From positions 124,001-188,000 of the forward strand of contig NZ_SELP01000005.1 of NCBI RefSeq assembly GCF_004145845.1: a stretch of 64,000 bases of DNA, in the 5' to 3' direction. Shown in pieces: positions 1-64,000 of this stretch. The stretch is from Loktanella sp. IMCC34160 (GTDB lineage: Bacteria; Pseudomonadota; Alphaproteobacteria; Rhodobacterales; Rhodobacteraceae). Made by a program: the position numbers and the translations under genes. Under the pieces are notes generated by a model that saw only the letters and a program-made list of their open reading frames with translations, was not told the DNA's origin and did no database searches. Every line of letters starts with the position of its first letter. Positions within the stretch are counted from its first letter, which is position 1.

Positions 1-414
1 ATGCAGAAGCTGACCGAAGGCGCGCTGGTGGACCTGGCCAAACCGGCCGAGCTGTGGCTAGACGGCGGGCATAACCCGGCGGCCGGGATCGCGCTGGCCG
101 AGACCCTGCGGCAACAGCCGCCCCGACCCACGCACCTGATCTGCGGGATGCTGAACACCAAGGACATCGGCGGCTATCTGCGCCCGCTGGCGGCGGTGAT
201 CGACAGTCTGACCGCCGTGTCGATCCCGGGAGAGGCCAACACCCTGCCCGCCGAAGAAACCGAACGGCAGGCGCTGGCGGCGGGCATGACGGCGACCACC
301 GCCGAAAGTGTCGAGGACGCGATCCGGGCGATCACCGCGCGCGATCCGAACGCGCGAATCCTGATTTGCGGGTCGCTCTACCTTGCCGGGCACGTGCTGC
401 GCACCAACGGCTGA
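1..414 (+). CDS. folC: Bifunctional folylpolyglutamate synthase/dihydrofolate synthase, C-terminal part
   Basis: This is the last 137 residues of FolC; the 5' end lies outside the window, so the first ATG is only an internal codon. FolC adds glutamate to dihydropteroate and to folates in the cytoplasm. The sequence shows the FolC C-terminal motif LWLDGGHNPAAG near residue 20 and the typical ending with an ICGSLYLAGHV segment, which is the family's final strand-helix. No terminator is obvious directly after the stop. Family assignment is secure; which of the two activities dominates cannot be judged from this fragment. Confidence 0.93.
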   Translation: MQKLTEGALVDLAKPAELWLDGGHNPAAGIALAETLRQQPPRPTHLICGMLNTKDIGGYLRPLAAVIDSLTAVSIPGEANTLPAEETERQALAAGMTATTAESVEDAIRAITARDPNARILICGSLYLAGHVLRTNG

Positions 415-552
415 CCGGCAGGATCGGAAACAAATCGGGCGCAGGGCGGCCACCGTCGCCAAGACGGGTACCCCTGCCCCGATTTCGCCACAAAAAGTTG
501 ACGACTCGGCCCAATTCCCGTCTGCTCGGCTTGTGCTTTCCGGGGGGATTCC

Positions 553-1068
553 ATGTTTCGTTCGCTGACATTGTCTGCCGTCATCGCCGCTGCCGTCGCG
601 GCCCCTGTTCAGGCAGCGGACCTGCATTTCTGCTGGCGCGGCGCGAACGGGTTCACCATGACCGGCGAATTCGGCGTGCCCGACAGCGCCCTGACCGGCG
701 GCATGATCACCGAAGACCAGATCAGCTATTTCCGGATCACCGGATACGAGGTGGGCATCCCGGTTGGCAGCTGGTCGATGGACGACCTTGCCGCTGGCAG
801 CACCTTCCACCTGCGGTTCGACACCGCGACGATGAGCTTCCCAACCGGCGGCAGCTATCCCGGCCCCGCCTCGCAGGGTTGGAACGCCAATGGCGAAGTC
901 AACAACTGCGGCGACAAGGGATTCGGGTTCAACTCGGGCAACTACGCGCAGGACCTCTGCCTTTACGGGGTCTGGGTCGAACATTCCTCGATCGCGCCGC
1001 AAACGCCACTGCGCGCCTCGACCGTGGCCTATACGCCCGATTGCCGGCTGCGCGACCTGAACAGCTGA
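553..1068 (+). CDS. Secreted protein of unknown function, four cysteines
   Basis: A 171-residue protein I do not recognise. It begins with a clear Sec signal peptide (hydrophobic stretch at residues 6-20, probable cleavage after AQA near residue 22). The mature part is about 150 residues and holds four cysteines (HFC, NNC, DLC and PDC contexts), enough for two periplasmic disulfides. It is rich in Gly, Ser and aromatic residues and looks like a small beta-rich domain. The start is supported by a GGGGGG-type ribosome site about 5 bases upstream. It stands alone, between folC and a probable small-RNA unit; its role cannot be inferred from context. Confidence 0.75.
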   Translation: MFRSLTLSAVIAAAVAAPVQAADLHFCWRGANGFTMTGEFGVPDSALTGGMITEDQISYFRITGYEVGIPVGSWSMDDLAAGSTFHLRFDTATMSFPTGGSYPGPASQGWNANGEVNNCGDKGFGFNSGNYAQDLCLYGVWVEHSSIAPQTPLRASTVAYTPDCRLRDLNS

Positions 1069-1096
1069 TCCCGCACCCCCGTCCGCCACAAATCTG

Positions 1097-1126
1097 TTGA
1101 CCGCGAATCAGTGATTCGCCTAGTGT
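1097..1126 (+). promoter_or_regulatory. Sigma70-type promoter with palindromic double GANTC (GcrA/CcrM-like) operator
   Basis: A -35 hexamer TTGACC (1097-1102) is followed by an 18-base spacer and TAGTGT (1121-1126). The spacer holds a perfect inverted repeat, GCGAATCA-G-TGATTCGC (1103-1119). Each arm carries a GANTC CcrM methylation site and a match to YGAKTCG, the motif reported for the cell-cycle regulator GcrA. Placement between -35 and -10 is what is expected of a methylation-sensitive or repressor-controlled promoter. Promoter function is inferred; the palindrome itself is exact. Confidence 0.6.
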
Positions 1127-1132
1127 CGGCCC

Positions 1133-1236
1133 AAGCGATGCGCGGCCCCTGTTCGCGCGGAACCCCTGAAAACAAAGGGGACGCAAAGATTTGGCAGGGC
1201 GGGAGGGCGGACATGGGTCCGTCCTTCTGTTTTCAC
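1133..1236 (+). ncRNA. Candidate small RNA with its own promoter and terminator
   Basis: From the predicted start near 1133 the transcript would run about 100 nt to an intrinsic terminator: stem GGGCGGAC (1204-1211) with GTCCGTCC (1216-1223), then TTCTGTTTT. Upstream is a second small hairpin, CCCC-N10-GGGG (1163-1180), followed by ACGCAAAG. No known RNA family is assigned. An alternative reading is a 40-codon frame from ATG 1138 to 1260, but it would run through the terminator stem. The 325-base stretch between the flanking genes otherwise holds only promoter elements. Confidence 0.45.
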
Positions 1237-1257
1237 AGCCCCCAACACGCGGACAAT

Positions 1258-1312
1258 TGATTCGCCCCCGATTCGTTCTTTGTTTGACTTGAACGACCCG
1301 ATTCTCCTAAAT
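1258..1312 (+). promoter_or_regulatory. Promoter of the rhodanese-LysM pair with three GANTC sites
   Basis: TTGACT (1284-1289), a 17-base spacer and CTAAAT (1307-1312) make a plausible promoter about 80 bases before the rhodanese start. Three GANTC sites lie here: two within YGAKTCG matches just upstream (1258-1264 and 1269-1275) and one, CGATTC (1299-1304), inside the spacer next to the -10 element. The arrangement resembles the upstream small-RNA promoter. Confidence 0.5.
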
Positions 1313-1393
1313 GTTGTGGAAGAGCAGCCACACTCGCCGCGCCTGCCAGCGCGAACACAATATATGGTGCGTGTGGAATTGGGGGAAAGAGTG

Positions 1394-2017
1394 ATGCAAC
1401 GTATTCTTGCAGGGCTTCTGCTTATCCTGTCGTCTGCCGTTTCGGCGCAGGATGTGCGGATCACGCCCAACATGGCCGCCGCGACCTACACCATCAACGG
1501 CGAAACTTTCACCATCAGCCGCGAACAGGATCAGGACAGCCTGCTGACCGGGGAATTCGCCCGGACCTCGCGGGCCTGCCCGCCGTTCTGTGTGCACCCG
1601 ATGTCGGTGGCGCCGGGCGTGGAAACCGTGGCCGAGCTGGAGGTGATCAACTTCCTGACCGGGCAGGTCGCCGCCGGGCGGGGCCTTCTGATCGACAGCC
1701 GGGTGCCGGAATGGTTCGCCAAAGGGGCGATCCCCGGCGCGGTGAACGTGCCCTTCTCGACCCTCGACGAAGGCAATCCCTACCGGATCGAGATCCTCAA
1801 GGCGCTTGGCGCCCGAGATACCGCGTCGGGGCTGGATTTCTCGGATGTGTTCACCCTCATGCTCTATTGCAACGGGCCGTGGTGCGATCAAAGCCCGCGC
1901 GCCATCCACAGCCTTCTGGATGCCGGATACCCGGCCGAGCGGATCAAGTATTACCGGGGCGGAATGCAGGATTGGCTGATGCTGGGCCTGACCGTCACCA
2001 ATCCCGGAGGTGGCTGA
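1394..2017 (+). CDS. Exported rhodanese-like domain protein
   Basis: A 207-residue protein with a signal peptide (residues 1-18, cleavage near SAQD) and a rhodanese domain in its second half. The domain shows the CH2A-like entry LIDSRVPEWFAKGAIPGAVN, the active-site loop start LYCNGPWCD and the closing YYRGGMQDWLMLGL. The loop cysteine that carries sulfur in rhodaneses is present, so sulfur transfer or thiol sensing in the periplasm is possible; the substrate is unknown. The ATG at 1394 follows a GGGGGAAAG ribosome site; the frame is open further upstream but without a signal peptide. The stop overlaps the start of the LysM gene (TGATG), so the two are co-translated. Confidence 0.8.
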   Translation: MQRILAGLLLILSSAVSAQDVRITPNMAAATYTINGETFTISREQDQDSLLTGEFARTSRACPPFCVHPMSVAPGVETVAELEVINFLTGQVAAGRGLLIDSRVPEWFAKGAIPGAVNVPFSTLDEGNPYRIEILKALGARDTASGLDFSDVFTLMLYCNGPWCDQSPRAIHSLLDAGYPAERIKYYRGGMQDWLMLGLTVTNPGGG

Positions 2018-3006
2018 TGACGATCTACGCCCAAGCCCAGCCCGCGCCCGCCATTCGCAAAAGGAAGTTCCCGATGATCCGTACCGTTCTTGCGCTGTTC
2101 GCCTTTGCTGTCGTTCTTTGCGGCTTCATCGTGTTCGACCCGATGTCGAAGATTGGCCAGACCGACACCGCCACCGCGCCCGAGGTTGCGTCGGCACTGC
2201 CCGAAGTGACCCGCGCCCAGACCGACATCGGGTCGCTTCAGGACGCGGTCGCGCTTGCCGGGGCGGACGCGCCCGCCAGCAGCGCTGCGCAGATCGCCGC
2301 CGCGACCACCCTTGGCGGGGACGCGGGCCAGCGGATTCTCGCGGCCTCGGGCGGGGTGCAAACCCGCACCGGCCCGACCGTTCTGACCGATGACAGTTCT
2401 ATTTCGGAGACCACCGCCGCGGTTCTGGCCGGTCTGGGCCTGAACACCGGGGCCACCGCACCCACGGATGACAGCCTGATGACCCAGACCGCCGGGGTTC
2501 TGGCCGGCATTCGCGGCGTCACCGGCGCGCCACAAACCGCCGCCGCCCCGCAATCGGCGCTGCAAACGCTGGTGATCGAGGCGCTGCGCGAAGGCCAGTC
2601 CGACAGCTACATCGACGAGATCGTGAACGCCGCGGCGACCGAGGGCCGATTGTCCGTTCCCGAAATCCTCGTCACCTCGGACGGGCGGGTCGATACCCAT
2701 GTGCTTCTTGCCTCGATCGTCAGCCAGGCCCAGATTGCCAACGGTGGCGCAGCCCCCGTCGTGCCCGAGGTGCCAACCGGCGGCTCCGATGGGGTCGAGG
2801 TCCGGGTGGTGCAACGTGCGACCGAGACCCAGCAATACACCTTCTATACGGTGAACGCGGGTGACAGCCTTGGCTCCATCGCGGTGAAGTTCTACGGCTC
2901 GGTCGAACACTACCAGACCATATTCGAAGCGAACCGCAGCATCCTGTCCTCGCCCGACCTGATCCGGTCAGGGCAGCGTCTGGTGATCCCCAAACTGGAC
3001 GCCTGA
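2017..3006 (+). CDS. Membrane-anchored LysM domain protein
   Basis: A 329-residue protein starting in an overlap with the rhodanese stop, behind a CGGAGG ribosome site. Residues about 23-41 form one membrane segment (uncleaved anchor or signal). A long Ala/Thr/Asp-rich, low-complexity middle (about 45-270) probably spans the periplasm. The last 50 residues are a single LysM domain (YTVNAGDSLGSIAVKFYG ... IRSGQRLVIP), which binds peptidoglycan glycan chains. The middle contains repeated motifs of the type TxxVLAGLGL / TAGVLAGIRG. Likely role: an envelope protein linking membrane and wall; no catalytic domain is visible. An intrinsic terminator follows at once. Confidence 0.85.
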   Translation: MTIYAQAQPAPAIRKRKFPMIRTVLALFAFAVVLCGFIVFDPMSKIGQTDTATAPEVASALPEVTRAQTDIGSLQDAVALAGADAPASSAAQIAAATTLGGDAGQRILAASGGVQTRTGPTVLTDDSSISETTAAVLAGLGLNTGATAPTDDSLMTQTAGVLAGIRGVTGAPQTAAAPQSALQTLVIEALREGQSDSYIDEIVNAAATEGRLSVPEILVTSDGRVDTHVLLASIVSQAQIANGGAAPVVPEVPTGGSDGVEVRVVQRATETQQYTFYTVNAGDSLGSIAVKFYGSVEHYQTIFEANRSILSSPDLIRSGQRLVIPKLDA

Positions 3007-3027
3007 CGCCCGACAGAAACGCACGAA

Positions 3028-3055
3028 GGTCCCGATTTTCCGGGGCCTTTTCGTT
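3028..3055 (+). terminator. Intrinsic terminator after the LysM gene
   Basis: Stem GGTCCCG (3028-3034) and CGGGGCC (3041-3047) with a six-base loop, followed by TTTTCGTTT. It lies in the 56-base gap before a convergent hydrolase gene; the A-rich flank on the other side could let it work in both directions. Confidence 0.8.
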
Positions 3056-3062
3056 TGGTGGT

Positions 3063-3989
3063 TTAGTCTGCTTCCCGCAGGATGCCCCGCAGCAGCGCCG
3101 CGACCTCGGCCCCATGGGTATAGGGCAGACCGTGGCCCGCGCCCTCGATCACCTCTTGCCTTGTTGCGCGGTTCCACTGGGCCAGCGTGCCCAGCGCCTT
3201 GATCGGGATCACATCGTCGTCCTTGCCCCAAACGGCGACGACGGGCACGCCTTCGCGCCCAAGGGTCCGATGGTCGGCTTCTTGCCGTTCGGTGACCATC
3301 CCGCGCATGGACGACAGGACAGCGGGCCGAAACCCGCGCCGATCCAGCTGGGCAATCTGGATATCGGCAATCCCCGGAACCTCGGTCCGGGCGTCGCGGG
3401 TGGCGGCCAGTTGCCGCCGGAACCGGGCCATGCCGATCCCATGGTGCAGCCAGTCGCCAATGACCGGGGTCTTGATCGCGAATTGGGTCAGCTGGTCCCG
3501 CACGACCTCGACCCCCGCGCTTGCCACCAGAACCAGCCGCTTCATCCGGTGCGGGTTTTCGGCGGCGAAGGCCGTGGCGATGGCCCCGCCCATGGAATAC
3601 CCAAGGATCGTCAAGTCCTCGGTCAGCCCCTGATCCTCTAACAGGTCCGACAGCTGCCGCAGGAAGAACGCCCGATCCTGCCGCCCGCCCGGGGCGGAAG
3701 AATGGCCGCGCCCATAAAGGTCGTAGATCAAGACCCTGTAGCCCGCCGCGCCCAGCCCTTCGGCCAGTGACAACCACGCGTCAGAGGGCGTTGTCAGCCC
3801 GTGCACGCAGACGACGACCGGGCCACGCACGGGGCCGATCCAACGGTAATGGGTCACGCCCTGACTAAGCTGGACAAGTTCGCCGGGGGCATCGTCCCAG
3901 TTGGGTTTCGGGCGGCGCCATTCGGCGGCAAAGGGCCACAGCCCCACGCCCGCCACGGCAAGACCCGCAATGACCGTGCCGATCCCCAT
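3063..3989 (-). CDS. Alpha/beta hydrolase with N-terminal membrane segment
   Basis: A 308-residue alpha/beta-fold hydrolase. The oxyanion region is VHGLTTPSDAW, the nucleophile elbow is GYSMGG (Ser near residue 133), an acid residue follows in the VWGKDDDVIP segment, and the catalytic His sits in GAGHGLPY near the end. The first 20 residues are hydrophobic (VIAGLAVAGVGLWPFAA), suggesting an inner-membrane anchor. The substrate is not deducible; the size and motifs fit esterases and lipases of the peptidase S33-like group. It is the last gene of a minus-strand run (HAD, cyclodeaminase, hydrolase), 5 bases after the cyclodeaminase stop. Confidence 0.85.
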   Translation of the reverse strand: MGIGTVIAGLAVAGVGLWPFAAEWRRPKPNWDDAPGELVQLSQGVTHYRWIGPVRGPVVVCVHGLTTPSDAWLSLAEGLGAAGYRVLIYDLYGRGHSSAPGGRQDRAFFLRQLSDLLEDQGLTEDLTILGYSMGGAIATAFAAENPHRMKRLVLVASAGVEVVRDQLTQFAIKTPVIGDWLHHGIGMARFRRQLAATRDARTEVPGIADIQIAQLDRRGFRPAVLSSMRGMVTERQEADHRTLGREGVPVVAVWGKDDDVIPIKALGTLAQWNRATRQEVIEGAGHGLPYTHGAEVAALLRGILREAD

Positions 3990-3994
3990 TCCGG

Positions 3995-4912
3995 TCAGCC
4001 CCGTTTGCGCCAGTTGTCGAGGATATGGCGCGCCGTCATCAGATCCAGATGCGCGCCGCCCCCGTTCTTGAACAGGGTGATATCCTCGGGATCACGGCGG
4101 AAGGCCGCCAGATCGTAGTAATCTGCGATCACATGGTCCGGCCCGATCACCCCGTTGGCGATCGGGATCTTCAGTTCTCCGATATGTCCCACGGTCGTGT
4201 GCCGGTTGTCGACGAAGACGCGGGACCGCAGAAGCGCCGTATCGTCCACCTCGCGCATATCTGGGCGATACGCGCCGATCAGGTCGATATGCTGGCCCGG
4301 GCGGAACCAATCGCCCTTAATCACGGGTTCGGTCGACATGGTGGCCGAGGTAACGATATCCGCCGCGTTCACAGCGCTTGCCAGGTCGGTGGCCACCGCC
4401 ACACCCGGGCAGTCCTGCGCAAAGCGTTCCGCGCCTTCGGGGCTGCGGTTCCAGACGGTGAATTCGGCCCCCGGAAAGGCCGCGCCATAGGCCGCCCACA
4501 GGCTGCGGCCCACGGTGCCGGCCCCCACGATCAGGATCTTTCGGCTGTCGGGCCGGGCAAGGCGGCGGGCGGCCAGAAGGCTGTCGCCCGCGGTCTTCCA
4601 CTTGGTCACAAGGTGGAAATCCAGCACCGCCTCAAGACTGCCGTCCTCGTCCGAAAACAGGTTCACGGCGCCGCCAATCATCGCCTTGCCCTTGGCCGGG
4701 TTGCCGGGAAAGACCGTCGCCGCCTTCACCGCCACGCCCAACCCGTCAATCCAGGCGGACCGGTTCAGCAGCGTGTCCTTGTCCCGGTAGAGAAACACAT
4801 CCTCCACCTCGGCCGGGGGCAGGTCATGGCCCGCCGCCAGCGCATCGGTCAGGGCCAGCCAGTCCAGCCCCTTTTCGCCCTCGGCAAAGGGGATCATCGT
4901 CACGTCGGTCAT
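3995..4912 (-). CDS. Ornithine cyclodeaminase/mu-crystallin family NAD(P)-dependent oxidoreductase
   Basis: A 305-residue member of the ornithine cyclodeaminase/mu-crystallin family, slightly shorter than typical (310-330). The Rossmann motif GAGTVG is at residues 130-135, the substrate lysine region is GVAVKAATVFPGNP near residue 63, and the C-terminal IDLIGAYRPDMREVD carries the acidic residues of the family. Members convert ornithine to proline, or reduce cyclic imines and iminosuccinate-type substrates, so the exact reaction is open. The start overlaps the HAD gene stop by 4 bases, indicating translational coupling. A second family member (eutC) occurs at 48.2 kb, but its sequence and context differ. 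Confidence 0.85.
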   Translation of the reverse strand: MTDVTMIPFAEGEKGLDWLALTDALAAGHDLPPAEVEDVFLYRDKDTLLNRSAWIDGLGVAVKAATVFPGNPAKGKAMIGGAVNLFSDEDGSLEAVLDFHLVTKWKTAGDSLLAARRLARPDSRKILIVGAGTVGRSLWAAYGAAFPGAEFTVWNRSPEGAERFAQDCPGVAVATDLASAVNAADIVTSATMSTEPVIKGDWFRPGQHIDLIGAYRPDMREVDDTALLRSRVFVDNRHTTVGHIGELKIPIANGVIGPDHVIADYYDLAAFRRDPEDITLFKNGGGAHLDLMTARHILDNWRKRG

Positions 4913-5529
4913 TGGGCGTCCTCTCGGGTCAGCAGGTTTTCGGCCACCAGCCTGTCGGCCCAGATATCGGGGCCGGTGAACAGGTGGGTTTGCCAGCCAC
5001 GGGCGGCGGCGGCATCGATATTCTCGGCCCGGTCGTCGGTGAACAGCAGTCGCTCAGGGGCAATGCCGCATCCCTCCTCGACCAGTTCATAGATCCGGGG
5101 CTCTGGTTTGATCGCGCCCATGTGGCCAGACACAAAGGCGCGGTCGAACTCTTCCAGGAACGGATAGTCGCGGCAGGCGCGGGCAAAGGTTTCCTTGCCG
5201 AAATTGGTCAGGGCAAAGACTGGCACCCCGGCGCGGCGCAGCGCCCGCATCAGGCGGATCGAATGGTCGATGGCGGGGCTGGCCATGTCGATCCAGCGGT
5301 CATGCCACAGCATGATCTCGGCGGCGAACTCGGGGTAGGTCGCGGCGGTCTCCTCGACCACCTGGCGCCAGTTTTCACCCCGGTCGATCCGGTCGTTCAT
5401 CCCGTGCAGATCGACAGCGGCGAACATGGCGCGGCGGCGCGCGGCACCAACGGCGGCGTCGTAGAACCGCTCGGGCTGCCATTCGATCAGCACGTTCCCG
5501 ATGTCGAAAATCACCGCTTCAACCGGCAT
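4909..5529 (-). CDS. HAD-IA family hydrolase
   Basis: A 206-residue haloacid dehalogenase-superfamily phosphatase. Motif I is FDIGNVL (nucleophile Asp9; the usual second Asp is Gly, as in YihX-type members), motif II is LTNFGK, motif III includes the Lys of GAIKPEPRIYE, and motif IV is FTDDRAENI. The helical cap lies between motifs I and II. These enzymes dephosphorylate small sugar phosphates or similar metabolites. It is the first gene of a three-gene minus-strand unit and overlaps the cyclodeaminase start by 4 bases. No specific substrate can be assigned. Confidence 0.85.
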   Translation of the reverse strand: MPVEAVIFDIGNVLIEWQPERFYDAAVGAARRRAMFAAVDLHGMNDRIDRGENWRQVVEETAATYPEFAAEIMLWHDRWIDMASPAIDHSIRLMRALRRAGVPVFALTNFGKETFARACRDYPFLEEFDRAFVSGHMGAIKPEPRIYELVEEGCGIAPERLLFTDDRAENIDAAAARGWQTHLFTGPDIWADRLVAENLLTREDAQ

Positions 5530-5597
5530 CGCATCCCCGTTCGCCCTCGTTCAACCGCAGCCATCTGACCACAGGGCGGGCGGGGTTGGAAGGGCTA

Positions 5598-6566
5598 TCA
5601 GCGGCGGTAGCGCGGGGTATCGGGCACCTTGGCGCGGCGGGACTTCGCCTCGCGCCAGACCATGAACAGGCCCGACCCGATGATCAGCGCGATCCCGGCA
5701 ATCGCCACCCCGTCGGGCCATTCGGCAAAGACCAAGACGCCCCAGAACACCGCCAGCGGCATGGCGACATATTCGAAGGGGGCGACCACCGCCGCCTCGG
5801 CCACGCGGTAGGCCTGGCTGATGAAAAACCCGCCAAAGGCCGAGGCCGCGCCAACCGTCACAAGGATCAGCCAGTCGCGGCCATGCGGCATAACCCATTC
5901 GCGGAACATGAAATCAAGCGAGGCATTGTCCCAGCCCGCGAACTGGCCCTTGCCAAAGGCCACCCCCATGCCCGAGGAGATCAGGATGAAAGTCAGCTGA
6001 ATGTAGAACGACATCGCCAGCGCGCTTTCGGTCCGGCCGATGTAGCGGGTCAGCATATGCAGCGTCGCATAGCCAAAGGCCGCCGCAACCGGCAACAGGG
6101 CCGCGGGCTGGAACACCTCGGTCCCGGGGCGCAGCACGATCAAGATCCCGACAAGGCCCAACGCAATCGCCGCCCAGCGCAGCGGGCCAACCGTTTCTTT
6201 CAGGAAGATCACCGAAAAGACGGTGATGATCAGGGGCGAGACGAAAAAGATCGCCACCCCTTCGGCCAGCGGCAAGGCGGCGAGGCCCAGAAAGAATGTC
6301 ATATTGGCAAAGACCACGCAGGCCCCGCGCAGAAGATGCATCCCCAGCCGCCGGGTGCGCAGCGCGGCCAGCCCGCCCGACAGGGGCAGAAGGATCGTCA
6401 GCAGCACGACCATCCCGATCAGTGAGCGGAACAGCACCACCTGATGCAGCGCATAGCCGCCCGACAGGAACTTGATCGCCATGTCGTTGATGGAAAAACA
6501 AAAGACGGCGACCAAAGCGCAAAGCGCGCCCATAAGGGTCGGGTTGTCGGAAATGGACCTGAACAT
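5598..6566 (-). CDS. DMT-superfamily (EamA) transporter
   Basis: A 322-residue inner-membrane protein with about ten hydrophobic segments in two EamA repeats, as in RhaT/YdcZ-like drug/metabolite exporters. The first repeat starts at GALCALVAVFCFSINDMAIKF and the second near GYATLHMLTRYIGR. The substrate is unknown. I place the start at the ATG at 6566 (MFRSISDN), which matches the usual short N-terminus; an upstream start at 6605 would add 13 residues, and neither has a strong ribosome site. It stands alone on the minus strand, downstream of a repeat-rich gap. A second EamA transporter lies at 30.3 kb. Confidence 0.85.
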   Translation of the reverse strand: MFRSISDNPTLMGALCALVAVFCFSINDMAIKFLSGGYALHQVVLFRSLIGMVVLLTILLPLSGGLAALRTRRLGMHLLRGACVVFANMTFFLGLAALPLAEGVAIFFVSPLIITVFSVIFLKETVGPLRWAAIALGLVGILIVLRPGTEVFQPAALLPVAAAFGYATLHMLTRYIGRTESALAMSFYIQLTFILISSGMGVAFGKGQFAGWDNASLDFMFREWVMPHGRDWLILVTVGAASAFGGFFISQAYRVAEAAVVAPFEYVAMPLAVFWGVLVFAEWPDGVAIAGIALIIGSGLFMVWREAKSRRAKVPDTPRYRR

Positions 6567-6883
6567 GGGCCCAACAAACAAGGGCCGCGGGAAAGGTGCA
6601 ACCACAGGGGCGACATATCCCGGCCTGCCCCAACGTCACGGTGGCAAAACCGCCCGCTAACCCTTTGCCGCTAGACCTGTCCCCGGTTGACCCGCACCTC
6701 TGACAAGGGGTGCGCCAAGGATATCCGAAGACTGGTTGCCGGCCCCCTTGGGGCGGGACAAGAGCGCGGAAACGGACCTGGGGTCAGACACCCCCACGGC
6801 AATCCCTTTCCCTTTCTCGCGGAAAACGGTCCCTGGCCCTCCACCCCGGCGCCCGCAAGGGCGACCCGGGGGCAAGGGCGCAT

Positions 6884-6904
6884 GGTGGGTCAAGACCCAC
6901 CTTA
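6884..6904 (-). repeat. Palindromic repeat copy A (TAAGGTGGGT...ACCCACC)
   Basis: Arms GGTGGGTC (6884-6891) and GACCCACC (6894-6901) with a two-base loop, followed by TTA. Read on the minus strand it is identical over all 21 bases to the copy at 63318-63338 and differs at three central positions from the copy at 7051-7071. Confidence 0.85.
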
Positions 6905-6947
6905 CCCGGGGGCGCTTCGCCCCCCGGACCCCCCGAGGATATTTGAA

Positions 6948-6991
6948 ACCCAAAGAAGAATGGACGCTGAGTCCAGCCAGCTTCTTTGGGT
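6948..6991. repeat. Nested inverted repeat (ACCCAAAGAAG / CTTCTTTGGGT)
   Basis: Perfect 11-base arms at 6948-6958 and 6981-6991 enclose a second perfect 5-base stem (TGGAC 6961-6965, GTCCA 6971-6975). It has no T-tract, so it is not a typical terminator. It could fold as a long cruciform or RNA hairpin and is part of the intergenic repeat block. Confidence 0.8.
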
Positions 6992-7050
6992 CAAAAGTTT
7001 CCCGGGGTGAATGGCCCGGAACGGGCCAGAGGGGCAGCGCCCCCGAACCG

Positions 7051-7071
7051 TAAGGTGGGTTTCAACCCACC
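7051..7071 (+). repeat. Palindromic repeat copy B, overlapping the 3' end of yaiI
   Basis: TAA followed by arms GGTGGGTT (7054-7061) and AACCCACC (7064-7071). The second arm and loop form the last codons and stop of the minus-strand yaiI gene, so this copy is partly coding. Confidence 0.8.
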
Positions 7072-7502
7072 ATCCGCAGCAGCCGTTCCAGCGCGTCAAG
7101 GAACCGGGACCGGTCGGCCTTGGTGAACCCTTTGCCGCCGCCTTGCCGGAAGGGGTCGGCGGCGCGCAGGTCGGCCATCAGGTCGCGCATGGCCAGCGCC
7201 TCGCGCACGTTCGCCTGGGTCAGTGCCTCGCCGTTGTGTTTCAGCACCTTTGCCCCGGCCTCGACGCATCTTGCGGCCAGCGGGATATCACTCGTTACCA
7301 CCACATCCCCCGGCCCGGCCCGGTCGGCGATCCACATATCGGCCACGTCCGGCCCTTCGGGGACGATCACCGTTTCCACCAGCGGATTGGCCGACGGGCG
7401 CAGCCCGCCATTCGAGACGATGAACATCTTCACCCCATGCCGGGTGCCTACCCGTTCGACCTCGGCCTTGACCGGGCAGGCATCGGCGTCGACGTAGATC
7501 AT
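7062..7502 (-). CDS. yaiI: YaiI/YqxD family protein (UPF0178, DUF188)
   Basis: A 146-residue conserved protein. It opens with the family hallmark [12 protein letters not shown] and contains VVTSDIPLA and the [15 protein letters not shown] ending, giving a PIN-like fold with an acidic pocket. The family has no firmly established function; a nuclease role is suspected from the fold. Its start overlaps the sthA stop by 4 bases, so it is translated downstream of sthA. Its stop codon lies inside a palindromic repeat (7051-7071). Confidence 0.92.
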
Positions 7503-8938
7503 CCCTTGGACTTTCCCTTGGCCTTGCCCTTCACCTTGTATTCCTCGGGGATCGGCATCCGGTTGAAGGCATCCAGCCCCGCGATCCGGTAGGCCTCTGC
7601 CAGGGTCGGGTAGTTGAAGGTGTTTTCGACGAAGTAATCCACCGTCCCTTTCAGGTTCAGAACCGCCTGTGCGATGTGGATCAGCTCGGTCGCGCCCTCG
7701 CCCACGATCTGAACGCCCAACAGGCGGCGGGTCTTCAGGCTGACCAGCATTTTCACGAACCCATGTTCCAGCCCCATGATATGCCCGCGCGAGGTTTCGC
7801 GGAACCGCCCGACCCCGATCTCATAGGGGATGCCGCGTTCCTGCACCTCTTCCTCGGACATGCCGCAGGTGGAAATTTCGGGCACGGAATAGATGCCGTA
7901 GGGGAACCACGGGCTTTCGGGCAGGGTCGGCGTGTCCAGCGCGTGACAGGCCGCGACCCGCCCCTGCTGGAGCGAGGTCGAGGCCAGCGAGGGGTGCCCG
8001 ATCACATCGCCCGCCGCATAGATATGCGGCACCGAGGTCTGATAGGTCTTCCGGTCCACGCTGATCCGGCCCCGGTGGTCGGTCTCGATCCCCACAGCGT
8101 CAAGGTTCAGCCTGGCGGTCGCCCCCATCCGCCCGGCGGCGAAAAGCAGCATCTCGGCCCGGACATGGCGGCCGTTTTCAAGGCTGACCTCGACGTGTTC
8201 GCCCATGTCCTCGACCTTGGCGATGGGCGATCCCAGCCGCAGGTCCAGCCCGTTTTCCCGGATCTCGTGGGTGAATTCATCGATGGTGAACCGGTCGATG
8301 AAATCAAGAAAGCTTTCGCGCGGTTCGATCAGCGTCACCCGCACGTCCAGCGTGGCAAACATCGAGGCGTACTCCACCCCGATCACGCCTGCGCCAACAA
8401 CGATCAGCGACCGGGGGATTTCCCCCATCTCCAGGAATTCGTCGCTGTCCAGCACCGTCTTGCCGTTGAAGGGCACCCAGTCGGGGCGAAAGGTCTTGGT
8501 CCCGGTGCAGATCAGGAATTTGTCGGCGGTCAGCCGCTGCACCTCGCCGCCGTCCACCGCGACCTCGATCTCGTTCGGGCCGGTAAAGCTGGCCACCCCG
8601 TTCAGGTCTTCGACGTGGTTGCGGTTGAACTGGTGTTCGATCACGTCGACCTCGTGATCCAGCGTCATGTGCAGCCGCGCCTTCAGGTCGCCCGCGTCGA
8701 TCTTGTCCTTCACCCGGTAGCTGCGGCCATAGAACGACCGTTCCCGCCACCCGGACAGGTTCAGCACGGTTTCGCGCAGGGTCTTGGACGGGATCGTGCC
8801 GGTGTGCACCGATACCCCGCCCAGCCGGTCCTTGCGGTCCACCACCAGCACCCGCCGCTTCAGCTTGCCCGCCTGAATGGCGGCGGCCCGGCCCGCGGGG
8901 CCGGAACCGATGATGATCAGGTCATAATGGTTGGACAT
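7499..8938 (-). CDS. sthA: Si-specific NAD(P)(+) transhydrogenase (soluble pyridine nucleotide transhydrogenase)
   Basis: A 479-residue FAD flavoprotein that passes hydride between NADPH and NAD+ in the cytoplasm, balancing the two pools. The FAD-binding motif is GSGPAG near residue 12 and the NAD-binding motif is [13 protein letters not shown] near 180. The segment [14 protein letters not shown] replaces the redox-active CxxxxC of lipoamide dehydrogenases, which marks SthA. Its length fits the family (about 465-480), with a short Lys-rich tail. It begins 3 bases after fghA ends and overlaps yaiI by 4 bases, forming a unit fghA-sthA-yaiI on the minus strand. Confidence 0.92.
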
Positions 8939-8941
8939 GGG

Positions 8942-9772
8942 TTATCCCCCGTAAAGTGCATCCGCATGGAAGGCCATGTGATCTTCCATGAAGGTCGAAA
9001 CAAAGAAATAGCTGTGGTCATAGCCCTTCTGGAGCCGGATCGTCGCCTCTTGCCGCCGGGCGGCGCAGGCGGCGGCGAAGGCTTCGGTGCCCAGCTTGTC
9101 ACCGAACTGGTCGTCGGTGCCGGTGTCGATCAGGATCGGCCCGTCAAACCCCGGCCCCTGCATCAGAAGCGTCGCGTCATGCGGCCCCCATTTGCTTTCG
9201 TCGCCCCAATAGGCCGCGAATTGCTTGCGGCCCCAGTCGCTGTTCGTCGGGTTGCAGATCGGTGCAAAGGCCGACACCGACCGGAACCGCCCCGGCAGGG
9301 CCATGGCAAGGGTCAGCGCCCCGTGCCCGCCCATCGAATGGCCGGTGATCGCCTGCCGGTCTTCGTCCACGGCGAAATTCGCGGTGACGATCCGGGGCAG
9401 CTCCTCGGCCACATAGGTCCACATCTTGAAATGCGGGGCCCAGGGTTCCTCGGTCGCGTCGATATAGAACCCGGCCCCCTGCCCCAGATCATAGGCTTCG
9501 TCATCGGCCACGCCTTCGCCGCGCGGGCTGGTATCGGGAAAGACCAGCGCGATGCCATGTTCCGCGGCCCAGCCCTGTGCGCCAGCCTTCACCATGGCGT
9601 TTTCATGGGTGCAGGTCAGCCCGGACAAATACCACAACACGGGCACCGGCCCGAATGCGGCCTCTTCCGGCAGGAACAGGCCAAAGGTCATGTCGGTCCC
9701 GGTCGCGCCAGAGGCATGGGTATAGACCCCTTGCACCCCGCCAAAGCACCGGTTCTCAGAAATCGTTTTCAT
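8942..9772 (-). CDS. fghA: S-formylglutathione hydrolase
   Basis: A 276-residue esterase D-type hydrolase that releases formate from S-formylglutathione, the second step of glutathione-dependent formaldehyde detoxification. The family signature YLSGLTCTHEN is near residue 50, the nucleophile elbow is GHSMGGHGAL (Ser near 147), and GYDHSYFF near the end carries the catalytic His. Length matches the family (275-285). The glutathione-dependent formaldehyde dehydrogenase that usually makes its substrate is not in this window. It is the first gene of the fghA-sthA-yaiI unit. Confidence 0.93.
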   Translation of the reverse strand: MKTISENRCFGGVQGVYTHASGATGTDMTFGLFLPEEAAFGPVPVLWYLSGLTCTHENAMVKAGAQGWAAEHGIALVFPDTSPRGEGVADDEAYDLGQGAGFYIDATEEPWAPHFKMWTYVAEELPRIVTANFAVDEDRQAITGHSMGGHGALTLAMALPGRFRSVSAFAPICNPTNSDWGRKQFAAYWGDESKWGPHDATLLMQGPGFDGPILIDTGTDDQFGDKLGTEAFAAACAARRQEATIRLQKGYDHSYFFVSTFMEDHMAFHADALYGG

Positions 9773-9805
9773 GGTCGTCTCCCACGGTTGGAGGTTTGCG
9801 CCAGC

Positions 9806-10741
9806 CTAGCCCATGAAGGGCTGGACCCAGGCGATCACAGCCGACACTGTAAGGACGCTGAGCGCCGTCGAAATGAGGATCGAGGCGGACACCCGCTGTG
9901 GGGCCACGCCATAATGCTGCGCAAGGATGTAGACATTGCCCGCGACCGGCAGGGCAGCGGCGGAAATCATCACCCCGGCAGCATAGGGCTCCACGTCGAA
10001 CAGCACCAGCGCGGCAAAGGCCACGGCGGCGGGATGCAGCACCAGTTTGGACGCCGACAGCCAGCCCGCCACGGCCAGCCGCTCCGCCGATTTGGACGCC
10101 AAAGACGCGCCGATGGCGAACAACGCGCCCGGCGTCGCCGCCGCGCCAAGGATGGTCAGGAAATCGTTCACCGGGGTCGGGATGGTCATCCCCGTGGCGG
10201 AAACTGACAGCCCCACGACGATCGACACGATCATCGGGTTTTTCAAAAGGCCCAGCCCCACGGTTTTCAGAACCGCCGGGCTGACCCGCCCGTCGCGCGA
10301 CCCGGTGATCAGGATCACGATCAGCGAGGAAAACACGATCAGATCGACCGCCAGCACCAGCATGATCGGCCCGATGGCATTCTGCCCGAGAAGCAGTACC
10401 AGCATCGGGATACCAAGAAAGCCGACATTGCCGATCACCGCGCATTGCGCCTCGACCGCCGCTTCCTCGATCCCGCGCTTGCGGATCAGGGCCACTGCGG
10501 TGGCAACAAGGTAGATGGCCACCGTCGCGGTCAAATAGGCCCCGACAAAGGGCCAATCGAGGATTTCGGACAGCGACAGGTTGGCCGAGAATTTCAAAAG
10601 CATCGCCGACAGCGCGAAATAGAAGACAAAGCGCGTCAGATAGGCCGTCGCCTCGGGCGTGAAAAACCCGGTCCGGCCCGCGCCAAAGCCAAGCGCGATC
10701 AGGGCGAAAAAGGGAAGGGTCTGAAGAAGGATATCCCACAT
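9806..10741 (-). CDS. AEC family transporter (auxin efflux carrier-like)
   Basis: A 311-residue membrane protein with about ten hydrophobic segments in the five-plus-five arrangement of AEC permeases. Recognisable segments are LLQTLPFFALIALGFGAGR at the start and VGFLGIPMLVLLLG in the middle. Bacterial members such as MdcF move dicarboxylates or related anions, but the substrate here is unknown. I chose the ATG at 10741 because it begins directly at the first membrane helix; the frame stays open upstream (to 10855) without hydrophobic content. It is a monocistronic minus-strand gene, 33 bases before fghA. Confidence 0.85.
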   Translation of the reverse strand: MWDILLQTLPFFALIALGFGAGRTGFFTPEATAYLTRFVFYFALSAMLLKFSANLSLSEILDWPFVGAYLTATVAIYLVATAVALIRKRGIEEAAVEAQCAVIGNVGFLGIPMLVLLLGQNAIGPIMLVLAVDLIVFSSLIVILITGSRDGRVSPAVLKTVGLGLLKNPMIVSIVVGLSVSATGMTIPTPVNDFLTILGAAATPGALFAIGASLASKSAERLAVAGWLSASKLVLHPAAVAFAALVLFDVEPYAAGVMISAAALPVAGNVYILAQHYGVAPQRVSASILISTALSVLTVSAVIAWVQPFMG

Positions 10742-10886
10742 GGGCAGGGGCGTAGCATGGGGCGCGGGCATTGGGAACGGGACAATTGCGGATATTGCCG
10801 CATCGCGAGGGCCCGGGACCGGCTGGCGGAAACCTGGGCTATTGATGCCTTGCAATCAGGCACAAAATGGCTGGCGGTCCCCAGAA

Positions 10887-11774
10887 CTACATTTCCATCA
10901 CGGCCAGCACGGCCTCGGCACAGGCCTCTGGCGCTTCCTGCGGTGGGTTGTGCCCGACCCCGCCCAGAACGCGCCGGTCATAGGGCCCGGTGAACTGCGG
11001 GCGGGCGCGGTCTGTCTGTGTGGGCGGGTCGACCCCGTCGCTGGCCCCTTGCAGGACGACGGTCGGCACCGTGATTTTCGGCTGGGCGGCCAGTTGCGCC
11101 TCGACCCCGTCATAGGCCGGATCGCCCGCGACAACGCCGAACCGGTGCCGGTAGGAATGCACCACCACATCGACGAAATCGGGATTGTCAAAGGATGGGG
11201 CGGTCGCGGACCACGTGGCATCATCGAACCGCCAATCGGGCGACCAGAGCGTCCAGATATGCCGAAACAGATCTTCGCGGTTGTCGGTCAGGGCGGCGCG
11301 CCCCCGGTCGGTGTGGAAATAGTATTGATACCAGTAGCGGGCTTCTTCCACCGCCGGGGCCGGATGGGCGGCGGCGGGAATGTTCTGGATGTTGTAGCCC
11401 TGCCCACAACTGACCAGCCCGCGCACCCGCTCGGGCCAAAGTGCGGCGACAATACAGGCGGCACGCCCGCCCCAGTCATAGCCCGCCAGACAGGCAGTGG
11501 GGACGTTCAGCGCATCCATGAAGGCGAGAAGATCAACGCCCAGCGCCGCCTGCTGGCCGGACCGCATGGTATCGGCGGACAGGAACCGCGTCGGGCCATA
11601 GCCCCGCAGCCAGGGCACGATGCAGCGAACCCCACGCGCCGCCAGCAAGGCGGCCACATCGTCGTAGCAATGCACGTCATAGGGAAACCCGTGCAGCAGG
11701 ATCACCGTCGGCCCATCGGCTGGTCCGGTTTCCAGATAGGCAACCTCCAGAACCCCTGCGGTGACCGTTTTCAA
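10887..11774 (-). CDS. Alpha/beta hydrolase, epoxide hydrolase/dehalogenase-like
   Basis: A 295-residue alpha/beta hydrolase. The oxyanion motif is LLHGFPYDVHCYDD and the nucleophile elbow is GYDWGG, with Asp rather than Ser as nucleophile (near residue 106). That is typical of epoxide hydrolases and haloalkane dehalogenases. A YQYYFHT cap segment and the C-terminal GVGHNPPQE histidine complete the triad. The PWLRGYGPT motif is also common in the epoxide hydrolase group. The substrate is unknown. It is downstream of proS on the same strand, 60 bases away. Confidence 0.85.
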   Translation of the reverse strand: MKTVTAGVLEVAYLETGPADGPTVILLHGFPYDVHCYDDVAALLAARGVRCIVPWLRGYGPTRFLSADTMRSGQQAALGVDLLAFMDALNVPTACLAGYDWGGRAACIVAALWPERVRGLVSCGQGYNIQNIPAAAHPAPAVEEARYWYQYYFHTDRGRAALTDNREDLFRHIWTLWSPDWRFDDATWSATAPSFDNPDFVDVVVHSYRHRFGVVAGDPAYDGVEAQLAAQPKITVPTVVLQGASDGVDPPTQTDRARPQFTGPYDRRVLGGVGHNPPQEAPEACAEAVLAVMEM

Positions 11775-11834
11775 CGTGCCAATCTCCCCGTCCGAAACGA
11801 ACTGGGGCGGACCTTTCGACCCGCCCCTTATCCG

Positions 11835-13178
11835 CTAGCCCTGCGCCAGCCCGTAGATGGCGGCGATCTTGGCAATCGCCTGTTCGGGCGGCAGTTCCTC
11901 GCTCTCGCCGGTGCGGCGGCTGGTCAGTTCGACCACCCCGTTCTTCAGCCCGCGCGGCCCGACGGTGATCCGCCACGGCAGGCCGATCAGGTCCATGCTG
12001 GCGAACTTGCCCCCGGCCCGTTCGTTGCGGTCGTCATAGAGCGGCTCCAGCCCCAGCGCGGTCAGGCTGTCATAGATCGCCTCGCAGGCCGCATCGGCCT
12101 CTTCGTCGCCCTGCTTGAGGTTCACGATGCCACAGTGGAAAGGCGTCACGCCTTCGGGCCAGATGATGCCCTTGTCGTCGTGGCTCGCCTCGATGATCGC
12201 GCCGATCAGGCGGCTGACGCCAATCCCGTGCGACCCCATGTGGACCGGCACCCGTTCGCCCTTGTCATTGACGACGGTGGCGCCCATCGGCTCGGAATAC
12301 TTAGTCCCGAAATAGAAGATCTGGCCAACCTCGATCCCGCGGGCCACGCGACGGCGATCCTCGGGGATCTGGTTGAACAGCGCCTCGTCATGGGTTTCGT
12401 CGGTGCGGGCATAGCGGCTGGTGAATTCCTTCAGCACGGCCTGGCACTGTTCGACGTTGTTATAGTCGATCTGGCGATCACCGAATTTCAGGTCGGTAAT
12501 CTCGCTGTCATAGAAGACCTCGGATTCGCCGGTTTCGGCCAGCACAAGAAATTCGTGGGTATAGTCGCCACCAATCGGGCCGCCGTCGGCCCGCATCGGG
12601 ATCGCTTGAAGGCCCATGCGTTCGTAGGTTCGAAGGTAGCTGACAAGGTGACGGTTATAGGCGTGCAGCGCGTCTTCCTTGGTCAGGTCAAAGTTGTAGC
12701 CGTCCTTCATCAGGAACTCACGGCCCCGCATCACGCCAAAGCGCGGGCGGATCTCGTCCCGGAACTTCCACTGGATGTGATAGAGCGTCAGCGGCAGATC
12801 CTTGTAGCTGCCCACATGCGACCGGAAGATATCGGTGATCAGCTCTTCGTTGGTCGGGCCATACAGCATGTCGCGCTTGTGCCGGTCGGTGATGCGCAGC
12901 ATCTCTTCGCCGTAATCGTCATAGCGGCCGCTTTCGCGCCACAGGTCGGCCGATTGCAGGGTCGGCATCAGCATGGGAATGTGGCCCGCGCGGACCTGTT
13001 CCTCGTGCACGATGTTTTCCAGCTTGCGCAGAACCTTGAAGCCCAGCGGCAGCCAGGAATAGATCCCGGCGCTTGCCTGCTTGATCATGCCCGCGCGCAG
13101 CATGTAGCGGTGCGACACGATCTGGGCTTCGGCGGGGTTCTCCTTGAGAACGGGAAGGAAGTAGCGGCTGAGGCGCAT
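11835..13178 (-). CDS. proS: Prolyl-tRNA synthetase, short type
   Basis: A 447-residue class II aminoacyl-tRNA synthetase that charges tRNA-Pro in the cytoplasm. It opens [19 protein letters not shown], and has motif 1 at [14 protein letters not shown], motif 2 at [18 protein letters not shown] and motif 3 at [14 protein letters not shown], followed by an anticodon-binding domain. It lacks the roughly 180-residue editing insertion of the E. coli type, as is usual for alphaproteobacteria; Ala-tRNA-Pro editing must then be done in trans. It is likely expressed alone or with the adjacent hydrolase. Confidence 0.95.
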
Positions 13179-13236
13179 CTGGGACTCCGGGCGGCGGAAG
13201 TTACTGTCGTTCCGGGTTTAGACGTGCGCCCGCGCA

Positions 13237-13270
13237 AAAGGCAAGGGCCGCCCGCATGCGCAGGCGGCCC
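13237..13270 (-). terminator. Intrinsic terminator after the small membrane protein gene
   Basis: Perfect 8-base stem GGGCCGCC (13245-13252) with GGCGGCCC (13263-13270); on the minus strand it is followed by a T-rich stretch (complement of 13237-13244). It lies between the small membrane protein gene and proS. Confidence 0.7.
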
Positions 13271-13289
13271 CCGGTTCAAAACGGAGAGG

Positions 13290-13667
13290 TCAGGCGGCCC
13301 GGCCGATCCCGTGCCGGAACACGGTATAGAGGAACACCAGCATCGACCCGATGGTCAGGAACGACCCGATCACCACCGGCATTTCGCTGCGTTCGGTCAG
13401 CACCATCACGATCCCGATCACCATCAGGACAACCCCCGACAGCGCCAGCGCATAGTGGATCTTCGGCAAGACCCCCTGCGCGGCCTGCGGCGTCACCGCA
13501 TAGTAAAGGCCGAACAGCCCCATCGTCGCCCAGCCGACAAGGTTCAGGTGGGCATGTGCCCCATAAAGCGAATGATCCTGCGACGCGGACATCTGGATGC
13601 CCCAGCCCATGCCGATGGACACGCACAGAACGGCGGTCAGGAAAAACAGAAATGCGATACCCTTCAT
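13290..13667 (-). CDS. Small four-helix membrane protein with HxHxNLxGW motif
   Basis: A 125-residue protein with four membrane helices (about 4-22, 40-58, 70-88 and 98-118). Between helices one and two is HSLYGAHAHLNLVGW; the paired histidines and the NLxGW pattern resemble the haem-binding region of the N-terminus of haem-copper oxidase subunit I, though the protein is far too short to be an oxidase. A haem or copper role is only a guess. The start at ATG 13667 follows a GGGGA site at 5-base spacing; two in-frame ATGs lie just upstream (13670 and 13679). It is a single minus-strand gene with its own terminator. Confidence 0.7.
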   Translation of the reverse strand: MKGIAFLFFLTAVLCVSIGMGWGIQMSASQDHSLYGAHAHLNLVGWATMGLFGLYYAVTPQAAQGVLPKIHYALALSGVVLMVIGIVMVLTERSEMPVVIGSFLTIGSMLVFLYTVFRHGIGRAA

Positions 13668-13737
13668 CATTGTCCCCATTGTTTGCTTTTGAAGGAAAAC
13701 CAGAGCCACTGGCACAGATCACGCGGCGCGGCGCGGA

Positions 13738-14190
13738 TCACAACTCGGGCGAAATCGGCGGCCCGGTAAATTCAAGACTATGCCTTTTTGCCGAAGATTG
13801 CACCTGTTCCATGTCTTCGGGAATGCGAAATTGACCTTCGGCCATTTCGGCAAAGAACCCTTCGAAGCCGCCGGGGGTCAGGATGACAAGATGGCGGCAA
13901 GGTTTGTCGCCGACGACGGTGAAGGTATGTTCCACCCCGCGCGGCACAAAAGCGGCCTCGCCCGGGCCTTTGCGCAGGCGGGTGCCGCCGACGCTGAACT
14001 CGACCTCACCCGAGAGGATGAAGAACGCCTCGTCCTCGCCGTGGTGGATGTGCATCGGTGGCCCGGACTTGGGCGGCGAGACGCTGTCGGTAATCGTCAT
14101 CGCGCCCTGGCTGTCGGCCAGTGTCAGCACCGTTTTGTAAAGCGTCCCGTTCCAGTCGATGGTGCCGGGGCCAAGCGGATTGTCCAGCAT
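13738..14190 (-). CDS. Cupin domain protein
   Basis: A 150-residue single-domain cupin. Motif 1 is GPPMHIHHGEDEAFFILSG (metal ligands His47, His49, and Glu), and motif 2 is around PRGVEHTF with the last His ligand. Such proteins bind a metal ion and act as small dioxygenases, isomerases or binding proteins; the substrate is unknown. The ATG at 14190 is preceded by AAGGAA at good spacing, which decides the start over a frame open to 14355. It is divergent from a LysR gene, its probable regulator, and ends close to the start of the small membrane protein gene. Confidence 0.85.
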   Translation of the reverse strand: MLDNPLGPGTIDWNGTLYKTVLTLADSQGAMTITDSVSPPKSGPPMHIHHGEDEAFFILSGEVEFSVGGTRLRKGPGEAAFVPRGVEHTFTVVGDKPCRHLVILTPGGFEGFFAEMAEGQFRIPEDMEQVQSSAKRHSLEFTGPPISPEL

Positions 14191-14322
14191 TGTCGTTCCT
14201 TTCCTTGGGCAAGCCGGGGCCGGTCGCCGAATGGATCGGCGGGCGTGGCGGGCTTTGGTTGTCGGGATCGGGCCACCCCATCCGGACCCGATGAGTGGAC
14301 TCTGACATGACCAACAAAATCT

Positions 14323-14358
14323 TTGAAACGAATTGATTGTATAGATAATATCCACATC
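14323..14358 (+). promoter_or_regulatory. Promoter of the first LysR gene, probably giving a leaderless mRNA
   Basis: TTGAAA (14323-14328), a 17-base spacer and TAATAT (14346-14351). The expected start of transcription falls on or just before the ATG at 14359, and no ribosome binding site precedes that ATG. This strong AT-rich element stands out in the GC-rich surroundings. Confidence 0.6.
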
Positions 14359-15297
14359 ATGAATTTAGCCTCGTTCGACCTGAACCTGCTGAAGGTGCTT
14401 GATGCGCTGCTGGCGGAAAACTCTACCGTTCGGGCCGCGACGCGCGTGGGCCTGTCGCAGCCGGCGGTTTCGGCCGCGCTGGGGCGATTGCGGGGTGCGC
14501 TGAACGATCCGCTGTTCGTGCGGGTCGGCGCCGGGCTGGAGCCGACAGAATTCGCCCGCGCCCTTGCCCCCCAGTTGCAGTCGATCATGGGGCAGTTGAC
14601 CGAGGCGCTGACCGTGCAGCCGTTCGACCCGGCCACGGCCGCGCGCAGTTTCCGTATCTCGGGCAGCGATTTCTTTACCGAGATGCTGATGCCCGCGCTG
14701 GCGGACCGCCTGTCGCGGATCGCGCCGGGGGTCGGGGTGCAGCAGGTTGACATCACCCCCGACGTGACCATCGACCCGCTGCTGGACCCCAGCCTCGATT
14801 TCGCGCTGGTGCCGCGCCACCCCTTCCCGCCCTGGGCCGAGGATCAGATCGTCATGCGGTCCGGGTTCGTCGTGATCGCACGCAAGGGGCATCCGCGGCT
14901 GGCGCGGGCCGGGATCGAACCGGGACAGACGATCCCCATCGACCTATACTGCGACCTGTCCCATGTGCTGTTTTCGCCCGAAGGCCACCGCAAGGGGCTG
15001 GGCGATGCCGCGCTGGACCGGGTGGGACGCAGCCGCCACATCGCCATGACCCTACCCGTGATGTCCGGGGTATGGCGCACGGTCAGCGAAAGCGATCTTC
15101 TGGCCCTTTTGCCGCATCAACTGGCCGCGCGGGTCTGTGAAAAGGCCGGGCTGGACACCTATGCCGCGCCCATGCAGGTGCCGATGGTGGATCTGTCTCT
15201 GGTCTGGCACAAACGGTCATCTCATTCGCCCGCCCACCGCTGGATGCGGGGCGAAATCGCCTCGGTCCTGCGGGCGGTTGACGCGCCCGGGGGTTGA
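14359..15297 (+). CDS. LysR family transcriptional regulator
   Basis: A 312-residue LysR regulator. The winged helix-turn-helix is at residues 5-63 (FDLNLLKVLDALLAENSTV ... SQPAVSAALGRLRG), followed by the coinducer-binding domain. The sequence is of the NodD/SyrM-like group with DLNLLKVLDAL at the start. It is divergent from the cupin gene, separated by 168 bases, and so probably controls it together with its own expression. The ATG at 14359 fits the usual N-terminus and a predicted leaderless start. The inducer is unknown. Confidence 0.9.
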   Translation: MNLASFDLNLLKVLDALLAENSTVRAATRVGLSQPAVSAALGRLRGALNDPLFVRVGAGLEPTEFARALAPQLQSIMGQLTEALTVQPFDPATAARSFRISGSDFFTEMLMPALADRLSRIAPGVGVQQVDITPDVTIDPLLDPSLDFALVPRHPFPPWAEDQIVMRSGFVVIARKGHPRLARAGIEPGQTIPIDLYCDLSHVLFSPEGHRKGLGDAALDRVGRSRHIAMTLPVMSGVWRTVSESDLLALLPHQLAARVCEKAGLDTYAAPMQVPMVDLSLVWHKRSSHSPAHRWMRGEIASVLRAVDAPGG

Positions 15298-15345
15298 AAT
15301 TCGCCCCATTGGGGGTGAAATGACCCAAAGCGTATCGGAGTATCC

Positions 15346-16455
15346 ATGGCCCTGCCCGTTCAAAGCCAGATTAAATACTGGAGTATCGCCACGGCGGTCT
15401 TTGTTGCCGTCCTGTGGTTTCTGGGCGATGTGATCCTGCCCTTCGTGCTGGGGGGCGCGATTGCCTATTGCCTTGATCCCATCGCCGACTGGTTTGAAAA
15501 GAAGGGCCTGAGCCGGGCCACGTCGGTCGCCCTGATCACCCTGATCGCGGCGCTGGTGTTCGTGGTGATGTTCCTTGCGGTCATCCCGACCCTGATCCAA
15601 CAGACCGCGCAGTTGATCAACACCGCGCCCGAATTGTTCCAGAACCTGCAAAACTGGCTGACCGAGCGGTTCCCGCAAGTGCTGGACGAGGAATCGACGG
15701 TGCGCCAGCAGTTGATTGCCATCGGCGAGGCGATCCAGTCCAAGGGCGGCGACCTGTTCAACGGCATCCTGTCGTCGGCCCTGTCGCTGATCAACATGCT
15801 GGTTCTGCTGGTCGTGGTGCCGGTGGTGGCCTTTTACCTGTTGCTGGATTGGGACAACATGACCGCGAAGATCGACGATCTTCTGCCGCGCGACCATGCC
15901 CCCACCATCCGCCAGATCGCCCATGACATCGACCGCACGCTGGCCAGTTTCATCCGGGGTCAGGGCACCGTCTGTCTGGTTCTGGGCACCTATTACGCCG
16001 TGGCGCTGATGATCGTGGGGTTGAATTTCGGCCTTGTGGTCGGGTTCATCGCCGGGCTGATCACCTTTATCCCCTATGTCGGCGCGCTGGTCGGCGGGGC
16101 GCTGGCGATCGGGCTGGCCCTGTTTCAATACTGGGGCGTGGTCGAAGTGGCCGACGGCGACACCATCCGCTACACGACAGACTGGATCCGGATCGGGATC
16201 GTCGCGGGGATTTTCGGGTTGGGTCAGTTCCTTGAAGGCAACGTGCTGACGCCGAAACTTGTGGGCTCTTCCGTAGGGCTGCACCCGGTCTGGCTCTTGT
16301 TCGCGCTGTCGGTCTTCGGGTCGCTGTTTGGCTTTGTCGGGATGCTGGTGGCGGTGCCGGTCGCGGCGATGCTGGGCGTCGTCGCCCGGTTCTTCATCGC
16401 CGAATACAAGAACGGCCGCCTGTACAAGGGCCTGTCGGGAAAGTCCGGCGAGTGA
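15346..16455 (+). CDS. AI-2E family transporter (PerM-like)
   Basis: A 369-residue inner-membrane protein of the AI-2 exporter/PerM family with about eight membrane helices: FVLGGAIAYCLDPIADWFE early, the PTLIQQTAQLINTAPELF soluble stretch, and the closing GSLFGFVGMLVAVPVAAMLGV. Members have been linked to autoinducer-2 export, Na+/H+ exchange or general permease roles; the function here is not certain. Its stop overlaps the start of hdaA (TGATG). The order permease-hdaA-ppk is, as I recall, common in alphaproteobacteria. Confidence 0.88.
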   Translation: MALPVQSQIKYWSIATAVFVAVLWFLGDVILPFVLGGAIAYCLDPIADWFEKKGLSRATSVALITLIAALVFVVMFLAVIPTLIQQTAQLINTAPELFQNLQNWLTERFPQVLDEESTVRQQLIAIGEAIQSKGGDLFNGILSSALSLINMLVLLVVVPVVAFYLLLDWDNMTAKIDDLLPRDHAPTIRQIAHDIDRTLASFIRGQGTVCLVLGTYYAVALMIVGLNFGLVVGFIAGLITFIPYVGALVGGALAIGLALFQYWGVVEVADGDTIRYTTDWIRIGIVAGIFGLGQFLEGNVLTPKLVGSSVGLHPVWLLFALSVFGSLFGFVGMLVAVPVAAMLGVVARFFIAEYKNGRLYKGLSGKSGE

Positions 16456-17123
16456 TGTCCGAACAACTGAGTTTCGATTGGCCGGCGCGGGTGGCGCTGG
16501 GGCGTGAGGACTTTTTCGTGTCCGAGGCCAATGCCCGCGCCTTTGCCACCGTCACCGCGCCCGACAGCTGGCCCGAGGGGAAGCTGGCCGTGGTCGGGCC
16601 GAAGGGGTCGGGCAAGACCCATCTGGCCCGCGTCTTTGCCCAAGCCAATGCGGCGATGATCCTGAACGCCGCCGATCTGACGCCCGCGAGCCCGCTGCCA
16701 GAGGCCCGCGCCGTCGTGATCGAGGATGTTGAACGACTGTCCCCCGAGGCCGAGGAATGGCTGTTCCACTTGCACAACGCGTTAAAGGGCCGGGGGCGGT
16801 TGTTGCTGACCTCTGACCGGGCCCCGGCGCGCTGGCAGATCGCCCTGCCCGATCTGGCCAGCCGGATGCAGGCCACCAACCTTGTCACCATCGACGACCC
16901 CGATGACAGGCTCTTGTCGGCGGTGATCATGAAGCAGTTTCAGGATCGCCAGATCGCCCCCTCTCCGGGGTTGGCCACCTATCTGGCAGCGCGGATCGAA
17001 CGATCCTTTGCCGCCGCCGCCGATGTGGTGGACCGGATTGACCGCGCCGCGCTGGCCCGGTCCCGCAAGGTGAACGAGGCGCTGGCGCGCGAGGTTCTGG
17101 ACAATACCCCCGATGCCGGATGA
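16455..17123 (+). CDS. hdaA: DnaA regulatory inactivator HdaA
   Basis: A 222-residue DnaA-like AAA+ protein without a DNA-binding domain. It begins MSEQLSFDWP; QLSFDW is the beta-clamp binding motif. Walker A is VGPKGSGKTHLAR near residue 47 and Walker B is the VVIEDVE segment. With the sliding clamp it stimulates ATP hydrolysis by DnaA and prevents re-initiation of replication. The ATG at 16455 overlaps the permease stop; a GTG 3 bases upstream is the alternative. Its end overlaps the predicted ppk start by 11 bases. Confidence 0.9.
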   Translation: MSEQLSFDWPARVALGREDFFVSEANARAFATVTAPDSWPEGKLAVVGPKGSGKTHLARVFAQANAAMILNAADLTPASPLPEARAVVIEDVERLSPEAEEWLFHLHNALKGRGRLLLTSDRAPARWQIALPDLASRMQATNLVTIDDPDDRLLSAVIMKQFQDRQIAPSPGLATYLAARIERSFAAAADVVDRIDRAALARSRKVNEALAREVLDNTPDAG

Positions 17124-19335
17124 AATGGGTCATACCCCTGTCACAGTTTTGGGCCAGACCCCGCGCATGACCTATGCAGATTTCCTAGAAGCACCCTTTC
17201 CCGACCCGGTAGAGATGGACATCGACAAGACCGGACCGTCGCGGTTCTACAACCGTGAAATGTCGTGGCTTGGGTTCAACTGGCGAGTGCTGGAAGAGGC
17301 GGAGAACCTGCGCGTGCCACTTCTGGAACGGCTGCGGTTCCTGTCGATTTCGGCCACCAATCTGGACGAGTTCTATACCGTCCGGGTCGCGGGTCTGCGG
17401 GAACTGGCCCATGCGGGCAATACCACGCCCGCGCTGGACGGGCTTACACCGGCGGAACAGCTGATCCTGATCGACCATGATGCCCGCCGCCTGCTGGGGC
17501 GTCAGCAGCAGGTGTTCCGGTCCCTGATGGATGAAATGCGCGCAGAGCGGATCACCCTCCTGTCGCGCGACGACCTGTCAAAGGATGATCTGGCCCATCT
17601 GGACGAGGTGTTCCTGAGCCGCGTCTTCCCGGTCCTGTCGCCGCTGGCCGTGGACCCGGCGCACCCCTTCCCCTTTATCCCGAACGAAGGGTTCGCGTTG
17701 GCCCTGCAACTGGAACGCAGCGCCGACAAGCGCCCCCTGCGCGCGCTGTTGCCGGTGCCACAGCAGATCGACCGCTTCGTCGCCCTGCCGACAGAGGGCG
17801 GGCATAGGTTCCTGCCGCTGGAAGAACTGCTTCTGCTGCATCTGGGCCAGTTGTTCCCGGGCTACAAGGTGAAGGGCCATTGCGCCTTCCGCGTTCTTCG
17901 CGACAGTGATCTGGAGGTCGAGGACGAGGCCGAGGACCTTGTCCGCGAGTTTGAAGTGGCGCTGAAGCGTCGCCGCCGGGGCGAGGTGGTGCGGATGAAA
18001 CTGTCCGCCGATGCGCCGCCCGCCCTGAAGTCCATGATCATGGAAGAACTGCCGGTCACCGAGGAAGAGGTTGTCGAGGTAGACGGGCTGATCGGGCTGG
18101 CGGATCTGAAAGAACTGGTTCTGGACGACCGGCCCGACCTTCTGTGGCCGCCTTATGCGCCACGCGTGCCTGAACGGGTGCAGGACCACGATGGCGACAT
18201 GTTCGCGGCGATCCGCCAGAAGGACATGCTGCTGCACCATCCCTATGAAACCTTCGACATGGTGATCCGGTTCCTGCATCAGGCGGCCCGCGACCCGGAT
18301 GTGGTGGCGATCAAGCAGACGCTCTACCGGACGTCGAAAAATTCGCCCATCGTCGATGCCCTGTGCGAAGCGGCGGAGGACGGCAAATCCGTCACCGCGC
18401 TGGTCGAGTTGAAGGCCCGGTTCGACGAGGCCGCCAACATTCGCCAGTCCCGGCGGCTGGAACGGGCCGGGGCGCATGTCGTCTATGGGTTCACCCAATA
18501 CAAGACCCACGCCAAGATCAGCACCGTGGTCCGGCGCGAGGGCGACCAGTTGGTGACCTATACCCATTACGGCACCGGCAACTATCACCCGATCACCGCC
18601 CGCATTTACACCGACCTGTCGTTCTTTACCTGCGACGCCGCGCTGGGGCGCGATGCGACGAAGGTGTTCAACTATCTGTCGGGCTATGCGCAGCCGGATA
18701 CGCTGGAAAACCTCGCGATCTCGCCGATCAGCATGAAGCCCCGGTTGATCGAGATGATCCGGGCAGAGGCCGCCAACGCCCGCGCCGGAAAACCCGCCGT
18801 GATCTGGGCCAAGATGAACAGCCTGATCGAGGAGGACGTGATCGACGCGCTTTATGCGGCCAGTCAGGATGGCGTGAAGATCAGCCTTGTGGTTCGCGGC
18901 ATCTGCGGTTTGCGACCGGGGGTGAAGGGCCTGTCGGAAAACATCCGGGTGAAATCCATCGTTGGCCGGTTCCTTGAACACAGCCGTATTGTCTGTTTCG
19001 CCAACGGCTCGGATCTGCCGTCGAAGAAGGCGCGGGTGTTCATTTCGTCCGCCGACTGGATGGGCCGGAACCTGAACCGCCGTGTCGAAACGCTGGTCGA
19101 GATCACCAATGCGACCGTGAAGGCCCAGATCGTCAGCCAGATCATGGCCGCGAACCTGCATGACGTGGCGCAAAGCTGGGTGATGGGGCCGGATGGGTCG
19201 TTCACCCGCGCCGAGGTTCCGGAATCTGGTTTTGCCTTCAACTGCCACCGATTCTTCATGGAAAACCCGTCTCTGTCCGGGCGGGGGTCCGCCGGGGCGA
19301 AGGACGTGCCGCAACTGACCCATACCGAGGATTAG
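17113..19335 (+). CDS. ppk1: Polyphosphate kinase 1
   Basis: A 740-residue enzyme that reversibly makes inorganic polyphosphate from ATP. The N-terminal domain starts FYNREMSWLGFNWRVLEEA, and the phospholipase D-like C-terminal domains carry THAKISTVVRR (autophosphorylated His region), YTHYGTGNYHPITARIYTD and the second His in FLEHSRIVCFANG. Length is slightly above the usual 690-720 because of the N-terminal extension. The start is uncertain: ATGs at 17113, 17125 and 17167 are in frame, none with a strong ribosome site. It is the third gene of permease-hdaA-ppk. No ppx lies directly downstream, where the convergent nucleotidase begins. Confidence 0.94.
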   Translation: MPDEMGHTPVTVLGQTPRMTYADFLEAPFPDPVEMDIDKTGPSRFYNREMSWLGFNWRVLEEAENLRVPLLERLRFLSISATNLDEFYTVRVAGLRELAHAGNTTPALDGLTPAEQLILIDHDARRLLGRQQQVFRSLMDEMRAERITLLSRDDLSKDDLAHLDEVFLSRVFPVLSPLAVDPAHPFPFIPNEGFALALQLERSADKRPLRALLPVPQQIDRFVALPTEGGHRFLPLEELLLLHLGQLFPGYKVKGHCAFRVLRDSDLEVEDEAEDLVREFEVALKRRRRGEVVRMKLSADAPPALKSMIMEELPVTEEEVVEVDGLIGLADLKELVLDDRPDLLWPPYAPRVPERVQDHDGDMFAAIRQKDMLLHHPYETFDMVIRFLHQAARDPDVVAIKQTLYRTSKNSPIVDALCEAAEDGKSVTALVELKARFDEAANIRQSRRLERAGAHVVYGFTQYKTHAKISTVVRREGDQLVTYTHYGTGNYHPITARIYTDLSFFTCDAALGRDATKVFNYLSGYAQPDTLENLAISPISMKPRLIEMIRAEAANARAGKPAVIWAKMNSLIEEDVIDALYAASQDGVKISLVVRGICGLRPGVKGLSENIRVKSIVGRFLEHSRIVCFANGSDLPSKKARVFISSADWMGRNLNRRVETLVEITNATVKAQIVSQIMAANLHDVAQSWVMGPDGSFTRAEVPESGFAFNCHRFFMENPSLSGRGSAGAKDVPQLTHTED

Positions 19336-19470
19336 CCCGGCGCCCATTCCGGGTGCAAGCCGACCGCGGGTGACGCGGAACGCGCCGCCGTCACGCCAGT
19401 GGCGTGCTATTCGCACGACGGGGGCGGTCGGCGCGTGGCCTTTCTGCGAAAGGCCGGGGATTTGTCCCTC

Positions 19471-19516
19471 GGATATCTTTCAAAGAAGAAGCCCCCGCCG
19501 CTGTCGCGCCGGGGGC
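19471..19516 (-). terminator. Terminator of the 5'-nucleotidase gene, with repeat fragment
   Basis: On the minus strand, stem GCCCCCG (complement of 19510-19516) pairs with CGGGGGC (complement of 19491-19497), followed by TTCTTCTTT. The adjacent sequence GGATATCTTTCAAAGAAGAA (19471-19490) resembles part of the repeat block at 6937-6960. The 204-base gap to ppk holds nothing else I recognise. Confidence 0.75.
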
Positions 19517-19539
19517 CTGTTTCACTCCTGATCCGGGGA

Positions 19540-21105
19540 TCAGTTGCCGGTGATGTTGATCCGCCCGTCGACATAGGGGGTATAGGGCGCGTTCGCGGCA
19601 AGGTATTCCGCCGTCACATCGGCCAGATCGGGGCCGAAGTCATAGGCGTTCATTGCATCGCGGAACATGCCGTAGCCATCCCCGCCGTTGCGGACATAGT
19701 TGTTGGACACCAGACCATAGGTCGCGGCCAGATCAATCGGTGCCCCGCCGACCATCACGTCGGACACCCGGCTGCCCGGTTCCTTGGACAGGTCCACGGT
19801 GAACGTGATCCCCGACACCTGCGGGAAGCGGCCTGCGCCCTCTTCCACCTGGCTGACCCCGTTTTCCAGCGCAGCCACGACGGTTTCGCCGGTCACCTGG
19901 AAGGTGGACAGGGTGTTCTGGAACGGCAGAACGGTCAGCACCTCGCCCATGGTCACCGGACCCGCGTCGATAGAGGCGCGAAGCCCGCCGCCGTTGGCGA
20001 TGGCGATCTGGATGCCCTGATCGGCCACCCGGTCGAGCATGGCATCGGCGACAAGGTTGCCCATCTGGCATTCCACCGCGCGGCAGAAGGACCGGTCGCC
20101 TTCGATTGCCGCTGCGGCCTCGGCCACGACGCGGTTGCGCACTTCCTCCAGCGGGGCGGCCAGTTCGCTGATCCGGGCGACGGTCGCCTCGTCCTCGTGA
20201 ACGGCACCATCCATGATGATCGGCGCGCCCGAGGCTTCGGTGATGTTGCCCTCGTCATCGAAGGTAACGTTCAGCTCGCCCAGGAATTTGCCATAGGCAT
20301 AGGCCTGCACGATGGCAGTGCCACCGACCATGGTCGGATAGGGGCCTTCGGCATCTTCGTCATCGGAATGCAGATAGGTGTTGGTGTGCCCGCCTACGAT
20401 CACATCGACGCCGGTCGTGTTTTCGGCCACGCGGATGTCGGTGGCATAGCCCGAATGGGACAGGACGATGATCTTGTTCACCCCTTCGGCGGTCAGCTTG
20501 TCCACCTCGGCCTGCACGGCATCGACCGGATCGGTGAAGATCACGTTGGGGCCGGGGCTGGCCAGTTCATCGGTGTCCTGCGGCGTCAGGCCGATCAGGC
20601 CAAGCCGTTCGCCGCCCCGCTCAATGATGACCGATTTCTGCAGCGTGTCGGCCAGCAGCTCTTCGCCCGAGAAATCGGCGTTGGACATCAGCACCGGGAA
20701 ATTCACGCTGTCCATGAAGCCGCGCAGAACCTCGGGGCCATCGTCGAATTCGTGGTTGCCCACGGTCATCGCGTCATAGCCCAGCTTGTTCATGAATTCG
20801 GCGGCCATCGCGCCCTTGTAGTAGGTATAAAACAGCGTGCCCTGGAACTGGTCGCCGCCATCAAACAGGACCGAGTTGTTGGACCGCGCGCGGGCTTCCT
20901 CGATCGCGGTCACAAGACGGGCGGTGCCGCCAAAGCATTCCCCGGCGGCGTTGTCTTCTGCCGAACAGCCCGAATCGAACCGCGAAATCGGTTCAAAGCG
21001 CGCGTGAAAATCGTTGGTGTGCAGAATGGTCAGCGAATAATCGGCCATCGCCGCACCCGCGCCCAGCACGACAGCGGCAGAGCTGGTGAGTAGAGTCTTG
21101 AGCAT
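19540..21105 (-). CDS. Periplasmic 5'-nucleotidase/UDP-sugar hydrolase family protein
   Basis: A 521-residue secreted metallophosphatase. Signal peptide at residues 1-21 (cleavage near AMAD). The N-terminal calcineurin-like domain shows LTILHTNDFHARFEP, GNHEFDDG, and GGHTN metal-binding motifs; the C-terminal nucleotidase domain includes QIAIANGGGLRASI and the YGLVSNNYVRNGGDGY substrate pocket. It hydrolyses nucleotides in the periplasm to nucleosides and phosphate, allowing phosphate scavenging. The ribosome site AAGGGGGG precedes the ATG. It is monocistronic, with its own terminator and a PHO-box-like direct repeat about 95 bases upstream. Confidence 0.92.
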   Translation of the reverse strand: MLKTLLTSSAAVVLGAGAAMADYSLTILHTNDFHARFEPISRFDSGCSAEDNAAGECFGGTARLVTAIEEARARSNNSVLFDGGDQFQGTLFYTYYKGAMAAEFMNKLGYDAMTVGNHEFDDGPEVLRGFMDSVNFPVLMSNADFSGEELLADTLQKSVIIERGGERLGLIGLTPQDTDELASPGPNVIFTDPVDAVQAEVDKLTAEGVNKIIVLSHSGYATDIRVAENTTGVDVIVGGHTNTYLHSDDEDAEGPYPTMVGGTAIVQAYAYGKFLGELNVTFDDEGNITEASGAPIIMDGAVHEDEATVARISELAAPLEEVRNRVVAEAAAAIEGDRSFCRAVECQMGNLVADAMLDRVADQGIQIAIANGGGLRASIDAGPVTMGEVLTVLPFQNTLSTFQVTGETVVAALENGVSQVEEGAGRFPQVSGITFTVDLSKEPGSRVSDVMVGGAPIDLAATYGLVSNNYVRNGGDGYGMFRDAMNAYDFGPDLADVTAEYLAANAPYTPYVDGRINITGN

Positions 21106-21199
21106 AATTTGCCCCCCTTATTGGTTGTTATCAGCCGATGCTGACGAGAGTTTACCGAAGAGTCAAAGGTTGTCTTCCGGCCTGACCTAACGTCGGCAT

Positions 21200-21217
21200 G
21201 TAACGGTCGTTTGACGG
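21200..21217 (-). promoter_or_regulatory. Candidate PHO box before the 5'-nucleotidase
   Basis: On the minus strand two similar 7-mers, CCGTCAA and CCGTTAC, are spaced by four bases, as in the CTGTCAT-N4-CTGTCAT pattern of PhoB boxes. The match is partial and unconfirmed. Confidence 0.3.
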
Positions 21218-21228
21218 TGTGGGGGCGC

Positions 21229-22566
21229 TTAATCTTGCGCCGCCGCCACCTGTTCGCCGCCCAGCATCCGCACTTCGCGTTGCGGGAAGGGGATAGAGAT
21301 CCCGTTCTCCTGGAAGGCGTCCCAAAGCGCGAGGTAGACATTGCCCCGAATGTTGGTCAGCCCGCCAGTCGGGTCTCTGATCCAGAACCGCAGGACATAG
21401 TCGACGCTGCTGTCGCCGAAGCCCACGATATGGCAGACGGTCTTCTGGCTGGTCAGCACCCGGTCGACGCTTTCCGCCGCCGCAATCGCGATCCGCCGCA
21501 CGTCATGCGGGTTGTCGGCGTAGGACGTGCCAAAGTGGATATCCAGCCGGACGAAATCGTTCGAATGGGACCAGTTCACCACCTGCCCGGTAATCAGGTC
21601 TTCGTTCGGGATCAGGTATTCGCGCCCATCGCGCGTGGTGATCGACACATAGCGCGCGCCCAGCGTGTTGATCCAGCCGAAGGTTTCCCCAAGCGAGATC
21701 ACGTCGCCGGGCTTGATCGACTTGTCCAGAAGAAGAATGACGCCGGACACAAGGTTCGACACCACCTTTTGCAGACCGAAACCAAGGCCGACACCGATGG
21801 CCCCCGACAGGACCGCAAGCCCGGTCAGATCCACGCCCACGGCCTTCAACCCGACAAAGAACGCCGCGCCGTAAAGGACAAGCTGCACGAATTTGATCGT
21901 CAGCACGCGCATCGACGGGGACAGGTCGGTGTTGCTTTGCAGCCGGGCCGAGGTGGTCCGCGACAACACCCGCGCCCCGAAGAACAGGATGCCGATCACG
22001 ATCACGGCCTGCAGGATCATCCAGACCGACAGGCGGATGCCCCCGATTTCGATCGCCAGACTGTCAAGAACCTGTTCCGCCTCGGTCGTCAGGTTCAGGA
22101 TGCGCAGGGTGATCCAGGCCCAGGCCCCATAGCGCACGACTGCCCGCAGGAATGAGTTGGAAATCAGCCTTGTGGCAAAGGCCACGACCAGCCATGCCAG
22201 CGCAAGGTTGGCGACGATGGCCAAAAGGTAGGACCGCGAGGGCCAGGTGACCTCTCGCATGATCGCGACGGTGACCCAGATCAGCAGAACGAAGGTGATC
22301 AGCCGCAGCCGGTTGCGGACGATCAGAAGCACCCGCAGCCGCCACTTGGGCCAGCCTTCGCGGGTCCGCAGCCATTCGGTCACGCGGGGTTCGATGATCC
22401 GGGCAAAGACATGGGCGGCAATCAGCAACCCGACGGCGATCAGAACCTGATAGGCGTTCCACGGCCGCAGCAGGCTTTCGGCGAAGTCCATCGCCCGTTC
22501 CCACAACCCGTGCCCGATCTGGACCACATCCCCGGCAGAACCGGGCGTTTCGACCTCTTGTTCCAT
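21229..22566 (-). CDS. Mechanosensitive ion channel of the MscS family
   Basis: A 445-residue membrane protein. It has several N-terminal membrane helices, the pore helix and channel domain (VLSGAIGVGLGFGLQKVVSNLVSGVILLL), the beta-domain entry SIKPGDVISLGETFGWINTL, and a C-terminal vestibule with VDYVLRFWIRDP. Opening under membrane tension protects from osmotic shock. The start at ATG 22566 is chosen because GGAGGG precedes it; the frame is open 9 codons further. It appears monocistronic. A second MscS-type gene with a BON domain lies at 37.5 kb. Confidence 0.9.
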   Translation of the reverse strand: MEQEVETPGSAGDVVQIGHGLWERAMDFAESLLRPWNAYQVLIAVGLLIAAHVFARIIEPRVTEWLRTREGWPKWRLRVLLIVRNRLRLITFVLLIWVTVAIMREVTWPSRSYLLAIVANLALAWLVVAFATRLISNSFLRAVVRYGAWAWITLRILNLTTEAEQVLDSLAIEIGGIRLSVWMILQAVIVIGILFFGARVLSRTTSARLQSNTDLSPSMRVLTIKFVQLVLYGAAFFVGLKAVGVDLTGLAVLSGAIGVGLGFGLQKVVSNLVSGVILLLDKSIKPGDVISLGETFGWINTLGARYVSITTRDGREYLIPNEDLITGQVVNWSHSNDFVRLDIHFGTSYADNPHDVRRIAIAAAESVDRVLTSQKTVCHIVGFGDSSVDYVLRFWIRDPTGGLTNIRGNVYLALWDAFQENGISIPFPQREVRMLGGEQVAAAQD

Positions 22567-22637
22567 GCGCCCTCCGTTCGGTCCACCATGCACCGGCCCC
22601 GGACGCCCGGCAAGCGCAAGCCGCCTGTTCTGCGCCC

Positions 22638-22666
22638 TTGCGAGACTCGGGCAAGGAGTGTATCTG
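22638..22666 (+). promoter_or_regulatory. Candidate promoter of the leuCD leader
   Basis: TTGCGA (22638-22643), a 17-base spacer and TATCTG (22661-22666). The spacer begins with a GACTC (GANTC) site. Transcription would start at or next to the ATG of the 28-codon frame at 22674. Confidence 0.4.
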
Positions 22667-22673
22667 CGCTGTC

Positions 22674-22760
22674 ATGAAACAGGTTTTCGACATGGACGAC
22701 CGCGCCCGCCTGCCCTGGCGGTTCTTTGGCGCGACGCACACGATCCTCGCCCGTCTATGA
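22674..22760 (+). CDS. Possible leader peptide upstream of leuCD
   Basis: A 28-codon frame (MKQVFDMDDR ... THTILARL) begins where the candidate promoter would start transcription, so it could be leaderless. Its end, ATC CTC GCC CGT CTA TGA, holds an Ile codon and two Leu codons; CTA is normally a rare Leu codon in GC-rich genomes. Between it and leuC (64 bases) is a small hairpin GTGCCC-GTAG-GGGCAC (22767-22782) and later CCCTTTT. This could be an attenuation leader sensing leucine, but Leu codons are few and there is no clear terminator, so the call is tentative. Confidence 0.3.
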   Translation: MKQVFDMDDRARLPWRFFGATHTILARL

Positions 22761-22824
22761 CGGCGCGTGCCCGTAGGGGCACCCTGTTCGCACGACCCTT
22801 TTCATTTGCACGAAAGAGGACACC

Positions 22825-24228
22825 ATGTCCGGTAAAACGCTCTACGATAAAATCTGGGATACCCATGTCGCCCATGAGGCCGAGGATGGCACCTGCCTTC
22901 TGTATATCGACCGCCACCTTGTGCACGAGGTGACCAGCCCGCAGGCCTTTGAAGGGCTGCGCATGGCGGGCCGCCCGGTGCGCCGCCCCGATCAGACCAT
23001 CGCGGTGCCCGACCACAACGTGCCCACCACGCTGGGCCGGGAAAACCCCGACCAGATGACCGAAGACAGCCGCATTCAGGTGGCCGCGCTTGACAAGAAC
23101 GCGAAGGATTTCGGCATCCATTACTACCCGGTGACCGACGTGCGTCAGGGCATCGTGCACATCGTCGGCCCGGAACAGGGCTGGACCCTGCCCGGCATGA
23201 CGGTGGTTTGCGGCGACAGCCATACCGCCACCCACGGCGCATTCGGCGCGCTGGCCCACGGGATCGGCACCTCGGAAGTGGAACATGTTCTGGCCACCCA
23301 GACCCTGATCCAGAAGAAATCCAAGAACATGAAAGTCGAGATCACCGGCAAACTGCGCCCCGGTGTGACCGCCAAGGACATCACCCTGTCCGTCATCGGC
23401 GCGACCGGAACCGCCGGCGGCACCGGCTATGTCATCGAATATTGTGGCGAAGCGATCCGCGACCTGTCGATGGAAGGCCGCATGACCGTCTGCAACATGG
23501 CGATCGAAGGCGGCGCCCGCGCCGGTCTGATCGCCCCGGATGAAAAGACCTTTGCCTATGTGCAGGGCCGCCCCCACGCCCCGAAAGGCGCCCAGTACGA
23601 GGCCGCGCTGGCATGGTGGAAAACCCTCTATTCCGATGACGACGCCCATTGGGACAAGGTCATCACCATCAAGGGCGAAGACATCGCTCCCGTCGTCACC
23701 TGGGGCACCTCGCCCGAGGACGTGCTGCCGATCACCGATGTGGTTCCCGCGCCCGAGAGCTTCTCTGGCGGCAAGGTCGAGGCCGCCCGCCGGTCGATCG
23801 AATACATGGGCCTGACGCCGGGCCAGAAGCTGTCGGACATCGAGATCGACACCGTCTTTATCGGCTCCTGCACCAATGGAAGGATCGAAGACCTGCGCGC
23901 CGCGGCCGAGATCCTCAAGGGCAAGAAGATTAAGGTCAAACGCGCCATGGTCGTCCCCGGGTCCGGCCTCGTCCGCGCCCAGGCTGAAGAAGAAGGTCTG
24001 GCAGATATCTTCAAGGAGGCCGGGTTCGAATGGCGGATGGCCGGCTGTTCCATGTGCCTTGCCATGAACCCCGACCAGCTGTCCGAGGGCGAGCGTTGCG
24101 CCTCGACCTCGAACCGCAACTTCGAAGGGCGTCAGGGCTATAAGGGGCGCACGCACCTCGTGTCGCCGGCCATGGCCGCCGCCGCTGCAATCACTGGGCA
24201 CCTGACTGACGTGCGGGAGATGATCTGA
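22825..24228 (+). CDS. leuC: 3-isopropylmalate dehydratase large subunit
   Basis: A 467-residue aconitase-family subunit that, with LeuD, isomerises 2-isopropylmalate to 3-isopropylmalate in leucine synthesis. The 4Fe-4S ligands are present: the Cys of [14 protein letters not shown] near residue 347, and the [11 protein letters not shown] pair near 408-411. Other family motifs are [20 protein letters not shown] and [19 protein letters not shown]. The start follows an AAAGAGGA ribosome site. The stop overlaps the leuD ATG (ATGA), so the subunits are co-translated. Confidence 0.97.
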
Positions 24229-24833
24229 TGGAAAAATTCACCAAACTCACCGGGATCGCGGCGCCGATGCCGCTGGTCAATATCGACACCGACATGATCA
24301 TCCCCAAGGTCTTTCTCAAGACGATCAAGCGGTCGGGCCTTGGCGTGAACCTGTTCGACGAGATGCGCTATGACCGGCAGGGCAACGAGATCGAAGATTT
24401 CGTTCTGAACAAGCCGGCCTATCGCGATGCGCAGATCCTTGTCGCGGGCGACAACTTTGGCTGCGGCTCGTCGCGGGAACACGCCCCTTGGGCGCTTCTG
24501 GATTTCGGCATCCGCTGCGTGATCTCCACCAGCTTCGCCGACATCTTCTATAACAACTGCTTCAAGAACGGCATTCTGCCGATCGTCCTGCCGCAGGAAG
24601 ATGTGGACAAGCTGATGGACGACGCAGAGCGGGGCGCGAACGCGACCGTGACTGTCGATCTGGAAAACCAGACGATCACCGGACCCGACGGCGGTGAGAT
24701 CGCGTTCGAGGTTGACCCCTGGCGCAAGCATTGCCTGCTCAACGGGTTGGACGATATCGGTCTGACGCTGGAAAAAGGCGCCTCGATCGACGCCTATGAA
24801 GCGAAGATGGCGCAGGACCGTCCCTGGGTCTGA
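24228..24833 (+). CDS. leuD: 3-isopropylmalate dehydratase small subunit
   Basis: A 201-residue small subunit of isopropylmalate isomerase, forming the swivel domain that completes the active site with LeuC. Characteristic segments are [38 protein letters not shown] and [17 protein letters not shown]. The length is standard. It overlaps leuC by one base and is followed by a strong terminator, so leuCD is a two-gene operon, separate from leuB 4.2 kb downstream. Confidence 0.96.
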
Positions 24834-24864
24834 TTTCCCAAGGCAATGGTGTCAATTCTAAGGG

Positions 24865-24895
24865 CCGCCCCGGGTTTCCGGGGCGGTTCTTGTTT
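24865..24895 (+). terminator. Intrinsic terminator of leuCD
   Basis: Perfect 9-base stem CCGCCCCGG (24865-24873) with CCGGGGCGG (24878-24886), four-base loop, then TTCTTGTTT. Confidence 0.88.
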
Positions 24896-25137
24896 ACCAT
24901 GTGCCACATTTTCCAACATTTTGCCCGCATATCGGGCGCATTTCGAAGCCTAGGCGCGGGCCGCCCTATCTGGTGGCGGACCCTCAAATTGCACACCGCA
25001 TCTTGTGGCTGAAAACAGGGCACCATTCTAAGGCTTTGAAATGGTTGCATTCCGGCACCAGTTTCGCCGCAAAACCGCCCCAGTTCCACGGTCAGTTGAC
25101 CCATCACTTGCTGACCAATCGGAATCTGGGCAAAATC
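24896..25137. other. Upstream region of the membrane protein gene
   Basis: About 240 bases (304 from the leuD stop) without a supported gene. Contains a small hairpin GCCCG-CATAT-CGGGC around 24922-24936. An open frame runs through the region in the same phase as the downstream gene, but its residues lack any domain, and I regard it as 5' untranslated DNA. Confidence 0.4.
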
Positions 25138-26079
25138 ATGTCAAGAATGAGGCAGACCGCCGCAGTGGCGGAAAATCAAACTGGGACAAGGGCGCGGCAT
25201 CGTATCGCGGCCGACCGGATTGAGGATGGACGTCGAGTGGTATCGAGACTTGCAAGTGCGCTGACACGCGCGTTTCTGATGGTGTTGCTGGTTGCGACGC
25301 CGTCGATCCTGTTGCCGGTAACCCCGGCCGACACAACGCAGATTGTTGCGCTTGTGGGGCTGATTGCCGGCATCTTTACCTTCGTCGAATATCGCGCGGC
25401 CTATCCCAGCCTTGTGGAATTCAGGGACGCCCCGCCCTTCAACCGGATCCGGTTCCTTGCCCTGTTCATGACGGTGTTCATGCTGGCCGTGATCTGCCGG
25501 GGCAAGGTCGCGCCCACGACGTTGACCATGTTCTTCGAAGCGATCGGGGCCCGTATCGCCGATGTGATCGACTTCCCCTATTCGCCGGTTCGCCTGATGG
25601 TGCTGATGCTGCCGGAAGACGCCAGCGGCGCGCTTGTCGGCTCGGTCCGCACGGCGGCAGGTCTGTCCTATCTGGTGTCGATCCTGTCGCTTGGTGTCTT
25701 TGTTCTGGTGATGCGCTTCCAGCGCTGGCCGCGCCAGGTGGGCGGATTCAATGTCTGGACCAACATGCCCACCTTTGACCCGACCGCAGGCGGCGACGTG
25801 GTTGAGCGGCTCAGCCGGGACAGCCAGATTAACCTTATCTTAGGATTTCTGCTGCCATTCGTGATCCCGGCCTTCGTCAAGCTGGCGTCGAACCTGTTCG
25901 ACCCGATCAGCCTGGCGGACCCGCATACATTGATCTGGACGATGACCGCATGGGCCTTCTTGCCATCCTCCCTTCTGATGCGCGGGATCGCGATCCACCG
26001 GGTTGCCCAGATGATCTGCGAAAAGCGCCGTCGCGACTATGCCGCCTCGCAAGAGGAGTGGGAGCCGGCCTCGGCCTGA
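25138..26079 (+). CDS. Integral membrane protein of unknown function
   Basis: A 313-residue protein with about six to seven hydrophobic segments (roughly residues 45-60, 68-84, 108-125, 180-202, 238-258 and 272-290) and a basic, hydrophilic N-terminal 40 residues. I do not recognise a domain; such proteins recur as hypothetical membrane proteins in Rhodobacteraceae. The start at ATG 25138 is preferred because the upstream frame has no membrane or domain content; ATG 25147 is an alternative. Its last codons overlap the start of the next gene, so the two are probably co-expressed. Confidence 0.65.
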   Translation: MSRMRQTAAVAENQTGTRARHRIAADRIEDGRRVVSRLASALTRAFLMVLLVATPSILLPVTPADTTQIVALVGLIAGIFTFVEYRAAYPSLVEFRDAPPFNRIRFLALFMTVFMLAVICRGKVAPTTLTMFFEAIGARIADVIDFPYSPVRLMVLMLPEDASGALVGSVRTAAGLSYLVSILSLGVFVLVMRFQRWPRQVGGFNVWTNMPTFDPTAGGDVVERLSRDSQINLILGFLLPFVIPAFVKLASNLFDPISLADPHTLIWTMTAWAFLPSSLLMRGIAIHRVAQMICEKRRRDYAASQEEWEPASA

Positions 26080-27134
26080 TCCTTGCGGCGACGACAGGAC
26101 TTGCCGACCCGATCCGCGTTGCCACTTTTGCCGCCCCGCTAAGCCGGGATGGGCCGGGGCTTCTGCTACGCGATATCCTGAAGGGCGACGATCCCGGCAT
26201 CGCCGCGATTGCCGCCGTGATTGCCCACGCCGATCCCGACATCCTGATCCTGACCGATTTCGACTATGACGCGGATCAGGTCGCGCTGGCGGCCTTTGCC
26301 GATCTTCTGGCCCAATCGGGCGCGCCCTATCCCCATCGCTTTGCACGGGCGCCGAACAGCGTCTGGATGACCGACCTTGATCTGGACGGTGACGGCCGGC
26401 TGGGCGGCGCGGCGGACCGGCAGGGGTTCGGGTTCTTTGCCGGGGACAATGGCATGGCGGTGCTGTCGCGCCTGCCGATTGATACGGGGGCCTCTGTCGA
26501 TCTGTCGGACGTGCTGTGGCGGGACTTGGCCGGTGCGACCTTGCCCGAAGACGATTTCCCGTCGGCCGAGGCGCAGGCGGTTCAACGGTTGTCGTCTTCT
26601 GGCCATTGGATCGTGCGGATTGCCCCGCTGGACGATCCGCCCTTTGATCTGCTGGTCTATGCCGCCACCCCGCCGGTGTTCGACGGACCGGAAGATCTGA
26701 ACGGATTGCGGGGCCGGGATGAACTGCGCCTGTGGACGGCGGTTCTGGATGGGGCGTTTGGCCGGGTGCCGGATAGCTTCATCCTCGCGGGCAACAGCAA
26801 CCTTGACCCGGTGGATGGTGACGGGTTCGCCGGGGCGATGGCCGATTTTCTGGCCGCCCCCCGACTGCAAGACCCGGCCCCGCGCAGCGCGGGCGCGGCC
26901 TTGGCCCCTGATCCCGATCATCGCGGCGACCCAGCCCTTGATACCGCCGACTGGCCGGAGGGAGAGCCGGGGAACCTGCGGGTGTCCTATGTCCTGCCCT
27001 CTGTCGATTGGACGGTTTCGGGCGCGGGCGTTTTCTGGCCCGCGCCCGACGATCCTGCGGCTGTGCTACTGGGCGACGACGGGCTTGCCGCCGGGCCGCA
27101 TCGCCTTGTCTGGGTCGATCTGCGCCGCGAGTGA
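26058..27134 (+). CDS. Exported endonuclease/exonuclease/phosphatase-fold protein
   Basis: About 358 residues, starting with a hydrophobic export signal (GAGLGLILAATTGLADP) followed by RVATFAAPLSRDGPGLLLRD. Typical landmarks of the EEP fold are the ADPDILILTDFDYD strand, the GMAVLSRLPI segment and FILAGNSNLDPVDGDGF, the metal/catalytic DN-like motif. The C-terminus LRVSYVLPSVDWTV corresponds to the D-Y/H strand. Role: probably a periplasmic phosphodiesterase or nuclease; substrate unknown. The start is uncertain: GTG 26058 is used here, but RR-containing codons lie just upstream and an ATG at 25950 is in frame. Its 3' end overlaps the convergent epimerase gene by 69 bases. Confidence 0.75.
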   Translation: MGAGLGLILAATTGLADPIRVATFAAPLSRDGPGLLLRDILKGDDPGIAAIAAVIAHADPDILILTDFDYDADQVALAAFADLLAQSGAPYPHRFARAPNSVWMTDLDLDGDGRLGGAADRQGFGFFAGDNGMAVLSRLPIDTGASVDLSDVLWRDLAGATLPEDDFPSAEAQAVQRLSSSGHWIVRIAPLDDPPFDLLVYAATPPVFDGPEDLNGLRGRDELRLWTAVLDGAFGRVPDSFILAGNSNLDPVDGDGFAGAMADFLAAPRLQDPAPRSAGAALAPDPDHRGDPALDTADWPEGEPGNLRVSYVLPSVDWTVSGAGVFWPAPDDPAAVLLGDDGLAAGPHRLVWVDLRRE

Positions 27135-27974
27135 GGCGCGGATCACCGCGTCAAACGGCGTGTCCTGAAACCCCGGCAAAAGGCGGTCGAACTTGTCCCG
27201 GCCCAACCAGTGCGAGGTTTCCCAAAGGTAGCGCATTTCCTTCATCTCGCGCGCCAGTTCCCAGACCGGGGACAGGGCGGACATGATCCACCAGGGGAAG
27301 CGGCTGAACCGGACGGGTCGCCCAAGTTGCCGTTCAAGTTCGTCCCGCAACTGAGCGCCGCTGAAGGCATGGCCCGGAAAGGGGATGTCCTCGAAGGGCG
27401 CAAGATCGGCCCGCCGGTTCGCCACCATCACCGCCGCCCGCGCCCAGTCCGGCAGGTAGCAGTAGGCCTGCATCACATCCGGCCCGCCCGCGATGGTCAG
27501 TTTGCCCGACTTGATCCCGCGCAGGTGGACCATCGACATCACATCGCCATTTGCCAACGGGTCGATGAAGTTGCCGGCCCGCAGGATGATCACCGGCACG
27601 CCCGCGGCGCGGTAGATTTCTTCCATCTCCTTGCGGATCTGGCCCTTGCGGCTGACCGGAACTTGCGGGGTCTGGTCAGACCATTCGCCGCCCCGGTCAC
27701 CATAGTTGTAGACGTTGCCGGGAATGATGACGGTGGCCCCGTTGGCGCGGGCGGCGGCGATGACCTGCGCGGTGATCGGGGGAATCAGGTTGGCCCAGTC
27801 GTGATAGGCGGGCGGGTTCAACCCGTTGACGATTACATCCGCCCCCTGTGCCGCCTTGGTCATGTCGGTGCCACGGCGGTAATAGTCCACCTGCCAGCCC
27901 GCGTCCTTGAATGCCTGCCCAGCGTGATGCCCGATCTTGCCCGAGCCGCCGAGGATGAGAACCTTTCCAGTCAT
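27066..27974 (-). CDS. NAD-dependent epimerase/dehydratase family protein
   Basis: A 302-residue atypical short-chain dehydrogenase. Residues 3-14 hold the Rossmann motif KVLILGGSGKIGHHAG; VIVNGLNPPAY and VIIPGNVYNYGD correspond to the later strands and active-site region, with Tyr in the NVYNYG segment. Substrate is unknown, perhaps a sugar nucleotide or quinone-type substrate. The ATG at 27974 is preceded by AAGGAGAT, which decides the start. It is divergent from the LysR gene at 28065 (90-base gap), its likely regulator. Its last 22 codons overlap the end of the convergent EEP gene. Confidence 0.88.
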   Translation of the reverse strand: MTGKVLILGGSGKIGHHAGQAFKDAGWQVDYYRRGTDMTKAAQGADVIVNGLNPPAYHDWANLIPPITAQVIAAARANGATVIIPGNVYNYGDRGGEWSDQTPQVPVSRKGQIRKEMEEIYRAAGVPVIILRAGNFIDPLANGDVMSMVHLRGIKSGKLTIAGGPDVMQAYCYLPDWARAAVMVANRRADLAPFEDIPFPGHAFSGAQLRDELERQLGRPVRFSRFPWWIMSALSPVWELAREMKEMRYLWETSHWLGRDKFDRLLPGFQDTPFDAVIRASLAAQIDPDKAMRPGGKPVVAQ

Positions 27975-28052
27975 GTCGATCTCCTTCATGTGATGGGTCG
28001 ACATTTATCCATTCACCTTTGTTTTGAAATTGCCCATAGCGGCATATCGTGT

Positions 28053-28066
28053 ATTCATTATTGAAT
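28053..28066. promoter_or_regulatory. Palindrome at the start codon of the second LysR gene
   Basis: ATTCA (28053-28057) and TGAAT (28062-28066) form a perfect inverted repeat spaced by TTAT, a shape like the T-N11-A boxes bound by LysR proteins. The right arm includes the ATG at 28065. Binding there would repress the LysR gene and could activate the divergent epimerase gene. Confidence 0.45.
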
Positions 28067-28961
28067 GACAAAACCGCTTCACTCCCTCGACTGGTCTTTG
28101 GTGCAGGCGTTTCTTGCCGTGGCCGAAACCGGCAGCCTGTCCGCCGCAGCCCGCGACCTTGGCAGCAGCCAGCCGACCCTTGGCCGCCAGATCAAGGCGA
28201 TCGAGGCGCAGCTGGGTGCGGCGCTGTTTCACCGCCGGGCGCGCGGCTTCGAACTGACCGAGACCGGCGCGGCGCTGGTCGCCCCCGCCCGCGACATGCG
28301 CGAGGCCATGCACCGAATCGCCCTGACCGCTGCGGGGCGCGAGGAGCGGCTGGCGGGCACCGTGCGGATCACGGCCAGCGTCGTCATGTCGACCTTTCAC
28401 CTGCCTGCGATCCTGACCCGCATCCGCGAGGCCGAACCCGAGATCGAACTGGAATTGGTTCCGTCAGACACCAGCAGCAACCTGCTGTATCGCGAGGCCG
28501 ACATCGCGATCCGTATGTATCGGCCGACGCAACTGGACCTCGTGACCCGCCATATCGGCGACCTGTCACTGGCGGCCTATGCCGCCACCTCCTATTTGGC
28601 GCGGCGCGGCCGTCCAAAGGGGCCGCAAGACCTGCCGCAGCATGAGGTGATCGGCTATGACGCCCAGTCCGACATTCTGGACGGGTTCCGGGCGGCGGGA
28701 ATGGATGTGGACCGCCATTGGTTCCGGATGCGCACCGATGACCAGCTTGCCTATTGGGCGCTTGTTCGGGCCGGGGCGGGCATCGGGTTTTCTCAGGCCG
28801 AGATCGGGGACAACGACCCATTGGTCGAACGTCTGGACTTTGGGTTTCCCTTGCCGACGCTGCCGGTCTGGCTGACCGCGCATGAGGCGATGCGGCAAAC
28901 CCCGCGCATCCGCCGCGTCTGGGACCTGCTGGCCGAGGGGCTTTCGCCTTTGGTTTCTTGA
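28065..28961 (+). CDS. LysR family transcriptional regulator
   Basis: A 298-residue LysR regulator with the helix-turn-helix at residues 8-66 (SLVQAFLAVAETGSLSAAARDLGSSQPTLGRQI) and a coinducer domain. The sequence is of the GcvA/CrgA-like type with a short hinge. It is divergent from the epimerase gene. No ribosome site precedes the ATG; a palindrome covers the start codon, consistent with autoregulation. The inducer is unknown. Confidence 0.92.
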   Translation: MTKPLHSLDWSLVQAFLAVAETGSLSAAARDLGSSQPTLGRQIKAIEAQLGAALFHRRARGFELTETGAALVAPARDMREAMHRIALTAAGREERLAGTVRITASVVMSTFHLPAILTRIREAEPEIELELVPSDTSSNLLYREADIAIRMYRPTQLDLVTRHIGDLSLAAYAATSYLARRGRPKGPQDLPQHEVIGYDAQSDILDGFRAAGMDVDRHWFRMRTDDQLAYWALVRAGAGIGFSQAEIGDNDPLVERLDFGFPLPTLPVWLTAHEAMRQTPRIRRVWDLLAEGLSPLVS

Positions 28962-29019
28962 CCCTCGCGGGGCAAAGGGCTAGGCGGTGCCGAACCCTTA
29001 TCACGACGGAACCAAACCC

Positions 29020-30126
29020 ATGTCCAACCCCTCTCTCCTCATCCTGCCCGGCGACGGGATCGGCCCGGAAGTCATGGCCGAGGTCAAGAAAATCATCGGC
29101 TGGTACGGCGACAAGCGCGACCTGAAGTTTGACGTCAGCGAAGACCTTGTCGGCGGGGCCGCCTATGACGCGCATGGCACGCCGCTGCACGACCACACGA
29201 TGGCCAAGGCGCAAGAGGTGGACGCGGTTCTTCTGGGTGCCGTAGGCGGCCCGAAGTACGACGTGCTGGATTTCAGCGTAAAGCCGGAACGCGGCCTGCT
29301 GCGCCTGCGCAAGGAAATGGACCTGTATGCCAACCTGCGTCCGGCGCAGTGCTTTGACGCGCTGGCCGATTTCTCGTCCCTGAAAAAGGATGTGGTTGCG
29401 GGCCTCGACATCATGATCGTCCGCGAACTGACCAGCGGCATCTATTTCGGCGAGCCGCGCGGCATTTTCGAGGAAGGCAACGAACGCGTGGGTATCAACA
29501 CCCAGCGCTACACGGAATCCGAGATCGACCGCGTCGCCCGGTCTGCCTTTGAACTGGCACGTCGCCGGGGCAACAAGGTCTGTTCGATGGAAAAGGCCAA
29601 CGTGATGGAATCGGGCATCCTGTGGCGCGAAGTGGTCCAGAAGGTCCACGACGAGGATTATCCGGATGTCGAGCTGTCGCACATGTACGCCGACGCCGGC
29701 GCGATGCAGCTGTGCCGCTGGCCCAAGCAGTTCGACGTGATCGTCACCGACAACCTGTTCGGCGACCTTCTGTCGGATGCCGCCGCGATGCTGACCGGGT
29801 CGCTTGGGATGCTGCCCTCGGCATCGCTTGGCGCGCCGATGGCCAACGGCCGCCCGAAGGCGCTGTATGAACCCGTGCACGGGTCGGCCCCGGATATCGC
29901 CGGTCAGGGCAAGGCCAACCCCATCGCCTGTGTGCTGTCGTTCGCAATGGCGCTGCGGTATTCCTTCGATCAGGGGGCCGAGGCCGACCGTCTGGAAAAG
30001 GCTGTCGAGAAGGTTCTGGCCGATGGTGTCCGCACCGCCGATCTTCTGGGCGAAGAGGGCGTGACCCCTGTGACCACCAGCGAAATGGGCGACGCGATCA
30101 TCGGGGCGCTTGACGCCAGCCTCTGA
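29020..30126 (+). CDS. leuB: 3-isopropylmalate dehydrogenase
   Basis: A 368-residue enzyme that oxidises and decarboxylates 3-isopropylmalate to 2-ketoisocaproate with NAD+. Recognised by the opening [17 protein letters not shown], the substrate loop [17 protein letters not shown], the Lys/Tyr region [19 protein letters not shown], and the metal-binding [38 protein letters not shown] binds NAD. The ATG at 29020 fits the family N-terminus; the frame is open 11 codons more. It is single, followed by a terminator, and separate from leuCD. Confidence 0.97.
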
Positions 30127-30148
30127 TCTGATCGGACGATGACAACAG

Positions 30149-30184
30149 AACCCCGCCCAACGCAGGGCGGGGTTTCGTATTTTG
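30149..30184 (+). terminator. Intrinsic terminator of leuB
   Basis: AACCCCGCCC (30149-30158) pairs with GGGCGGGGTT (30165-30174) around a six-base loop, followed by TCGTATTTT. Confidence 0.9.
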
Positions 30185-30253
30185 AGGGTCGCCAGATTGA
30201 CCCCGCGACGATATTCCCCAAAACTGTTGGCGCTATCACCAAAGGCCGGATTC

Positions 30254-31216
30254 ATGAGCCCGAATATCAAAGGCGCGCTTTACGCGCTGATCGCATTTGG
30301 CATTTTCGCCACCCACGACGTTCTGGTGAAAATCCTTGGCGGGCTTTATTCGCCGGTCCAGCTGGTGTTTTTCAGCGTCCTTCTCAGCTTTCCGCTGGCC
30401 ACGCTGATGCTGATGCGGGATGCGACGCCGGGCACCCTGTTGCCCGCGCACCCGTGGTGGATGGCCCTGCGGACCGTCGCGGCGGTGGTCACCGGCATGT
30501 CGGCCTTTTATGCGTTTTCGGTTCTGCCGCTGGCGCAGGTCTATGCGATGATCTTCGCCTCGCCCCTGATCATCACCGTTCTGGCGATCCCGATTCTGGG
30601 CGAGAAGGTGCGCCTGCGCCGGGGGCTTGCCGTGCTGGTCGGGCTGGTCGGGGTGATGGTCGTGCTGCGACCGGGACAGACCGAACTTGGCCTTGGCCAC
30701 CTTGCCGCGCTGATGGCGGCCTTTGGCGGGGCGCTGAACTCGGTCGTGGTGCGTAAAATCGGGGCGGATGAACGCAATGTGGTGCTTCTGCTTTATCCGA
30801 TGGTCGCCAATTTCCTTGTGATGGGCGCGTTTCTTGCCCTCGTCTACAAACCGATGCCGGTGGAACATCTAGGCCTGCTGGCGATCCTGTCGGTCCTGGC
30901 CTGGGTCGCGGGGCTGGGAATCATCGCGGCCTACAAATCGGGCGAGGCAGTGATCGTCGCGCCGATGCAATATTCCCAGATCCTTTGGGCCAGTGCCTAT
31001 GGCGCCTTCTTCTTCGATGAACAGATCGACGGGGCAACGGCGCTGGGATCGGCGATCATCATCGCCTCGGGCCTTTATATCGTGCTGCGCGAAAGCAAAT
31101 CGGGCAATTCTGCCAACCGTCCGGTGTTGCGCACCCGGTCCCGCCCCGAGACCGGAACCACCCTGCGGATCAGCCCGTTCCTGCCCAGTTCGATCCGCTT
31201 CAAAAGGGGGCAATAA
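30254..31216 (+). CDS. DMT-superfamily (EamA) transporter
   Basis: A 320-residue membrane protein with ten predicted helices in two EamA repeats (first from GALYALIAFGIFATHDVLVKI, second from GAYSILAV-type helices beginning about residue 160, where VRKIGADERNVVLLLYP occurs). Probably exports a small metabolite; the substrate is unknown. The start at ATG 30254 gives the standard short N-terminus; there is no strong ribosome site. It resembles the transporter at 5.6 kb in family and size but not closely in sequence. It lies between the leuB terminator and tRNA-Pro. Confidence 0.87.
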   Translation: MSPNIKGALYALIAFGIFATHDVLVKILGGLYSPVQLVFFSVLLSFPLATLMLMRDATPGTLLPAHPWWMALRTVAAVVTGMSAFYAFSVLPLAQVYAMIFASPLIITVLAIPILGEKVRLRRGLAVLVGLVGVMVVLRPGQTELGLGHLAALMAAFGGALNSVVVRKIGADERNVVLLLYPMVANFLVMGAFLALVYKPMPVEHLGLLAILSVLAWVAGLGIIAAYKSGEAVIVAPMQYSQILWASAYGAFFFDEQIDGATALGSAIIIASGLYIVLRESKSGNSANRPVLRTRSRPETGTTLRISPFLPSSIRFKRGQ

Positions 31217-31262
31217 GGCGCTTGCATATTCCGCGCGGGCGGATTAACCCACGCCCCACGGT

Positions 31263-31339
31263 CGGAGCGTAGCGCAGCCTGGTAGCGCACCTGCTTCGGG
31301 AGCAGGGGGTCGGAGGTTCGAATCCTCTCGCTCCGACCA
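31263..31339 (+). tRNA. tRNA-Pro (anticodon CGG)
   Basis: 77 nt with complete cloverleaf: acceptor stem CGGAGCG/CGCTCCG, D-arm with AGCGCAGCCTGGTAGCGC, anticodon arm CCTGC-TTCGGGA-GCAGG giving anticodon CGG, T-arm with GGTTCGAATCC, discriminator A and an encoded CCA end. It reads the CCG codon, which is frequent in GC-rich genomes. Confidence 0.96.
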
Positions 31340-31417
31340 AATCTCCCGATTTACGAAAATGCGCGGCACGAGCGGGACGACAGTCCTGTTACCTGCCGTT
31401 TCCCGCCTTGCCGGTCC

Positions 31418-32194
31418 CTAGCGCAAGCGCGGCGGCTTGTCCGGGTCGCTGCCGGGGGCGATGGGCGCGGCAGCAACCTCGGGTTCGGGCAGGTCGAACC
31501 GCAGCCCGACCCGCGCCAGACTGGCGGCCGCCGAATCCTGCGCCCGCACAAAGGCCACGTCGATTGCGCCTGCGTCGATTCCCGAAAAGGTCAGCGCCTC
31601 GCCCGCGGCAGAGGCCAGCGCGGCCTCGGCCCCTTCGACCGCGTCGACGAAGGCCAGCATGTGCCCCCGCGCGCCCGTGTCATAGATCACCCCGGCCAGA
31701 TAGGCGAAACGGGCCAGCCCCACGGCAGAGGCAAGTTTGCGGTCAATCCCGGCGACCACGCTGTCGGGCAACCCTTGCGGCGCGGTGAACTCGACCGGTC
31801 GGGCCTCGGCCACTTCGGGGCCATGGGCCAGCGTTTCGGCCAGCCAATCGACAGCGTCCGACGGGATCAGCATGGCCGACGGCCCGGTTTCAAGGTTCAG
31901 CCCCAGCCCGATTCCCTGCCCGGCCAGCATCCGCACCAGCATCCGACCAGACAGCCCGGCGTAGGGGCTTTCACTGCCCGTAAACCCGGTCAGCCGTTCG
32001 ATCCGGTCGAAGACAAGGACAAAGGTCTGATCCTCGACCTCGAATGTTTGCGGGGTCACGTCGTCGCCCTCGGGTTCGCCCTCCAGCAACAGGAAGAGTT
32101 CGGTGTCAGCCAGCCGTTCGTAGAATCGCAGGCGTGCAAGATCGTCCTCGGGCGCGGCCTCCATCGCGGCATGGGCGGTATCAAGTTCGGTCAT
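31418..32194 (-). CDS. SseB family protein
   Basis: A 258-residue protein with an SseB-type N-terminal domain (LARLRFYERLADTELFLLLEGE followed by TFVLVFDRIERLTGFTG) and a C-terminal half with a Pro-rich end. SseB-domain proteins were described as enhancers of serine sensitivity; a biochemical role is not established. The start is ATG 32194 (or the adjacent ATG 32197), behind GAGGTG within the end of the udg gene; the 14-base overlap indicates translational coupling. It is convergent with tRNA-Pro, 78 bases away. Confidence 0.82.
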   Translation of the reverse strand: MTELDTAHAAMEAAPEDDLARLRFYERLADTELFLLLEGEPEGDDVTPQTFEVEDQTFVLVFDRIERLTGFTGSESPYAGLSGRMLVRMLAGQGIGLGLNLETGPSAMLIPSDAVDWLAETLAHGPEVAEARPVEFTAPQGLPDSVVAGIDRKLASAVGLARFAYLAGVIYDTGARGHMLAFVDAVEGAEAALASAAGEALTFSGIDAGAIDVAFVRAQDSAAASLARVGLRFDLPEPEVAAAPIAPGSDPDKPPRLR

Positions 32195-32777
32195 CATCCA
32201 GCACCTCGGCGACGCGGGCCCGCAGGGCGGGCAGAAGTTCGGTTTCGAACCATGGGTTCTGTCTGATCCACGCCGTATTGCGCCACGACGGATGAGGCAA
32301 GGGCAGCACGCGGGGCCAATGGTCGCGCCAGCCGGCAACGGTTTCGGTGACACCGGCGCGGGTGCCAAGGTGCCAACGCTGCGCGGCACCACCGACCAAA
32401 AGGATAAGGCGCAGGTCCCGCAGGCTGTCCAACACCTCGGCCCGCCATGTCCGGGCGCATAGGGGCGGCGGCGGCAGGTCGGCGCCTTTGGCATCATAGC
32501 CGGGGAAACAGAAGGCCATCGGCACGATCGCGATTCTGTCCCGGTCATAGAAAGTTTCACCGTCCACCCCCATCCAATCGCGCAGCCGGTCACCGGAGGG
32601 ATCGGTGAAGGGTTGGCCGCTTTCATGGACCCGCGCGCCGGGGGCCTGCCCCGCCACCAGCACCCGCGCCGAGGGCCTGAACCAGACCACGGGACGCGGC
32701 GCATGGGCCGTCGCCGTCGCCCGAAACCTGTCGGCACACAGCCTGCATTCCGCGATCCGTTCGGTCAGCACGGCCAT
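32181..32777 (-). CDS. Uracil-DNA glycosylase-superfamily protein with four cysteines (Fe-S type)
   Basis: A 198-residue member of the UDG superfamily (COG1573-like). Motif A is GQAPGARVHESGQPFTDPSG near residue 43 and the second catalytic motif is LPHPSWRN with His162. Cysteines at 11, 14, 90 and 107 (C-x2-C ... C ... C) match the spacing of 4Fe-4S ligands in family 4/5 enzymes. It probably removes uracil or related lesions from DNA. It overlaps sseB, and is divergent from nhaA. A second superfamily member lies at 60.6 kb, and the cysteine pattern is opposite there. Confidence 0.85.
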   Translation of the reverse strand: MAVLTERIAECRLCADRFRATATAHAPRPVVWFRPSARVLVAGQAPGARVHESGQPFTDPSGDRLRDWMGVDGETFYDRDRIAIVPMAFCFPGYDAKGADLPPPPLCARTWRAEVLDSLRDLRLILLVGGAAQRWHLGTRAGVTETVAGWRDHWPRVLPLPHPSWRNTAWIRQNPWFETELLPALRARVAEVLDDDRT

Positions 32778-32852
32778 TTCCCGCCCGCCGCCGTTGTGCC
32801 TTTGGTTCGATTGGGGTAATCGCGAAGGAACAATATCCAACGGGGGAACTCG

Positions 32853-34118
32853 ATGTATCGCGTCTGGAATTTCGTCACCAATTATTCCCTGCTTCTGATC
32901 GCCGGGGCAATCATCGCCCTGATCTGGGCAAACGTGAACCCCGGCAGCTATCACCATTTCGTCGAATACCCGCTGGTCGATCATTTCTTCATCGGCCACG
33001 CCCATTATGACGCGGCGGGGCAGGTCGAATATCGGACGCTGACGCTGCACTACCTTGTGAACGATGTGCTGATGGCGTTGTTCTTCGCCATCGCGGCCAA
33101 GGAAGTCTGGGAGGCGATCATCCTCAAGAACGGGTCGCTGCGTGGCAAAAAGGCCGCGACCCCGCTGGTGGCAACCGCGGGCGGGATGCTCGGGCCGATC
33201 ACCGTCTACCTTGGTCTTGCCGCGCTTCTGGGGTCCGAGACCTACAGCGCTGTCGCCAACGGCTGGGCGATCCCCACCGCGACCGACATCGCATTTTCCT
33301 ACCTTGTGGGTCGCATGGTGTTTGGCGCGGGCCATCCGGCGGTGCGTTTCCTGCTGCTTCTGGCCATCGCGGATGACGCGGGCGGGCTGATTATTCTGGC
33401 GATCTTCTACCCGTCGGGCGAACTGGCGCCGGAATGGTTGCTCTTGTCGCTGGCCGCCGCTGTCGCCGTGTTCGTCTTTGCGAACTGGCTGCCCCGGCGT
33501 CTGGATCGTGGCAATGACGCGCGGCCCTGGTCCACCTGGGCGCGCAACACCCTGTCGTTCTGGCCCTACCTGATCGCGGGCTGCATCAGCTGGTACGGCT
33601 TTCAGGAAAGCGGGATTCACCCGGCCCTTGGCCTTTTGCCGATCGTGCCGACCATCCCCCATGCCGACCGGGCCTTTGGTTTCTTCTCGGAGGCCGAACA
33701 ATATCTGACCGACCTTCTGAACCACATCGAACACATCCTGAAGCACCCGGTTGAGATCATCCTGTTCTTCTTCGGCCTGCTGAACGCCGGCGTTGAGTTT
33801 TCCGCCATTTCGTCGCCGACCTGGCTGGTTCTGGCGGGGCTTCTGATCGGCAAGCCGGTGGGCGTTCTGCTGTTCGGCTGGCTTGCGGCGGGGCCGATGG
33901 GACTGGGCCTGCCCAAGGGGATGCGGACGATCGACCTGTTCGTGATCGGCTGCGTCGCGGCGATCGGCTTTACCGTGGCGCTGTTCGTGGCCTCGGTCGC
34001 CTTTGATCCGGGTCCGGTTCAGGACGCGGCCAAGATGGGCGCCCTGTTCAGCTTTGGTGCGGCTGTCATCTCGATCGTCGTGGGGAAGCTGACCCGGGTG
34101 CAGAAGCAGAACAGCTGA
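32853..34118 (+). CDS. nhaA: Na+/H+ antiporter NhaA
   Basis: A 421-residue inner-membrane antiporter exchanging two protons for one Na+, for pH and salt homeostasis. The hallmarks are AIPTATDIAFSYLVGRMVFG-like helix IV (here WAIPTATDIAFS), the ion-binding Asp pair in LLLAIADDAGGLIILAIFY near residue 175, and the closing helices with LPKGMRTIDLFVIGCVAAIGFTVALF. Ribosome site GGGGG precedes the ATG. Compared with E. coli NhaA (388 residues) it has a longer extramembrane loop, about 240-290, containing HADRAFGFFSEAEQYLTDLL. It has its own terminator. Presence fits a marine or saline lifestyle. Confidence 0.95.
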   Translation: MYRVWNFVTNYSLLLIAGAIIALIWANVNPGSYHHFVEYPLVDHFFIGHAHYDAAGQVEYRTLTLHYLVNDVLMALFFAIAAKEVWEAIILKNGSLRGKKAATPLVATAGGMLGPITVYLGLAALLGSETYSAVANGWAIPTATDIAFSYLVGRMVFGAGHPAVRFLLLLAIADDAGGLIILAIFYPSGELAPEWLLLSLAAAVAVFVFANWLPRRLDRGNDARPWSTWARNTLSFWPYLIAGCISWYGFQESGIHPALGLLPIVPTIPHADRAFGFFSEAEQYLTDLLNHIEHILKHPVEIILFFFGLLNAGVEFSAISSPTWLVLAGLLIGKPVGVLLFGWLAAGPMGLGLPKGMRTIDLFVIGCVAAIGFTVALFVASVAFDPGPVQDAAKMGALFSFGAAVISIVVGKLTRVQKQNS

Positions 34119-34137
34119 CCTCCGGGGGCAGTTTTGG

Positions 34138-34170
34138 AAAAGGGCGGTCTGACCGGGCCGCCCTTTTCAT
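34138..34170 (+). terminator. Intrinsic terminator of nhaA
   Basis: Perfect 10-base stem AAAAGGGCGG (34138-34147) with CCGCCCTTTT (34158-34167), ending in a T-run. One of the strongest terminators in the window. Confidence 0.93.
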
Positions 34171-34184
34171 TTGTGCAATAAGGA

Positions 34185-34214
34185 TTGTATTTTTCCGCCC
34201 CCATCCGACATAAT
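34185..34214 (+). promoter_or_regulatory. Candidate promoter of the kps genes
   Basis: TTGTAT (34185-34190), an 18-base spacer and CATAAT (34209-34214) in an unusually AT-rich stretch between the nhaA terminator and kpsT. The 5' leader would be about 90 bases and includes GTTAACC. Confidence 0.45.
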
Positions 34215-34312
34215 ATAAAGAAAAACAGCGCCTGATCATTGGGCGTTAACCATGTTCGGTGACCTTGCAGACGCTCTGCGGGCCATCCGCGGGCAGGCAA
34301 AAGCGGATCGCA

Positions 34313-34972
34313 ATGCTGGAATTCATTGATGTCAGCAAGTCCTTCTGGACCGGCAAGCAGCGCAAGGTCATCCTTGACCGGGCGTCGTTCCGGGTGGAGC
34401 TTGGCAATTCTCTGGGCATCCTTGCCCCCAACGGCACCGGCAAGACGACCCTGATCAACATGATGGCGGGGCTGGAAAAACCGGACGAAGGAAAGATCCT
34501 CCGCACCAGCCGCATTTCCTTTCCGCTGGGGTTCATGGGTGGGTTGGTCCACAAACATACCGCGCGCGAGAACACCCGCTATATCGCGCGCCTGTATGGG
34601 CTTGATCCCGATTATGTCGAAGCGTTCTGCCGCTGGCTGTGCGACATCAAGGAATATTTCGACATGCCGGTCGGCACCTACAGCCAGGGGATGCGGTCGC
34701 GCCTGTCGTTTGCCCTGATGCTGGCGCTGGATTTCGACATCTACCTGATCGACGAAGGGATGCCGCAGACGACCGACGCCGCCTTTAACCGCAAGGCCGG
34801 CGAAATCATGCGCGAACGGCTGGAAACGACGACGGTCATCATCGTGTCCCACCAGCCCCAGACGCTCGAGAAGTTCGCCAGATCGGCCGCCGTGCTTGCC
34901 AATGGCCGTTTTCACATGTTTGACACCTTGGAAGAAGCGAAGCAGTTGTATGACTACGAAACCCAAGGCTAG
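34313..34972 (+). CDS. kpsT: Capsular polysaccharide ABC transporter ATP-binding protein (KpsT-like)
   Basis: A 219-residue ABC ATPase of the KpsT/RfbE group, which powers export of group 2-type capsule polymers across the inner membrane with KpsM. Walker A is LAPNGTGKTT (the usual Ala/Cys is Thr), the signature is YSQGMRSRLSFALMLALD and Walker B is FDIYLIDEGM, followed by the switch His in VSHQPQ. The ATG at 34313 is the family start. Its end overlaps the kpsE start by 23 bases. The permease gene kpsM is not adjacent. Confidence 0.88.
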   Translation: MLEFIDVSKSFWTGKQRKVILDRASFRVELGNSLGILAPNGTGKTTLINMMAGLEKPDEGKILRTSRISFPLGFMGGLVHKHTARENTRYIARLYGLDPDYVEAFCRWLCDIKEYFDMPVGTYSQGMRSRLSFALMLALDFDIYLIDEGMPQTTDAAFNRKAGEIMRERLETTTVIIVSHQPQTLEKFARSAAVLANGRFHMFDTLEEAKQLYDYETQG

Positions 34973-36629
34973 AAAATTCCGCATCCGGCGCAGCGGCACC
35001 GGCCCGGGCAGTGCCCGGCCCGACACGCGTGCGCCGCTGGGTGCAATCGGCACGGCCCCCTCTGCCCCGCCGGCGGCCCCTGCCGCGCGGCCGATGGGCG
35101 GACAGGTGGACACCCCGGCGCAGGTTCAGGCGGAAACCGATCTTGATACGATCCGGGCCGAGGGGCTGACCGGGCGGCAACTCCGCATGGCCCGGCGTGT
35201 AGCCCAAAAGCATGGCATCGCCGCCACATCCGATTTCGACGCTGTGCGCCAACTGCGCGCGCGCGGGATCGACCCGTTTGAAAAATCCTCGATCCTTGAA
35301 CTGGTCAAGCCGACCGCGGCGGCAGGGGGTGGGGGGCAGCCGCCCAGCAACCCGACCAACACCGCCGAACCCGCCTCTGCGGGTGGTCAGCCGCTTGGTC
35401 GGATTCAGCTGCCCCAGACCGTCCCACAGCAAAGCCGCGAGGTGGGCCATCCGGTTCAGCCGAACCCGGCGGATCAGCGGGCCCGCGAGATTCTGAAGAT
35501 TCAGCGCGATATCGCCAAACGGCGGCGGCGGCGGCTGGTTCTGCTGGCATCGCGCCTGTCGATGTTCGTGATGCTGCCGACGCTGATCGCGGGGTACTAC
35601 TTCTTCGCGATCGCAACGCCGCTGTTCGCCACGAAATCCGAGTTCGTGATCCAGCAGGCCGAAGGCGCATCCGCTGCCGCGGGTGGTCTTGGCGGATTGT
35701 TCCAGGGCACCAGCATGGCGACGCAGCAGGATAGCACGGCGGTGCAATCCTACCTGACCAGCCGCGACGCGATGCAGCGGCTGGACACCGAACACGGGTT
35801 CAAGGCCCATTTCTCGGACCCGTCCATCGACGCGATCCAGCGCCTGCCGCAGGATGCGTCGAACGAAGAGACCTTTGCCGCCTATCAGGACCACATCCGC
35901 ATTGCCTATGACCCTAGCGAGGGCGTCATCAAGATGGAGGTCAGCGCCACCGATCCCACCGTCAGCCAGCGGTTCTCGGAGGCGCTGATCGGCTATGCGG
36001 AAGAGCAGGTCGACCAGATGACCCAGCGCCTGCGCGAAGATCAGATGGCCGGTGCAGAGCAGAGCTATCGCGATGCCGAGACGCGCCGCGAACAGGCCCT
36101 TCAGGAATTGCTGCGTATCCAGAACGAGGTGTCCGTCCTGAGCCCCGAGGGCGAGGTATCGGCCATTCTTGCGCAGGTCAGCACGCTGGAAACCCAGAAG
36201 CAGCAAAAGCAGCTTGAACTGGCACAGTTGAGCAGCGTGCGCCGCCCGAACGAGGCGCGCGTCAACGCCCTGACACAGGAAATCGCCAACCTTGACGATC
36301 TGATTATCGCCCTGCGCAGCCAGATGACCCAGCAAAGCGGTGAAGGGTCCACGCTGGCCTCCAAGACCACCGAATTGCGGCTGGCCGAGGAGAATTACCA
36401 GTTCCAGACCCTGATGGTGCAGCAGGCGCTGACCATGCGCGAAACCGCCCGGATCGAGGCCGAGCGGCAGGTCCGCTACCTGTCGCTCTCGGTGCGCCCG
36501 ATTGCCCCGGACGATCCGACCTATCCCCGTGCGCTGGAAAACACGCTTGTCACCTTCCTGATCTTCGCGGGCATCTATCTGATGATCTCGCTTACCGCTT
36601 CCATCCTTCGCGAACAGGTCTCTTCCTGA
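34950..36629 (+). CDS. kpsE: Capsule export inner-membrane protein, KpsE/Wzz-like, with long N-terminal extension
   Basis: A 559-residue polysaccharide co-polymerase/export protein. After an unusual, Pro/Ala/Gln-rich N-terminal region of about 190 residues comes a membrane helix (about 194-220, [21 protein letters not shown]), a large periplasmic domain with coiled coil rich in Gln/Glu (about 370-480), and a second helix near the C-terminus ([19 protein letters not shown]). KpsE bridges KpsMT to the outer-membrane channel KpsD. Usual length is near 380, so the N-terminal region is extra. The start overlaps kpsT; the stop overlaps kdsA (ATGA). It is thus co-translated with both. Confidence 0.82.
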
Positions 36630-37462
36630 TGAAACATGTCCAGATTGGCGGTCTTACCGTCTCCAACGACCTTCCGCTTTGCGTCATCGCGGGCCCGTGC
36701 CAGCTTGAAAGCCGGGACCACGCCCTGATGATCGCCCGCACCATGGCCGAGGCCTGCGCTGCGGCGGGGGCGCAATATGTGTTCAAGGGCAGTTTTGACA
36801 AGGCGAACCGCACCTCCCTTTCGGGCAAGCGCGGACTTGGCGTCGACGAAGGTCTTGCCGTGCTTCAGGCCGTGAAGGATGAGATCGGCTGCCCGGTTCT
36901 GACCGACATCCATTCCGAGGCCCAATGCGCCCGGGTGGCAGAGGTCGCCGACATCCTGCAAATCCCCGCCTTCCTGTGCCGCCAGACCGACCTCTTGCTG
37001 GCCGCCGGAGAAACCGGCGCTGTGATCAACGTCAAGAAGGGGCAGTTTCTGGCCCCGTGGGACATGCCCAACGTGGTGTCCAAGATCGAAAGCACCGGCA
37101 ACACGCGCATCCTGCTGACCGAGCGGGGAGCCTCGTTCGGCTATAACACCCTTGTGGCCGATATGCGGTCTTTGCCGATCATGGCCCGCAGCGGTTACCC
37201 GGTGGTCATGGATGCGACCCATTCGGTGCAGCAGCCGGGTGGTCAGGGCGGATCGTCCGGTGGCCAGCGTGAATTTGCACCGGTCATGGCCCGTGCCGCG
37301 GTCAGCCTTGGGATCGGGGCCGTGTTCATCGAAACGCACGAGGACCCGGACACTGCGCCCTCGGACGGGCCGAACATGATCCCGCTGTCGCGGATGCCCG
37401 CGCTTGTTGACAGCCTCATGGGGTTTGACCGGCTGGCCAAGGCAGACCCGCTGCACGTCTGA
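36629..37462 (+). CDS. kdsA: 3-deoxy-8-phosphooctulonate synthase (Kdo-8-phosphate synthase)
   Basis: A 277-residue TIM-barrel aldolase that condenses arabinose 5-phosphate with phosphoenolpyruvate to give Kdo-8-phosphate, precursor of Kdo in LPS and in the poly-Kdo linker of capsules. Motifs include [46 protein letters not shown] and FIETHEDPD. Its ATG overlaps the kpsE stop, tying Kdo production to capsule export and supporting a Kdo-linked capsule. Confidence 0.95.
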
Positions 37463-37522
37463 CTTTCACCCCCGGCGTTTCCGTCCTAGGGTTTGGGCAT
37501 TCGTTCATTGCTGCGGTTTCCC

Positions 37523-38854
37523 ATGCGCTTTTTTCACATCCTTCTGATCTGTCTGACCCTGGTCCTGTCGCCTTCGCTGTCACCGGCGCAGACGACCGAA
37601 GCCCCTTCGGGCCCGATCACGACCCAAAGTTCGGCCACCGATGACGCGGCCATCGCCACCCGCATCCGCGACATCATCGGCGAGTTGGGGGGATATGAGG
37701 ATGTGACCGTTCAGGTAAGCGACGGCATCGTTACGCTACGCGGCACAGCCACCTCGGCCGCCGAGATCGACAGCCTGACCGGGCTTGCCACCCGCGTCGA
37801 AGGGGTGGTCGCGGTCAAGAACGAGGTGACGGAAACAGGCGATCTGGCCCGGCGGCTGGACCCGGCCATGGACCGGTTCCTGGCGCGGGTCGATCAGTTG
37901 ATCACCCTTCTGCCCCTGATCCTGATTGCGCTTGCGGCATTTCTTGCCGTGGCCTTTGTTGGCCGGGTTCTGGCGCGGATGAAGCAGCCGTGGGACCGGC
38001 TCGCGCCCAATGCCTTCATCGCCGATCTCTATCGCCAGATCGTGCTTATCATTTTTGTGGTCGCCGGACTGGTGATTGCGCTGGATATCCTGAACGCCAC
38101 CGCGCTTTTGTCCACCATCCTTGGCGCGGCGGGGATCGTCGGCCTTGCCATCGGTTTCGCGGTCCGTGACACGGTAGAAAACTATATCGCCTCGGTCCTG
38201 CTTTCGATCCGGCAGCCGTTCCGGCCGAACGACACGGTGGAAATCAACGGTGATCAGGGCAAGGTGATCCGCCTGACCAGCCGGGCGACGATCCTGCTGA
38301 GCTTTGACGGCAACCACATCCGTATCCCGAATTCGACCGTGTTCAAAAGCCGCATCATCAACTTCACCCAGCAATCCGACCGGCGGTTCATGTTCGACCT
38401 TGCCGTCGATCCGGGCGCAGATCTGTCGCAGGCGCGCACGATTGCCGCCGAGACGGTGCAGGGCCTTCCCTTTGTCCTTGCCGAACCGGCCGCGCAGGCC
38501 TGGATCGAAGGGATCGAACCGGGCGGCGCGCAGATTAAGGTGACCGGCTGGATCGACCAACATGAGACATCGATCCTGCTGGCGCGGGGCGAGGCGCTGC
38601 GCCTTGTGAAGCGCGCCTTTGAAGAGGCGGGAATCGACCTTGTGAACGCGGTCCAGCGGGTGCTTCTTGAAGGGGCACCGGGGCCGGAGACCCCGGCACA
38701 ACAGGCCGCCGCGGCCGCGCCCGAGTCCGCGGAATCGGCCGAGGTCGCGACAGTTGAAACCACCAATGAAACCGCGCTGGACAAGATGATCGATGCAGAG
38801 CGCGAACAGGACGAGACCGAGGACCTGCTGACCGAGGACGCCACGAAAGAATAG
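37523..38854 (+). CDS. MscS-family mechanosensitive channel with N-terminal BON domain
   Basis: A 443-residue protein. A signal peptide (residues 1-22) is followed by a BON domain (about 35-110: IATRIRDIIGELGGYEDVTVQVSDG ... VEGVVAVKNEV), then membrane helices and the MscS pore and beta domains (GAAGIVGLAIGFAVRDTVENYIASVLL, RPNDTVEINGDQGKVIRLTSRATILLSFD). The C-terminal tail is Ala/Glu-rich. BON domains bind lipid or other envelope surfaces, so it may sense membrane or outer-layer state. The ATG at 37523 gives a proper signal peptide; the frame is open upstream to a TTG. Confidence 0.88.
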   Translation: MRFFHILLICLTLVLSPSLSPAQTTEAPSGPITTQSSATDDAAIATRIRDIIGELGGYEDVTVQVSDGIVTLRGTATSAAEIDSLTGLATRVEGVVAVKNEVTETGDLARRLDPAMDRFLARVDQLITLLPLILIALAAFLAVAFVGRVLARMKQPWDRLAPNAFIADLYRQIVLIIFVVAGLVIALDILNATALLSTILGAAGIVGLAIGFAVRDTVENYIASVLLSIRQPFRPNDTVEINGDQGKVIRLTSRATILLSFDGNHIRIPNSTVFKSRIINFTQQSDRRFMFDLAVDPGADLSQARTIAAETVQGLPFVLAEPAAQAWIEGIEPGGAQIKVTGWIDQHETSILLARGEALRLVKRAFEEAGIDLVNAVQRVLLEGAPGPETPAQQAAAAAPESAESAEVATVETTNETALDKMIDAEREQDETEDLLTEDATKE

Positions 38855-38919
38855 CCGAATTTTTCGGATTGAAAGGGGTTGAACAGTCCCACAAGGCCGA
38901 GTATCTAGCCCCTCGCTGC

Positions 38920-38994
38920 TGGGGTGTAGCCAAGTGGTAAGGCAACGGTTTTTGGTACCGCGTACCGTAGGTTCGAATCCTACCACCCCAGCCA
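38920..38994 (+). tRNA. tRNA-Gln (anticodon TTG)
   Basis: 75 nt: acceptor TGGGGTG/CACCCCA, D-arm GCCAAGTGGTAAGGC, anticodon loop TTTTGGT with anticodon TTG, T-arm GTAGGTTCGAATCCTAC, discriminator G and an encoded CCA. One mismatch at the base of the anticodon stem is tolerated in this isoacceptor. Confidence 0.96.
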
Positions 38995-39031
38995 GCCTAG
39001 CGTTTCCCTGATGTCCCGCCCATTGTGTCCG

Positions 39032-39062
39032 GGCCCCGTGCCATGGGGCAGCGGGGTCTTTT
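39032..39062 (+). terminator. Terminator after tRNA-Gln
   Basis: Stem GGCCCCG (39032-39038) with CGGGGTC (39052-39058) and an internal TGCC/GGCA pair in the loop, followed by TTTT. Confidence 0.75.
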
Positions 39063-39072
39063 GGTATATGTG

Positions 39073-39090
39073 AAAGAAGACCACTTCTTT
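39073..39090. promoter_or_regulatory. Palindrome upstream of the Lrp-type gene
   Basis: Perfect inverted repeat AAAGAAG-ACCA-CTTCTTT, 79 bases before the regulator start. No T-run follows in either direction, so an operator for autoregulation is more likely than a terminator. Confidence 0.45.
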
Positions 39091-39168
39091 ACCGCGACGG
39101 CGGAATGTAGCAGCTTGGGACGATCACGGCAGATTATGCCGCTGGCACCTTTGTGAAGGCAGAGAAGA

Positions 39169-39660
39169 ATGAAATCCACGGGACTGGATGCCGCCGACAT
39201 TCGTATTCTCACTGCACTGCAACTGCATGGTCAGCTGAGCAAGTCGCGATTGGCGGAACTGGTCAACCTGTCACCCACCCCCTGCTGGGCGCGTTTGGAT
39301 CGGTTGCGGGCGGCCGGTTATATTCGTGGGTTTCACGCCGATCTGGCGTTGGAGCGCATCGCCGACTTCACCCAGGTTATCGTTACGGTTTCGCTGCAAC
39401 GGCATCGCAAGTCCGACTTCGACCGGTTCGAGGCCCTGATCCAGACTATGGATGAGATCACCCTGTGCATCGCGACCGGCGGCGGGATGGACTATGTCCT
39501 GCATGTCTACACGCCCAGTCTGGCGGCGTTCCAGGAACTGATGGACAGGCTGCTGGCGGCCGATGTCGAGGTGGATCGCTACATGACCTACATCGCGACC
39601 CGCAGAATCAAATCGATTCAGCCCAGTGTCGGAAAACTGATCGCACGTGGCGCGAACTGA
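39169..39660 (+). CDS. Lrp/AsnC family transcriptional regulator
   Basis: A 163-residue regulator with an N-terminal helix-turn-helix (LDAADIRILTALQLHGQLSKSRLAELVNLSPTPCWARL) and a C-terminal RAM-type effector domain (TQVIVTVSLQRH ... GGGMDYVLHVYTPSLAAFQELMDRLL). Such proteins sense amino acids or other small molecules. It precedes, in the same direction, the demethylase-like/OsmC/crotonase/CoA-ligase genes, 162 bases upstream of the first, and is their probable regulator. Palindromes lie on both sides of the gene. Confidence 0.92.
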   Translation: MKSTGLDAADIRILTALQLHGQLSKSRLAELVNLSPTPCWARLDRLRAAGYIRGFHADLALERIADFTQVIVTVSLQRHRKSDFDRFEALIQTMDEITLCIATGGGMDYVLHVYTPSLAAFQELMDRLLAADVEVDRYMTYIATRRIKSIQPSVGKLIARGAN

Positions 39661-39668
39661 CCACCTGC

Positions 39669-39725
39669 GTCTGAACAGACTTTGAAGGCCAGAAAAATCG
39701 GTCCGTTTGGGCTGTCCAAACCGAT
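39669..39725. promoter_or_regulatory. Palindromic regulatory region before the DmdA-like gene
   Basis: GTCTG-AA-CAGAC (39669-39680) is a perfect palindrome 9 bases after the regulator stop. It is followed by a bulged hairpin: ATCGG (39697-39701), TTTGG (39706-39710), five-base loop, CCAAA (39716-39720), CCGAT (39721-39725). Two such elements directly before the operon suggest operators or a control hairpin for the Lrp-type protein. Confidence 0.45.
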
Positions 39726-39822
39726 ATTTCCAGACCGCAGCCGGGCAATTTCCCGGACTAGAACCTCGCCAGATCCAACCGCTGATGACCTGACCGGTCC
39801 CACGCAAGAGAAGGCGACTGAC

Positions 39823-40965
39823 ATGAAGAACGCAGACGATTTTGGCTTCGGCACCCAGATCCGCAAGTCCCCGTATTTCGACGCGACCGTCCGCTGGGGC
39901 GCGACCGGCTTTTCCGTCTACAACCACATGTATATCCCGCGCGACTTCGGGAACCCGGAACAGAACTTCTGGAACCTTGTGAACGAAGCAATCCTGTGTG
40001 ACGTGGCCGTGGAACGTCAGGTCGAAATCACCGGGCCGGACGCCGCCAAATTCGTGCAGATGCTGACCCCGCGCGACCTGTCCAAGATGGCCGTGGGCCA
40101 GTGCAAATACATCCTGATCACCAACGCAGACGGCGGCATCCTGAACGACCCGATCCTGCTGCGTCTTGCTGAAAACCACTTCTGGATCTCGCTGGCCGAC
40201 AGCGACATCCTGCTCTGGGCACAGGGCGTGGCCGTCAACTCGGGCCTCGACGTCACCATTGGCGAACCCGACGTGTCGCCTCTGCAGCTTCAGGGCCCGA
40301 AGTCGGGCGAGATCATGCGCGCCTTGTTCGGCGACGAGATCATGGACCTGAAATACTACTGGCTGCGCGCGGTCGAACTGGATGGGATCCCGCTGATCGT
40401 GTCCCGCACCGGCTGGTCCAGCGAACTAGGCTATGAACTGTACCTTCAGGATGGGTCGCGCGGCGACGAGCTGTGGGAAAAGATCATGGCAACCGGTCTC
40501 GAATTCGGCCTGAAGCCCGGCCACACCTCCTCGATCCGGCGGATCGAAGGCGGGATGCTGTCCTACCACGCCGATGCCGACATCAAGACCAACCCGTTCG
40601 AACTGGGGTTGGGTCGTCTTGTGAACCTCGACATAGAGGCCGATTTCATCGGCAAGGCCGCGCTGCGCCGCATCAAGGAAGAGGGCGTCGCCCGCAAGCA
40701 GGTTGGTCTGGTCATCGACTGCGATCCGCTGAAAGGCCCCAACACCCGCTTCTGGCCGATCAACCAGAACGGTGAAAACGTCGGCAAGGTCACCTCGGCC
40801 GTCTATTCGCCGCGTCTGGAAAAGAACATCGCGCTGGCCATGGTCGCCGTCGAATGTTCCGAGCTGGGCACCGAGATCGAGGTCGTCACCGGCTCCGGTC
40901 CGGCACGGGCAACCATCGTTGAAGTTCCCTTCTACGACCCGAAAAAGTCGCTCGCCGCGGCCTGA
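39823..40965 (+). CDS. DmdA/GcvT-family tetrahydrofolate-dependent demethylase-like protein
   Basis: A 380-residue GcvT-fold protein. Compared from memory with DMSP demethylase DmdA, it shares SVYNHMYIP, VERQVEITGPDAAKFVQ, LTPRDLSKM, GGILNDPILL, SLADSD, EPDVSPLQLQGPKS and a GWSSELGYELY segment. The DmdA counterpart of the last reads GWSKQGGYE, so it is not an obvious orthologue. Family members bind tetrahydrofolate and accept a methyl or aminomethyl group. The likely role is removal of a methyl group from an S-, N- or O-methylated substrate; which one is unknown. The ATG at 39823 follows AGAAGG. It is the first gene of a four-gene run (osmC, crotonase, CoA ligase) behind an Lrp regulator. Confidence 0.78.
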   Translation: MKNADDFGFGTQIRKSPYFDATVRWGATGFSVYNHMYIPRDFGNPEQNFWNLVNEAILCDVAVERQVEITGPDAAKFVQMLTPRDLSKMAVGQCKYILITNADGGILNDPILLRLAENHFWISLADSDILLWAQGVAVNSGLDVTIGEPDVSPLQLQGPKSGEIMRALFGDEIMDLKYYWLRAVELDGIPLIVSRTGWSSELGYELYLQDGSRGDELWEKIMATGLEFGLKPGHTSSIRRIEGGMLSYHADADIKTNPFELGLGRLVNLDIEADFIGKAALRRIKEEGVARKQVGLVIDCDPLKGPNTRFWPINQNGENVGKVTSAVYSPRLEKNIALAMVAVECSELGTEIEVVTGSGPARATIVEVPFYDPKKSLAAA

Positions 40966-40988
40966 GCCAGAACAAGGACCATCACGAC

Positions 40989-41438
40989 ATGTCCGATCTC
41001 TCGATCCAGCTGCACTGGCACCGTGCCGAAGCCGAATTCAAGCCCAACGCCTATTCGGCAGAACACACGGTTCAGTATAACAGCAATTTCGACGTGATGG
41101 TGGATGCCGCCCCTGATTGGGGCGGCGATCCCGCCAACACCAACCCCGAACAGGCGCTGGCCTCTGCCCTGTCCAGCTGTCACATGATGACCTTCCTTGC
41201 GCTTTGCGCCAAGGCCGGTTGGCCGGTGGCAAGCTATCACGACCACGCGGTCGCCCATCTGGGCAAGAACCCCAAGGGGCAGATGTCCGTGACGAAAATC
41301 GACCTGCATCCGGTCGTCCGTTTCGACACCGGGTTCACCGTCAGCGATGACGAAATGGCCGAGATGCAGGACCGCGCGCACCGCTACTGCTTTATCGCAA
41401 ACACGCTGGCCGACAGCGTCGAGGTCAACGTTCTCTGA
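40989..41438 (+). CDS. OsmC family protein
   Basis: A 149-residue OsmC/Ohr-fold protein. The two redox cysteines of the family are present: Cys64 in ALSSCHMMTFLALC and Cys134 in AHRYCFIANT. These proteins reduce organic hydroperoxides or handle sulfur-containing adducts with thiol chemistry. Position 23 bases after the DmdA-like gene and before the crotonase suggests it deals with a reactive or sulfur-containing by-product of that pathway. A further Cys73 is not part of the canonical pair. Confidence 0.88.
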   Translation: MSDLSIQLHWHRAEAEFKPNAYSAEHTVQYNSNFDVMVDAAPDWGGDPANTNPEQALASALSSCHMMTFLALCAKAGWPVASYHDHAVAHLGKNPKGQMSVTKIDLHPVVRFDTGFTVSDDEMAEMQDRAHRYCFIANTLADSVEVNVL

Positions 41439-41458
41439 CCCTGAAAAGGACTTTCCCC

Positions 41459-42259
41459 GTGCAAAACAGCGACATCCTGCTGCGTGACCTTGATGACACC
41501 GGCATCTTGCGTCTGACCCTGAACGACGGGCGGCGGCGCAATCCGCTGTCCGAGGCGATGTTGGCCAGCCTTGGCGAGGCATTTGCCGAGGCCGGGGAAA
41601 ATCCGAAGGTCCGGGTGATCGTCCTGGCCGCAAATGGTCCAGCGTTCAGCGCGGGCCACGACCTGAAGGAAATGACCGCAGGTCGCGCCGGGCCGGACCG
41701 CGGCCGCGCCTATTTCACCAAGGTCATGACCCAATGTTCCGGCGTCATGCAGGCGATCGTCAATTGCCCCAAGCCGGTGATCGCCGAGGTTGCAGGGATC
41801 GCCACCGCCGCCGGCTGCCAATTGGTCGCCAGCTGCGATCTGGCCGTCGCTGCCGAAGAGGCGCAATTCAGCACGCCGGGGGTCCACATCGGCCTGTTCT
41901 GCTCTACCCCGATGGTCGCCCTGTCGCGCAACGTGTCGGGCAAACACGCGATGGAAATGCTGCTGACCGGCGATATGACGACCGCGACCCGCGCCGCGGA
42001 AATCGGGCTGGTGAACCGGGTTGTCCCGGCCGAAGATCTGACCCGGACCGCGATGGAGATGGCCGCCAAGATCGCGTCGAAATCCAGCATGACGCTGGCG
42101 ACCGGCAAGCGCGCGTTCTACGCCCAGCGGGAAATGGGGCTGGCCGCGGCCTACGACTATGCGAGCCAAGTCATGGTCGACAACATGCTGGCCCGTGACG
42201 CCGAAGAAGGCATCGGTGCCTTCATCGAAAAACGCAGCCCCCAGTGGCAGGATGCCTGA
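41459..42259 (+). CDS. Enoyl-CoA hydratase/isomerase family protein, ECHDC3-like
   Basis: A 266-residue crotonase-fold protein starting with GTG behind AAAAGGA. It binds acyl-CoA by the oxyanion-hole segments FSAGHDLKEM and GIATAAGCQLVAS. The two catalytic glutamates of classical hydratases are replaced by Gln121 (GCQL instead of GCEL) and Gly141 (TPGVHIGL instead of PE-type). The pattern ATAAGCQLVASCD ... TPGVHIGLFCSTP agrees with the vertebrate ECHDC3 group. It may act as a hydrolase, isomerase or decarboxylase rather than a hydratase. It sits between osmC and the acyl-CoA ligase, 3 bases before the latter. Confidence 0.85.
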   Translation: MQNSDILLRDLDDTGILRLTLNDGRRRNPLSEAMLASLGEAFAEAGENPKVRVIVLAANGPAFSAGHDLKEMTAGRAGPDRGRAYFTKVMTQCSGVMQAIVNCPKPVIAEVAGIATAAGCQLVASCDLAVAAEEAQFSTPGVHIGLFCSTPMVALSRNVSGKHAMEMLLTGDMTTATRAAEIGLVNRVVPAEDLTRTAMEMAAKIASKSSMTLATGKRAFYAQREMGLAAAYDYASQVMVDNMLARDAEEGIGAFIEKRSPQWQDA

Positions 42260-42262
42260 CCG

Positions 42263-43897
42263 ATGACAAACCCCTACAACACCGATCTTGACCGGACCCC
42301 GGCCAACTATCAGCCGCTGACGCCGCTGACCTTTCTGGAGCGGGCCGCGAACGTCTTTCCCGATCACACCGCCATTGTTCATGGTGCCCTGCGCCGCAGC
42401 TATGCCGAATTCTACGCGCGGTCCCGCCGTCTGGCTTCGGCCCTGACCAAGAACGGGATCCGGCGCGGCGACACGGTATCGGCGCTTCTGCCCAACACGC
42501 CGGCCATGCTGGAATGCCACTATGGCGTGCCGATGTGTGGCGCGGTTCTGCATTCGATCAACACCCGTCTGGATGCCGCGATCATCGCGTTCCAACTGGA
42601 TCACGCGATGGCGAAGATCGTCATCGTCGACAGCGAGTTCATGCCCCTGCTGCAAGAGGCGCTGTCGCTAGCCCAAGTTGCGCCACTGGTCATTCAGGTG
42701 GACGATCCCGAATATGACGGCCCCCGCACCGAAGTAGAGGTCGCCGATTACGAGGTCTTCCTGACCCGGGGCAACCCTGACTTCGATTGGCTGATGCCAG
42801 AAGACGAATGGGACGCGATTTCGATCAACTATACCTCGGGCACCACCGGCGACCCGAAGGGGGTCGTGTCACACCACCGGGGGGCCTACCTGCTGGCGCA
42901 GGGCAACGCGCTGACCACTTCGATGAAGAAGCACGCGGTCTACCTCTGGACCCTGCCGATGTTCCATTGCAACGGCTGGTGTTTCCCCTGGACCCTGTCG
43001 GCCATCGTGGGCACCCATGTCTGCCTGCGGCAGGTTCGGGCCGAACCGATCTGGTCGGCGCTGGCCGAAGAGGAGGTTACCCATCTGTGCGGTGCGCCCA
43101 TCGTGATGTCGCTGCTGATCGGCGCGCCGGACGCGGCCAAGCGCGACCTGTCGCATACGGTGCAGTTCTTCACCGCCGCCGCCCCGCCGCCCGAAAGCGT
43201 TCTGGCCGCGATGAAAGAGGCGGGTTTCGACGTGACCCACCTATACGGGCTAACCGAAACATATGGCCCCGCAGTCGTCAACGACTGGCACCGCGACTGG
43301 TCCGACCTGCCCGCCGACCAACAGGCGACGTTGAAGGCCCGTCAGGGCGTCCGCTATCTGCCGCTGGAAGGGCTGGACGTCCTGGACCCGGACACCATGC
43401 AACCGGTCCCGCGTGACGGGCAGACCATGGGCGAGGTGATGTTCCGCGGCAACGTGGTGATGAAGGGCTATTTCCGCAACCCCACGGCCACGCAGAAGGC
43501 CTTTGAAGGCGGCTGGTTCCATTCGGGTGATCTGGGTGTCCGGCATCCGGACGGCTATATCCAGCTGAAGGACCGGTCCAAGGACATCATCATTTCCGGC
43601 GGCGAAAACATCTCGTCCATCGAAGTGGAAGAGGCGCTGTATCGGCACCCCGCCGTGGGCACGGCAGCCGTGGTTGCCATGCCGCATGACAAATGGGGCG
43701 AAACGCCCTGCGCCTTCGTCGAGTTGAAGCCGGGCCAGCAAGCGGATTCCGAAACGCTTCGCGCTTGGTGCCGGTCGCAACTGGCGCCCTACAAGGTGCC
43801 CGGGCGGTTCGTCTTCACCGAGATCCCGCGCACCTCGACCGGGAAGATCCAGAAGTTCGTGCTGCGGGAACAGGCACGGCAGCCCGAATTCACCTAA
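42263..43897 (+). CDS. AMP-forming acyl-CoA ligase
   Basis: A 544-residue ANL-family ligase: carboxylate + ATP + CoA to acyl-CoA. P-loop YTSGTTGDPKGV at residues 190-201, A5 motif YGLTETYGP near 325, FHSGDLGVRHPDGYIQLKDR, and the C-terminal catalytic Lys528 in RTSTGKIQKF. It resembles the acyl-activating group with short or aromatic acid substrates. In sequence it is not obviously orthologous to DmdB (methylmercaptopropionate CoA ligase), but by position it would play the same part. It is the last gene of the operon; a GC-rich hairpin (43914-43946) follows. Confidence 0.9.
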   Translation: MTNPYNTDLDRTPANYQPLTPLTFLERAANVFPDHTAIVHGALRRSYAEFYARSRRLASALTKNGIRRGDTVSALLPNTPAMLECHYGVPMCGAVLHSINTRLDAAIIAFQLDHAMAKIVIVDSEFMPLLQEALSLAQVAPLVIQVDDPEYDGPRTEVEVADYEVFLTRGNPDFDWLMPEDEWDAISINYTSGTTGDPKGVVSHHRGAYLLAQGNALTTSMKKHAVYLWTLPMFHCNGWCFPWTLSAIVGTHVCLRQVRAEPIWSALAEEEVTHLCGAPIVMSLLIGAPDAAKRDLSHTVQFFTAAAPPPESVLAAMKEAGFDVTHLYGLTETYGPAVVNDWHRDWSDLPADQQATLKARQGVRYLPLEGLDVLDPDTMQPVPRDGQTMGEVMFRGNVVMKGYFRNPTATQKAFEGGWFHSGDLGVRHPDGYIQLKDRSKDIIISGGENISSIEVEEALYRHPAVGTAAVVAMPHDKWGETPCAFVELKPGQQADSETLRAWCRSQLAPYKVPGRFVFTEIPRTSTGKIQKFVLREQARQPEFT

Positions 43898-43928
43898 GGC
43901 TCAGCAATTTTTCCGGGCGGCGCTGCGA

Positions 43929-44276
43929 TCAGGTCGGCGCCGCCCGACCTTTCCAGAGCGCCATAAAGACCGACAAGATCGCGCCAAGATCGGCCAGAAC
44001 CACCCCGCCGATCAGGAGATCGTGGACAACGCCGCCGCCCAGTCGGGAAAGTTCGACGCCCGCCGCAACGATCAGCGCCAGCATCACCAGCCAGCCCGGC
44101 CCGCGCCACCCGGTCCAAAGGATCGCGCCCGCGACAAGCGCCAGCCCGACAAGGGTCAGTTCCGACAGTCCCGCGAAGGGCACCAGTAGAAGGTGCAGCA
44201 CGGCGGCCAGCCCCATCATCAGCGCCCCGAAGCGAAAGCTGCCAAAGCCGGAAGCGGAAATAATGTTCTGTGTCAT
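43929..44276 (-). CDS. Small membrane protein of unknown function
   Basis: A 115-residue protein with four hydrophobic segments (about 15-33, 38-52, 60-75 and 85-105). I do not recognise a domain. It ends within a GC-rich hairpin between it and the convergent CoA ligase. It lies 12 bases after the molybdenum hydroxylase large subunit on the same strand and may be part of that transcript. No conserved charged or metal-binding motif is visible. Confidence 0.6.
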   Translation of the reverse strand: MTQNIISASGFGSFRFGALMMGLAAVLHLLLVPFAGLSELTLVGLALVAGAILWTGWRGPGWLVMLALIVAAGVELSRLGGGVVHDLLIGGVVLADLGAILSVFMALWKGRAAPT

Positions 44277-44288
44277 GGCGGCCCCCGG

Positions 44289-46532
44289 TCAGACGAAATC
44301 TATGTGCTTGTTGAACGGCATTTCGCGGATGCGCTGCCCTGTCGCCGCGAAGATCGCGTTGGCCAATGCGGGGGCCGCGGGTGGCACCATCGGTTCGCCA
44401 ATCCCGCGCACCTTGGAACCGTTCTCAAGCCCCCGAACGTGGATGCGCGGCGCTTGCCAGATCCGCATCGCTTCGTGGTCGTAGTAGTTTTGCTGCTGGG
44501 CCATCCCATCGGCATAGGTGATCTCGCAATTGATCGCATGGCCAAGGCCAAAGACGATCCCGCCCTGCACCAGCCCTTCGAAATTGACCGGGTCCACCAC
44601 GGTGCCCACGTCGCAGGCGGCCCAGACATCGTCAATCCTGATGCCCCTGTCGGTGGCTGTCACCTCGATGATCTGGGCGAAGGGCACGCCGAAACTTTCG
44701 ACAAAGGCCACCCCACGCCCCTTGCCGTTGCCAAGCGGACCGGCCCACGACGCCATCTCGCCCACGGTTTCCAGCACCCGGCGCGAAGCCTCGTGGCCCA
44801 TCAGCCTGATCCGTTCTTCAAGCGGGTCGGCCCCGGCCGCGTGGATCAATTCGTCCAGAAAACTGTCGAAGATGAACCCGGCCCCTGGCGCGCCCACCGC
44901 CCGCCAGGACGACACGGGCGCCAGCCCTTCGGCCCGAAAACCCCGGACGCGCAGGTTGGGAATATTATAGGGATTGTTCCAGGCCCCGGATGTGATCTGG
45001 GAATCCGGACCGGGGATATTCATGCCGATCCGCCCCATTTGCGAGGCCATGACCGATGGTGCGGCGATATCCACCTCCATCGCCTCGACCCGGCCATTTG
45101 CGACCACGCCGCGCCCGCGCCCGATGGCAGGATGGCGGGGATAGTCGTGGGCGAAATCCTCTTCCCGGCTGTACGTCAGCTTGACCGGGATGCCGGGCAT
45201 CTGCACGGCGATGGCAGCTGCGTGTTTCAGATACTCCAGTTCCAGCCGGTGGCCGAAACTGCCGCCGATGAACTGGTTATGGAACCGGATCTGGTCAGGC
45301 GTTTGCCCGGTGATCGCGGCGACCTGACGTTGCAGGAATTGCGGCATCTGGTGGCCGGTCCAGACATCGGTGCTGTCCGCGTTCACCCGGACGATGGCGT
45401 TCAGCGGTTCCAGCGGGGCGTGCGCAACATACGGCGACCGGTATTCCGCTTGAACCACGTCCGTAGCGGCGGAGATCGTGGCGCTGGTGTCGCCCTCATC
45501 CCGCCAGGTCTTGTCGAGTTGATCGTCGTTGAAGGCGTCGGCAAGCGCGGTCCAATGGTCATCCTGTTCGGCCAGATAGGGGGCCGGGCCCCAGTCCACC
45601 TCGACCGTTTCGGCAGCGCGGATCGCCCGCCAGGTATTGTCGGCAATGACCGCGATCCCTCCAGGGATTTCCAGCACGTCGCTGACCCCGCGCATCGCAC
45701 GCGCGGCGCTGTCGTCATAGGACAGAAGGGCGCCGCCCTGCCGGGGGTTGGTGCGGACGGCGGCGTGCACCACCCCCTCGACCTTCAGGTCGATCCCATA
45801 GGTCATGGTCCCGGTTGATTTGGCGACAATATCGACCCGCTGGGTCGGTTTGCCGATCAGCCGCCATTCAGCGGGGTCGCGCAAGGTCACATCCTGAACC
45901 GGGTCAACGCCCGCCGCAGCGGAGGCCAGCGCGGTATAGTCAAGCCGCGTCCCGTCTGGCAGGACCACCGCGCCGCTTTCGGTCCGCAGATCTTCGACCG
46001 CGACGCCGGTTTCCCGCGCGGCGGCCAGTTTCAGCGTTTCCCGCGCAATCGCCCCGGCCCGCCGCAGCTTGTCGAAACTGTCGGGCATGGCGGACGACCC
46101 GCCGGTCCCTTGCATCCCCAAAAGCTTGGCCACGCCGCCCAGCGCATCGCGCACCGTTTCCGCGCCCCAGCTTTCGTTTGTCGGCATGAATGGGACGGCC
46201 TCGGACGTCAGCGCGGTATTGTAATAGGCCGGATCGGGGGCGCCAAAACTGACCTCAAACTGGCCCATCTCAAGGTCCATTTCCTCGGCGATCAGGACCG
46301 CCTGCGCCGAGGTGACCCCCTGCCCCTTATCCGCATGAGGCGTGATCAGGGTGATCCCGTCCGCGCGGACAAGAACCCAAGGGTTGAAGGATGCCTCGCC
46401 CTCGGCCAGCCCCTCCAAAAGCGGGTTGGGATGGGGTGTCCGGGCCGAGTAGACGCCAAAGGCGACCCCGCCCGCGATGGCGGCAGAGCCGATCAGGAAC
46501 CCACGCCGGGTGATGGTGCGCAAACGGCTCAT
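44289..46532 (-). CDS. Molybdopterin-dependent hydroxylase large subunit, IorB-type
   Basis: A 747-residue xanthine oxidase-family subunit binding the molybdopterin cofactor. A twin-arginine signal (TRRGFLIGSAAIAGG) shows export of the folded complex to the periplasm. Motifs: NPWVLVRADGITLITPHADKGQGVTSAQAVLIAEE, the MPQFLQRQVAAITGQ segment, GGSFGHRLELEYLKHAA, and the catalytic Glu in VRGIGEPMVPPAAPALANAI. It oxidises an aldehyde or N-heterocycle; isoquinoline 1-oxidoreductase is the nearest characterised type. The Fe-S subunit is encoded immediately upstream (1-base gap). No cytochrome c subunit or XdhC-like chaperone lies nearby. Confidence 0.88.
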   Translation of the reverse strand: MSRLRTITRRGFLIGSAAIAGGVAFGVYSARTPHPNPLLEGLAEGEASFNPWVLVRADGITLITPHADKGQGVTSAQAVLIAEEMDLEMGQFEVSFGAPDPAYYNTALTSEAVPFMPTNESWGAETVRDALGGVAKLLGMQGTGGSSAMPDSFDKLRRAGAIARETLKLAAARETGVAVEDLRTESGAVVLPDGTRLDYTALASAAAGVDPVQDVTLRDPAEWRLIGKPTQRVDIVAKSTGTMTYGIDLKVEGVVHAAVRTNPRQGGALLSYDDSAARAMRGVSDVLEIPGGIAVIADNTWRAIRAAETVEVDWGPAPYLAEQDDHWTALADAFNDDQLDKTWRDEGDTSATISAATDVVQAEYRSPYVAHAPLEPLNAIVRVNADSTDVWTGHQMPQFLQRQVAAITGQTPDQIRFHNQFIGGSFGHRLELEYLKHAAAIAVQMPGIPVKLTYSREEDFAHDYPRHPAIGRGRGVVANGRVEAMEVDIAAPSVMASQMGRIGMNIPGPDSQITSGAWNNPYNIPNLRVRGFRAEGLAPVSSWRAVGAPGAGFIFDSFLDELIHAAGADPLEERIRLMGHEASRRVLETVGEMASWAGPLGNGKGRGVAFVESFGVPFAQIIEVTATDRGIRIDDVWAACDVGTVVDPVNFEGLVQGGIVFGLGHAINCEITYADGMAQQQNYYDHEAMRIWQAPRIHVRGLENGSKVRGIGEPMVPPAAPALANAIFAATGQRIREMPFNKHIDFV

Positions 46533-46533
46533 C

Positions 46534-46995
46534 TCAGGCCTCCTTCAACTTGGCGGCGGCGGTGTGGATCGCGGCCCGGATGCGGGGGTAGGTGCCGCAT
46601 CGGCACAGGTTCCCCCACATGGCATCGTCGATATCGGCATCCGTCGGGTCCGGGTTTTCCGCCAAAAGGGCGGCAGCCTGCATGATCTGACCGGACTGGC
46701 AATAGCCACATTGCGCGACCTGATGGTCTATCCACGCCTCTTGCACCGCGTGCAGCGCATCCGGCGTGCCAAGGCCGTTGATCGTTAACACCTCGGCCCC
46801 TTCGGCATCGGCGGCGGGGGTCTGGCAGGATCGCACGGCCTCGCCGTTCAGATGCACGGTGCAGGCCCCGCATTGGGCAACGCCGCAGCCATATTTCACG
46901 CCGGTGATGCCCAACTCGTCCCGCAGCACCCACAACAGGGGCATGCCGGGTTCGACATCCACTTCACGTTCAATTCCATCGACGATCAGTTTCAT
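46534..46995 (-). CDS. (2Fe-2S)-binding subunit of molybdenum hydroxylase, IorA-type
   Basis: A 153-residue small subunit carrying two 2Fe-2S clusters. The N-terminal plant-type cluster is [15 protein letters not shown] with a fourth Cys at VRSC; the C-terminal cluster is QCGYCQSGQ with [11 protein letters not shown]. It passes electrons from the molybdopterin subunit. The start follows AGAGGT. It is first in the pair and divergent from eutB over a 178-base intergenic region that must hold both promoters. Confidence 0.93.
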
Positions 46996-47173
46996 GCGTA
47001 CCTCTGTCCGTTGGTTGTTTGGAATCTAGGGGATCTGGAAATAATTGCGACCCCTCTGGTCCGAGGCGAGCCCTTCACCTAGCGTCAACAAAGACACGAT
47101 CGCGTCGAAAACCACCCCCGAAACGGCGTCCCGGTGCCTTTCGCCCGGCTGCCAAACCCGGCATGGTGCGGGC

Positions 47174-48178
47174 ATGACAGACCTACTTGCCATGATCGAA
47201 GATGCGCGCGCCCGGCTGCGTGGACGCGCGGATGCAACGCCGTTCATTCCCTCCCCCTTCATGACCCGCGCGACCGGGCATGATTTCATGATGAAGCTGG
47301 AAATCGCCCAGCCCATCGGCGCCTTCAAACTGCGCGGGGCGATGAATGCGGTTCTGGCCCTGCCAGAGGCGACCCGGGGGGTGACCTGCTGTTCCACCGG
47401 CAATCACGGGCGGGGTGTGGCCTATGCTGCCGCCCTACGCGGGATGCGGGCGGTGATCTGCATGTCGGAACTGGTGCCGCAGGCCAAGGTGGATGGAATC
47501 CGCGCCCTCGGGGCCGAGGTTTGCATCATCGGCCGGAGCCAGGACGAGGCGATGGCGGAAAGCCAGCGGTTGGTCGCGGCAGAGGGGCTGGTCGAAATCT
47601 CACCCTTTGACGATCCATTCGTCATCGCGGGGCAAGGCACCATCGGGGCCGAGATGATGGAGGCCCGCCCGGACCTGCACACGATCCTTGTGCCGCTGTC
47701 GGGGGGCGGGTTGGCGGCTGGGGTTGCCGTGGCGGCCAAGGCCGCGAACCCGGATGTGAGGGTGATCGGCGTGACCATGGACCGGGGCGCGGCGATGCAC
47801 GCGTCCCTTCTTGCGGGTCATCCGGTGGAGGTGGCGGAGGTGCCCAGCCTTGCCGACAGCCTTGGCGGCGGGATCGGGTTGGACAATCGCCTGAGCTTTC
47901 CTGTCTGCCGCGACCTGCTGGATGCCACGGTTCTGGTCACTGAAGAAGAAATCCGAGACGCGATGCAGGTGCTGTTCTTCGAGGACAGGTTGGTGGCAGA
48001 GGGCGCGTCGGTTGTCGGGCTGGCGGCGATCCTGTCGGGTAAGGTCAAGCCCGTGGGGCCGGTCGGAACCATCATCACCGGCCGAAATCTTGATATGCAG
48101 CGGTTCCACCAGATCGTCGGCGGGGCCGATGTGGTTCTGGGGGATGTGACGGTGAAAGGACGGACCTATGGCGCATGA
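47174..48178 (+). CDS. eutB: Threonine dehydratase-family protein, hydroxyectoine utilisation EutB-type
   Basis: A 334-residue PLP enzyme of the serine/threonine dehydratase group. The PLP Lys is in IGAFKLRGAMNAV, the Ser/Asn loop is STGNHGRGVAYAA, and the Gly-rich phosphate loop is SGGGLAAGVAV. The pairing with an ornithine cyclodeaminase-family gene and the details PQAKVDGIRALG and GGIGLDNRLSFPVCRD fit EutB of ectoine degradation. The other possibility is beta-hydroxyaspartate dehydratase (BhcB), whose partner BhcD is also of that family. The frame is open upstream, but ATG 47174 fits the family. It overlaps eutC by 11 bases. Confidence 0.75.
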   Translation: MTDLLAMIEDARARLRGRADATPFIPSPFMTRATGHDFMMKLEIAQPIGAFKLRGAMNAVLALPEATRGVTCCSTGNHGRGVAYAAALRGMRAVICMSELVPQAKVDGIRALGAEVCIIGRSQDEAMAESQRLVAAEGLVEISPFDDPFVIAGQGTIGAEMMEARPDLHTILVPLSGGGLAAGVAVAAKAANPDVRVIGVTMDRGAAMHASLLAGHPVEVAEVPSLADSLGGGIGLDNRLSFPVCRDLLDATVLVTEEEIRDAMQVLFFEDRLVAEGASVVGLAAILSGKVKPVGPVGTIITGRNLDMQRFHQIVGGADVVLGDVTVKGRTYGA

Positions 48179-49154
48179 CATCCAGATCGTGACCGAGGCG
48201 CAATTGCGCGCGGCTGTATCGCTTAACCTGACCACGGTCGACGTGATCGAACGGGCCTTTGCCGCGCTGGCCTCCGGCGAGGTGGTCATGCCGCCGATCC
48301 TGTCGATGGACCTGCCGCAAGCAAACGGAGAGGTGGACGTGAAGACCGCCTATATCCCCGGCTTCGATGGCTTTGCGATCAAGGTCAGCCCCGGGTTCTT
48401 CGACAACCCGAAGATCGGCCTGCCCAGCCTGAACGGGCTGATGATCCTGTTTTCGGCCAAAACCGGGTTAGTCGAGGCGGTCTATCTGGACAACGGATAC
48501 CTGACCGACATCCGCACCGCCGCGGCTGGGGCGGTCGCCGCGCGGCATCTTGCCCCGAAGGAGGTACAGACCGCCGGGGTGATCGGCACCGGGGTTCAGG
48601 CCCGGCTGCAACTGCAAGCCGCCCATCTGGTCCGCCCGTTTGACCGTGTGTTGGTGCACGGCCGCGACATCGACAAGGCCCGCGCCTGTGCCGCCGATCT
48701 GTCCAACGCGCTGGGAATAGAGGCCGTGGCGATGGCCGATCCGGCAGACCTAGTCGCACAAAGCCAGCTGGTGGTGACAACCACGCCCGCCCGAACCCCC
48801 GTGCTGCGGGCCGAGTGGCTGCATCCGGGGCTGCACATCACCGCCATGGGGTCCGATCAGGAAGGCAAGAACGAGATCGACCCGGCCGCCATTGCGGCCG
48901 CCGATCTGTATGTCTGCGACCGGGTCAGCCAGTGCGAGGTGTCGGGCGAATTGGAAGCGGCCCGCGCCGCAGGGCTGCTGGCAGGGGTGACGCCGCCGGA
49001 ATTGGGCGAGGTGGTTACCGGCGCCAAGGCCGGCCGCCAATCCGAAGACGATATCACGATCTGCGACCTGACCGGCACCGGGGCGCAGGACACGGCGATT
49101 GCCAGCCATGTCCGCGCCATGCTGCCCGATGCGGGCACGCGGATCAGCGCCTGA
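48168..49154 (+). CDS. eutC: Ornithine cyclodeaminase-family protein, EutC-type
   Basis: A 328-residue NAD(P)-dependent enzyme of the ornithine cyclodeaminase/mu-crystallin family. The Rossmann motif is GVIGTGVQARLQLQA near residue 140, the substrate Lys is in FDGFAIKVSPGFFDNP, and HITAMGSDQEGKNEIDP carries the catalytic acid. It is coupled to eutB by overlap with ribosome site AAAGGACGG. The pair would process a degradation intermediate of (hydroxy)ectoine; BhcD (iminosuccinate reductase) is an alternative. No eutA, eutD or eutE, nor bhcA/bhcC, is in the window. It ends only 3 bases from the convergent phoB stop. Confidence 0.78.
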   Translation: MAHDIQIVTEAQLRAAVSLNLTTVDVIERAFAALASGEVVMPPILSMDLPQANGEVDVKTAYIPGFDGFAIKVSPGFFDNPKIGLPSLNGLMILFSAKTGLVEAVYLDNGYLTDIRTAAAGAVAARHLAPKEVQTAGVIGTGVQARLQLQAAHLVRPFDRVLVHGRDIDKARACAADLSNALGIEAVAMADPADLVAQSQLVVTTTPARTPVLRAEWLHPGLHITAMGSDQEGKNEIDPAAIAAADLYVCDRVSQCEVSGELEAARAAGLLAGVTPPELGEVVTGAKAGRQSEDDITICDLTGTGAQDTAIASHVRAMLPDAGTRISA

Positions 49155-49157
49155 CGA

Positions 49158-49844
49158 TCAGCCCAGCGCGTAGCCCGCGCCACGCACCGTGCGGATCGGG
49201 TCGCCCGCGTCCTTGCCCAGCGCCTTGCGCAGCCGCCCGACGTGCACGTCGACCGTCCGGGTATCGACGTAAATGTCCTGCCCCCAGACCCGGTCCAGAA
49301 GCTGTTCGCGCGACCAGACCCGGCCCGGCTTTTCCATGAATGTGGCCAGCAGGCGAAACTCTGTCGGGCCAAGTTTTACCGGGCTGCCCGCACGGGTCAC
49401 CCGGTGGCTTTCGGCGTCGAGCGTGATGTCTTCATAGGTCAGCACCTCGCCCACGGTGGCGGGGCGGGACCGGCGCAGCTGGCTTTTGATCCGGGCCATC
49501 AGTTCGGTGACGGAATAGGGTTTGACGACGTAATCATCCGCCCCCGTGTCCAGCCCGCGCACCCTGTCCACCTCTTCCGAGCGGGCAGAGAGCATGATGA
49601 TCGGAATGGCCCGCGTTTCTGACCGGGTCTTAAGCTGGCGGCAAAGCTCGATCCCCGAGAGGTTCGGCATCATCCAGTCCAGAACGATCAGGTCCGGCGC
49701 ATCCTCGGCCACCAGCAGCTTGGCCTCTTCCCCGTTCGGGGCCTGCGACACGCGGAACCCTTCGGCTTCGAGGTTGTAGATCAGCATTTCCCGCTGGGCC
49801 GGTTCGTCCTCGACCACAAGGATATGGGGTGCGAGGGCGGCCAT
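49158..49844 (-). CDS. phoB: Phosphate regulon response regulator PhoB
   Basis: A 228-residue OmpR/PhoB-type regulator. The receiver domain has acidic residues VVEDEPAQREML and the phosphorylated Asp in LIVLDWMMPNLSG (near residue 54), with the switch Lys in VVKPYSVTEL. The winged-helix domain ends TVDVHVGRLRKALG and RTVRGAGYALG. When phosphorylated it binds PHO boxes and activates phosphate genes, including this operon. It follows phoU with a 1-base gap, at the end of pstSCAB-phoU-phoB. No phoR sensor gene is present here. Confidence 0.96.
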   Translation of the reverse strand: MAALAPHILVVEDEPAQREMLIYNLEAEGFRVSQAPNGEEAKLLVAEDAPDLIVLDWMMPNLSGIELCRQLKTRSETRAIPIIMLSARSEEVDRVRGLDTGADDYVVKPYSVTELMARIKSQLRRSRPATVGEVLTYEDITLDAESHRVTRAGSPVKLGPTEFRLLATFMEKPGRVWSREQLLDRVWGQDIYVDTRTVDVHVGRLRKALGKDAGDPIRTVRGAGYALG

Positions 49845-49845
49845 G

Positions 49846-50556
49846 TTATTCGGCCCCGGTGGCGTAGGCCGTGTTGTCGCCCTTGGGCCGGGTTTCCTCG
49901 GGCATTTCGCCGGTAACCAGATAGATCACCTGTTCAGCCATATTGGTCACCAGATCACCCATCCGTTCCACGTTCTTGGCGATGAAGTGCAGGTGCATGC
50001 AGGGGGTGATGTTGCGCGCGTCTTCCAGCATGAAGGTCAGGAATTCACGGAACAGCGCGTTATACATCTGGTCCACGTCCAGATCCCGCTGGCGGACGCT
50101 TTCGGCCAGAACCTCGTCCCCGCGCAGATAGGCATCCAGCGTGTCATGCAGCATTCCCTGCACTTCGCGGGCCATGCGGCGGATGGCGGCGTCGGACCCG
50201 GCGATGGGGCGCATATCGACAAGCACGCTGGTGCGTTTGGCGATGTTCTTGGCATAGTCGCCGACCCGTTCAAGGCTGGCCGCCAGCCGCAGCACGGTCA
50301 GCAACACGCGCAGGTCCTTGGACACGGGCGCCCGAAGGGCGATGGTGCGGGCCACTTCGTCGTTGATCTGCTGTTCCAGCGCGTCAACGGCCTTGTCACC
50401 CTTGCGGACCTTGTCGGCCAGTTCCACATCGCGGGTTTCCAGCGATTGGGCCCCATCAAGGATCGCCGCCTCGACCAGCCCGCCCATTTTCATGGCAAGC
50501 GCCTGGATGGCCTCAAGATCGCGGTCGTAGGCGGAAGAAATATGTCTGTCGTTCAT
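49846..50556 (-). CDS. phoU: Phosphate signalling protein PhoU
   Basis: A 236-residue all-helical protein with two PhoU repeats; ELADKVRKGDKAVDALEQQI and SLERVGDYAKNIAKR in the first, VDQMYNALFREFLTFM and NVERMGDLVTNMAEQ in the second (E/DxxxD metal motifs). It links Pst transporter status to PhoR, and it represses the Pho response in high phosphate. It follows pstB by 11 bases with ribosome site AGGAGTTC. Confidence 0.96.
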   Translation of the reverse strand: MNDRHISSAYDRDLEAIQALAMKMGGLVEAAILDGAQSLETRDVELADKVRKGDKAVDALEQQINDEVARTIALRAPVSKDLRVLLTVLRLAASLERVGDYAKNIAKRTSVLVDMRPIAGSDAAIRRMAREVQGMLHDTLDAYLRGDEVLAESVRQRDLDVDQMYNALFREFLTFMLEDARNITPCMHLHFIAKNVERMGDLVTNMAEQVIYLVTGEMPEETRPKGDNTAYATGAE

Positions 50557-50567
50557 GTCCTGAACTC

Positions 50568-51365
50568 CTACCCGATCCGGCCGGAAATATAGGCTTCGGT
50601 CCGGCTGTCTTCGGGGTTGGTGAAAATCTGGTCGGTATCGCCGTATTCGACAAGATTGCCGAGGTGGAAGAAGGCGGTGCGCTGGCTGACACGCGCGGCC
50701 TGCTGCATCGAATGGGTCACGATCACCACGGAATAACGGGTGCGCAGTTCGTCGATCAGTTCCTCGACCTGTGCGGTGGCGATGGGGTCAAGCGCCGAAC
50801 AGGGTTCATCCATCAAAAGAACCTCGGGTTCGGTGGCGACGGCGCGGGCGATGCACAGGCGTTGCTGCTGGCCACCGGACAGGCCGGTGCCCGGCGCGTG
50901 CAGCCGGTCCTTCACCTCGTCCCAGATGGCGCCGCGGCGCAGAGCCTTTTCTACGATCTCGTCCAGATCCGCCTTGTTGCGGGCCAGCCCGTGAATGCGC
51001 GGACCATAGGCCACGTTGTCATAGATGGACTTTGGAAAGGGGTTCGGTTTCTGGAACACCATGCCGACCTTGGCGCGCAGCTGCACCGGGTCCACGCGGC
51101 GGTCATAGATGTCTTCGCCGTCCAGCAGGATGTCGCCTTCGACCCGGCAGACGTCAATCGTGTCGTTCATCCGGTTCAGGCAGCGCAGGAAGGTGGACTT
51201 GCCACAGCCGGACGGGCCGATGAAGGCGGTCACGGTCTTGTCGGCGATGTCCACGTTCACATCTTTGATGGCGTGGTTGTCGCCGTAATAGACCTGCACC
51301 CCGCGGGCCGAGATCTTGATATCGTCCATCTGGACTGCCCTTTCCGTCACTGTCGTGTCTTTCAT
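50568..51365 (-). CDS. pstB: Phosphate ABC transporter ATP-binding protein
   Basis: A 265-residue ATPase powering the Pst phosphate importer. Walker [10 protein letters not shown] near residue 46, Q-loop [19 protein letters not shown], signature [14 protein letters not shown] and Walker [14 protein letters not shown]. The ATG at 51365 follows AGGGA; a further in-frame ATG at 51329 (MDDIKIS) could be used instead. It lies 20 bases after pstA. Confidence 0.96.
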
Positions 51366-51385
51366 CGTATCGGTCCCTGCCAATC

Positions 51386-52711
51386 CTACCAACGCCGTTC
51401 AAACCGGCGCCGCAGAAGGATGGCGACAAAGTTCATGGCCAGCAGGAAGACCAGCAGGATGATGATCCCGCCCCAAGCCCGTTCGTAATAGGCAGGGTCG
51501 GCCCGCTTGGCCCATTCGTAGATTTGCGCGGGCATGGCCGAATTCGGCGCAAGAAACCCGTCGGCCAGTGTTTCCGGTGCGTTGGTGGCGATAAAGCCAA
51601 CCATCCCGATCAGAAGCAGCGGGGCAGTTTCGCCCAGTGCCTGTGCCAGCCCGATGATCGTCCCAGTAAGGATGCCCGGCATCGCCAGCGGCAGGACGTG
51701 GTGGAACGTCGCCTGCATCTTCGACGCGCCCACGCCCAGCGCCGCATCGCGGATCGACGGCGGCACGGCCTTCAGGCTGGCGCGGGTCGAAATCACAATT
51801 GTCGGCAGGGTCATCAGCGTCAGGGTCAACCCGCCCACCAGCGGCGCCGATTGCGGCAGATGCGCGACCTGAATGAACACAGCCAGACCAAGGATACCGA
51901 ACACGATGGACGGCACAGCGGCGAGGTTCGAGATGTTCACCTCGATCAGGTCGGTGAACCGGTTCTTTGGCGCGAATTCTTCCAGATAGATCGACGCGGC
52001 CACCCCGATGGGCAGGGCGCAGGCCAGAACCACCAACATCATGAACAGCGAGCCGATCATCGACAAGCCCATCCCCGCCGCCTCGGGCCGGCTTTCGGAC
52101 GCGTCGGCCCCGGTGATGAACCGCCAATTGAACCGCCGCTCCACGATGCCTGCGTCCCGCATCTGGTCCACAAGGTCCAGATGCGCGGCGTCAAGGTTCT
52201 TGTCCTCGGACAGCGACTCGCGCGTGACGCGCCCCTTGAGGTAGCCATCGACCCGACTGGAGGCGAGGAAGTCAAAGGTGAGCGGCTGGTCCAGCATCTC
52301 GGGATTGGCCAGCACGTAGTCTCGCAGGTCCGCCCCGGCAGACGACGACAGCATCAAAAGCAGGGTCTTCTGATCCATGTCCGTGTCAATCCCGGCGCGG
52401 CCAAGCGCGGTTTCGATCGCGGTGCCGACCATCTCTTTGTATTTGCCGGTCTTAAGAACCGATGCCTCTGCCGCTTCGATCTCCTCGGCGGTCAGGGTCA
52501 TTTCGACGGTGATGAAGGTCTGGGTGAAGGCACGGGTGCCGTTCGAAATGATCGCCACCATCAGCGCCAGCAGGAAGGCCAGTCCGATGCCGACGGCGAT
52601 CAGCCCATAGACCTTGAACCGGGTCTCGGCCGCATTGCGTTTGCGGGTGCGGGCGTCAAGCTCCAGCAGCGACGACTTGCGGCGCGGTGTATTTGCGTCG
52701 GTGTCGGTCAT
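51386..52711 (-). CDS. pstA: Phosphate ABC transporter permease PstA
   Basis: A 441-residue permease. The C-terminal part has six helices with the transporter signature [31 protein letters not shown] and a coupling segment [26 protein letters not shown]. As in many alphaproteobacterial PstA proteins, the N-terminus is long: a cytoplasmic piece, one helix, then about 150 extracytoplasmic residues. It overlaps pstC by 4 bases (ATGA). Confidence 0.95.
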
Positions 52712-53913
52712 TCGTACTGCTCCCGGTATTTGCGCACGATGTAGAGGGCGAGGACGTTCAGCCCCAGCGTGATGACGAACAGGGTCATCCCAAGCGAGAA
52801 GGCCACGAGCGCCTCGGGCGAGGAAAAGTCGCTGTCGCCGGTCAGTTGGCTGACGATCTTGGCGGTCACGGTGGTCATGGCATCAAAGGGGTTCAGCGAC
52901 AGGCGTGCTGCGGCCCCTGCCCCCAGCACGACGATCATGGTTTCGCCGATGGCGCGCGAGGCGGCCAGAAGAATGGCCCCGACGATCCCTGGCAGGGCGG
53001 CGGGCAGAACCACATGCCGCACGGTTTCCGATTTGGTGGCGCCAAGGCCCAGCGACCCGTCGCGCATCGCCTGCGGCACCGCGTTGATGATGTCATCGGA
53101 CAGCGAGGACACAAAGGGGATCAGCATGATCCCCATGACCAGCCCGGCGGTCATCACCGCCGTCCCGCCCTGCATCCAACTCGCGCCCTCCGGCCCAAAG
53201 ACAGTCAGCAGCAGCGGACCAACCGTCAGAAGCGCGAAAAGGCCATAGACGATGGTGGGGATACCGGCGAGCACTTCCAGAAGCGGCTTGGCAATGGCCC
53301 GGAACTTTGGCCCCGCGTATTCGGACAGGTAGAAGGCGGCGAACAGGCCGATCGGCACCGCAACCGCCAGCGCGATGGCAGAAATATAGAGCGTCCCCCA
53401 AAGCAGCGGCAGGATCCCAAGGCTGGAACCGCCCCCAAAGGAAGGTTGCCAGACAGTCCCGAAGAAGAAATCCGCCGCCGGATAAAGCCGGAAGAACTCG
53501 ACCGTGTTGAAGATCAGCGACAGGACGATCCCCAGCGTGGTCAGAATCGCGATAGAGGCCGCGCCGATCAGCAGCCACAGGATGCCGCGTTCAACCGCGT
53601 TTCGGGCGCGGAAGGCCGGGCCGGTCCGTGACAGGGCAAGGAAGGTCAGGCCGAGGGAAACCGCAAGGATCAGCAGCGTCGGCACAAAGGTGCCCCCGGC
53701 CGTGACCCCGCGCATCCGCAGGAATGACCAGACTCCAAGCACCAGAAGTGCGGGGACAAGCCCCGTCAGCGCAACGTTGTAGCCATAGTAACCGGGCAGA
53801 GAATGCAGTTGCCTTATGTCGCCCCCGGCGCGGCCCAGCGCGCGGGACCGTCCAAGAAAATAGCCCGCCACGGCGATGGCGAGCACGGCAATCAGGGTCC
53901 ATTGTGCGGGCAT
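52708..53913 (-). CDS. pstC: Phosphate ABC transporter permease PstC
   Basis: A 401-residue permease pairing with PstA to form the channel. Landmarks are the SEYAGPKFRAIAKPLLEVLAGIPTIVYGLFAL helix region and LGLGATKSETVRHVVLPAALPGIVGA coupling loop. The N-terminal third has an extra pair of helices (FLGRSRALGRAGG linker). The ATG at 53913 follows GGAGCAACC and begins at the first helix. It starts 65 bases after pstS across a stable hairpin. Confidence 0.95.
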   Translation of the reverse strand: MPAQWTLIAVLAIAVAGYFLGRSRALGRAGGDIRQLHSLPGYYGYNVALTGLVPALLVLGVWSFLRMRGVTAGGTFVPTLLILAVSLGLTFLALSRTGPAFRARNAVERGILWLLIGAASIAILTTLGIVLSLIFNTVEFFRLYPAADFFFGTVWQPSFGGGSSLGILPLLWGTLYISAIALAVAVPIGLFAAFYLSEYAGPKFRAIAKPLLEVLAGIPTIVYGLFALLTVGPLLLTVFGPEGASWMQGGTAVMTAGLVMGIMLIPFVSSLSDDIINAVPQAMRDGSLGLGATKSETVRHVVLPAALPGIVGAILLAASRAIGETMIVVLGAGAAARLSLNPFDAMTTVTAKIVSQLTGDSDFSSPEALVAFSLGMTLFVITLGLNVLALYIVRKYREQYE

Positions 53914-53942
53914 GGTTGCTCCGGTCCGGTTGGTCGTGGGTC

Positions 53943-53968
53943 GGGGCGGCGACACATGCCGCCGCCCC
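53943..53968 (-). promoter_or_regulatory. Intercistronic hairpin between pstS and pstC
   Basis: GGGGCGGCG (53943-53951) pairs perfectly with CGCCGCCCC (53960-53968) around an eight-base loop. No T-run follows on the minus strand, so a 3' stabiliser or processing site for pstS mRNA is more likely than full termination. This would raise PstS above the membrane components. Confidence 0.7.
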
Positions 53969-53977
53969 GGTGTGGGC

Positions 53978-55012
53978 TTAGTTGCCCATGGTCTGTTCGG
54001 CTTCGATCATCGCCTGAGTCGCGGCCAGTTCCGGATCGGACACGAGGCCATAGGCGGCCAGCGGGCCATCGGGACCTGCGATTTCGTCAGCCATGAAGAA
54101 CTGTGCGTATTCCTTCAGGCCGGGGATCACGCCAAGGTGGGCGGCCTTGATGTAGAAGAACAGCGGGCGCGACACCGGGTAGTCGCCCGAAGCGATGGTT
54201 TCGGTCGACGGCGCGACGCCGCCCATGGTGGCAACCTTCAGGCTGTCGGTGTTGTTTTCATAGAAGGCCAGGCCGAACACACCCAGCGCGTTGGCGTTGG
54301 CGTCAACGCGGGCAAGGGTTTCGGTGTAATCGCCGTCGATATCAATCGAACGACCATCGGCGCGGACGGCCATGCAGGCGGCTTCGGCGGCATCTTCATC
54401 CATGCCCATGGCTTCCATCGCGGCCAGCGCGCCGGTGTCTTCGCAGCCCTGAAGCAGGACCTTTTCTTCGAACACTTCGCGGGTGCCGTGCTTGGTCCCC
54501 GGAATGAAGGCCAGGATTTCTTCGGCCGGCAGGTCACCGTTCACCTCGGCCCAGGTGGTGTTCGGGTTGGACACCATGGCGCCGTCAGCGGGCAGTTCGG
54601 CGGCAAGGGCAAGATACCAGTCGGCAGGCTGGAAGGCATCGTAGGCCGGTCCGTTCTTCTGGCTGGCAAAGACGATCCCATCATAGCCGATGCGCACTTC
54701 GATGATGTCGGTCACGCCGTTTTCGGCACAGGCGTCGATTTCCTTCTGGCGGATCGCGCGGGAGGCATTGGCGATGTCAATGGTGTTTTCCCCGACGCCT
54801 TCGCAGAAGCGGGCCAGACCGGCCGAGGAACCGCCGGATTCGACAACCGGGGTCGGCAGGTCGGTGTTTTCGCCAAACAGTTCGGCAACGATCGACGCAT
54901 AGGGAAGAACGGTGGACGACCCGGCAACCTGCACGTTGTCACGGGCAGCGGCGGCGGTGGCGGTCATCGCGGCAAGGGCAAGGACCGATACGGAAAGGGT
55001 GGTGCGTTTCAT
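53978..55012 (-). CDS. pstS: Phosphate ABC transporter substrate-binding protein
   Basis: A 344-residue periplasmic phosphate-binding protein. Signal peptide at residues 1-23 (cleavage near AAA-RD). Ligand-binding segments include VAGSSTVLPYASIVAE, VESGGSSAGLARFCEG and IDIANASRAIRQKE. It is of the PstS type with four Cys in the middle region (disulfide-bonded), as in other Rhodobacterales. The ATG at 55012 follows GGAG at 10-base spacing; a GTG just before is an alternative. It is the first gene of the pst operon, behind a PHO-box-like repeat. Confidence 0.95.
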   Translation of the reverse strand: MKRTTLSVSVLALAAMTATAAAARDNVQVAGSSTVLPYASIVAELFGENTDLPTPVVESGGSSAGLARFCEGVGENTIDIANASRAIRQKEIDACAENGVTDIIEVRIGYDGIVFASQKNGPAYDAFQPADWYLALAAELPADGAMVSNPNTTWAEVNGDLPAEEILAFIPGTKHGTREVFEEKVLLQGCEDTGALAAMEAMGMDEDAAEAACMAVRADGRSIDIDGDYTETLARVDANANALGVFGLAFYENNTDSLKVATMGGVAPSTETIASGDYPVSRPLFFYIKAAHLGVIPGLKEYAQFFMADEIAGPDGPLAAYGLVSDPELAATQAMIEAEQTMGN

Positions 55013-55090
55013 CACAGGTGGCTCCTGGTTTCGGTGGCCGGTCGCGTCGTTGCGACCTTGGCGCCGGTCTAGCCCCGGTCTGTGATGCTT

Positions 55091-55110
55091 ATGTAAAACG
55101 AATGTAACAG
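55091..55110 (-). promoter_or_regulatory. Candidate PHO box of the pst operon
   Basis: On the minus strand CTGTTAC-ATTC-GTTTTAC forms two 7-base units with the 4-base spacing of PhoB boxes, about 80 bases before pstS. The surrounding AT-rich stretch fits a regulated promoter. The 308-base gap between pstS and the aldolase gene contains otherwise only unannotated flank sequence. Confidence 0.5.
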
Positions 55111-55320
55111 TTTGATGAAACCTGACGTTCCGCCAATTCCATTATTTATCAATGTGATAACTGTTTTCCGAATACAGGATGGCGTCACGGAACACCGAAT
55201 GTGACAGGATTTTCGTCATATTCGGCCCTCGGCGATTCCCGGCGGCGGGTCAGAGGGTGTTGCGCTTGTCCCGCAGACCGCCCAAAGTCACCCCAACGCC
55301 AGACCTGATCGGAGCCAAAG

Positions 55321-56088
55321 ATGGACCTGCCCCAGAACCGTTTCAAAGCCGCCCTGAAGGCGCGCAAGCAACAGATCGGCCTTTGGAACATCATTGGCGG
55401 GTCGATGGCGCCCGAGGCCTTGGCCGGAGCCGGATTCGATTGGGTGGTGATCGACACCGAACATTCGCCCACCGATGTGCCTGACGTGTTGACCGCCCTT
55501 CAGGCGATGGGCAATCACCCGGAAACCAGCCCTGTCGTCCGCCCCGCGTGGAACGATCCGGTGACGATCAAGCGTATTCTGGATTTCGGGGCGCAGACCA
55601 TCCTCGTCCCCTATGTCCAGACCCGGGAGGAGGCCGAGGCCGCGGTCGCGGCAACCCGGTATCCGCCGGAAGGGATGCGCGGCGTTGCGGGCGGCACGCG
55701 GGCCAGCGGCTATAGCCGGATCAAGGGCTATCACGCCAAGGCAAACGAACAGATTTGCCTTCTGGTTCAGGTCGAAACTGTCGAGGCGCTGAGCCGGATC
55801 GAAGAGATCGCCACCACGCCGGGCGTGGACGGGGTGTTCATCGGCCCCGCCGACCTTGCCACCTCTATGGGCTTTCCGGGCGACCCGAACCATCCGGATG
55901 TGCGCAAGACGATCGAGGCGGCGATCACGGTTCTGGCCGCACTGGGCGTTCCGGCAGGGATTCTGACGCTGGACCGGGCCTTTGCCCGCCGTTGCATCGA
56001 ACTGGGCACGACCTTCACCGCTGTCGGCACGGATATCGGCCTGCTGGTCAGCGCGGCGGATGCCCTTGCCGCCGACTTCAAAGCCTAG
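55321..56088 (+). CDS. HpcH/HpaI aldolase family protein
   Basis: A 255-residue class II aldolase of the HpaI type. Typical motifs are GLWNIIGGSMAPEALAGAGFDWVVIDTEHSP (active-site Asp/Glu/His), AQTILVPYVQTREEAEAAV, LLVQVETVEALSRIEEI and DGVFIGPADLATSMG (metal ligands Glu and Asp). These enzymes cleave 4-hydroxy-2-oxo acids such as 2,4-dihydroxyhept-2-enedioate, releasing pyruvate. The real substrate is unknown. Ribosome site GGAG precedes the ATG. It ends 2 bases from the convergent carbonic anhydrase stop. Confidence 0.92.
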   Translation: MDLPQNRFKAALKARKQQIGLWNIIGGSMAPEALAGAGFDWVVIDTEHSPTDVPDVLTALQAMGNHPETSPVVRPAWNDPVTIKRILDFGAQTILVPYVQTREEAEAAVAATRYPPEGMRGVAGGTRASGYSRIKGYHAKANEQICLLVQVETVEALSRIEEIATTPGVDGVFIGPADLATSMGFPGDPNHPDVRKTIEAAITVLAALGVPAGILTLDRAFARRCIELGTTFTAVGTDIGLLVSAADALAADFKA

Positions 56089-56090
56089 CG

Positions 56091-56738
56091 TCAGACCGCG
56101 ACAAACGTGCCTTTGTCCGGCTCGTAGGCTTCCAACCCGCCCTCGCCGATGTCGTTCCACAATCCGTGGAGCGTCAGATAACCGTCATCGACCGCCTGTT
56201 TGATGAAGGGGAAGGTCATCAGGTTTTCCAGCGAGACGAGAACCGCCTCTTTTTCAAGCGCACGGGTGCGCGCCGCATCGTCACCGGGCGCAAGCCTGTC
56301 ATAGCCGGGCCGCAGGATGTCCATCCACCGCCCTACAAAGCTCGAGGCTTCCTCAAGCTCGGGAGCATGGCCGCTGCACATGTCATAGCAGCCTTTCACC
56401 CCGCCGCAGCCGGAATGGCCCAGCACGATCAGATGCGCGACCTTCAGCGCGGTCACGGCGTATTCCACGGCGGCAGAGGTGCCATGCGGTTCGCCATCGG
56501 GGTCATAGCCGGGGACAAGGTTGGCGACATTGCGGTGAATGAAGAATTCGCCCTGATCCGCCCCAAAGATCGAGGTTACATGCACCCGGCTGTCACAGCA
56601 GGAGATCACCATCGCGCGCGGGTGCTGGCCCATTTCCGCAAGGTGCCGATACCAGCCACGGTTCTCCGCGAAAGAGGTCGCCTTCCAGCCGTGGTAGCGT
56701 TTGGCAAGGTATTCCGGCAGCGGTTTTGCGTGTTTCAT
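56091..56738 (-). CDS. Beta-carbonic anhydrase
   Basis: A 215-residue zinc enzyme interconverting CO2 and bicarbonate. Zinc ligands are Cys in VISCCDSRV (near residue 40), and His/Cys in LGHSGCGGV (near 102-105); Asp-Arg dyad in CDSR. The NVANLVPGYDPDGEPHGTSAAVEYAV segment is typical. The ATG at 56738 follows GAAGGG; the upstream frame is open but unconvincing. A single minus-strand gene, convergent with the aldolase. Confidence 0.95.
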   Translation of the reverse strand: MKHAKPLPEYLAKRYHGWKATSFAENRGWYRHLAEMGQHPRAMVISCCDSRVHVTSIFGADQGEFFIHRNVANLVPGYDPDGEPHGTSAAVEYAVTALKVAHLIVLGHSGCGGVKGCYDMCSGHAPELEEASSFVGRWMDILRPGYDRLAPGDDAARTRALEKEAVLVSLENLMTFPFIKQAVDDGYLTLHGLWNDIGEGGLEAYEPDKGTFVAV

Positions 56739-56859
56739 GGCGCCCTTCAATCCGAGGTGTCGTCTGTGCAGCCTCATTATGGCGCATTTTCCGGAATTTC
56801 GAGAGATTTCTGCACCTGCGATAAACCGATTGGGAACCAAACCGGTACTAGATGGTCCC

Positions 56860-57282
56860 ATGCAAAGAGACAGACGCAGATATCACGACCCCGCCATGCC
56901 GCCGCCGCCGGTGACACGCCTGTCGCCGGTAGAGTCCTTGCGGATCGACAATGACCTGGTCGAAGGACTGTATGCCGATCTTGGCAGGGAAGCGGCCGAC
57001 CTTGTGGTCTGCCGCGCGCTGGAGGACCTCGCCAACCGGATGAACCGGATCGAAGCGGAACACCGCGCCTGCGCCTTTGACCTTGTCCAGAAAGAGGCGC
57101 GCCGGATCATGGCCGTGGCCCAGCAGATCGGCCTGACCGAAATCGCCAATGCGGCCTCTGCCGTGCGGCATTGCGCGCAAGCGGGGCAGACGATCGCGAC
57201 CGTGGCGACCCTGGCCCGGCTGCGGCGTCTGAACGATCGCGCGATGACGGAAATCTGGGCGGGCCGGGATGCCGCGCCCTGA
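56860..57282 (+). CDS. Hypothetical protein, helical, possibly histidine phosphotransfer-like
   Basis: A 140-residue protein I cannot assign. It is all-helical in appearance, with acidic/basic heptads: LVEGLYADLGREAADLVVCRALEDLANRM, then HRACAFDLVQKEARRIMAVAQQIGL and AVRHCAQAGQTIATVATLARLRRL. The shape and the lone His in AVRHCA could fit a degenerate Hpt domain, but this is a guess. The start at ATG 56860 lies 121 bases from the divergent carbonic anhydrase start. It ends 4 bases from the convergent yqgE stop. Confidence 0.6.
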   Translation: MQRDRRRYHDPAMPPPPVTRLSPVESLRIDNDLVEGLYADLGREAADLVVCRALEDLANRMNRIEAEHRACAFDLVQKEARRIMAVAQQIGLTEIANAASAVRHCAQAGQTIATVATLARLRRLNDRAMTEIWAGRDAAP

Positions 57283-57286
57283 CGGT

Positions 57287-57856
57287 TCAGGCCCGGCCGG
57301 ATTGCGCGGACAAGAGCAGGGGATCGATCCCAAGGATCTTAAAGGCGGCCGACCATTTGTGTTCGTCAGCGCGGCCAAACAGGATGTCCGGACGCGGATC
57401 GCAGGTGAGCCAGCCGTTGTCGGCGATTTCGCCCTCAAGCTGGCCCGGCCCCCAGCCGGAATAGCCCAGCGCCAGCATCGACGCGTTCGGCCCCTTGCCG
57501 TTCGCCATATCCTCAAGAACGTCCATCGTCGCCGACATCGAAGTCTCTTCGTCCACTTCGAGCGTTCCGACGTCAGACCGGTATTCCGAACTGTGCAGCA
57601 CGAATCCCCGCCCATGTTCCACCGGCCCGCCGAAATGCACCCGGATGTCGCGGGCCCCGTCGCCCCGGCTGATCCCCAATTGGTCCAGAAGGTCGGAAAA
57701 CCGGATTTCGGGCGCGGGTTTGTTCACGATCAGCCCCATCGCCCCATCGTCGGAATGGGCGCACATGTAGACGACGCTGTGTTCAAACCGCGGATCGCCC
57801 ATGCCGGGCATGGCGATCAGAAGTTTGCCGGTCAGGTCAGAGGAAAACGGTTTCAT
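57287..57856 (-). CDS. yqgE: YqgE/AlgH family protein (UPF0301)
   Basis: A 189-residue conserved protein. Family hallmarks: LTGKLLIAMPGMGDPRFEHSVVYMCAHSDDGAMGLIVNKP at the N-terminus, and the FGGPVEHGRGFVLHSSEY segment. The family's biochemical role is unknown; it has been tied to alginate regulation in Pseudomonas. AAGGA precedes the ATG at very short spacing. It is convergent with the preceding helical protein and divergent from the DsbD-like gene. Confidence 0.93.
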   Translation of the reverse strand: MKPFSSDLTGKLLIAMPGMGDPRFEHSVVYMCAHSDDGAMGLIVNKPAPEIRFSDLLDQLGISRGDGARDIRVHFGGPVEHGRGFVLHSSEYRSDVGTLEVDEETSMSATMDVLEDMANGKGPNASMLALGYSGWGPGQLEGEIADNGWLTCDPRPDILFGRADEHKWSAAFKILGIDPLLLSAQSGRA

Positions 57857-57948
57857 TCCTTAATCATGTGATGCCGGGCCGCCACGTTCAAGGGGGCGCT
57901 CGCGCCGGCCTCGCCGGATCGTGACTTCCGCTTGCTGCGGGGATGCTT

Positions 57949-58767
57949 ATGTTGGCGCCGATGACACCGATCCGCGCCATTGCCCTTGGCCTTTGTGCCC
58001 TATTGTCTCCCGCTGCACAGGCGCAGGGGATCGAGGTGCCCGTTTCGGTTGAGGTTTTGCCGGGCTGGCGCACCGCCGACGGCACCCATATGTCCGCGAT
58101 CCGCATCGACATGGGCGAGGGGTGGAAAACCTATTGGCGCGCGCCGGGTGATGCGGGCATTCCGCCACGCATCGTTTGGGCAGGGTCCGAAAACGTCGAT
58201 GGCGCGGCCCTGCATTGGCCGGTGCCAGAGGTGTTCATGTCGGCCGGAATGCAGACCATCGGCTATCACGGGTCGGTCGTGATTCCGATGGAACTGCACA
58301 CCCCCGATGCCGGGGCCGACGCGACTCTGCGCGGCACACTGGAAATCGGGGTCTGCGACGACATCTGCGTCCCCGTCTCGGTCCCGTTCGATCTGGTTCT
58401 GCCCGGTGACGCGCGCCGCCGGTCGCCCGAGATTGCCGCCGCCCTGATCGACCGTCCCCTGACCGGGGCCGAGGCCGGGGCGGGGCCGGTCACCTGCCAG
58501 ATCGCGCCAACCGACGACGGGCTACGCCTGACGGCATCGGTCCAGATCCCCGCCGGGCGCGGTGAAGAGATCGTGGTGATGGAAACCACCGATCCCGAGA
58601 TCTGGGTGTCGGGCACAGCAACATCGCGCGAGGGCAACCGCCTGACTGCCTCGGCCGATCTTGTCCATCTTGCGGGTGCGCCGATGTCGATCGACCGGTC
58701 CGGCCTGCGCTTTACCATCCTGTCGGATGGCACGGCCGTGGACCTGCGGGGCTGCGCGGCGGGCTAG
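57949..58767 (+). CDS. Exported DsbD N-terminal-like (thiol-disulfide interchange) domain protein
   Basis: A 272-residue periplasmic protein. Signal peptide about residues 1-25 (ALLSPAAQAQG), then a DsbD alpha-domain-like region: GEGWKTYWRAPGDAGIPPRI, LHWPVPEVFM, GYHGSVVIPMEL and the paired cysteines of IGVCDDICVPVS. It lacks the membrane and thioredoxin domains of full DsbD, so it may receive electrons from a CcdA-like partner elsewhere. The start is uncertain: ATGs at 57943, 57949 and 57961 are in frame; 57949 has GGGGA at good spacing. Its stop shares a CTAG with the convergent moaB stop. Confidence 0.85.
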   Translation: MLAPMTPIRAIALGLCALLSPAAQAQGIEVPVSVEVLPGWRTADGTHMSAIRIDMGEGWKTYWRAPGDAGIPPRIVWAGSENVDGAALHWPVPEVFMSAGMQTIGYHGSVVIPMELHTPDAGADATLRGTLEIGVCDDICVPVSVPFDLVLPGDARRRSPEIAAALIDRPLTGAEAGAGPVTCQIAPTDDGLRLTASVQIPAGRGEEIVVMETTDPEIWVSGTATSREGNRLTASADLVHLAGAPMSIDRSGLRFTILSDGTAVDLRGCAAG

Positions 58768-59312
58768 CCCTTGGTCCGCTGTTTATGTTCTTCCAGACGC
58801 GGGAAGATTTCCACGAAATTGCAGGGCATATGCCGGTAATCCAGCTGCTTCACAAGGATATCGTCCCAGGCGTCCTTGCAGGCCCCCGGGCTGCCGGGAA
58901 GGGCAAACAGATAGGTGCCCTGTGCGACCCCCGCCGTTGCCCTGCTTTGGATCGCCGAGGTGCCGATCTTCTGCATCGACACCATTGTGAAGACCGTGCC
59001 GAAGGCGTCGATCTCTTTTTCGTAGACGTCCCGATGCGCCTCGACACTCACGTCGCGCCCGGTCAGGCCGGTGCCCCCGGTCGAGATGATCACATCCACC
59101 GACGGATCGGCGCACCATGCCCGCAGTTGCGCCGCGATCTGGTCCCGCTCGTCCGGCAGGATGCGCCGGTCGGCAAGGGTGTGCCCCGCCGCGTCGATCC
59201 GACCGACCAGCGTGTCGCCGGACCGGTCCTCGGCCAGCGTCCGCGTATCGCTGACCGTCAGGACCGCAATCCGCACCGGGATGAATTCGCGGCTTTCGTC
59301 GATACGGCTCAT
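58764..59312 (-). CDS. moaB: Molybdenum cofactor biosynthesis protein B
   Basis: A 182-residue MoaB/MogA-family protein in molybdopterin assembly (adenylylation of molybdopterin). Motifs: RIAVLTVSDTRTLAEDRSGDTLVGRI, DVIISTGGTGLTGRDVSVEAH (molybdopterin-binding loop) and the ending FALPGSPGACKDAWDDILVKQLDYRHMPCNFVEI. A GGAGG site precedes the ATG at 59312. It overlaps lysE by 4 bases and is the last gene of the udg-phosphoesterase-lysE-moaB unit. It would serve molybdoenzymes such as the IorAB-type pair at 44-47 kb. Confidence 0.94.
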   Translation of the reverse strand: MSRIDESREFIPVRIAVLTVSDTRTLAEDRSGDTLVGRIDAAGHTLADRRILPDERDQIAAQLRAWCADPSVDVIISTGGTGLTGRDVSVEAHRDVYEKEIDAFGTVFTMVSMQKIGTSAIQSRATAGVAQGTYLFALPGSPGACKDAWDDILVKQLDYRHMPCNFVEIFPRLEEHKQRTKG

Positions 59313-59944
59313 GTGGGGCGCGCCTCCAGCGCGAGTTTGAGGGCCAGAAGCCCGAAGACCGTGGCCGACAGCGCACGCACCGCCCGTTCGACCCGGGGTG
59401 ATCCAGTCAGGGCACGCCCGATGCCGCCCGCGAAGATGCCGACAGCCGCGTTGACGCAGAACCCGGTGATCCCGAAGACCCCGCCAAGGATCAGGAATTG
59501 CAGCAGGACCGATCCACGGGCCGGGTCCACGAATTGCGGCAGGAAGGCAAGGATGAACAGGATCACCTTGGGGTTGGTGATATTGACAACCACCGCCTCG
59601 CGAAAGGCACGGCGGGCTGTGACCTGCCGCAGCACCGGCGCATCCGTTTGGCCCAGCGGGGTGCGCAGCGCCCGCCATCCCAGCACCAGAAGATAGGCGA
59701 CCCCGGCCCAGCGGATCACTTCGAACAGGTTCGGATGCGCGGCCACAAGCGCGCCCAGCCCGATGCCCGCCAGCAGCACATTCACCATCGACCCCGTGCT
59801 TATCCCGGCCGATGCAGCAATCGCCACACGCGGCCCGCCCCGAATGCCCTGTGCAAGACAGAACATCATATCCGCGCCCGGCGTCACATTCAGGGCCAGC
59901 GCGGCGGGGACAAAGGCGGCAAGGACCAGCGGGTCGACGATCAT
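59309..59944 (-). CDS. LysE family translocator
   Basis: A 211-residue amino acid exporter with six predicted helices of the LysE/RhtB family: FVPAALALNVTPGADMMFCLAQGIRGG at the start, then AFREAVVVNITNPKVILFILAFLPQFVDP, the family signature. It probably exports an amino acid such as threonine or homoserine-like compounds; the substrate is unknown. It overlaps moaB and the phosphoesterase by 4 bases each, so translation is coupled along the operon. Confidence 0.92.
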   Translation of the reverse strand: MIVDPLVLAAFVPAALALNVTPGADMMFCLAQGIRGGPRVAIAASAGISTGSMVNVLLAGIGLGALVAAHPNLFEVIRWAGVAYLLVLGWRALRTPLGQTDAPVLRQVTARRAFREAVVVNITNPKVILFILAFLPQFVDPARGSVLLQFLILGGVFGITGFCVNAAVGIFAGGIGRALTGSPRVERAVRALSATVFGLLALKLALEARPT

Positions 59945-60561
59945 GCGGGGCAGCTCCCCTTTTCCCAGTCATCGGTATCGAACCAGACCGGCACCGGCCC
60001 AAGATTTGCAACCCGGGTTGTTCCGATGGTTCCGCGCCAACCCCAGCTGTCGTGCACATGTCCGCACAAAATGAGCTTTGGCTGGACCCGCCTAGCATAG
60101 TCCAGAATTGCCTCCGACCCGATATTGCCGCGTCTGCTATGCCAATCTCCGCACCCTTTCGGGGGCGAGTGCGACACAAGAATGTCGGCTGGTCCGGCAC
60201 GGCGTAGCTGCTCCGCCGCCTCGTCCTCGGTCAGGTCGAACGATCCCCATGGGAGCGGCGGCAATGGCGGGACGGCCCCACCGAGCCCGGCAACGCACAT
60301 ACCATTTGAAACGGTCGTTTGACCGTGCAGAACCGTGGCGGGGATTGCCGCGCGCAATTCCGCTTCTGTTTCATTGTTCCCCGGAACCACGATCGTCTTT
60401 GCGGCGATGCCCTCCATCGGTCCAAGATACTCGGCCAAACCTTGTCGCCGCTGACCCAGATCGCCCGCGACAATGACAAGGTCAGCTTCGCGTGCATGGT
60501 TCAAAAGCGTCTGCCGGTGCTGCGCATCCAGATGCAGATCTGATACCGCCAATATCCTCAT
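59941..60561 (-). CDS. Metallophosphoesterase family protein
   Basis: A 206-residue calcineurin-like phosphoesterase. Metal motifs are in order: RILAVSDLHLD, VIVAGDLGQRRQG, VVPGNNETEAEL, ILVSHSPPKGCGD and LILCGHVHDSWGW. Such small enzymes are phosphodiesterases for nucleotides or nucleic acids. It lies between udg and lysE, overlapping both by 4 bases (ATGA), perhaps in nucleic-acid repair or turnover with udg. The ATG at 60561 starts directly at the first strand. Confidence 0.92.
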   Translation of the reverse strand: MRILAVSDLHLDAQHRQTLLNHAREADLVIVAGDLGQRRQGLAEYLGPMEGIAAKTIVVPGNNETEAELRAAIPATVLHGQTTVSNGMCVAGLGGAVPPLPPLPWGSFDLTEDEAAEQLRRAGPADILVSHSPPKGCGDWHSRRGNIGSEAILDYARRVQPKLILCGHVHDSWGWRGTIGTTRVANLGPVPVWFDTDDWEKGSCPA

Positions 60562-61370
60562 GACATTTCCCGCAACCGCGCCTGAAGCGCCAGAAGGTCG
60601 GCCCATGCCTCGCGTTTGGCGGCGGGTGTCCGCAAGAGATAGGCCGGGTGAAACATCGGCAGGACGGGTTTACCAAAGGCCTCGGCCCAGGTGCCGCGCA
60701 TCCGGGTGATCCCGGTCCGCCCCAGAAGCGCCTGACAGGGGGTGTTTCCCATCAGCACGATCACGTCGGGCGCAACAATTTCCACGTGCCGCGTCAGAAA
60801 CGGCAGCATCATCGCGATCTCGGCCGCGTCCGGTGTCCTGTTCGACGGCGGCCGCCACGGCATGACGTTGGTGATATACAGCCCCTGCTGGCTTGACGGG
60901 TGGTCGCGGGCCATGTCGATGGCGGCGAACATACGGTCCAGAAGCTGGCCCGCCCGGCCCACAAAGGGCCGCCCTTCAAGGTCCTCGTCACGTCCAGGCG
61001 CTTCGCCGATGATCATCACGCGGGCTGCGGGATTGCCGTCGGCGAAGACGAAATTGCGCGCGCCTTTCTTCAATTCGCACAAGTCAAAGGCGGCCAGAGC
61101 CTCGGCCAGATCATCAACCGTTTTCGCCGGGGCGGCCAGCCGGGCTGCCTCGGTGGGCGCGTCGATGGCGGGGGCCGGCTCGGGCGGGGGCGGCGGAGCT
61201 TTGCGTGGTTGTGCAACGGCATCGGCCCGGGGCCCAGGCGCGGGGCGGGCGGGTTCCGGATCCAGCGCATAGCGGTCCAGCGGCGCGTCCAGCATCGCCT
61301 CGTCCGCGCCAAGTTCGACCTGCCATTCCAGCCAGGCCCGCGCCGTCCAATATTCCACCGCCGATTCCAT
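60558..61370 (-). CDS. Family 4-like uracil-DNA glycosylase with most Fe-S cysteines missing
   Basis: A 270-residue protein. The first 80 residues are a Pro/Ala-rich extension; the UDG domain has motif A GEAPGRDEDLEGRPFVGRAG (from 122), YITNVMPWRPPSNRTP, and the catalytic MFHPAYLLR with His221. Family 4 enzymes bind 4Fe-4S through four cysteines, but only Cys98 remains at such a position (FDLCELKKG); the partners expected near 95, 172 and 186 are Phe, Trp and Ala/Met. It likely still excises uracil. First gene of the overlapping udg-phosphoesterase-lysE-moaB unit. Confidence 0.88.
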   Translation of the reverse strand: MESAVEYWTARAWLEWQVELGADEAMLDAPLDRYALDPEPARPAPGPRADAVAQPRKAPPPPPEPAPAIDAPTEAARLAAPAKTVDDLAEALAAFDLCELKKGARNFVFADGNPAARVMIIGEAPGRDEDLEGRPFVGRAGQLLDRMFAAIDMARDHPSSQQGLYITNVMPWRPPSNRTPDAAEIAMMLPFLTRHVEIVAPDVIVLMGNTPCQALLGRTGITRMRGTWAEAFGKPVLPMFHPAYLLRTPAAKREAWADLLALQARLREMS

Positions 61371-61742
61371 GCCCGCACCCTAGCGCCAAGCTCCCCCAAG
61401 GGGGAGAGGCAATCCCGGACACGTGGACACAGTGAACGCCGCCGAACACACCTTGCCCGACGATGGCAGGGTGTCTTCTACACAAACAGAGGTTTGAGCG
61501 AAACGGTCAGAAGGTGGCTTTTAGCCCATTCGGCCTGATGCTGCATGCCGCAAGGATGTCCGCAATCGGCCCAAGTCGGCAGTCATGGATCTTGCGGCAT
61601 GAGTCCGCAGCCAGCCAGACGAGCGGACCGCCGTGCGAGTCGTGGCAGGGCTCCAATGATCGCGAAAGCCCGCAGGCTGTTCTTCGAGGTTCAACGGATC
61701 ATCGCCCACTACTTGGGCTACGCCCCGAATGCGGACTGGACG
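61371..61742. other. Intergenic region with palindrome and short frame
   Basis: 372 bases between udg and the HNH gene. CTCCCCC-AA-GGGGGAG (61391-61406) is a perfect palindrome just upstream of udg. A longer inverted repeat, ATGCCGCAAG (61545-61554) with CTTGCGGCAT (61591-61600), has extended similarity beyond both arms. A 31-codon frame (61656-61751, MIAKARRLFFEVQRIIAHYLG...) overlaps the end of the HNH gene; it has no ribosome site and I do not accept it as a gene. Confidence 0.55.
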
Positions 61743-62927
61743 CTAGACTAGATCAGTCTCGTCGCCCCAGTTTTCAACGTCGTCTTCTTCGTAGTGTGCG
61801 TACGGATTGCGGAAGTGGCCGCTTTTAAAAAGGGTATGTGCATAATCTCGTTTCTTGAGGTCGCCATTATTTGAGCAAATTCCCAAGACTGTTCCGCTAA
61901 TGACAAAATGACCCTTTTCGCGCGTCAAACTCTTGACGTGTATGAGGCTGCCTTGGTTCTGAGTTCCGGTAAGCCATATTGCTTTCGATGAGCTTGAAGT
62001 GGCTTCCCAGCGATCAAAAACAAATTCAATAGTTACACCATTAACAGACCGCGATCCGAGACATATTTGTCCGCGACCAGTGCCGTTCTTCTTTTCGGTC
62101 AGTGGCGAAAAAATTTGTTTTCCTTGAACGAAAATGAAATCTCCGGGCGCTAGTCCGGGACCCAGAGTTCCTTTGTCCAAATAGTCCGAAATATTGATAA
62201 TTGGAATAATTTTGATAACTTCATGGAGGACCTGCGTTACAAAGAAATAGCGCTGCATCCCAAGTTCGCCTTGGTACATGTAGAATAGGCCATCATTTTT
62301 GATCGGGGTTGGCAGCCCATTTTTCTGCGCCACTCCCATTGCAACAAGTTGGCGGAAGTGTTTCACTTCTGTTGTCTTGATGCCTTGAGATAAGGCGATT
62401 TCAAATACCCTAAGCTCGTTGACATAATTCCAGTTTGAGTACTCTAGCCTCATGGCTTGGAGTATGGATTCGGAATCGAACAATTTCACCTCTCTTTCCC
62501 ACCTTACATTAAATTCGGTGAGGGTCTTGGGGTCGAGGTTCTGAGCCAAATCTTTCTTTGAGTGTGCGTCACTGTGGTGCTTCAAGCATAGAACGGCGAG
62601 GTTATCCGGCGCATGGGAGCGGCTTCTGGCCCATTCATCTATGTGGTGAACGATGATTGGTAGCTCAGGATCGCGACAGATACAGCATTGAAATCGATTG
62701 TCGAAAAGCAGCTTTGAAAGAGTATTGTCAGGGATAGGTGGGCGCTGCTCTTGGTAAAGCTTCGTGATAAATACATCGCTCAGTCCGGCAGCTTTCAATT
62801 CGTCTTTTGACGAGGTCTTGAGTTTCGAAATTGTCCAGCCATCTACTCTGAGTTTTTGGGCGGTCGCGGAGTCAACCCCTCTTGCGATGAGGGCCTTTTC
62901 GGTTTGATGCACGGCGGTTCTGTCCAC
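61743..62927 (-). CDS. HNH endonuclease with N-terminal helix-hairpin-helix-like domain
   Basis: A 394-residue protein in markedly AT-richer DNA than its neighbours, suggesting recent acquisition. Residues about 8-58 (ARGVDSATAQKLRVDGWTI, KAAGLSDVFITKLY) look like a DNA-binding helix-hairpin-helix region. The HNH domain follows: CCIC at 81-84, VHHIDEW with His94/His95, PDNLAVLCLKHHSDAH with Asn109, Cys114, His117 and His122. The C-terminal 250 residues are of an unknown type, rich in beta-prone and aromatic residues. It starts with GTG and a weak ribosome site. A single gene; a restriction or anti-phage role is plausible but not shown. Confidence 0.8.
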   Translation of the reverse strand: MDRTAVHQTEKALIARGVDSATAQKLRVDGWTISKLKTSSKDELKAAGLSDVFITKLYQEQRPPIPDNTLSKLLFDNRFQCCICRDPELPIIVHHIDEWARSRSHAPDNLAVLCLKHHSDAHSKKDLAQNLDPKTLTEFNVRWEREVKLFDSESILQAMRLEYSNWNYVNELRVFEIALSQGIKTTEVKHFRQLVAMGVAQKNGLPTPIKNDGLFYMYQGELGMQRYFFVTQVLHEVIKIIPIINISDYLDKGTLGPGLAPGDFIFVQGKQIFSPLTEKKNGTGRGQICLGSRSVNGVTIEFVFDRWEATSSSSKAIWLTGTQNQGSLIHVKSLTREKGHFVISGTVLGICSNNGDLKKRDYAHTLFKSGHFRNPYAHYEEDDVENWGDETDLV

Positions 62928-63317
62928 ATTCTCAAATTGTTCAGGCAGTGTGGACTTGAACTGCGTAGCATATCAACTGGAAATCAATTTGGCAGCTATG
63001 GAGACATGACCGCTTGGCCACGTCGAGGTCAAATGTCGCGACGGTTTCGGATTGGGCGGCGAGTGCAATCCACATTTGCTCATGGCTTACTGGCTGGGGC
63101 AGCGTGCGGCCACTTCCTTTCAATGTTCTCGCGTGAGCAGCATCGAGCGAGCAGGTGCAGCGAATGGCCGGAAGGTCCGCAAAGCTGCCCCTCGGACCCT
63201 AATAATCACCAAGGCGGCACCAGAGGGAAAGTGAGTATCCATTGTCAGGTATTGCACATTGGGTTGCCCGCCGTTTTCGGGTGCCCCGACGACCTGCCGC
63301 GCAGGATCGCGCAATTG
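62928..63317. other. Non-coding stretch between the HNH gene and pyrB
   Basis: With the repeat and leader that follow, about 470 bases without a supported gene. GC content rises back to the local level from about 63000. A hairpin GGTCCG (63174-63179) with CGGACC (63193-63198) is visible. Short open frames on both strands show no start signals or recognisable residues. It may hold decayed coding sequence from the edge of the HNH island. Confidence 0.5.
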
Positions 63318-63338
63318 TAAGGTGGGTCTTGACCCACC
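63318..63338 (+). repeat. Palindromic repeat copy C (TAAGGTGGGT...ACCCACC)
   Basis: Identical over 21 bases to the reverse complement of 6884-6904. It lies 61 bases upstream of the pyrB start, in its leader or promoter region. Confidence 0.85.
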
Positions 63339-63399
63339 CTCCCTTGCCGGGCGGGGCTGGCTGCGCCTATAACCCCCGAAACCGCCGCAGGAGACCCAC

Positions 63400-64000
63400 A
63401 TGGCATTCCGCGCCCAGCATCTTCTGGGGATCGAACACCTCGCCCCAGATGAGATTACCACGCTGCTTGATCTGGCCGACAGATACGCCAATGAAAACCG
63501 CGATCGGGTGTCGCACAAGGACGTGCTGGCGGGGCTGACCCAGATCAACATGTTCTTCGAAAACTCGACCCGGACGCAGGCCAGTTTCGAACTGGCGGGC
63601 AAACGGCTTGGCGCGGATGTGATGAACATGTCGATGGGCACGTCCAGCGTGAAGAAGGGCGAAACCCTGATCGATACGGCGCTGACCCTGAACGCCATGC
63701 ACCCCGACCTACTGGTGGTGCGTCACCCCAATTCCGGCGCCGTGGACCTGTTGGCGCAAAAGGTGAACTGCGCGGTGCTGAACGCGGGCGACGGGCGGCA
63801 CGAACATCCGACGCAGGCGCTGTTGGACGCTTTGACCATCCGCAGGGCCAAAGGCCGGTTGCACCGCCTGTCTGTCGCGATTTGTGGCGATATCCTGCAC
63901 AGCCGCGTCGCGCGGTCCAACATCATGCTTCTGGGCAAGATGGAGAACCGGGTCCGGCTGGTCGCCCCGCCGACGCTGATGCCCGCCGGGGTTGCCGACC
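63400..64000 (+). CDS. pyrB: Aspartate carbamoyltransferase catalytic subunit, N-terminal part
   Basis: The first 200 residues; the 3' end is outside the window. It joins carbamoyl phosphate to aspartate in pyrimidine synthesis. Phosphate-binding motif [20 protein letters not shown] near residue 48, [11 protein letters not shown]-like loop (here [11 protein letters not shown]) and the [12 protein letters not shown] segment are diagnostic. The ATG follows GCAGGAGACC, a good ribosome site. The usual roseobacter neighbour pyrC would follow downstream, but is not visible. Confidence 0.95.

Follow-up and report, generated by a model that had tools for sequence, protein, structure and literature searches.

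The analysed stretch of 64,000 nt (hereafter the window) comprises bases 124001-188000 of contig C17 in a 3.77-Mb genome, which belongs to a family that includes Marivivens and is the sole representative of its genus among the genomes compared. Close to its beginning, the end of a Mur-ligase-type gene and a gene for an unknown protein are followed by genes for a rhodanese-like and a LysM protein (Table 1). The 325-nt gap between the unknown protein and the rhodanese houses TTGACC at 1097, GAATC at 1105, GATTC at 1113, TAGTGT at 1121, and a stem-loop with a U tail at 1200-1234. An initial annotation had read these elements as a promoter with two GANTC sites in an 18-nt spacer and a terminator about 100 nt on, with a match to the GcrA motif YGAKTCG in each arm of a palindrome, and inspection of the sequence confirmed the arrangement as well as both matches (1112 on the plus strand and 1104 on the minus strand). 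At this locus a simple consensus scanner reported no sigma70 promoter and no terminator, in our opinion owing to the poor resemblance of TAGTGT to TATAAT and to the interruption of the T-run in the tail, TTCTGTTTT.

Table 1. Features in and around the predicted small RNA locus, in window positions
Feature	Position	Strand	Remarks
Mur-ligase-type gene, end			folC by family and position; upstream of the small RNA locus
Unknown protein	553-1068		upstream of the small RNA locus
-35 hexamer TTGACC	1097-1102	+	TTGAC within 140 nt upstream at 13 of 16 loci
17-nt palindrome GCGAATCA-G-TGATTCGC = GCGAATCAGTGATTCGC	1103-1119		comparable palindrome in 1 other promoter of 12 (L095)
GAATC, conserved predicted CcrM site	1105-1109	+	TGATTCG (YGAKTCG) on the minus strand; starts at about -28 from the predicted start
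Second GATTC	1113-1117	+	position not conserved
-10 hexamer TAGTGT	1121-1126	+	18-nt spacer after TTGACC
Predicted small RNA, ~100 nt	1133-1236	+	start placed from promoter spacing only
5′ hairpin (CCCC..GGGG)	1163-1180	+	differs between genera
Conserved stretch TTTGGCAGGGCG, proposed pairing region	1190-1201	+	GGCAGGGC in 14 of 16 rows; GGCAGGGGC in L094 and L097
Terminator stem-loop with covariation	1200-1229	+	13-bp stem, 1200-1212/1217-1229
U-rich 3′ tail, TTTTC..	1230-1236	+	
Rhodanese promoter-like region	1259-1313	+	GANTC at 1259, 1270 and 1300; TTGACT 1284-1289, 18-nt spacer, TAAATG 1308-1313
Leader hairpin CGCGC-CTGCCA-GCGCG	1338-1353	+	loop complementary to UGGCAG of the small RNA; possible target
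Rhodanese-like protein	1394-2017	+	Pfam PF00581, 5.9e-11; start resembles a signal peptide (secretion judged by eye)
LysM protein	2017-3006		downstream of the rhodanese-like gene

GANTC is about four-fold depleted in the window, with 68 sites observed against 287 expected from shuffles, a scarcity that fits a CcrM-methylated genome. Five sites nevertheless fall inside 1105-1304, against a Poisson expectation of 0.21, and allowing for all spans of that size in the window the probability of such a cluster is about 9e-4. The 17-nt palindrome as such is not rare, because the window holds 13 perfect inverted repeats with 8-bp arms and a spacer of 0-6 nt, three of them with a 1-nt spacer; it is conservation in relatives that raises the feature above chance.

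In the window's own genome, which was the one searched for gcrA and ccrM, both genes were found. GcrA is encoded with a match to PF07750 over the cut-off (1.5e-47), and the single N6/N4 methylase (N6_N4_Mtase) carries a RAMA domain and has CcrM as its best NCBIfam match (NF050803; 1.8e-192, 638.8 bits, below the equivalog cut-off of 830). Just upstream of ccrM (L106, G000:C11:28178-28190) lies TTGACAGCGAATC, followed 6 nt later by another GANTC, a layout that matches the promoter at the small RNA (sRNA) locus.

A module conserved in divergent relatives

BLAST with 181 nt in 101 relatives returned matches only in the own genome, in G049 (52 nt, a true member) and in G088 (24 nt). Because the element is too divergent for BLAST, we turned to synteny and covariance models. 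Homologues of the flanking proteins were located in 27 and 69 of 198 genomes, and 15 further loci were added for synteny. A covariance model (R1) was built from five sequences of the last 48 nt, which comprise UUGGCAGGGCG and the terminator and exclude the promoter. Across 248 genomes R1 gave 13 matches at E <= 1e-3, the five training loci included; among them G105 and G169, from two additional genera, scored strongly. These two loci were added to give R2, a model of seven sequences that is likewise promoter-free. At E <= 1e-4, R2 recovered the module in at least 15 of the 394 genomes of the family (47.5-69.2 bits), eight of them outside the model; this count is a lower bound, since the 15 best first-look candidates were scored per genome. 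The family is patchy and occupies a minority of genera.

Six weak R1 matches (L087-L092, 27.8-33.7 bits) were dropped: five lacked GGCAGGG (L088 has GGCAGGGT), and five lacked TTGAC within 140 nt, L091 having a TTGAC with no GANTC there. In 20 genomes with a rhodanese or upstream-gene homologue and no detected sRNA, R3 gave three weak matches in two genomes (23.7-25.8 bits), none convincing. A phage origin was likewise rejected: a degenerate 20-nt pattern matched nine viral contigs, none of which resembles the module by model (best 10.3 bits). A search of plasmids gave no module match. Against Rfam, no family scored above gathering: the window yielded two tRNAs only, a lax search of 1060-1400 gave five matches (best E 0.37), all below, and 11 related loci gave none.

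The terminator stem shows covariation. Over 16 loci (15 distinct rows), 99.0% of the cells in the 13-bp stem are paired, and five of the 13 pairs changed on both sides, in 20 cells, a count reached by 0 of 500 shuffles. The covariation score of 0.431, from an alignment fitted to the tested structure, exceeded 500 of 500 shuffles and every slid version, and an earlier seven-row MAFFT alignment gives the same picture. Two other measures were unexceptional: 69 of 500 shuffles had as many doubly changed pairs, and 182 of 500 had as many pair types. Two G-U pairs are near-invariant (14 of 15 and 15 of 15 rows), which suggests a constraint on the base sequence of the G-rich 5′ arm as well. The predicted fold of bases 1133-1236 has an energy of -46.5 kcal/mol (z = -2.7), and 2 of 200 shuffles did as well. 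UUGGCA is largely single-stranded in some members; in others, the window among them, it is paired in part.

By sequence, the members have the make-up of an intergenic sRNA with an intrinsic terminator: their own promoter (13 of 16 loci), no conserved open reading frame (ORF) and a covarying terminator. A coding role can be framed around 40 codons at 1138-1260, where a frame starting MRGPCSRG... opens 5 nt past the predicted start, and a WQG frame occurs in several relatives. The product has no Pfam match, however, 1-, 2- and 5-nt loop insertions shift the frame inside the module, and the start codon, length and C-terminus vary by locus, with L084 lacking any ORF of at least 15 codons, so that we consider a small protein extremely unlikely.

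A GANTC site at a fixed promoter position

At 13 of 16 loci a TTGAC lies within 140 nt upstream of the module, and at all 13 a GANTC keeps the same distance from a TTGAC: it starts 8 nt past the initial T, and the TTGAC itself stands 63-91 nt before the module. Counting every TTGAC found, 13 of 15 have the site; L083 and L094 each carry an extra TTGAC without a GANTC. At seven of the eight loci newly found by R2, TTGACNNNGANTC precedes the module by 63-81 nt, L098 being the exception. The chance expectation for TTGACNNNGANTC is about 8e-5 per locus, taking 60 positions and the genome-wide rate (10 matches), and genome-wide these 10 matches compare with 5 for the reversed control, only a mild excess.

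We aligned 12 promoters, leaving out the near-identical Paradonghicola; TTGAC...GANTC was itself the search pattern for this set. With both strands considered, YGAKTCG is present in all 12, a count that the three promoterless loci stand outside. The site reads CGAATCA in 11 and, with the motif reversed, TGATTCG in L093. The -10 element starts with TA in all 12 (TAG in 11), and this TA is exactly 18 nt past the hexamer in 12 of 12. A further GANTC lies downstream of the first in 8 of 12 promoters and overlaps the -10 element as TAGATTC in five. G049, G120, G157/Marivivens and Paradonghicola share the arrangement TTGACsGCGAATCA, an 18-nt spacer, TAG, a variable stretch, and then approximately TTTGGCAGGGCGGGGGGGCGGGC-loop-GCTCGTCCTTCTGTTTT.

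The perfect double-GANTC palindrome, which the initial annotation had taken as the key feature, did not hold up in that role, since only the -35-proximal GANTC is invariant and the 12 promoters include one other comparable palindrome (7-bp arms), L086 being one base short. Judged from these promoters, the window palindrome is one solution among several, and the invariant is the -35-proximal site. The expectation that relatives would keep the order promoter, palindrome, terminator was borne out for the promoter and terminator module, which are mostly retained, and failed for the palindrome.

By eye, one more GANTC is seen about 11-13 nt before the -35 element in 7 of 12 promoters (L083, L084, L086, L096, L099, L100 and L101), about 20 nt, or two helical turns, from the conserved GANTC.

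The promoter is absent at three of 16 loci (L080, L082 and L098), where the 140 nt upstream are free of TTGAC and the 300 nt upstream are free of GANTC. These modules (in G185, G105 and G296, respectively) come immediately after a rhodanese or LysM gene, as they might if the conserved unit were a 3′-end module, made up of the terminator and GGCAGGG and working chiefly as the terminator of the upstream gene or as an RNA derived from its 3′-UTR, with the promoter secondary. We regard this reading as unlikely. In 12 of 15 genomes a promoter of fixed geometry lies 63-91 nt upstream, and a plain terminator would need neither the conserved UUGGCA before the stem nor the near-invariant G-U pairs.

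Gene neighborhood

A rhodanese homologue is the next downstream gene in 7 of 15 genomes (the window, G049, G120, G157, G185, G344 and G351), which would be in keeping with a leader or attenuator of the rhodanese gene that gives rise to no separate RNA. We find this very unlikely, since the rhodanese gene has a promoter-like TTGACT-18-TAAATG of its own (1284-1313) past the terminator, and since the next gene lies on the opposite strand in G169, G288, G296 and G390, where it is zapE, and in G333, where it is another gene. In G185 the 3′ part of the unit sits between two rhodanese paralogues. Upstream, a folC homologue is found at 12 of 16 loci within the DNA examined, and among the loci tested an AFG1 ATPase lies near L086, L093, L098, L100 and L101. 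The unit thus appears to accompany folC and zapE (AFG1-like ATPase) rather than the rhodanese alone. The proposal of an independent sRNA that flanking genes do not explain is upheld by this comparison: the module persists across genera, in most cases together with its promoter, and the downstream gene varies (rhodanese, LysM, zapE or other).

GANTC is dense upstream of the 22 rhodanese homologues, with 73 sites in 7700 nt (9.5/kb) vs 17 in 13002 nt of coding sequence (1.3/kb), and it is so even in relatives without a detected sRNA. This density with or without the sRNA might indicate that the cluster works at the level of DNA, for example through hemimethylation-dependent protein binding, and that the RNA is incidental. 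Such a role is very improbable in our view, because GANTC at the sRNA loci keeps to set positions in the promoter, and because the RNA module that follows is conserved and shows covariation.

Among the relatives without a detected sRNA, the rhodanese promoter spacer of L037, L041, L044, L049 and L051 holds two GANTC (TTGACYGATTCG, with the second GATTC before TATAT). The rhodanese promoters of L038, L039, L042 and L046 have one.

A putative small RNA with a GcrA/CcrM-type promoter

We conclude that 1097-1236 is probably an independent sRNA gene, in which a sigma70/GcrA promoter at a CcrM-methylated site would produce an RNA of about 100 nt; the counterpart at L065 in Marivivens donghaensis would measure about 88 nt. 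In the mechanism that we propose, RNA polymerase with the housekeeping sigma factor would start near 1133 from TTGACC-18-TAGTGT, and GcrA would read the m6A-marked YGAKTCG beginning at about -28 and stimulate promoter opening. Output would shift when replication hemimethylates the site and again when CcrM re-methylates it, and the position of the promoter GANTC suggests that sRNA output follows chromosome copying. The transcript would end at the stem-loop at 1200-1229, giving a product with a variable 5′ hairpin, the conserved UUGGCAGGGCG stretch, a G-U-rich terminator and a U tail. Such an sRNA would most likely use UUGGCAGG to pair with mRNA leaders at CCUGCC-type sites.

The promoter has precedents in Caulobacter, where a GANTC between -10 and -35 is reported to mark one temporal class of cell-cycle promoters and the site in ctrA P1 is given as -28/-29 (PMC4287350). 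GcrA is described as stimulating open-complex formation at m6A promoters (PMC7403470), and YGAKTCG as the activating form (PMC7987155, citing Haakonsen et al. 2015). In the account given for Brevundimonas (B. subvibrioides), GcrA bound intergenic regions of several hundred genes and transcription was raised in a small subset only (PMC7987155). Since binding there exceeds activation, a YGAKTCG site alone does not prove control. Like the GcrA/CcrM sigma70 promoters ctrA P1 and podJ P2 as described in these reports (PMC4287350, PMC7987155), the window promoter has a YGAKTCG-type GANTC between -35 and -10, at about -28, in a genome with gcrA and ccrM; unlike them, it would drive a non-coding RNA. 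The initial annotation's view of a promoter controlled by methylation or GcrA stands as far as the site kept inside the promoter and the encoded GcrA and CcrM are concerned, and the dependence itself is a prediction from the sequence.

Several known RNAs are comparable in part. RepE, the antisense sRNA of repABC replicons, is also small and has a GANTC in its promoter region (PMC11514494); as presented there it is cis-antisense inside repABC, whereas the window sRNA is intergenic, beside folC and rhodanese genes. By description rather than sequence, the window sRNA resembles Caulobacter CcnA and CCNA_R0116, non-coding RNAs proposed to act within the CtrA/GcrA/CcrM circuit (PMC8959179, PMC5988900); the latter report predicts CcrM sites at Caulobacter non-coding RNA promoters, and its control of R0116 is a prediction (PMC5988900). 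Also by description, it is like StsR, UpsM, CcsR and SorX of Rhodobacter sphaeroides, short sRNAs of the Rhodobacteraceae (PMC8307010, PMC5089854). It differs from StsR in promoter type, stsR transcription being described as raised by RpoHI/RpoHII (PMC8307010). As far as we could check, this is a new sRNA family of a known kind, a judgement that takes in the Ruegeria and Paracoccus sRNA surveys (PMC4809877, PMC5107571) by their descriptions.

In word searches of the open-licence literature, with comparison by description, we recognized no account of the window RNA. What seems unusual is that a predicted methylation site holds its place in the promoter of an sRNA from genus to genus. To our knowledge, small RNAs whose promoter has a methylation site visibly under selection are few. 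Should the system be confirmed, it would tie DNA replication and methylation compactly to regulation at the RNA level in the Rhodobacteraceae, and a covariance model is now available for an RNA that Rfam lacks.

We tentatively extend the proposal to a trans-acting sRNA family whose transcription would be coupled to the moment at which the replication fork passes the promoter GANTC fixed in 12 genera, so that methylation is linked to post-transcriptional control. In this extension, which we regard as possible but well short of probable, the rhodanese mRNA, with its CUGCCA-loop hairpin and GANTC promoter, would be one partner.

The rhodanese leader as a candidate target

A leader hairpin with a CTGCCA loop is present in the window, L036, L045, L047, L049, L065 and L069, and its stem differs in sequence between genera and still pairs; these hairpins were selected by loop sequence, so the listing is a description and not a test. 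Of the leaders adjacent to the sRNA, 5 of 7 have the hairpin with a stem of at least 4 bp, vs 2 of 32 leaders without the sRNA (Fisher 7e-4, relatedness ignored), in counts assembled by hand that leave out Paradonghicola and the duplicate Marivivens locus L065 and for which absence of the module beside the 32 was checked. G135 (L049; 4-bp stem) and G136 (3-bp stem; genome 77% complete) keep the hairpin, and the sRNA is apparently absent from both, which weakens the case for a simple pair of sRNA and leader target. Conversely, the sRNA is present and CTGCCA absent in G351 and G185, and the Marivivens sRNA has AGGCAG, which leaves one loop base unpaired. The leader hairpin could be an RNA element in its own right.

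Pairing energies did not single out this leader. In duplex predictions, 18, 143, 37, 51 and 99 of 500 shuffled leaders did as well as the five leaders that have the site; for G351, where the site is missing, 269 of 500 did. The energy of seed-leader pairing is not distinctive, as 13% of 2320 background stretches in the window reach as good a score. Genome-wide, GCCTGCCAGC occurs 31 times vs 24 for the reversed control. Of 30 sites inspected, a 5-bp stem was found only at the rhodanese leader and a 4-bp stem at three others, and all 30, the rhodanese leader included, lie under long open frames, so that leaders are inseparable from coding sequence in this count. Upstream regions gave -18.6 kcal/mol for the rhodanese, -18.0 for gcrA, -17.4 for the hypothetical gene at 553, -16.7 for LysM and -14.3 for ccrM, with no clear winner. 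We therefore treat the rhodanese leader as a possible but unlikely target of the sRNA.

Two further observations concern these upstream regions. That of gcrA (L102) could form nine uninterrupted pairs with the sRNA seed about 140-150 nt before the gcrA start, at the energy given above. In addition, TTGGGGG(A), an unusual Shine-Dalgarno-like stretch, precedes the rhodanese start (1379-1385) and, by eye, recurs in several relatives.
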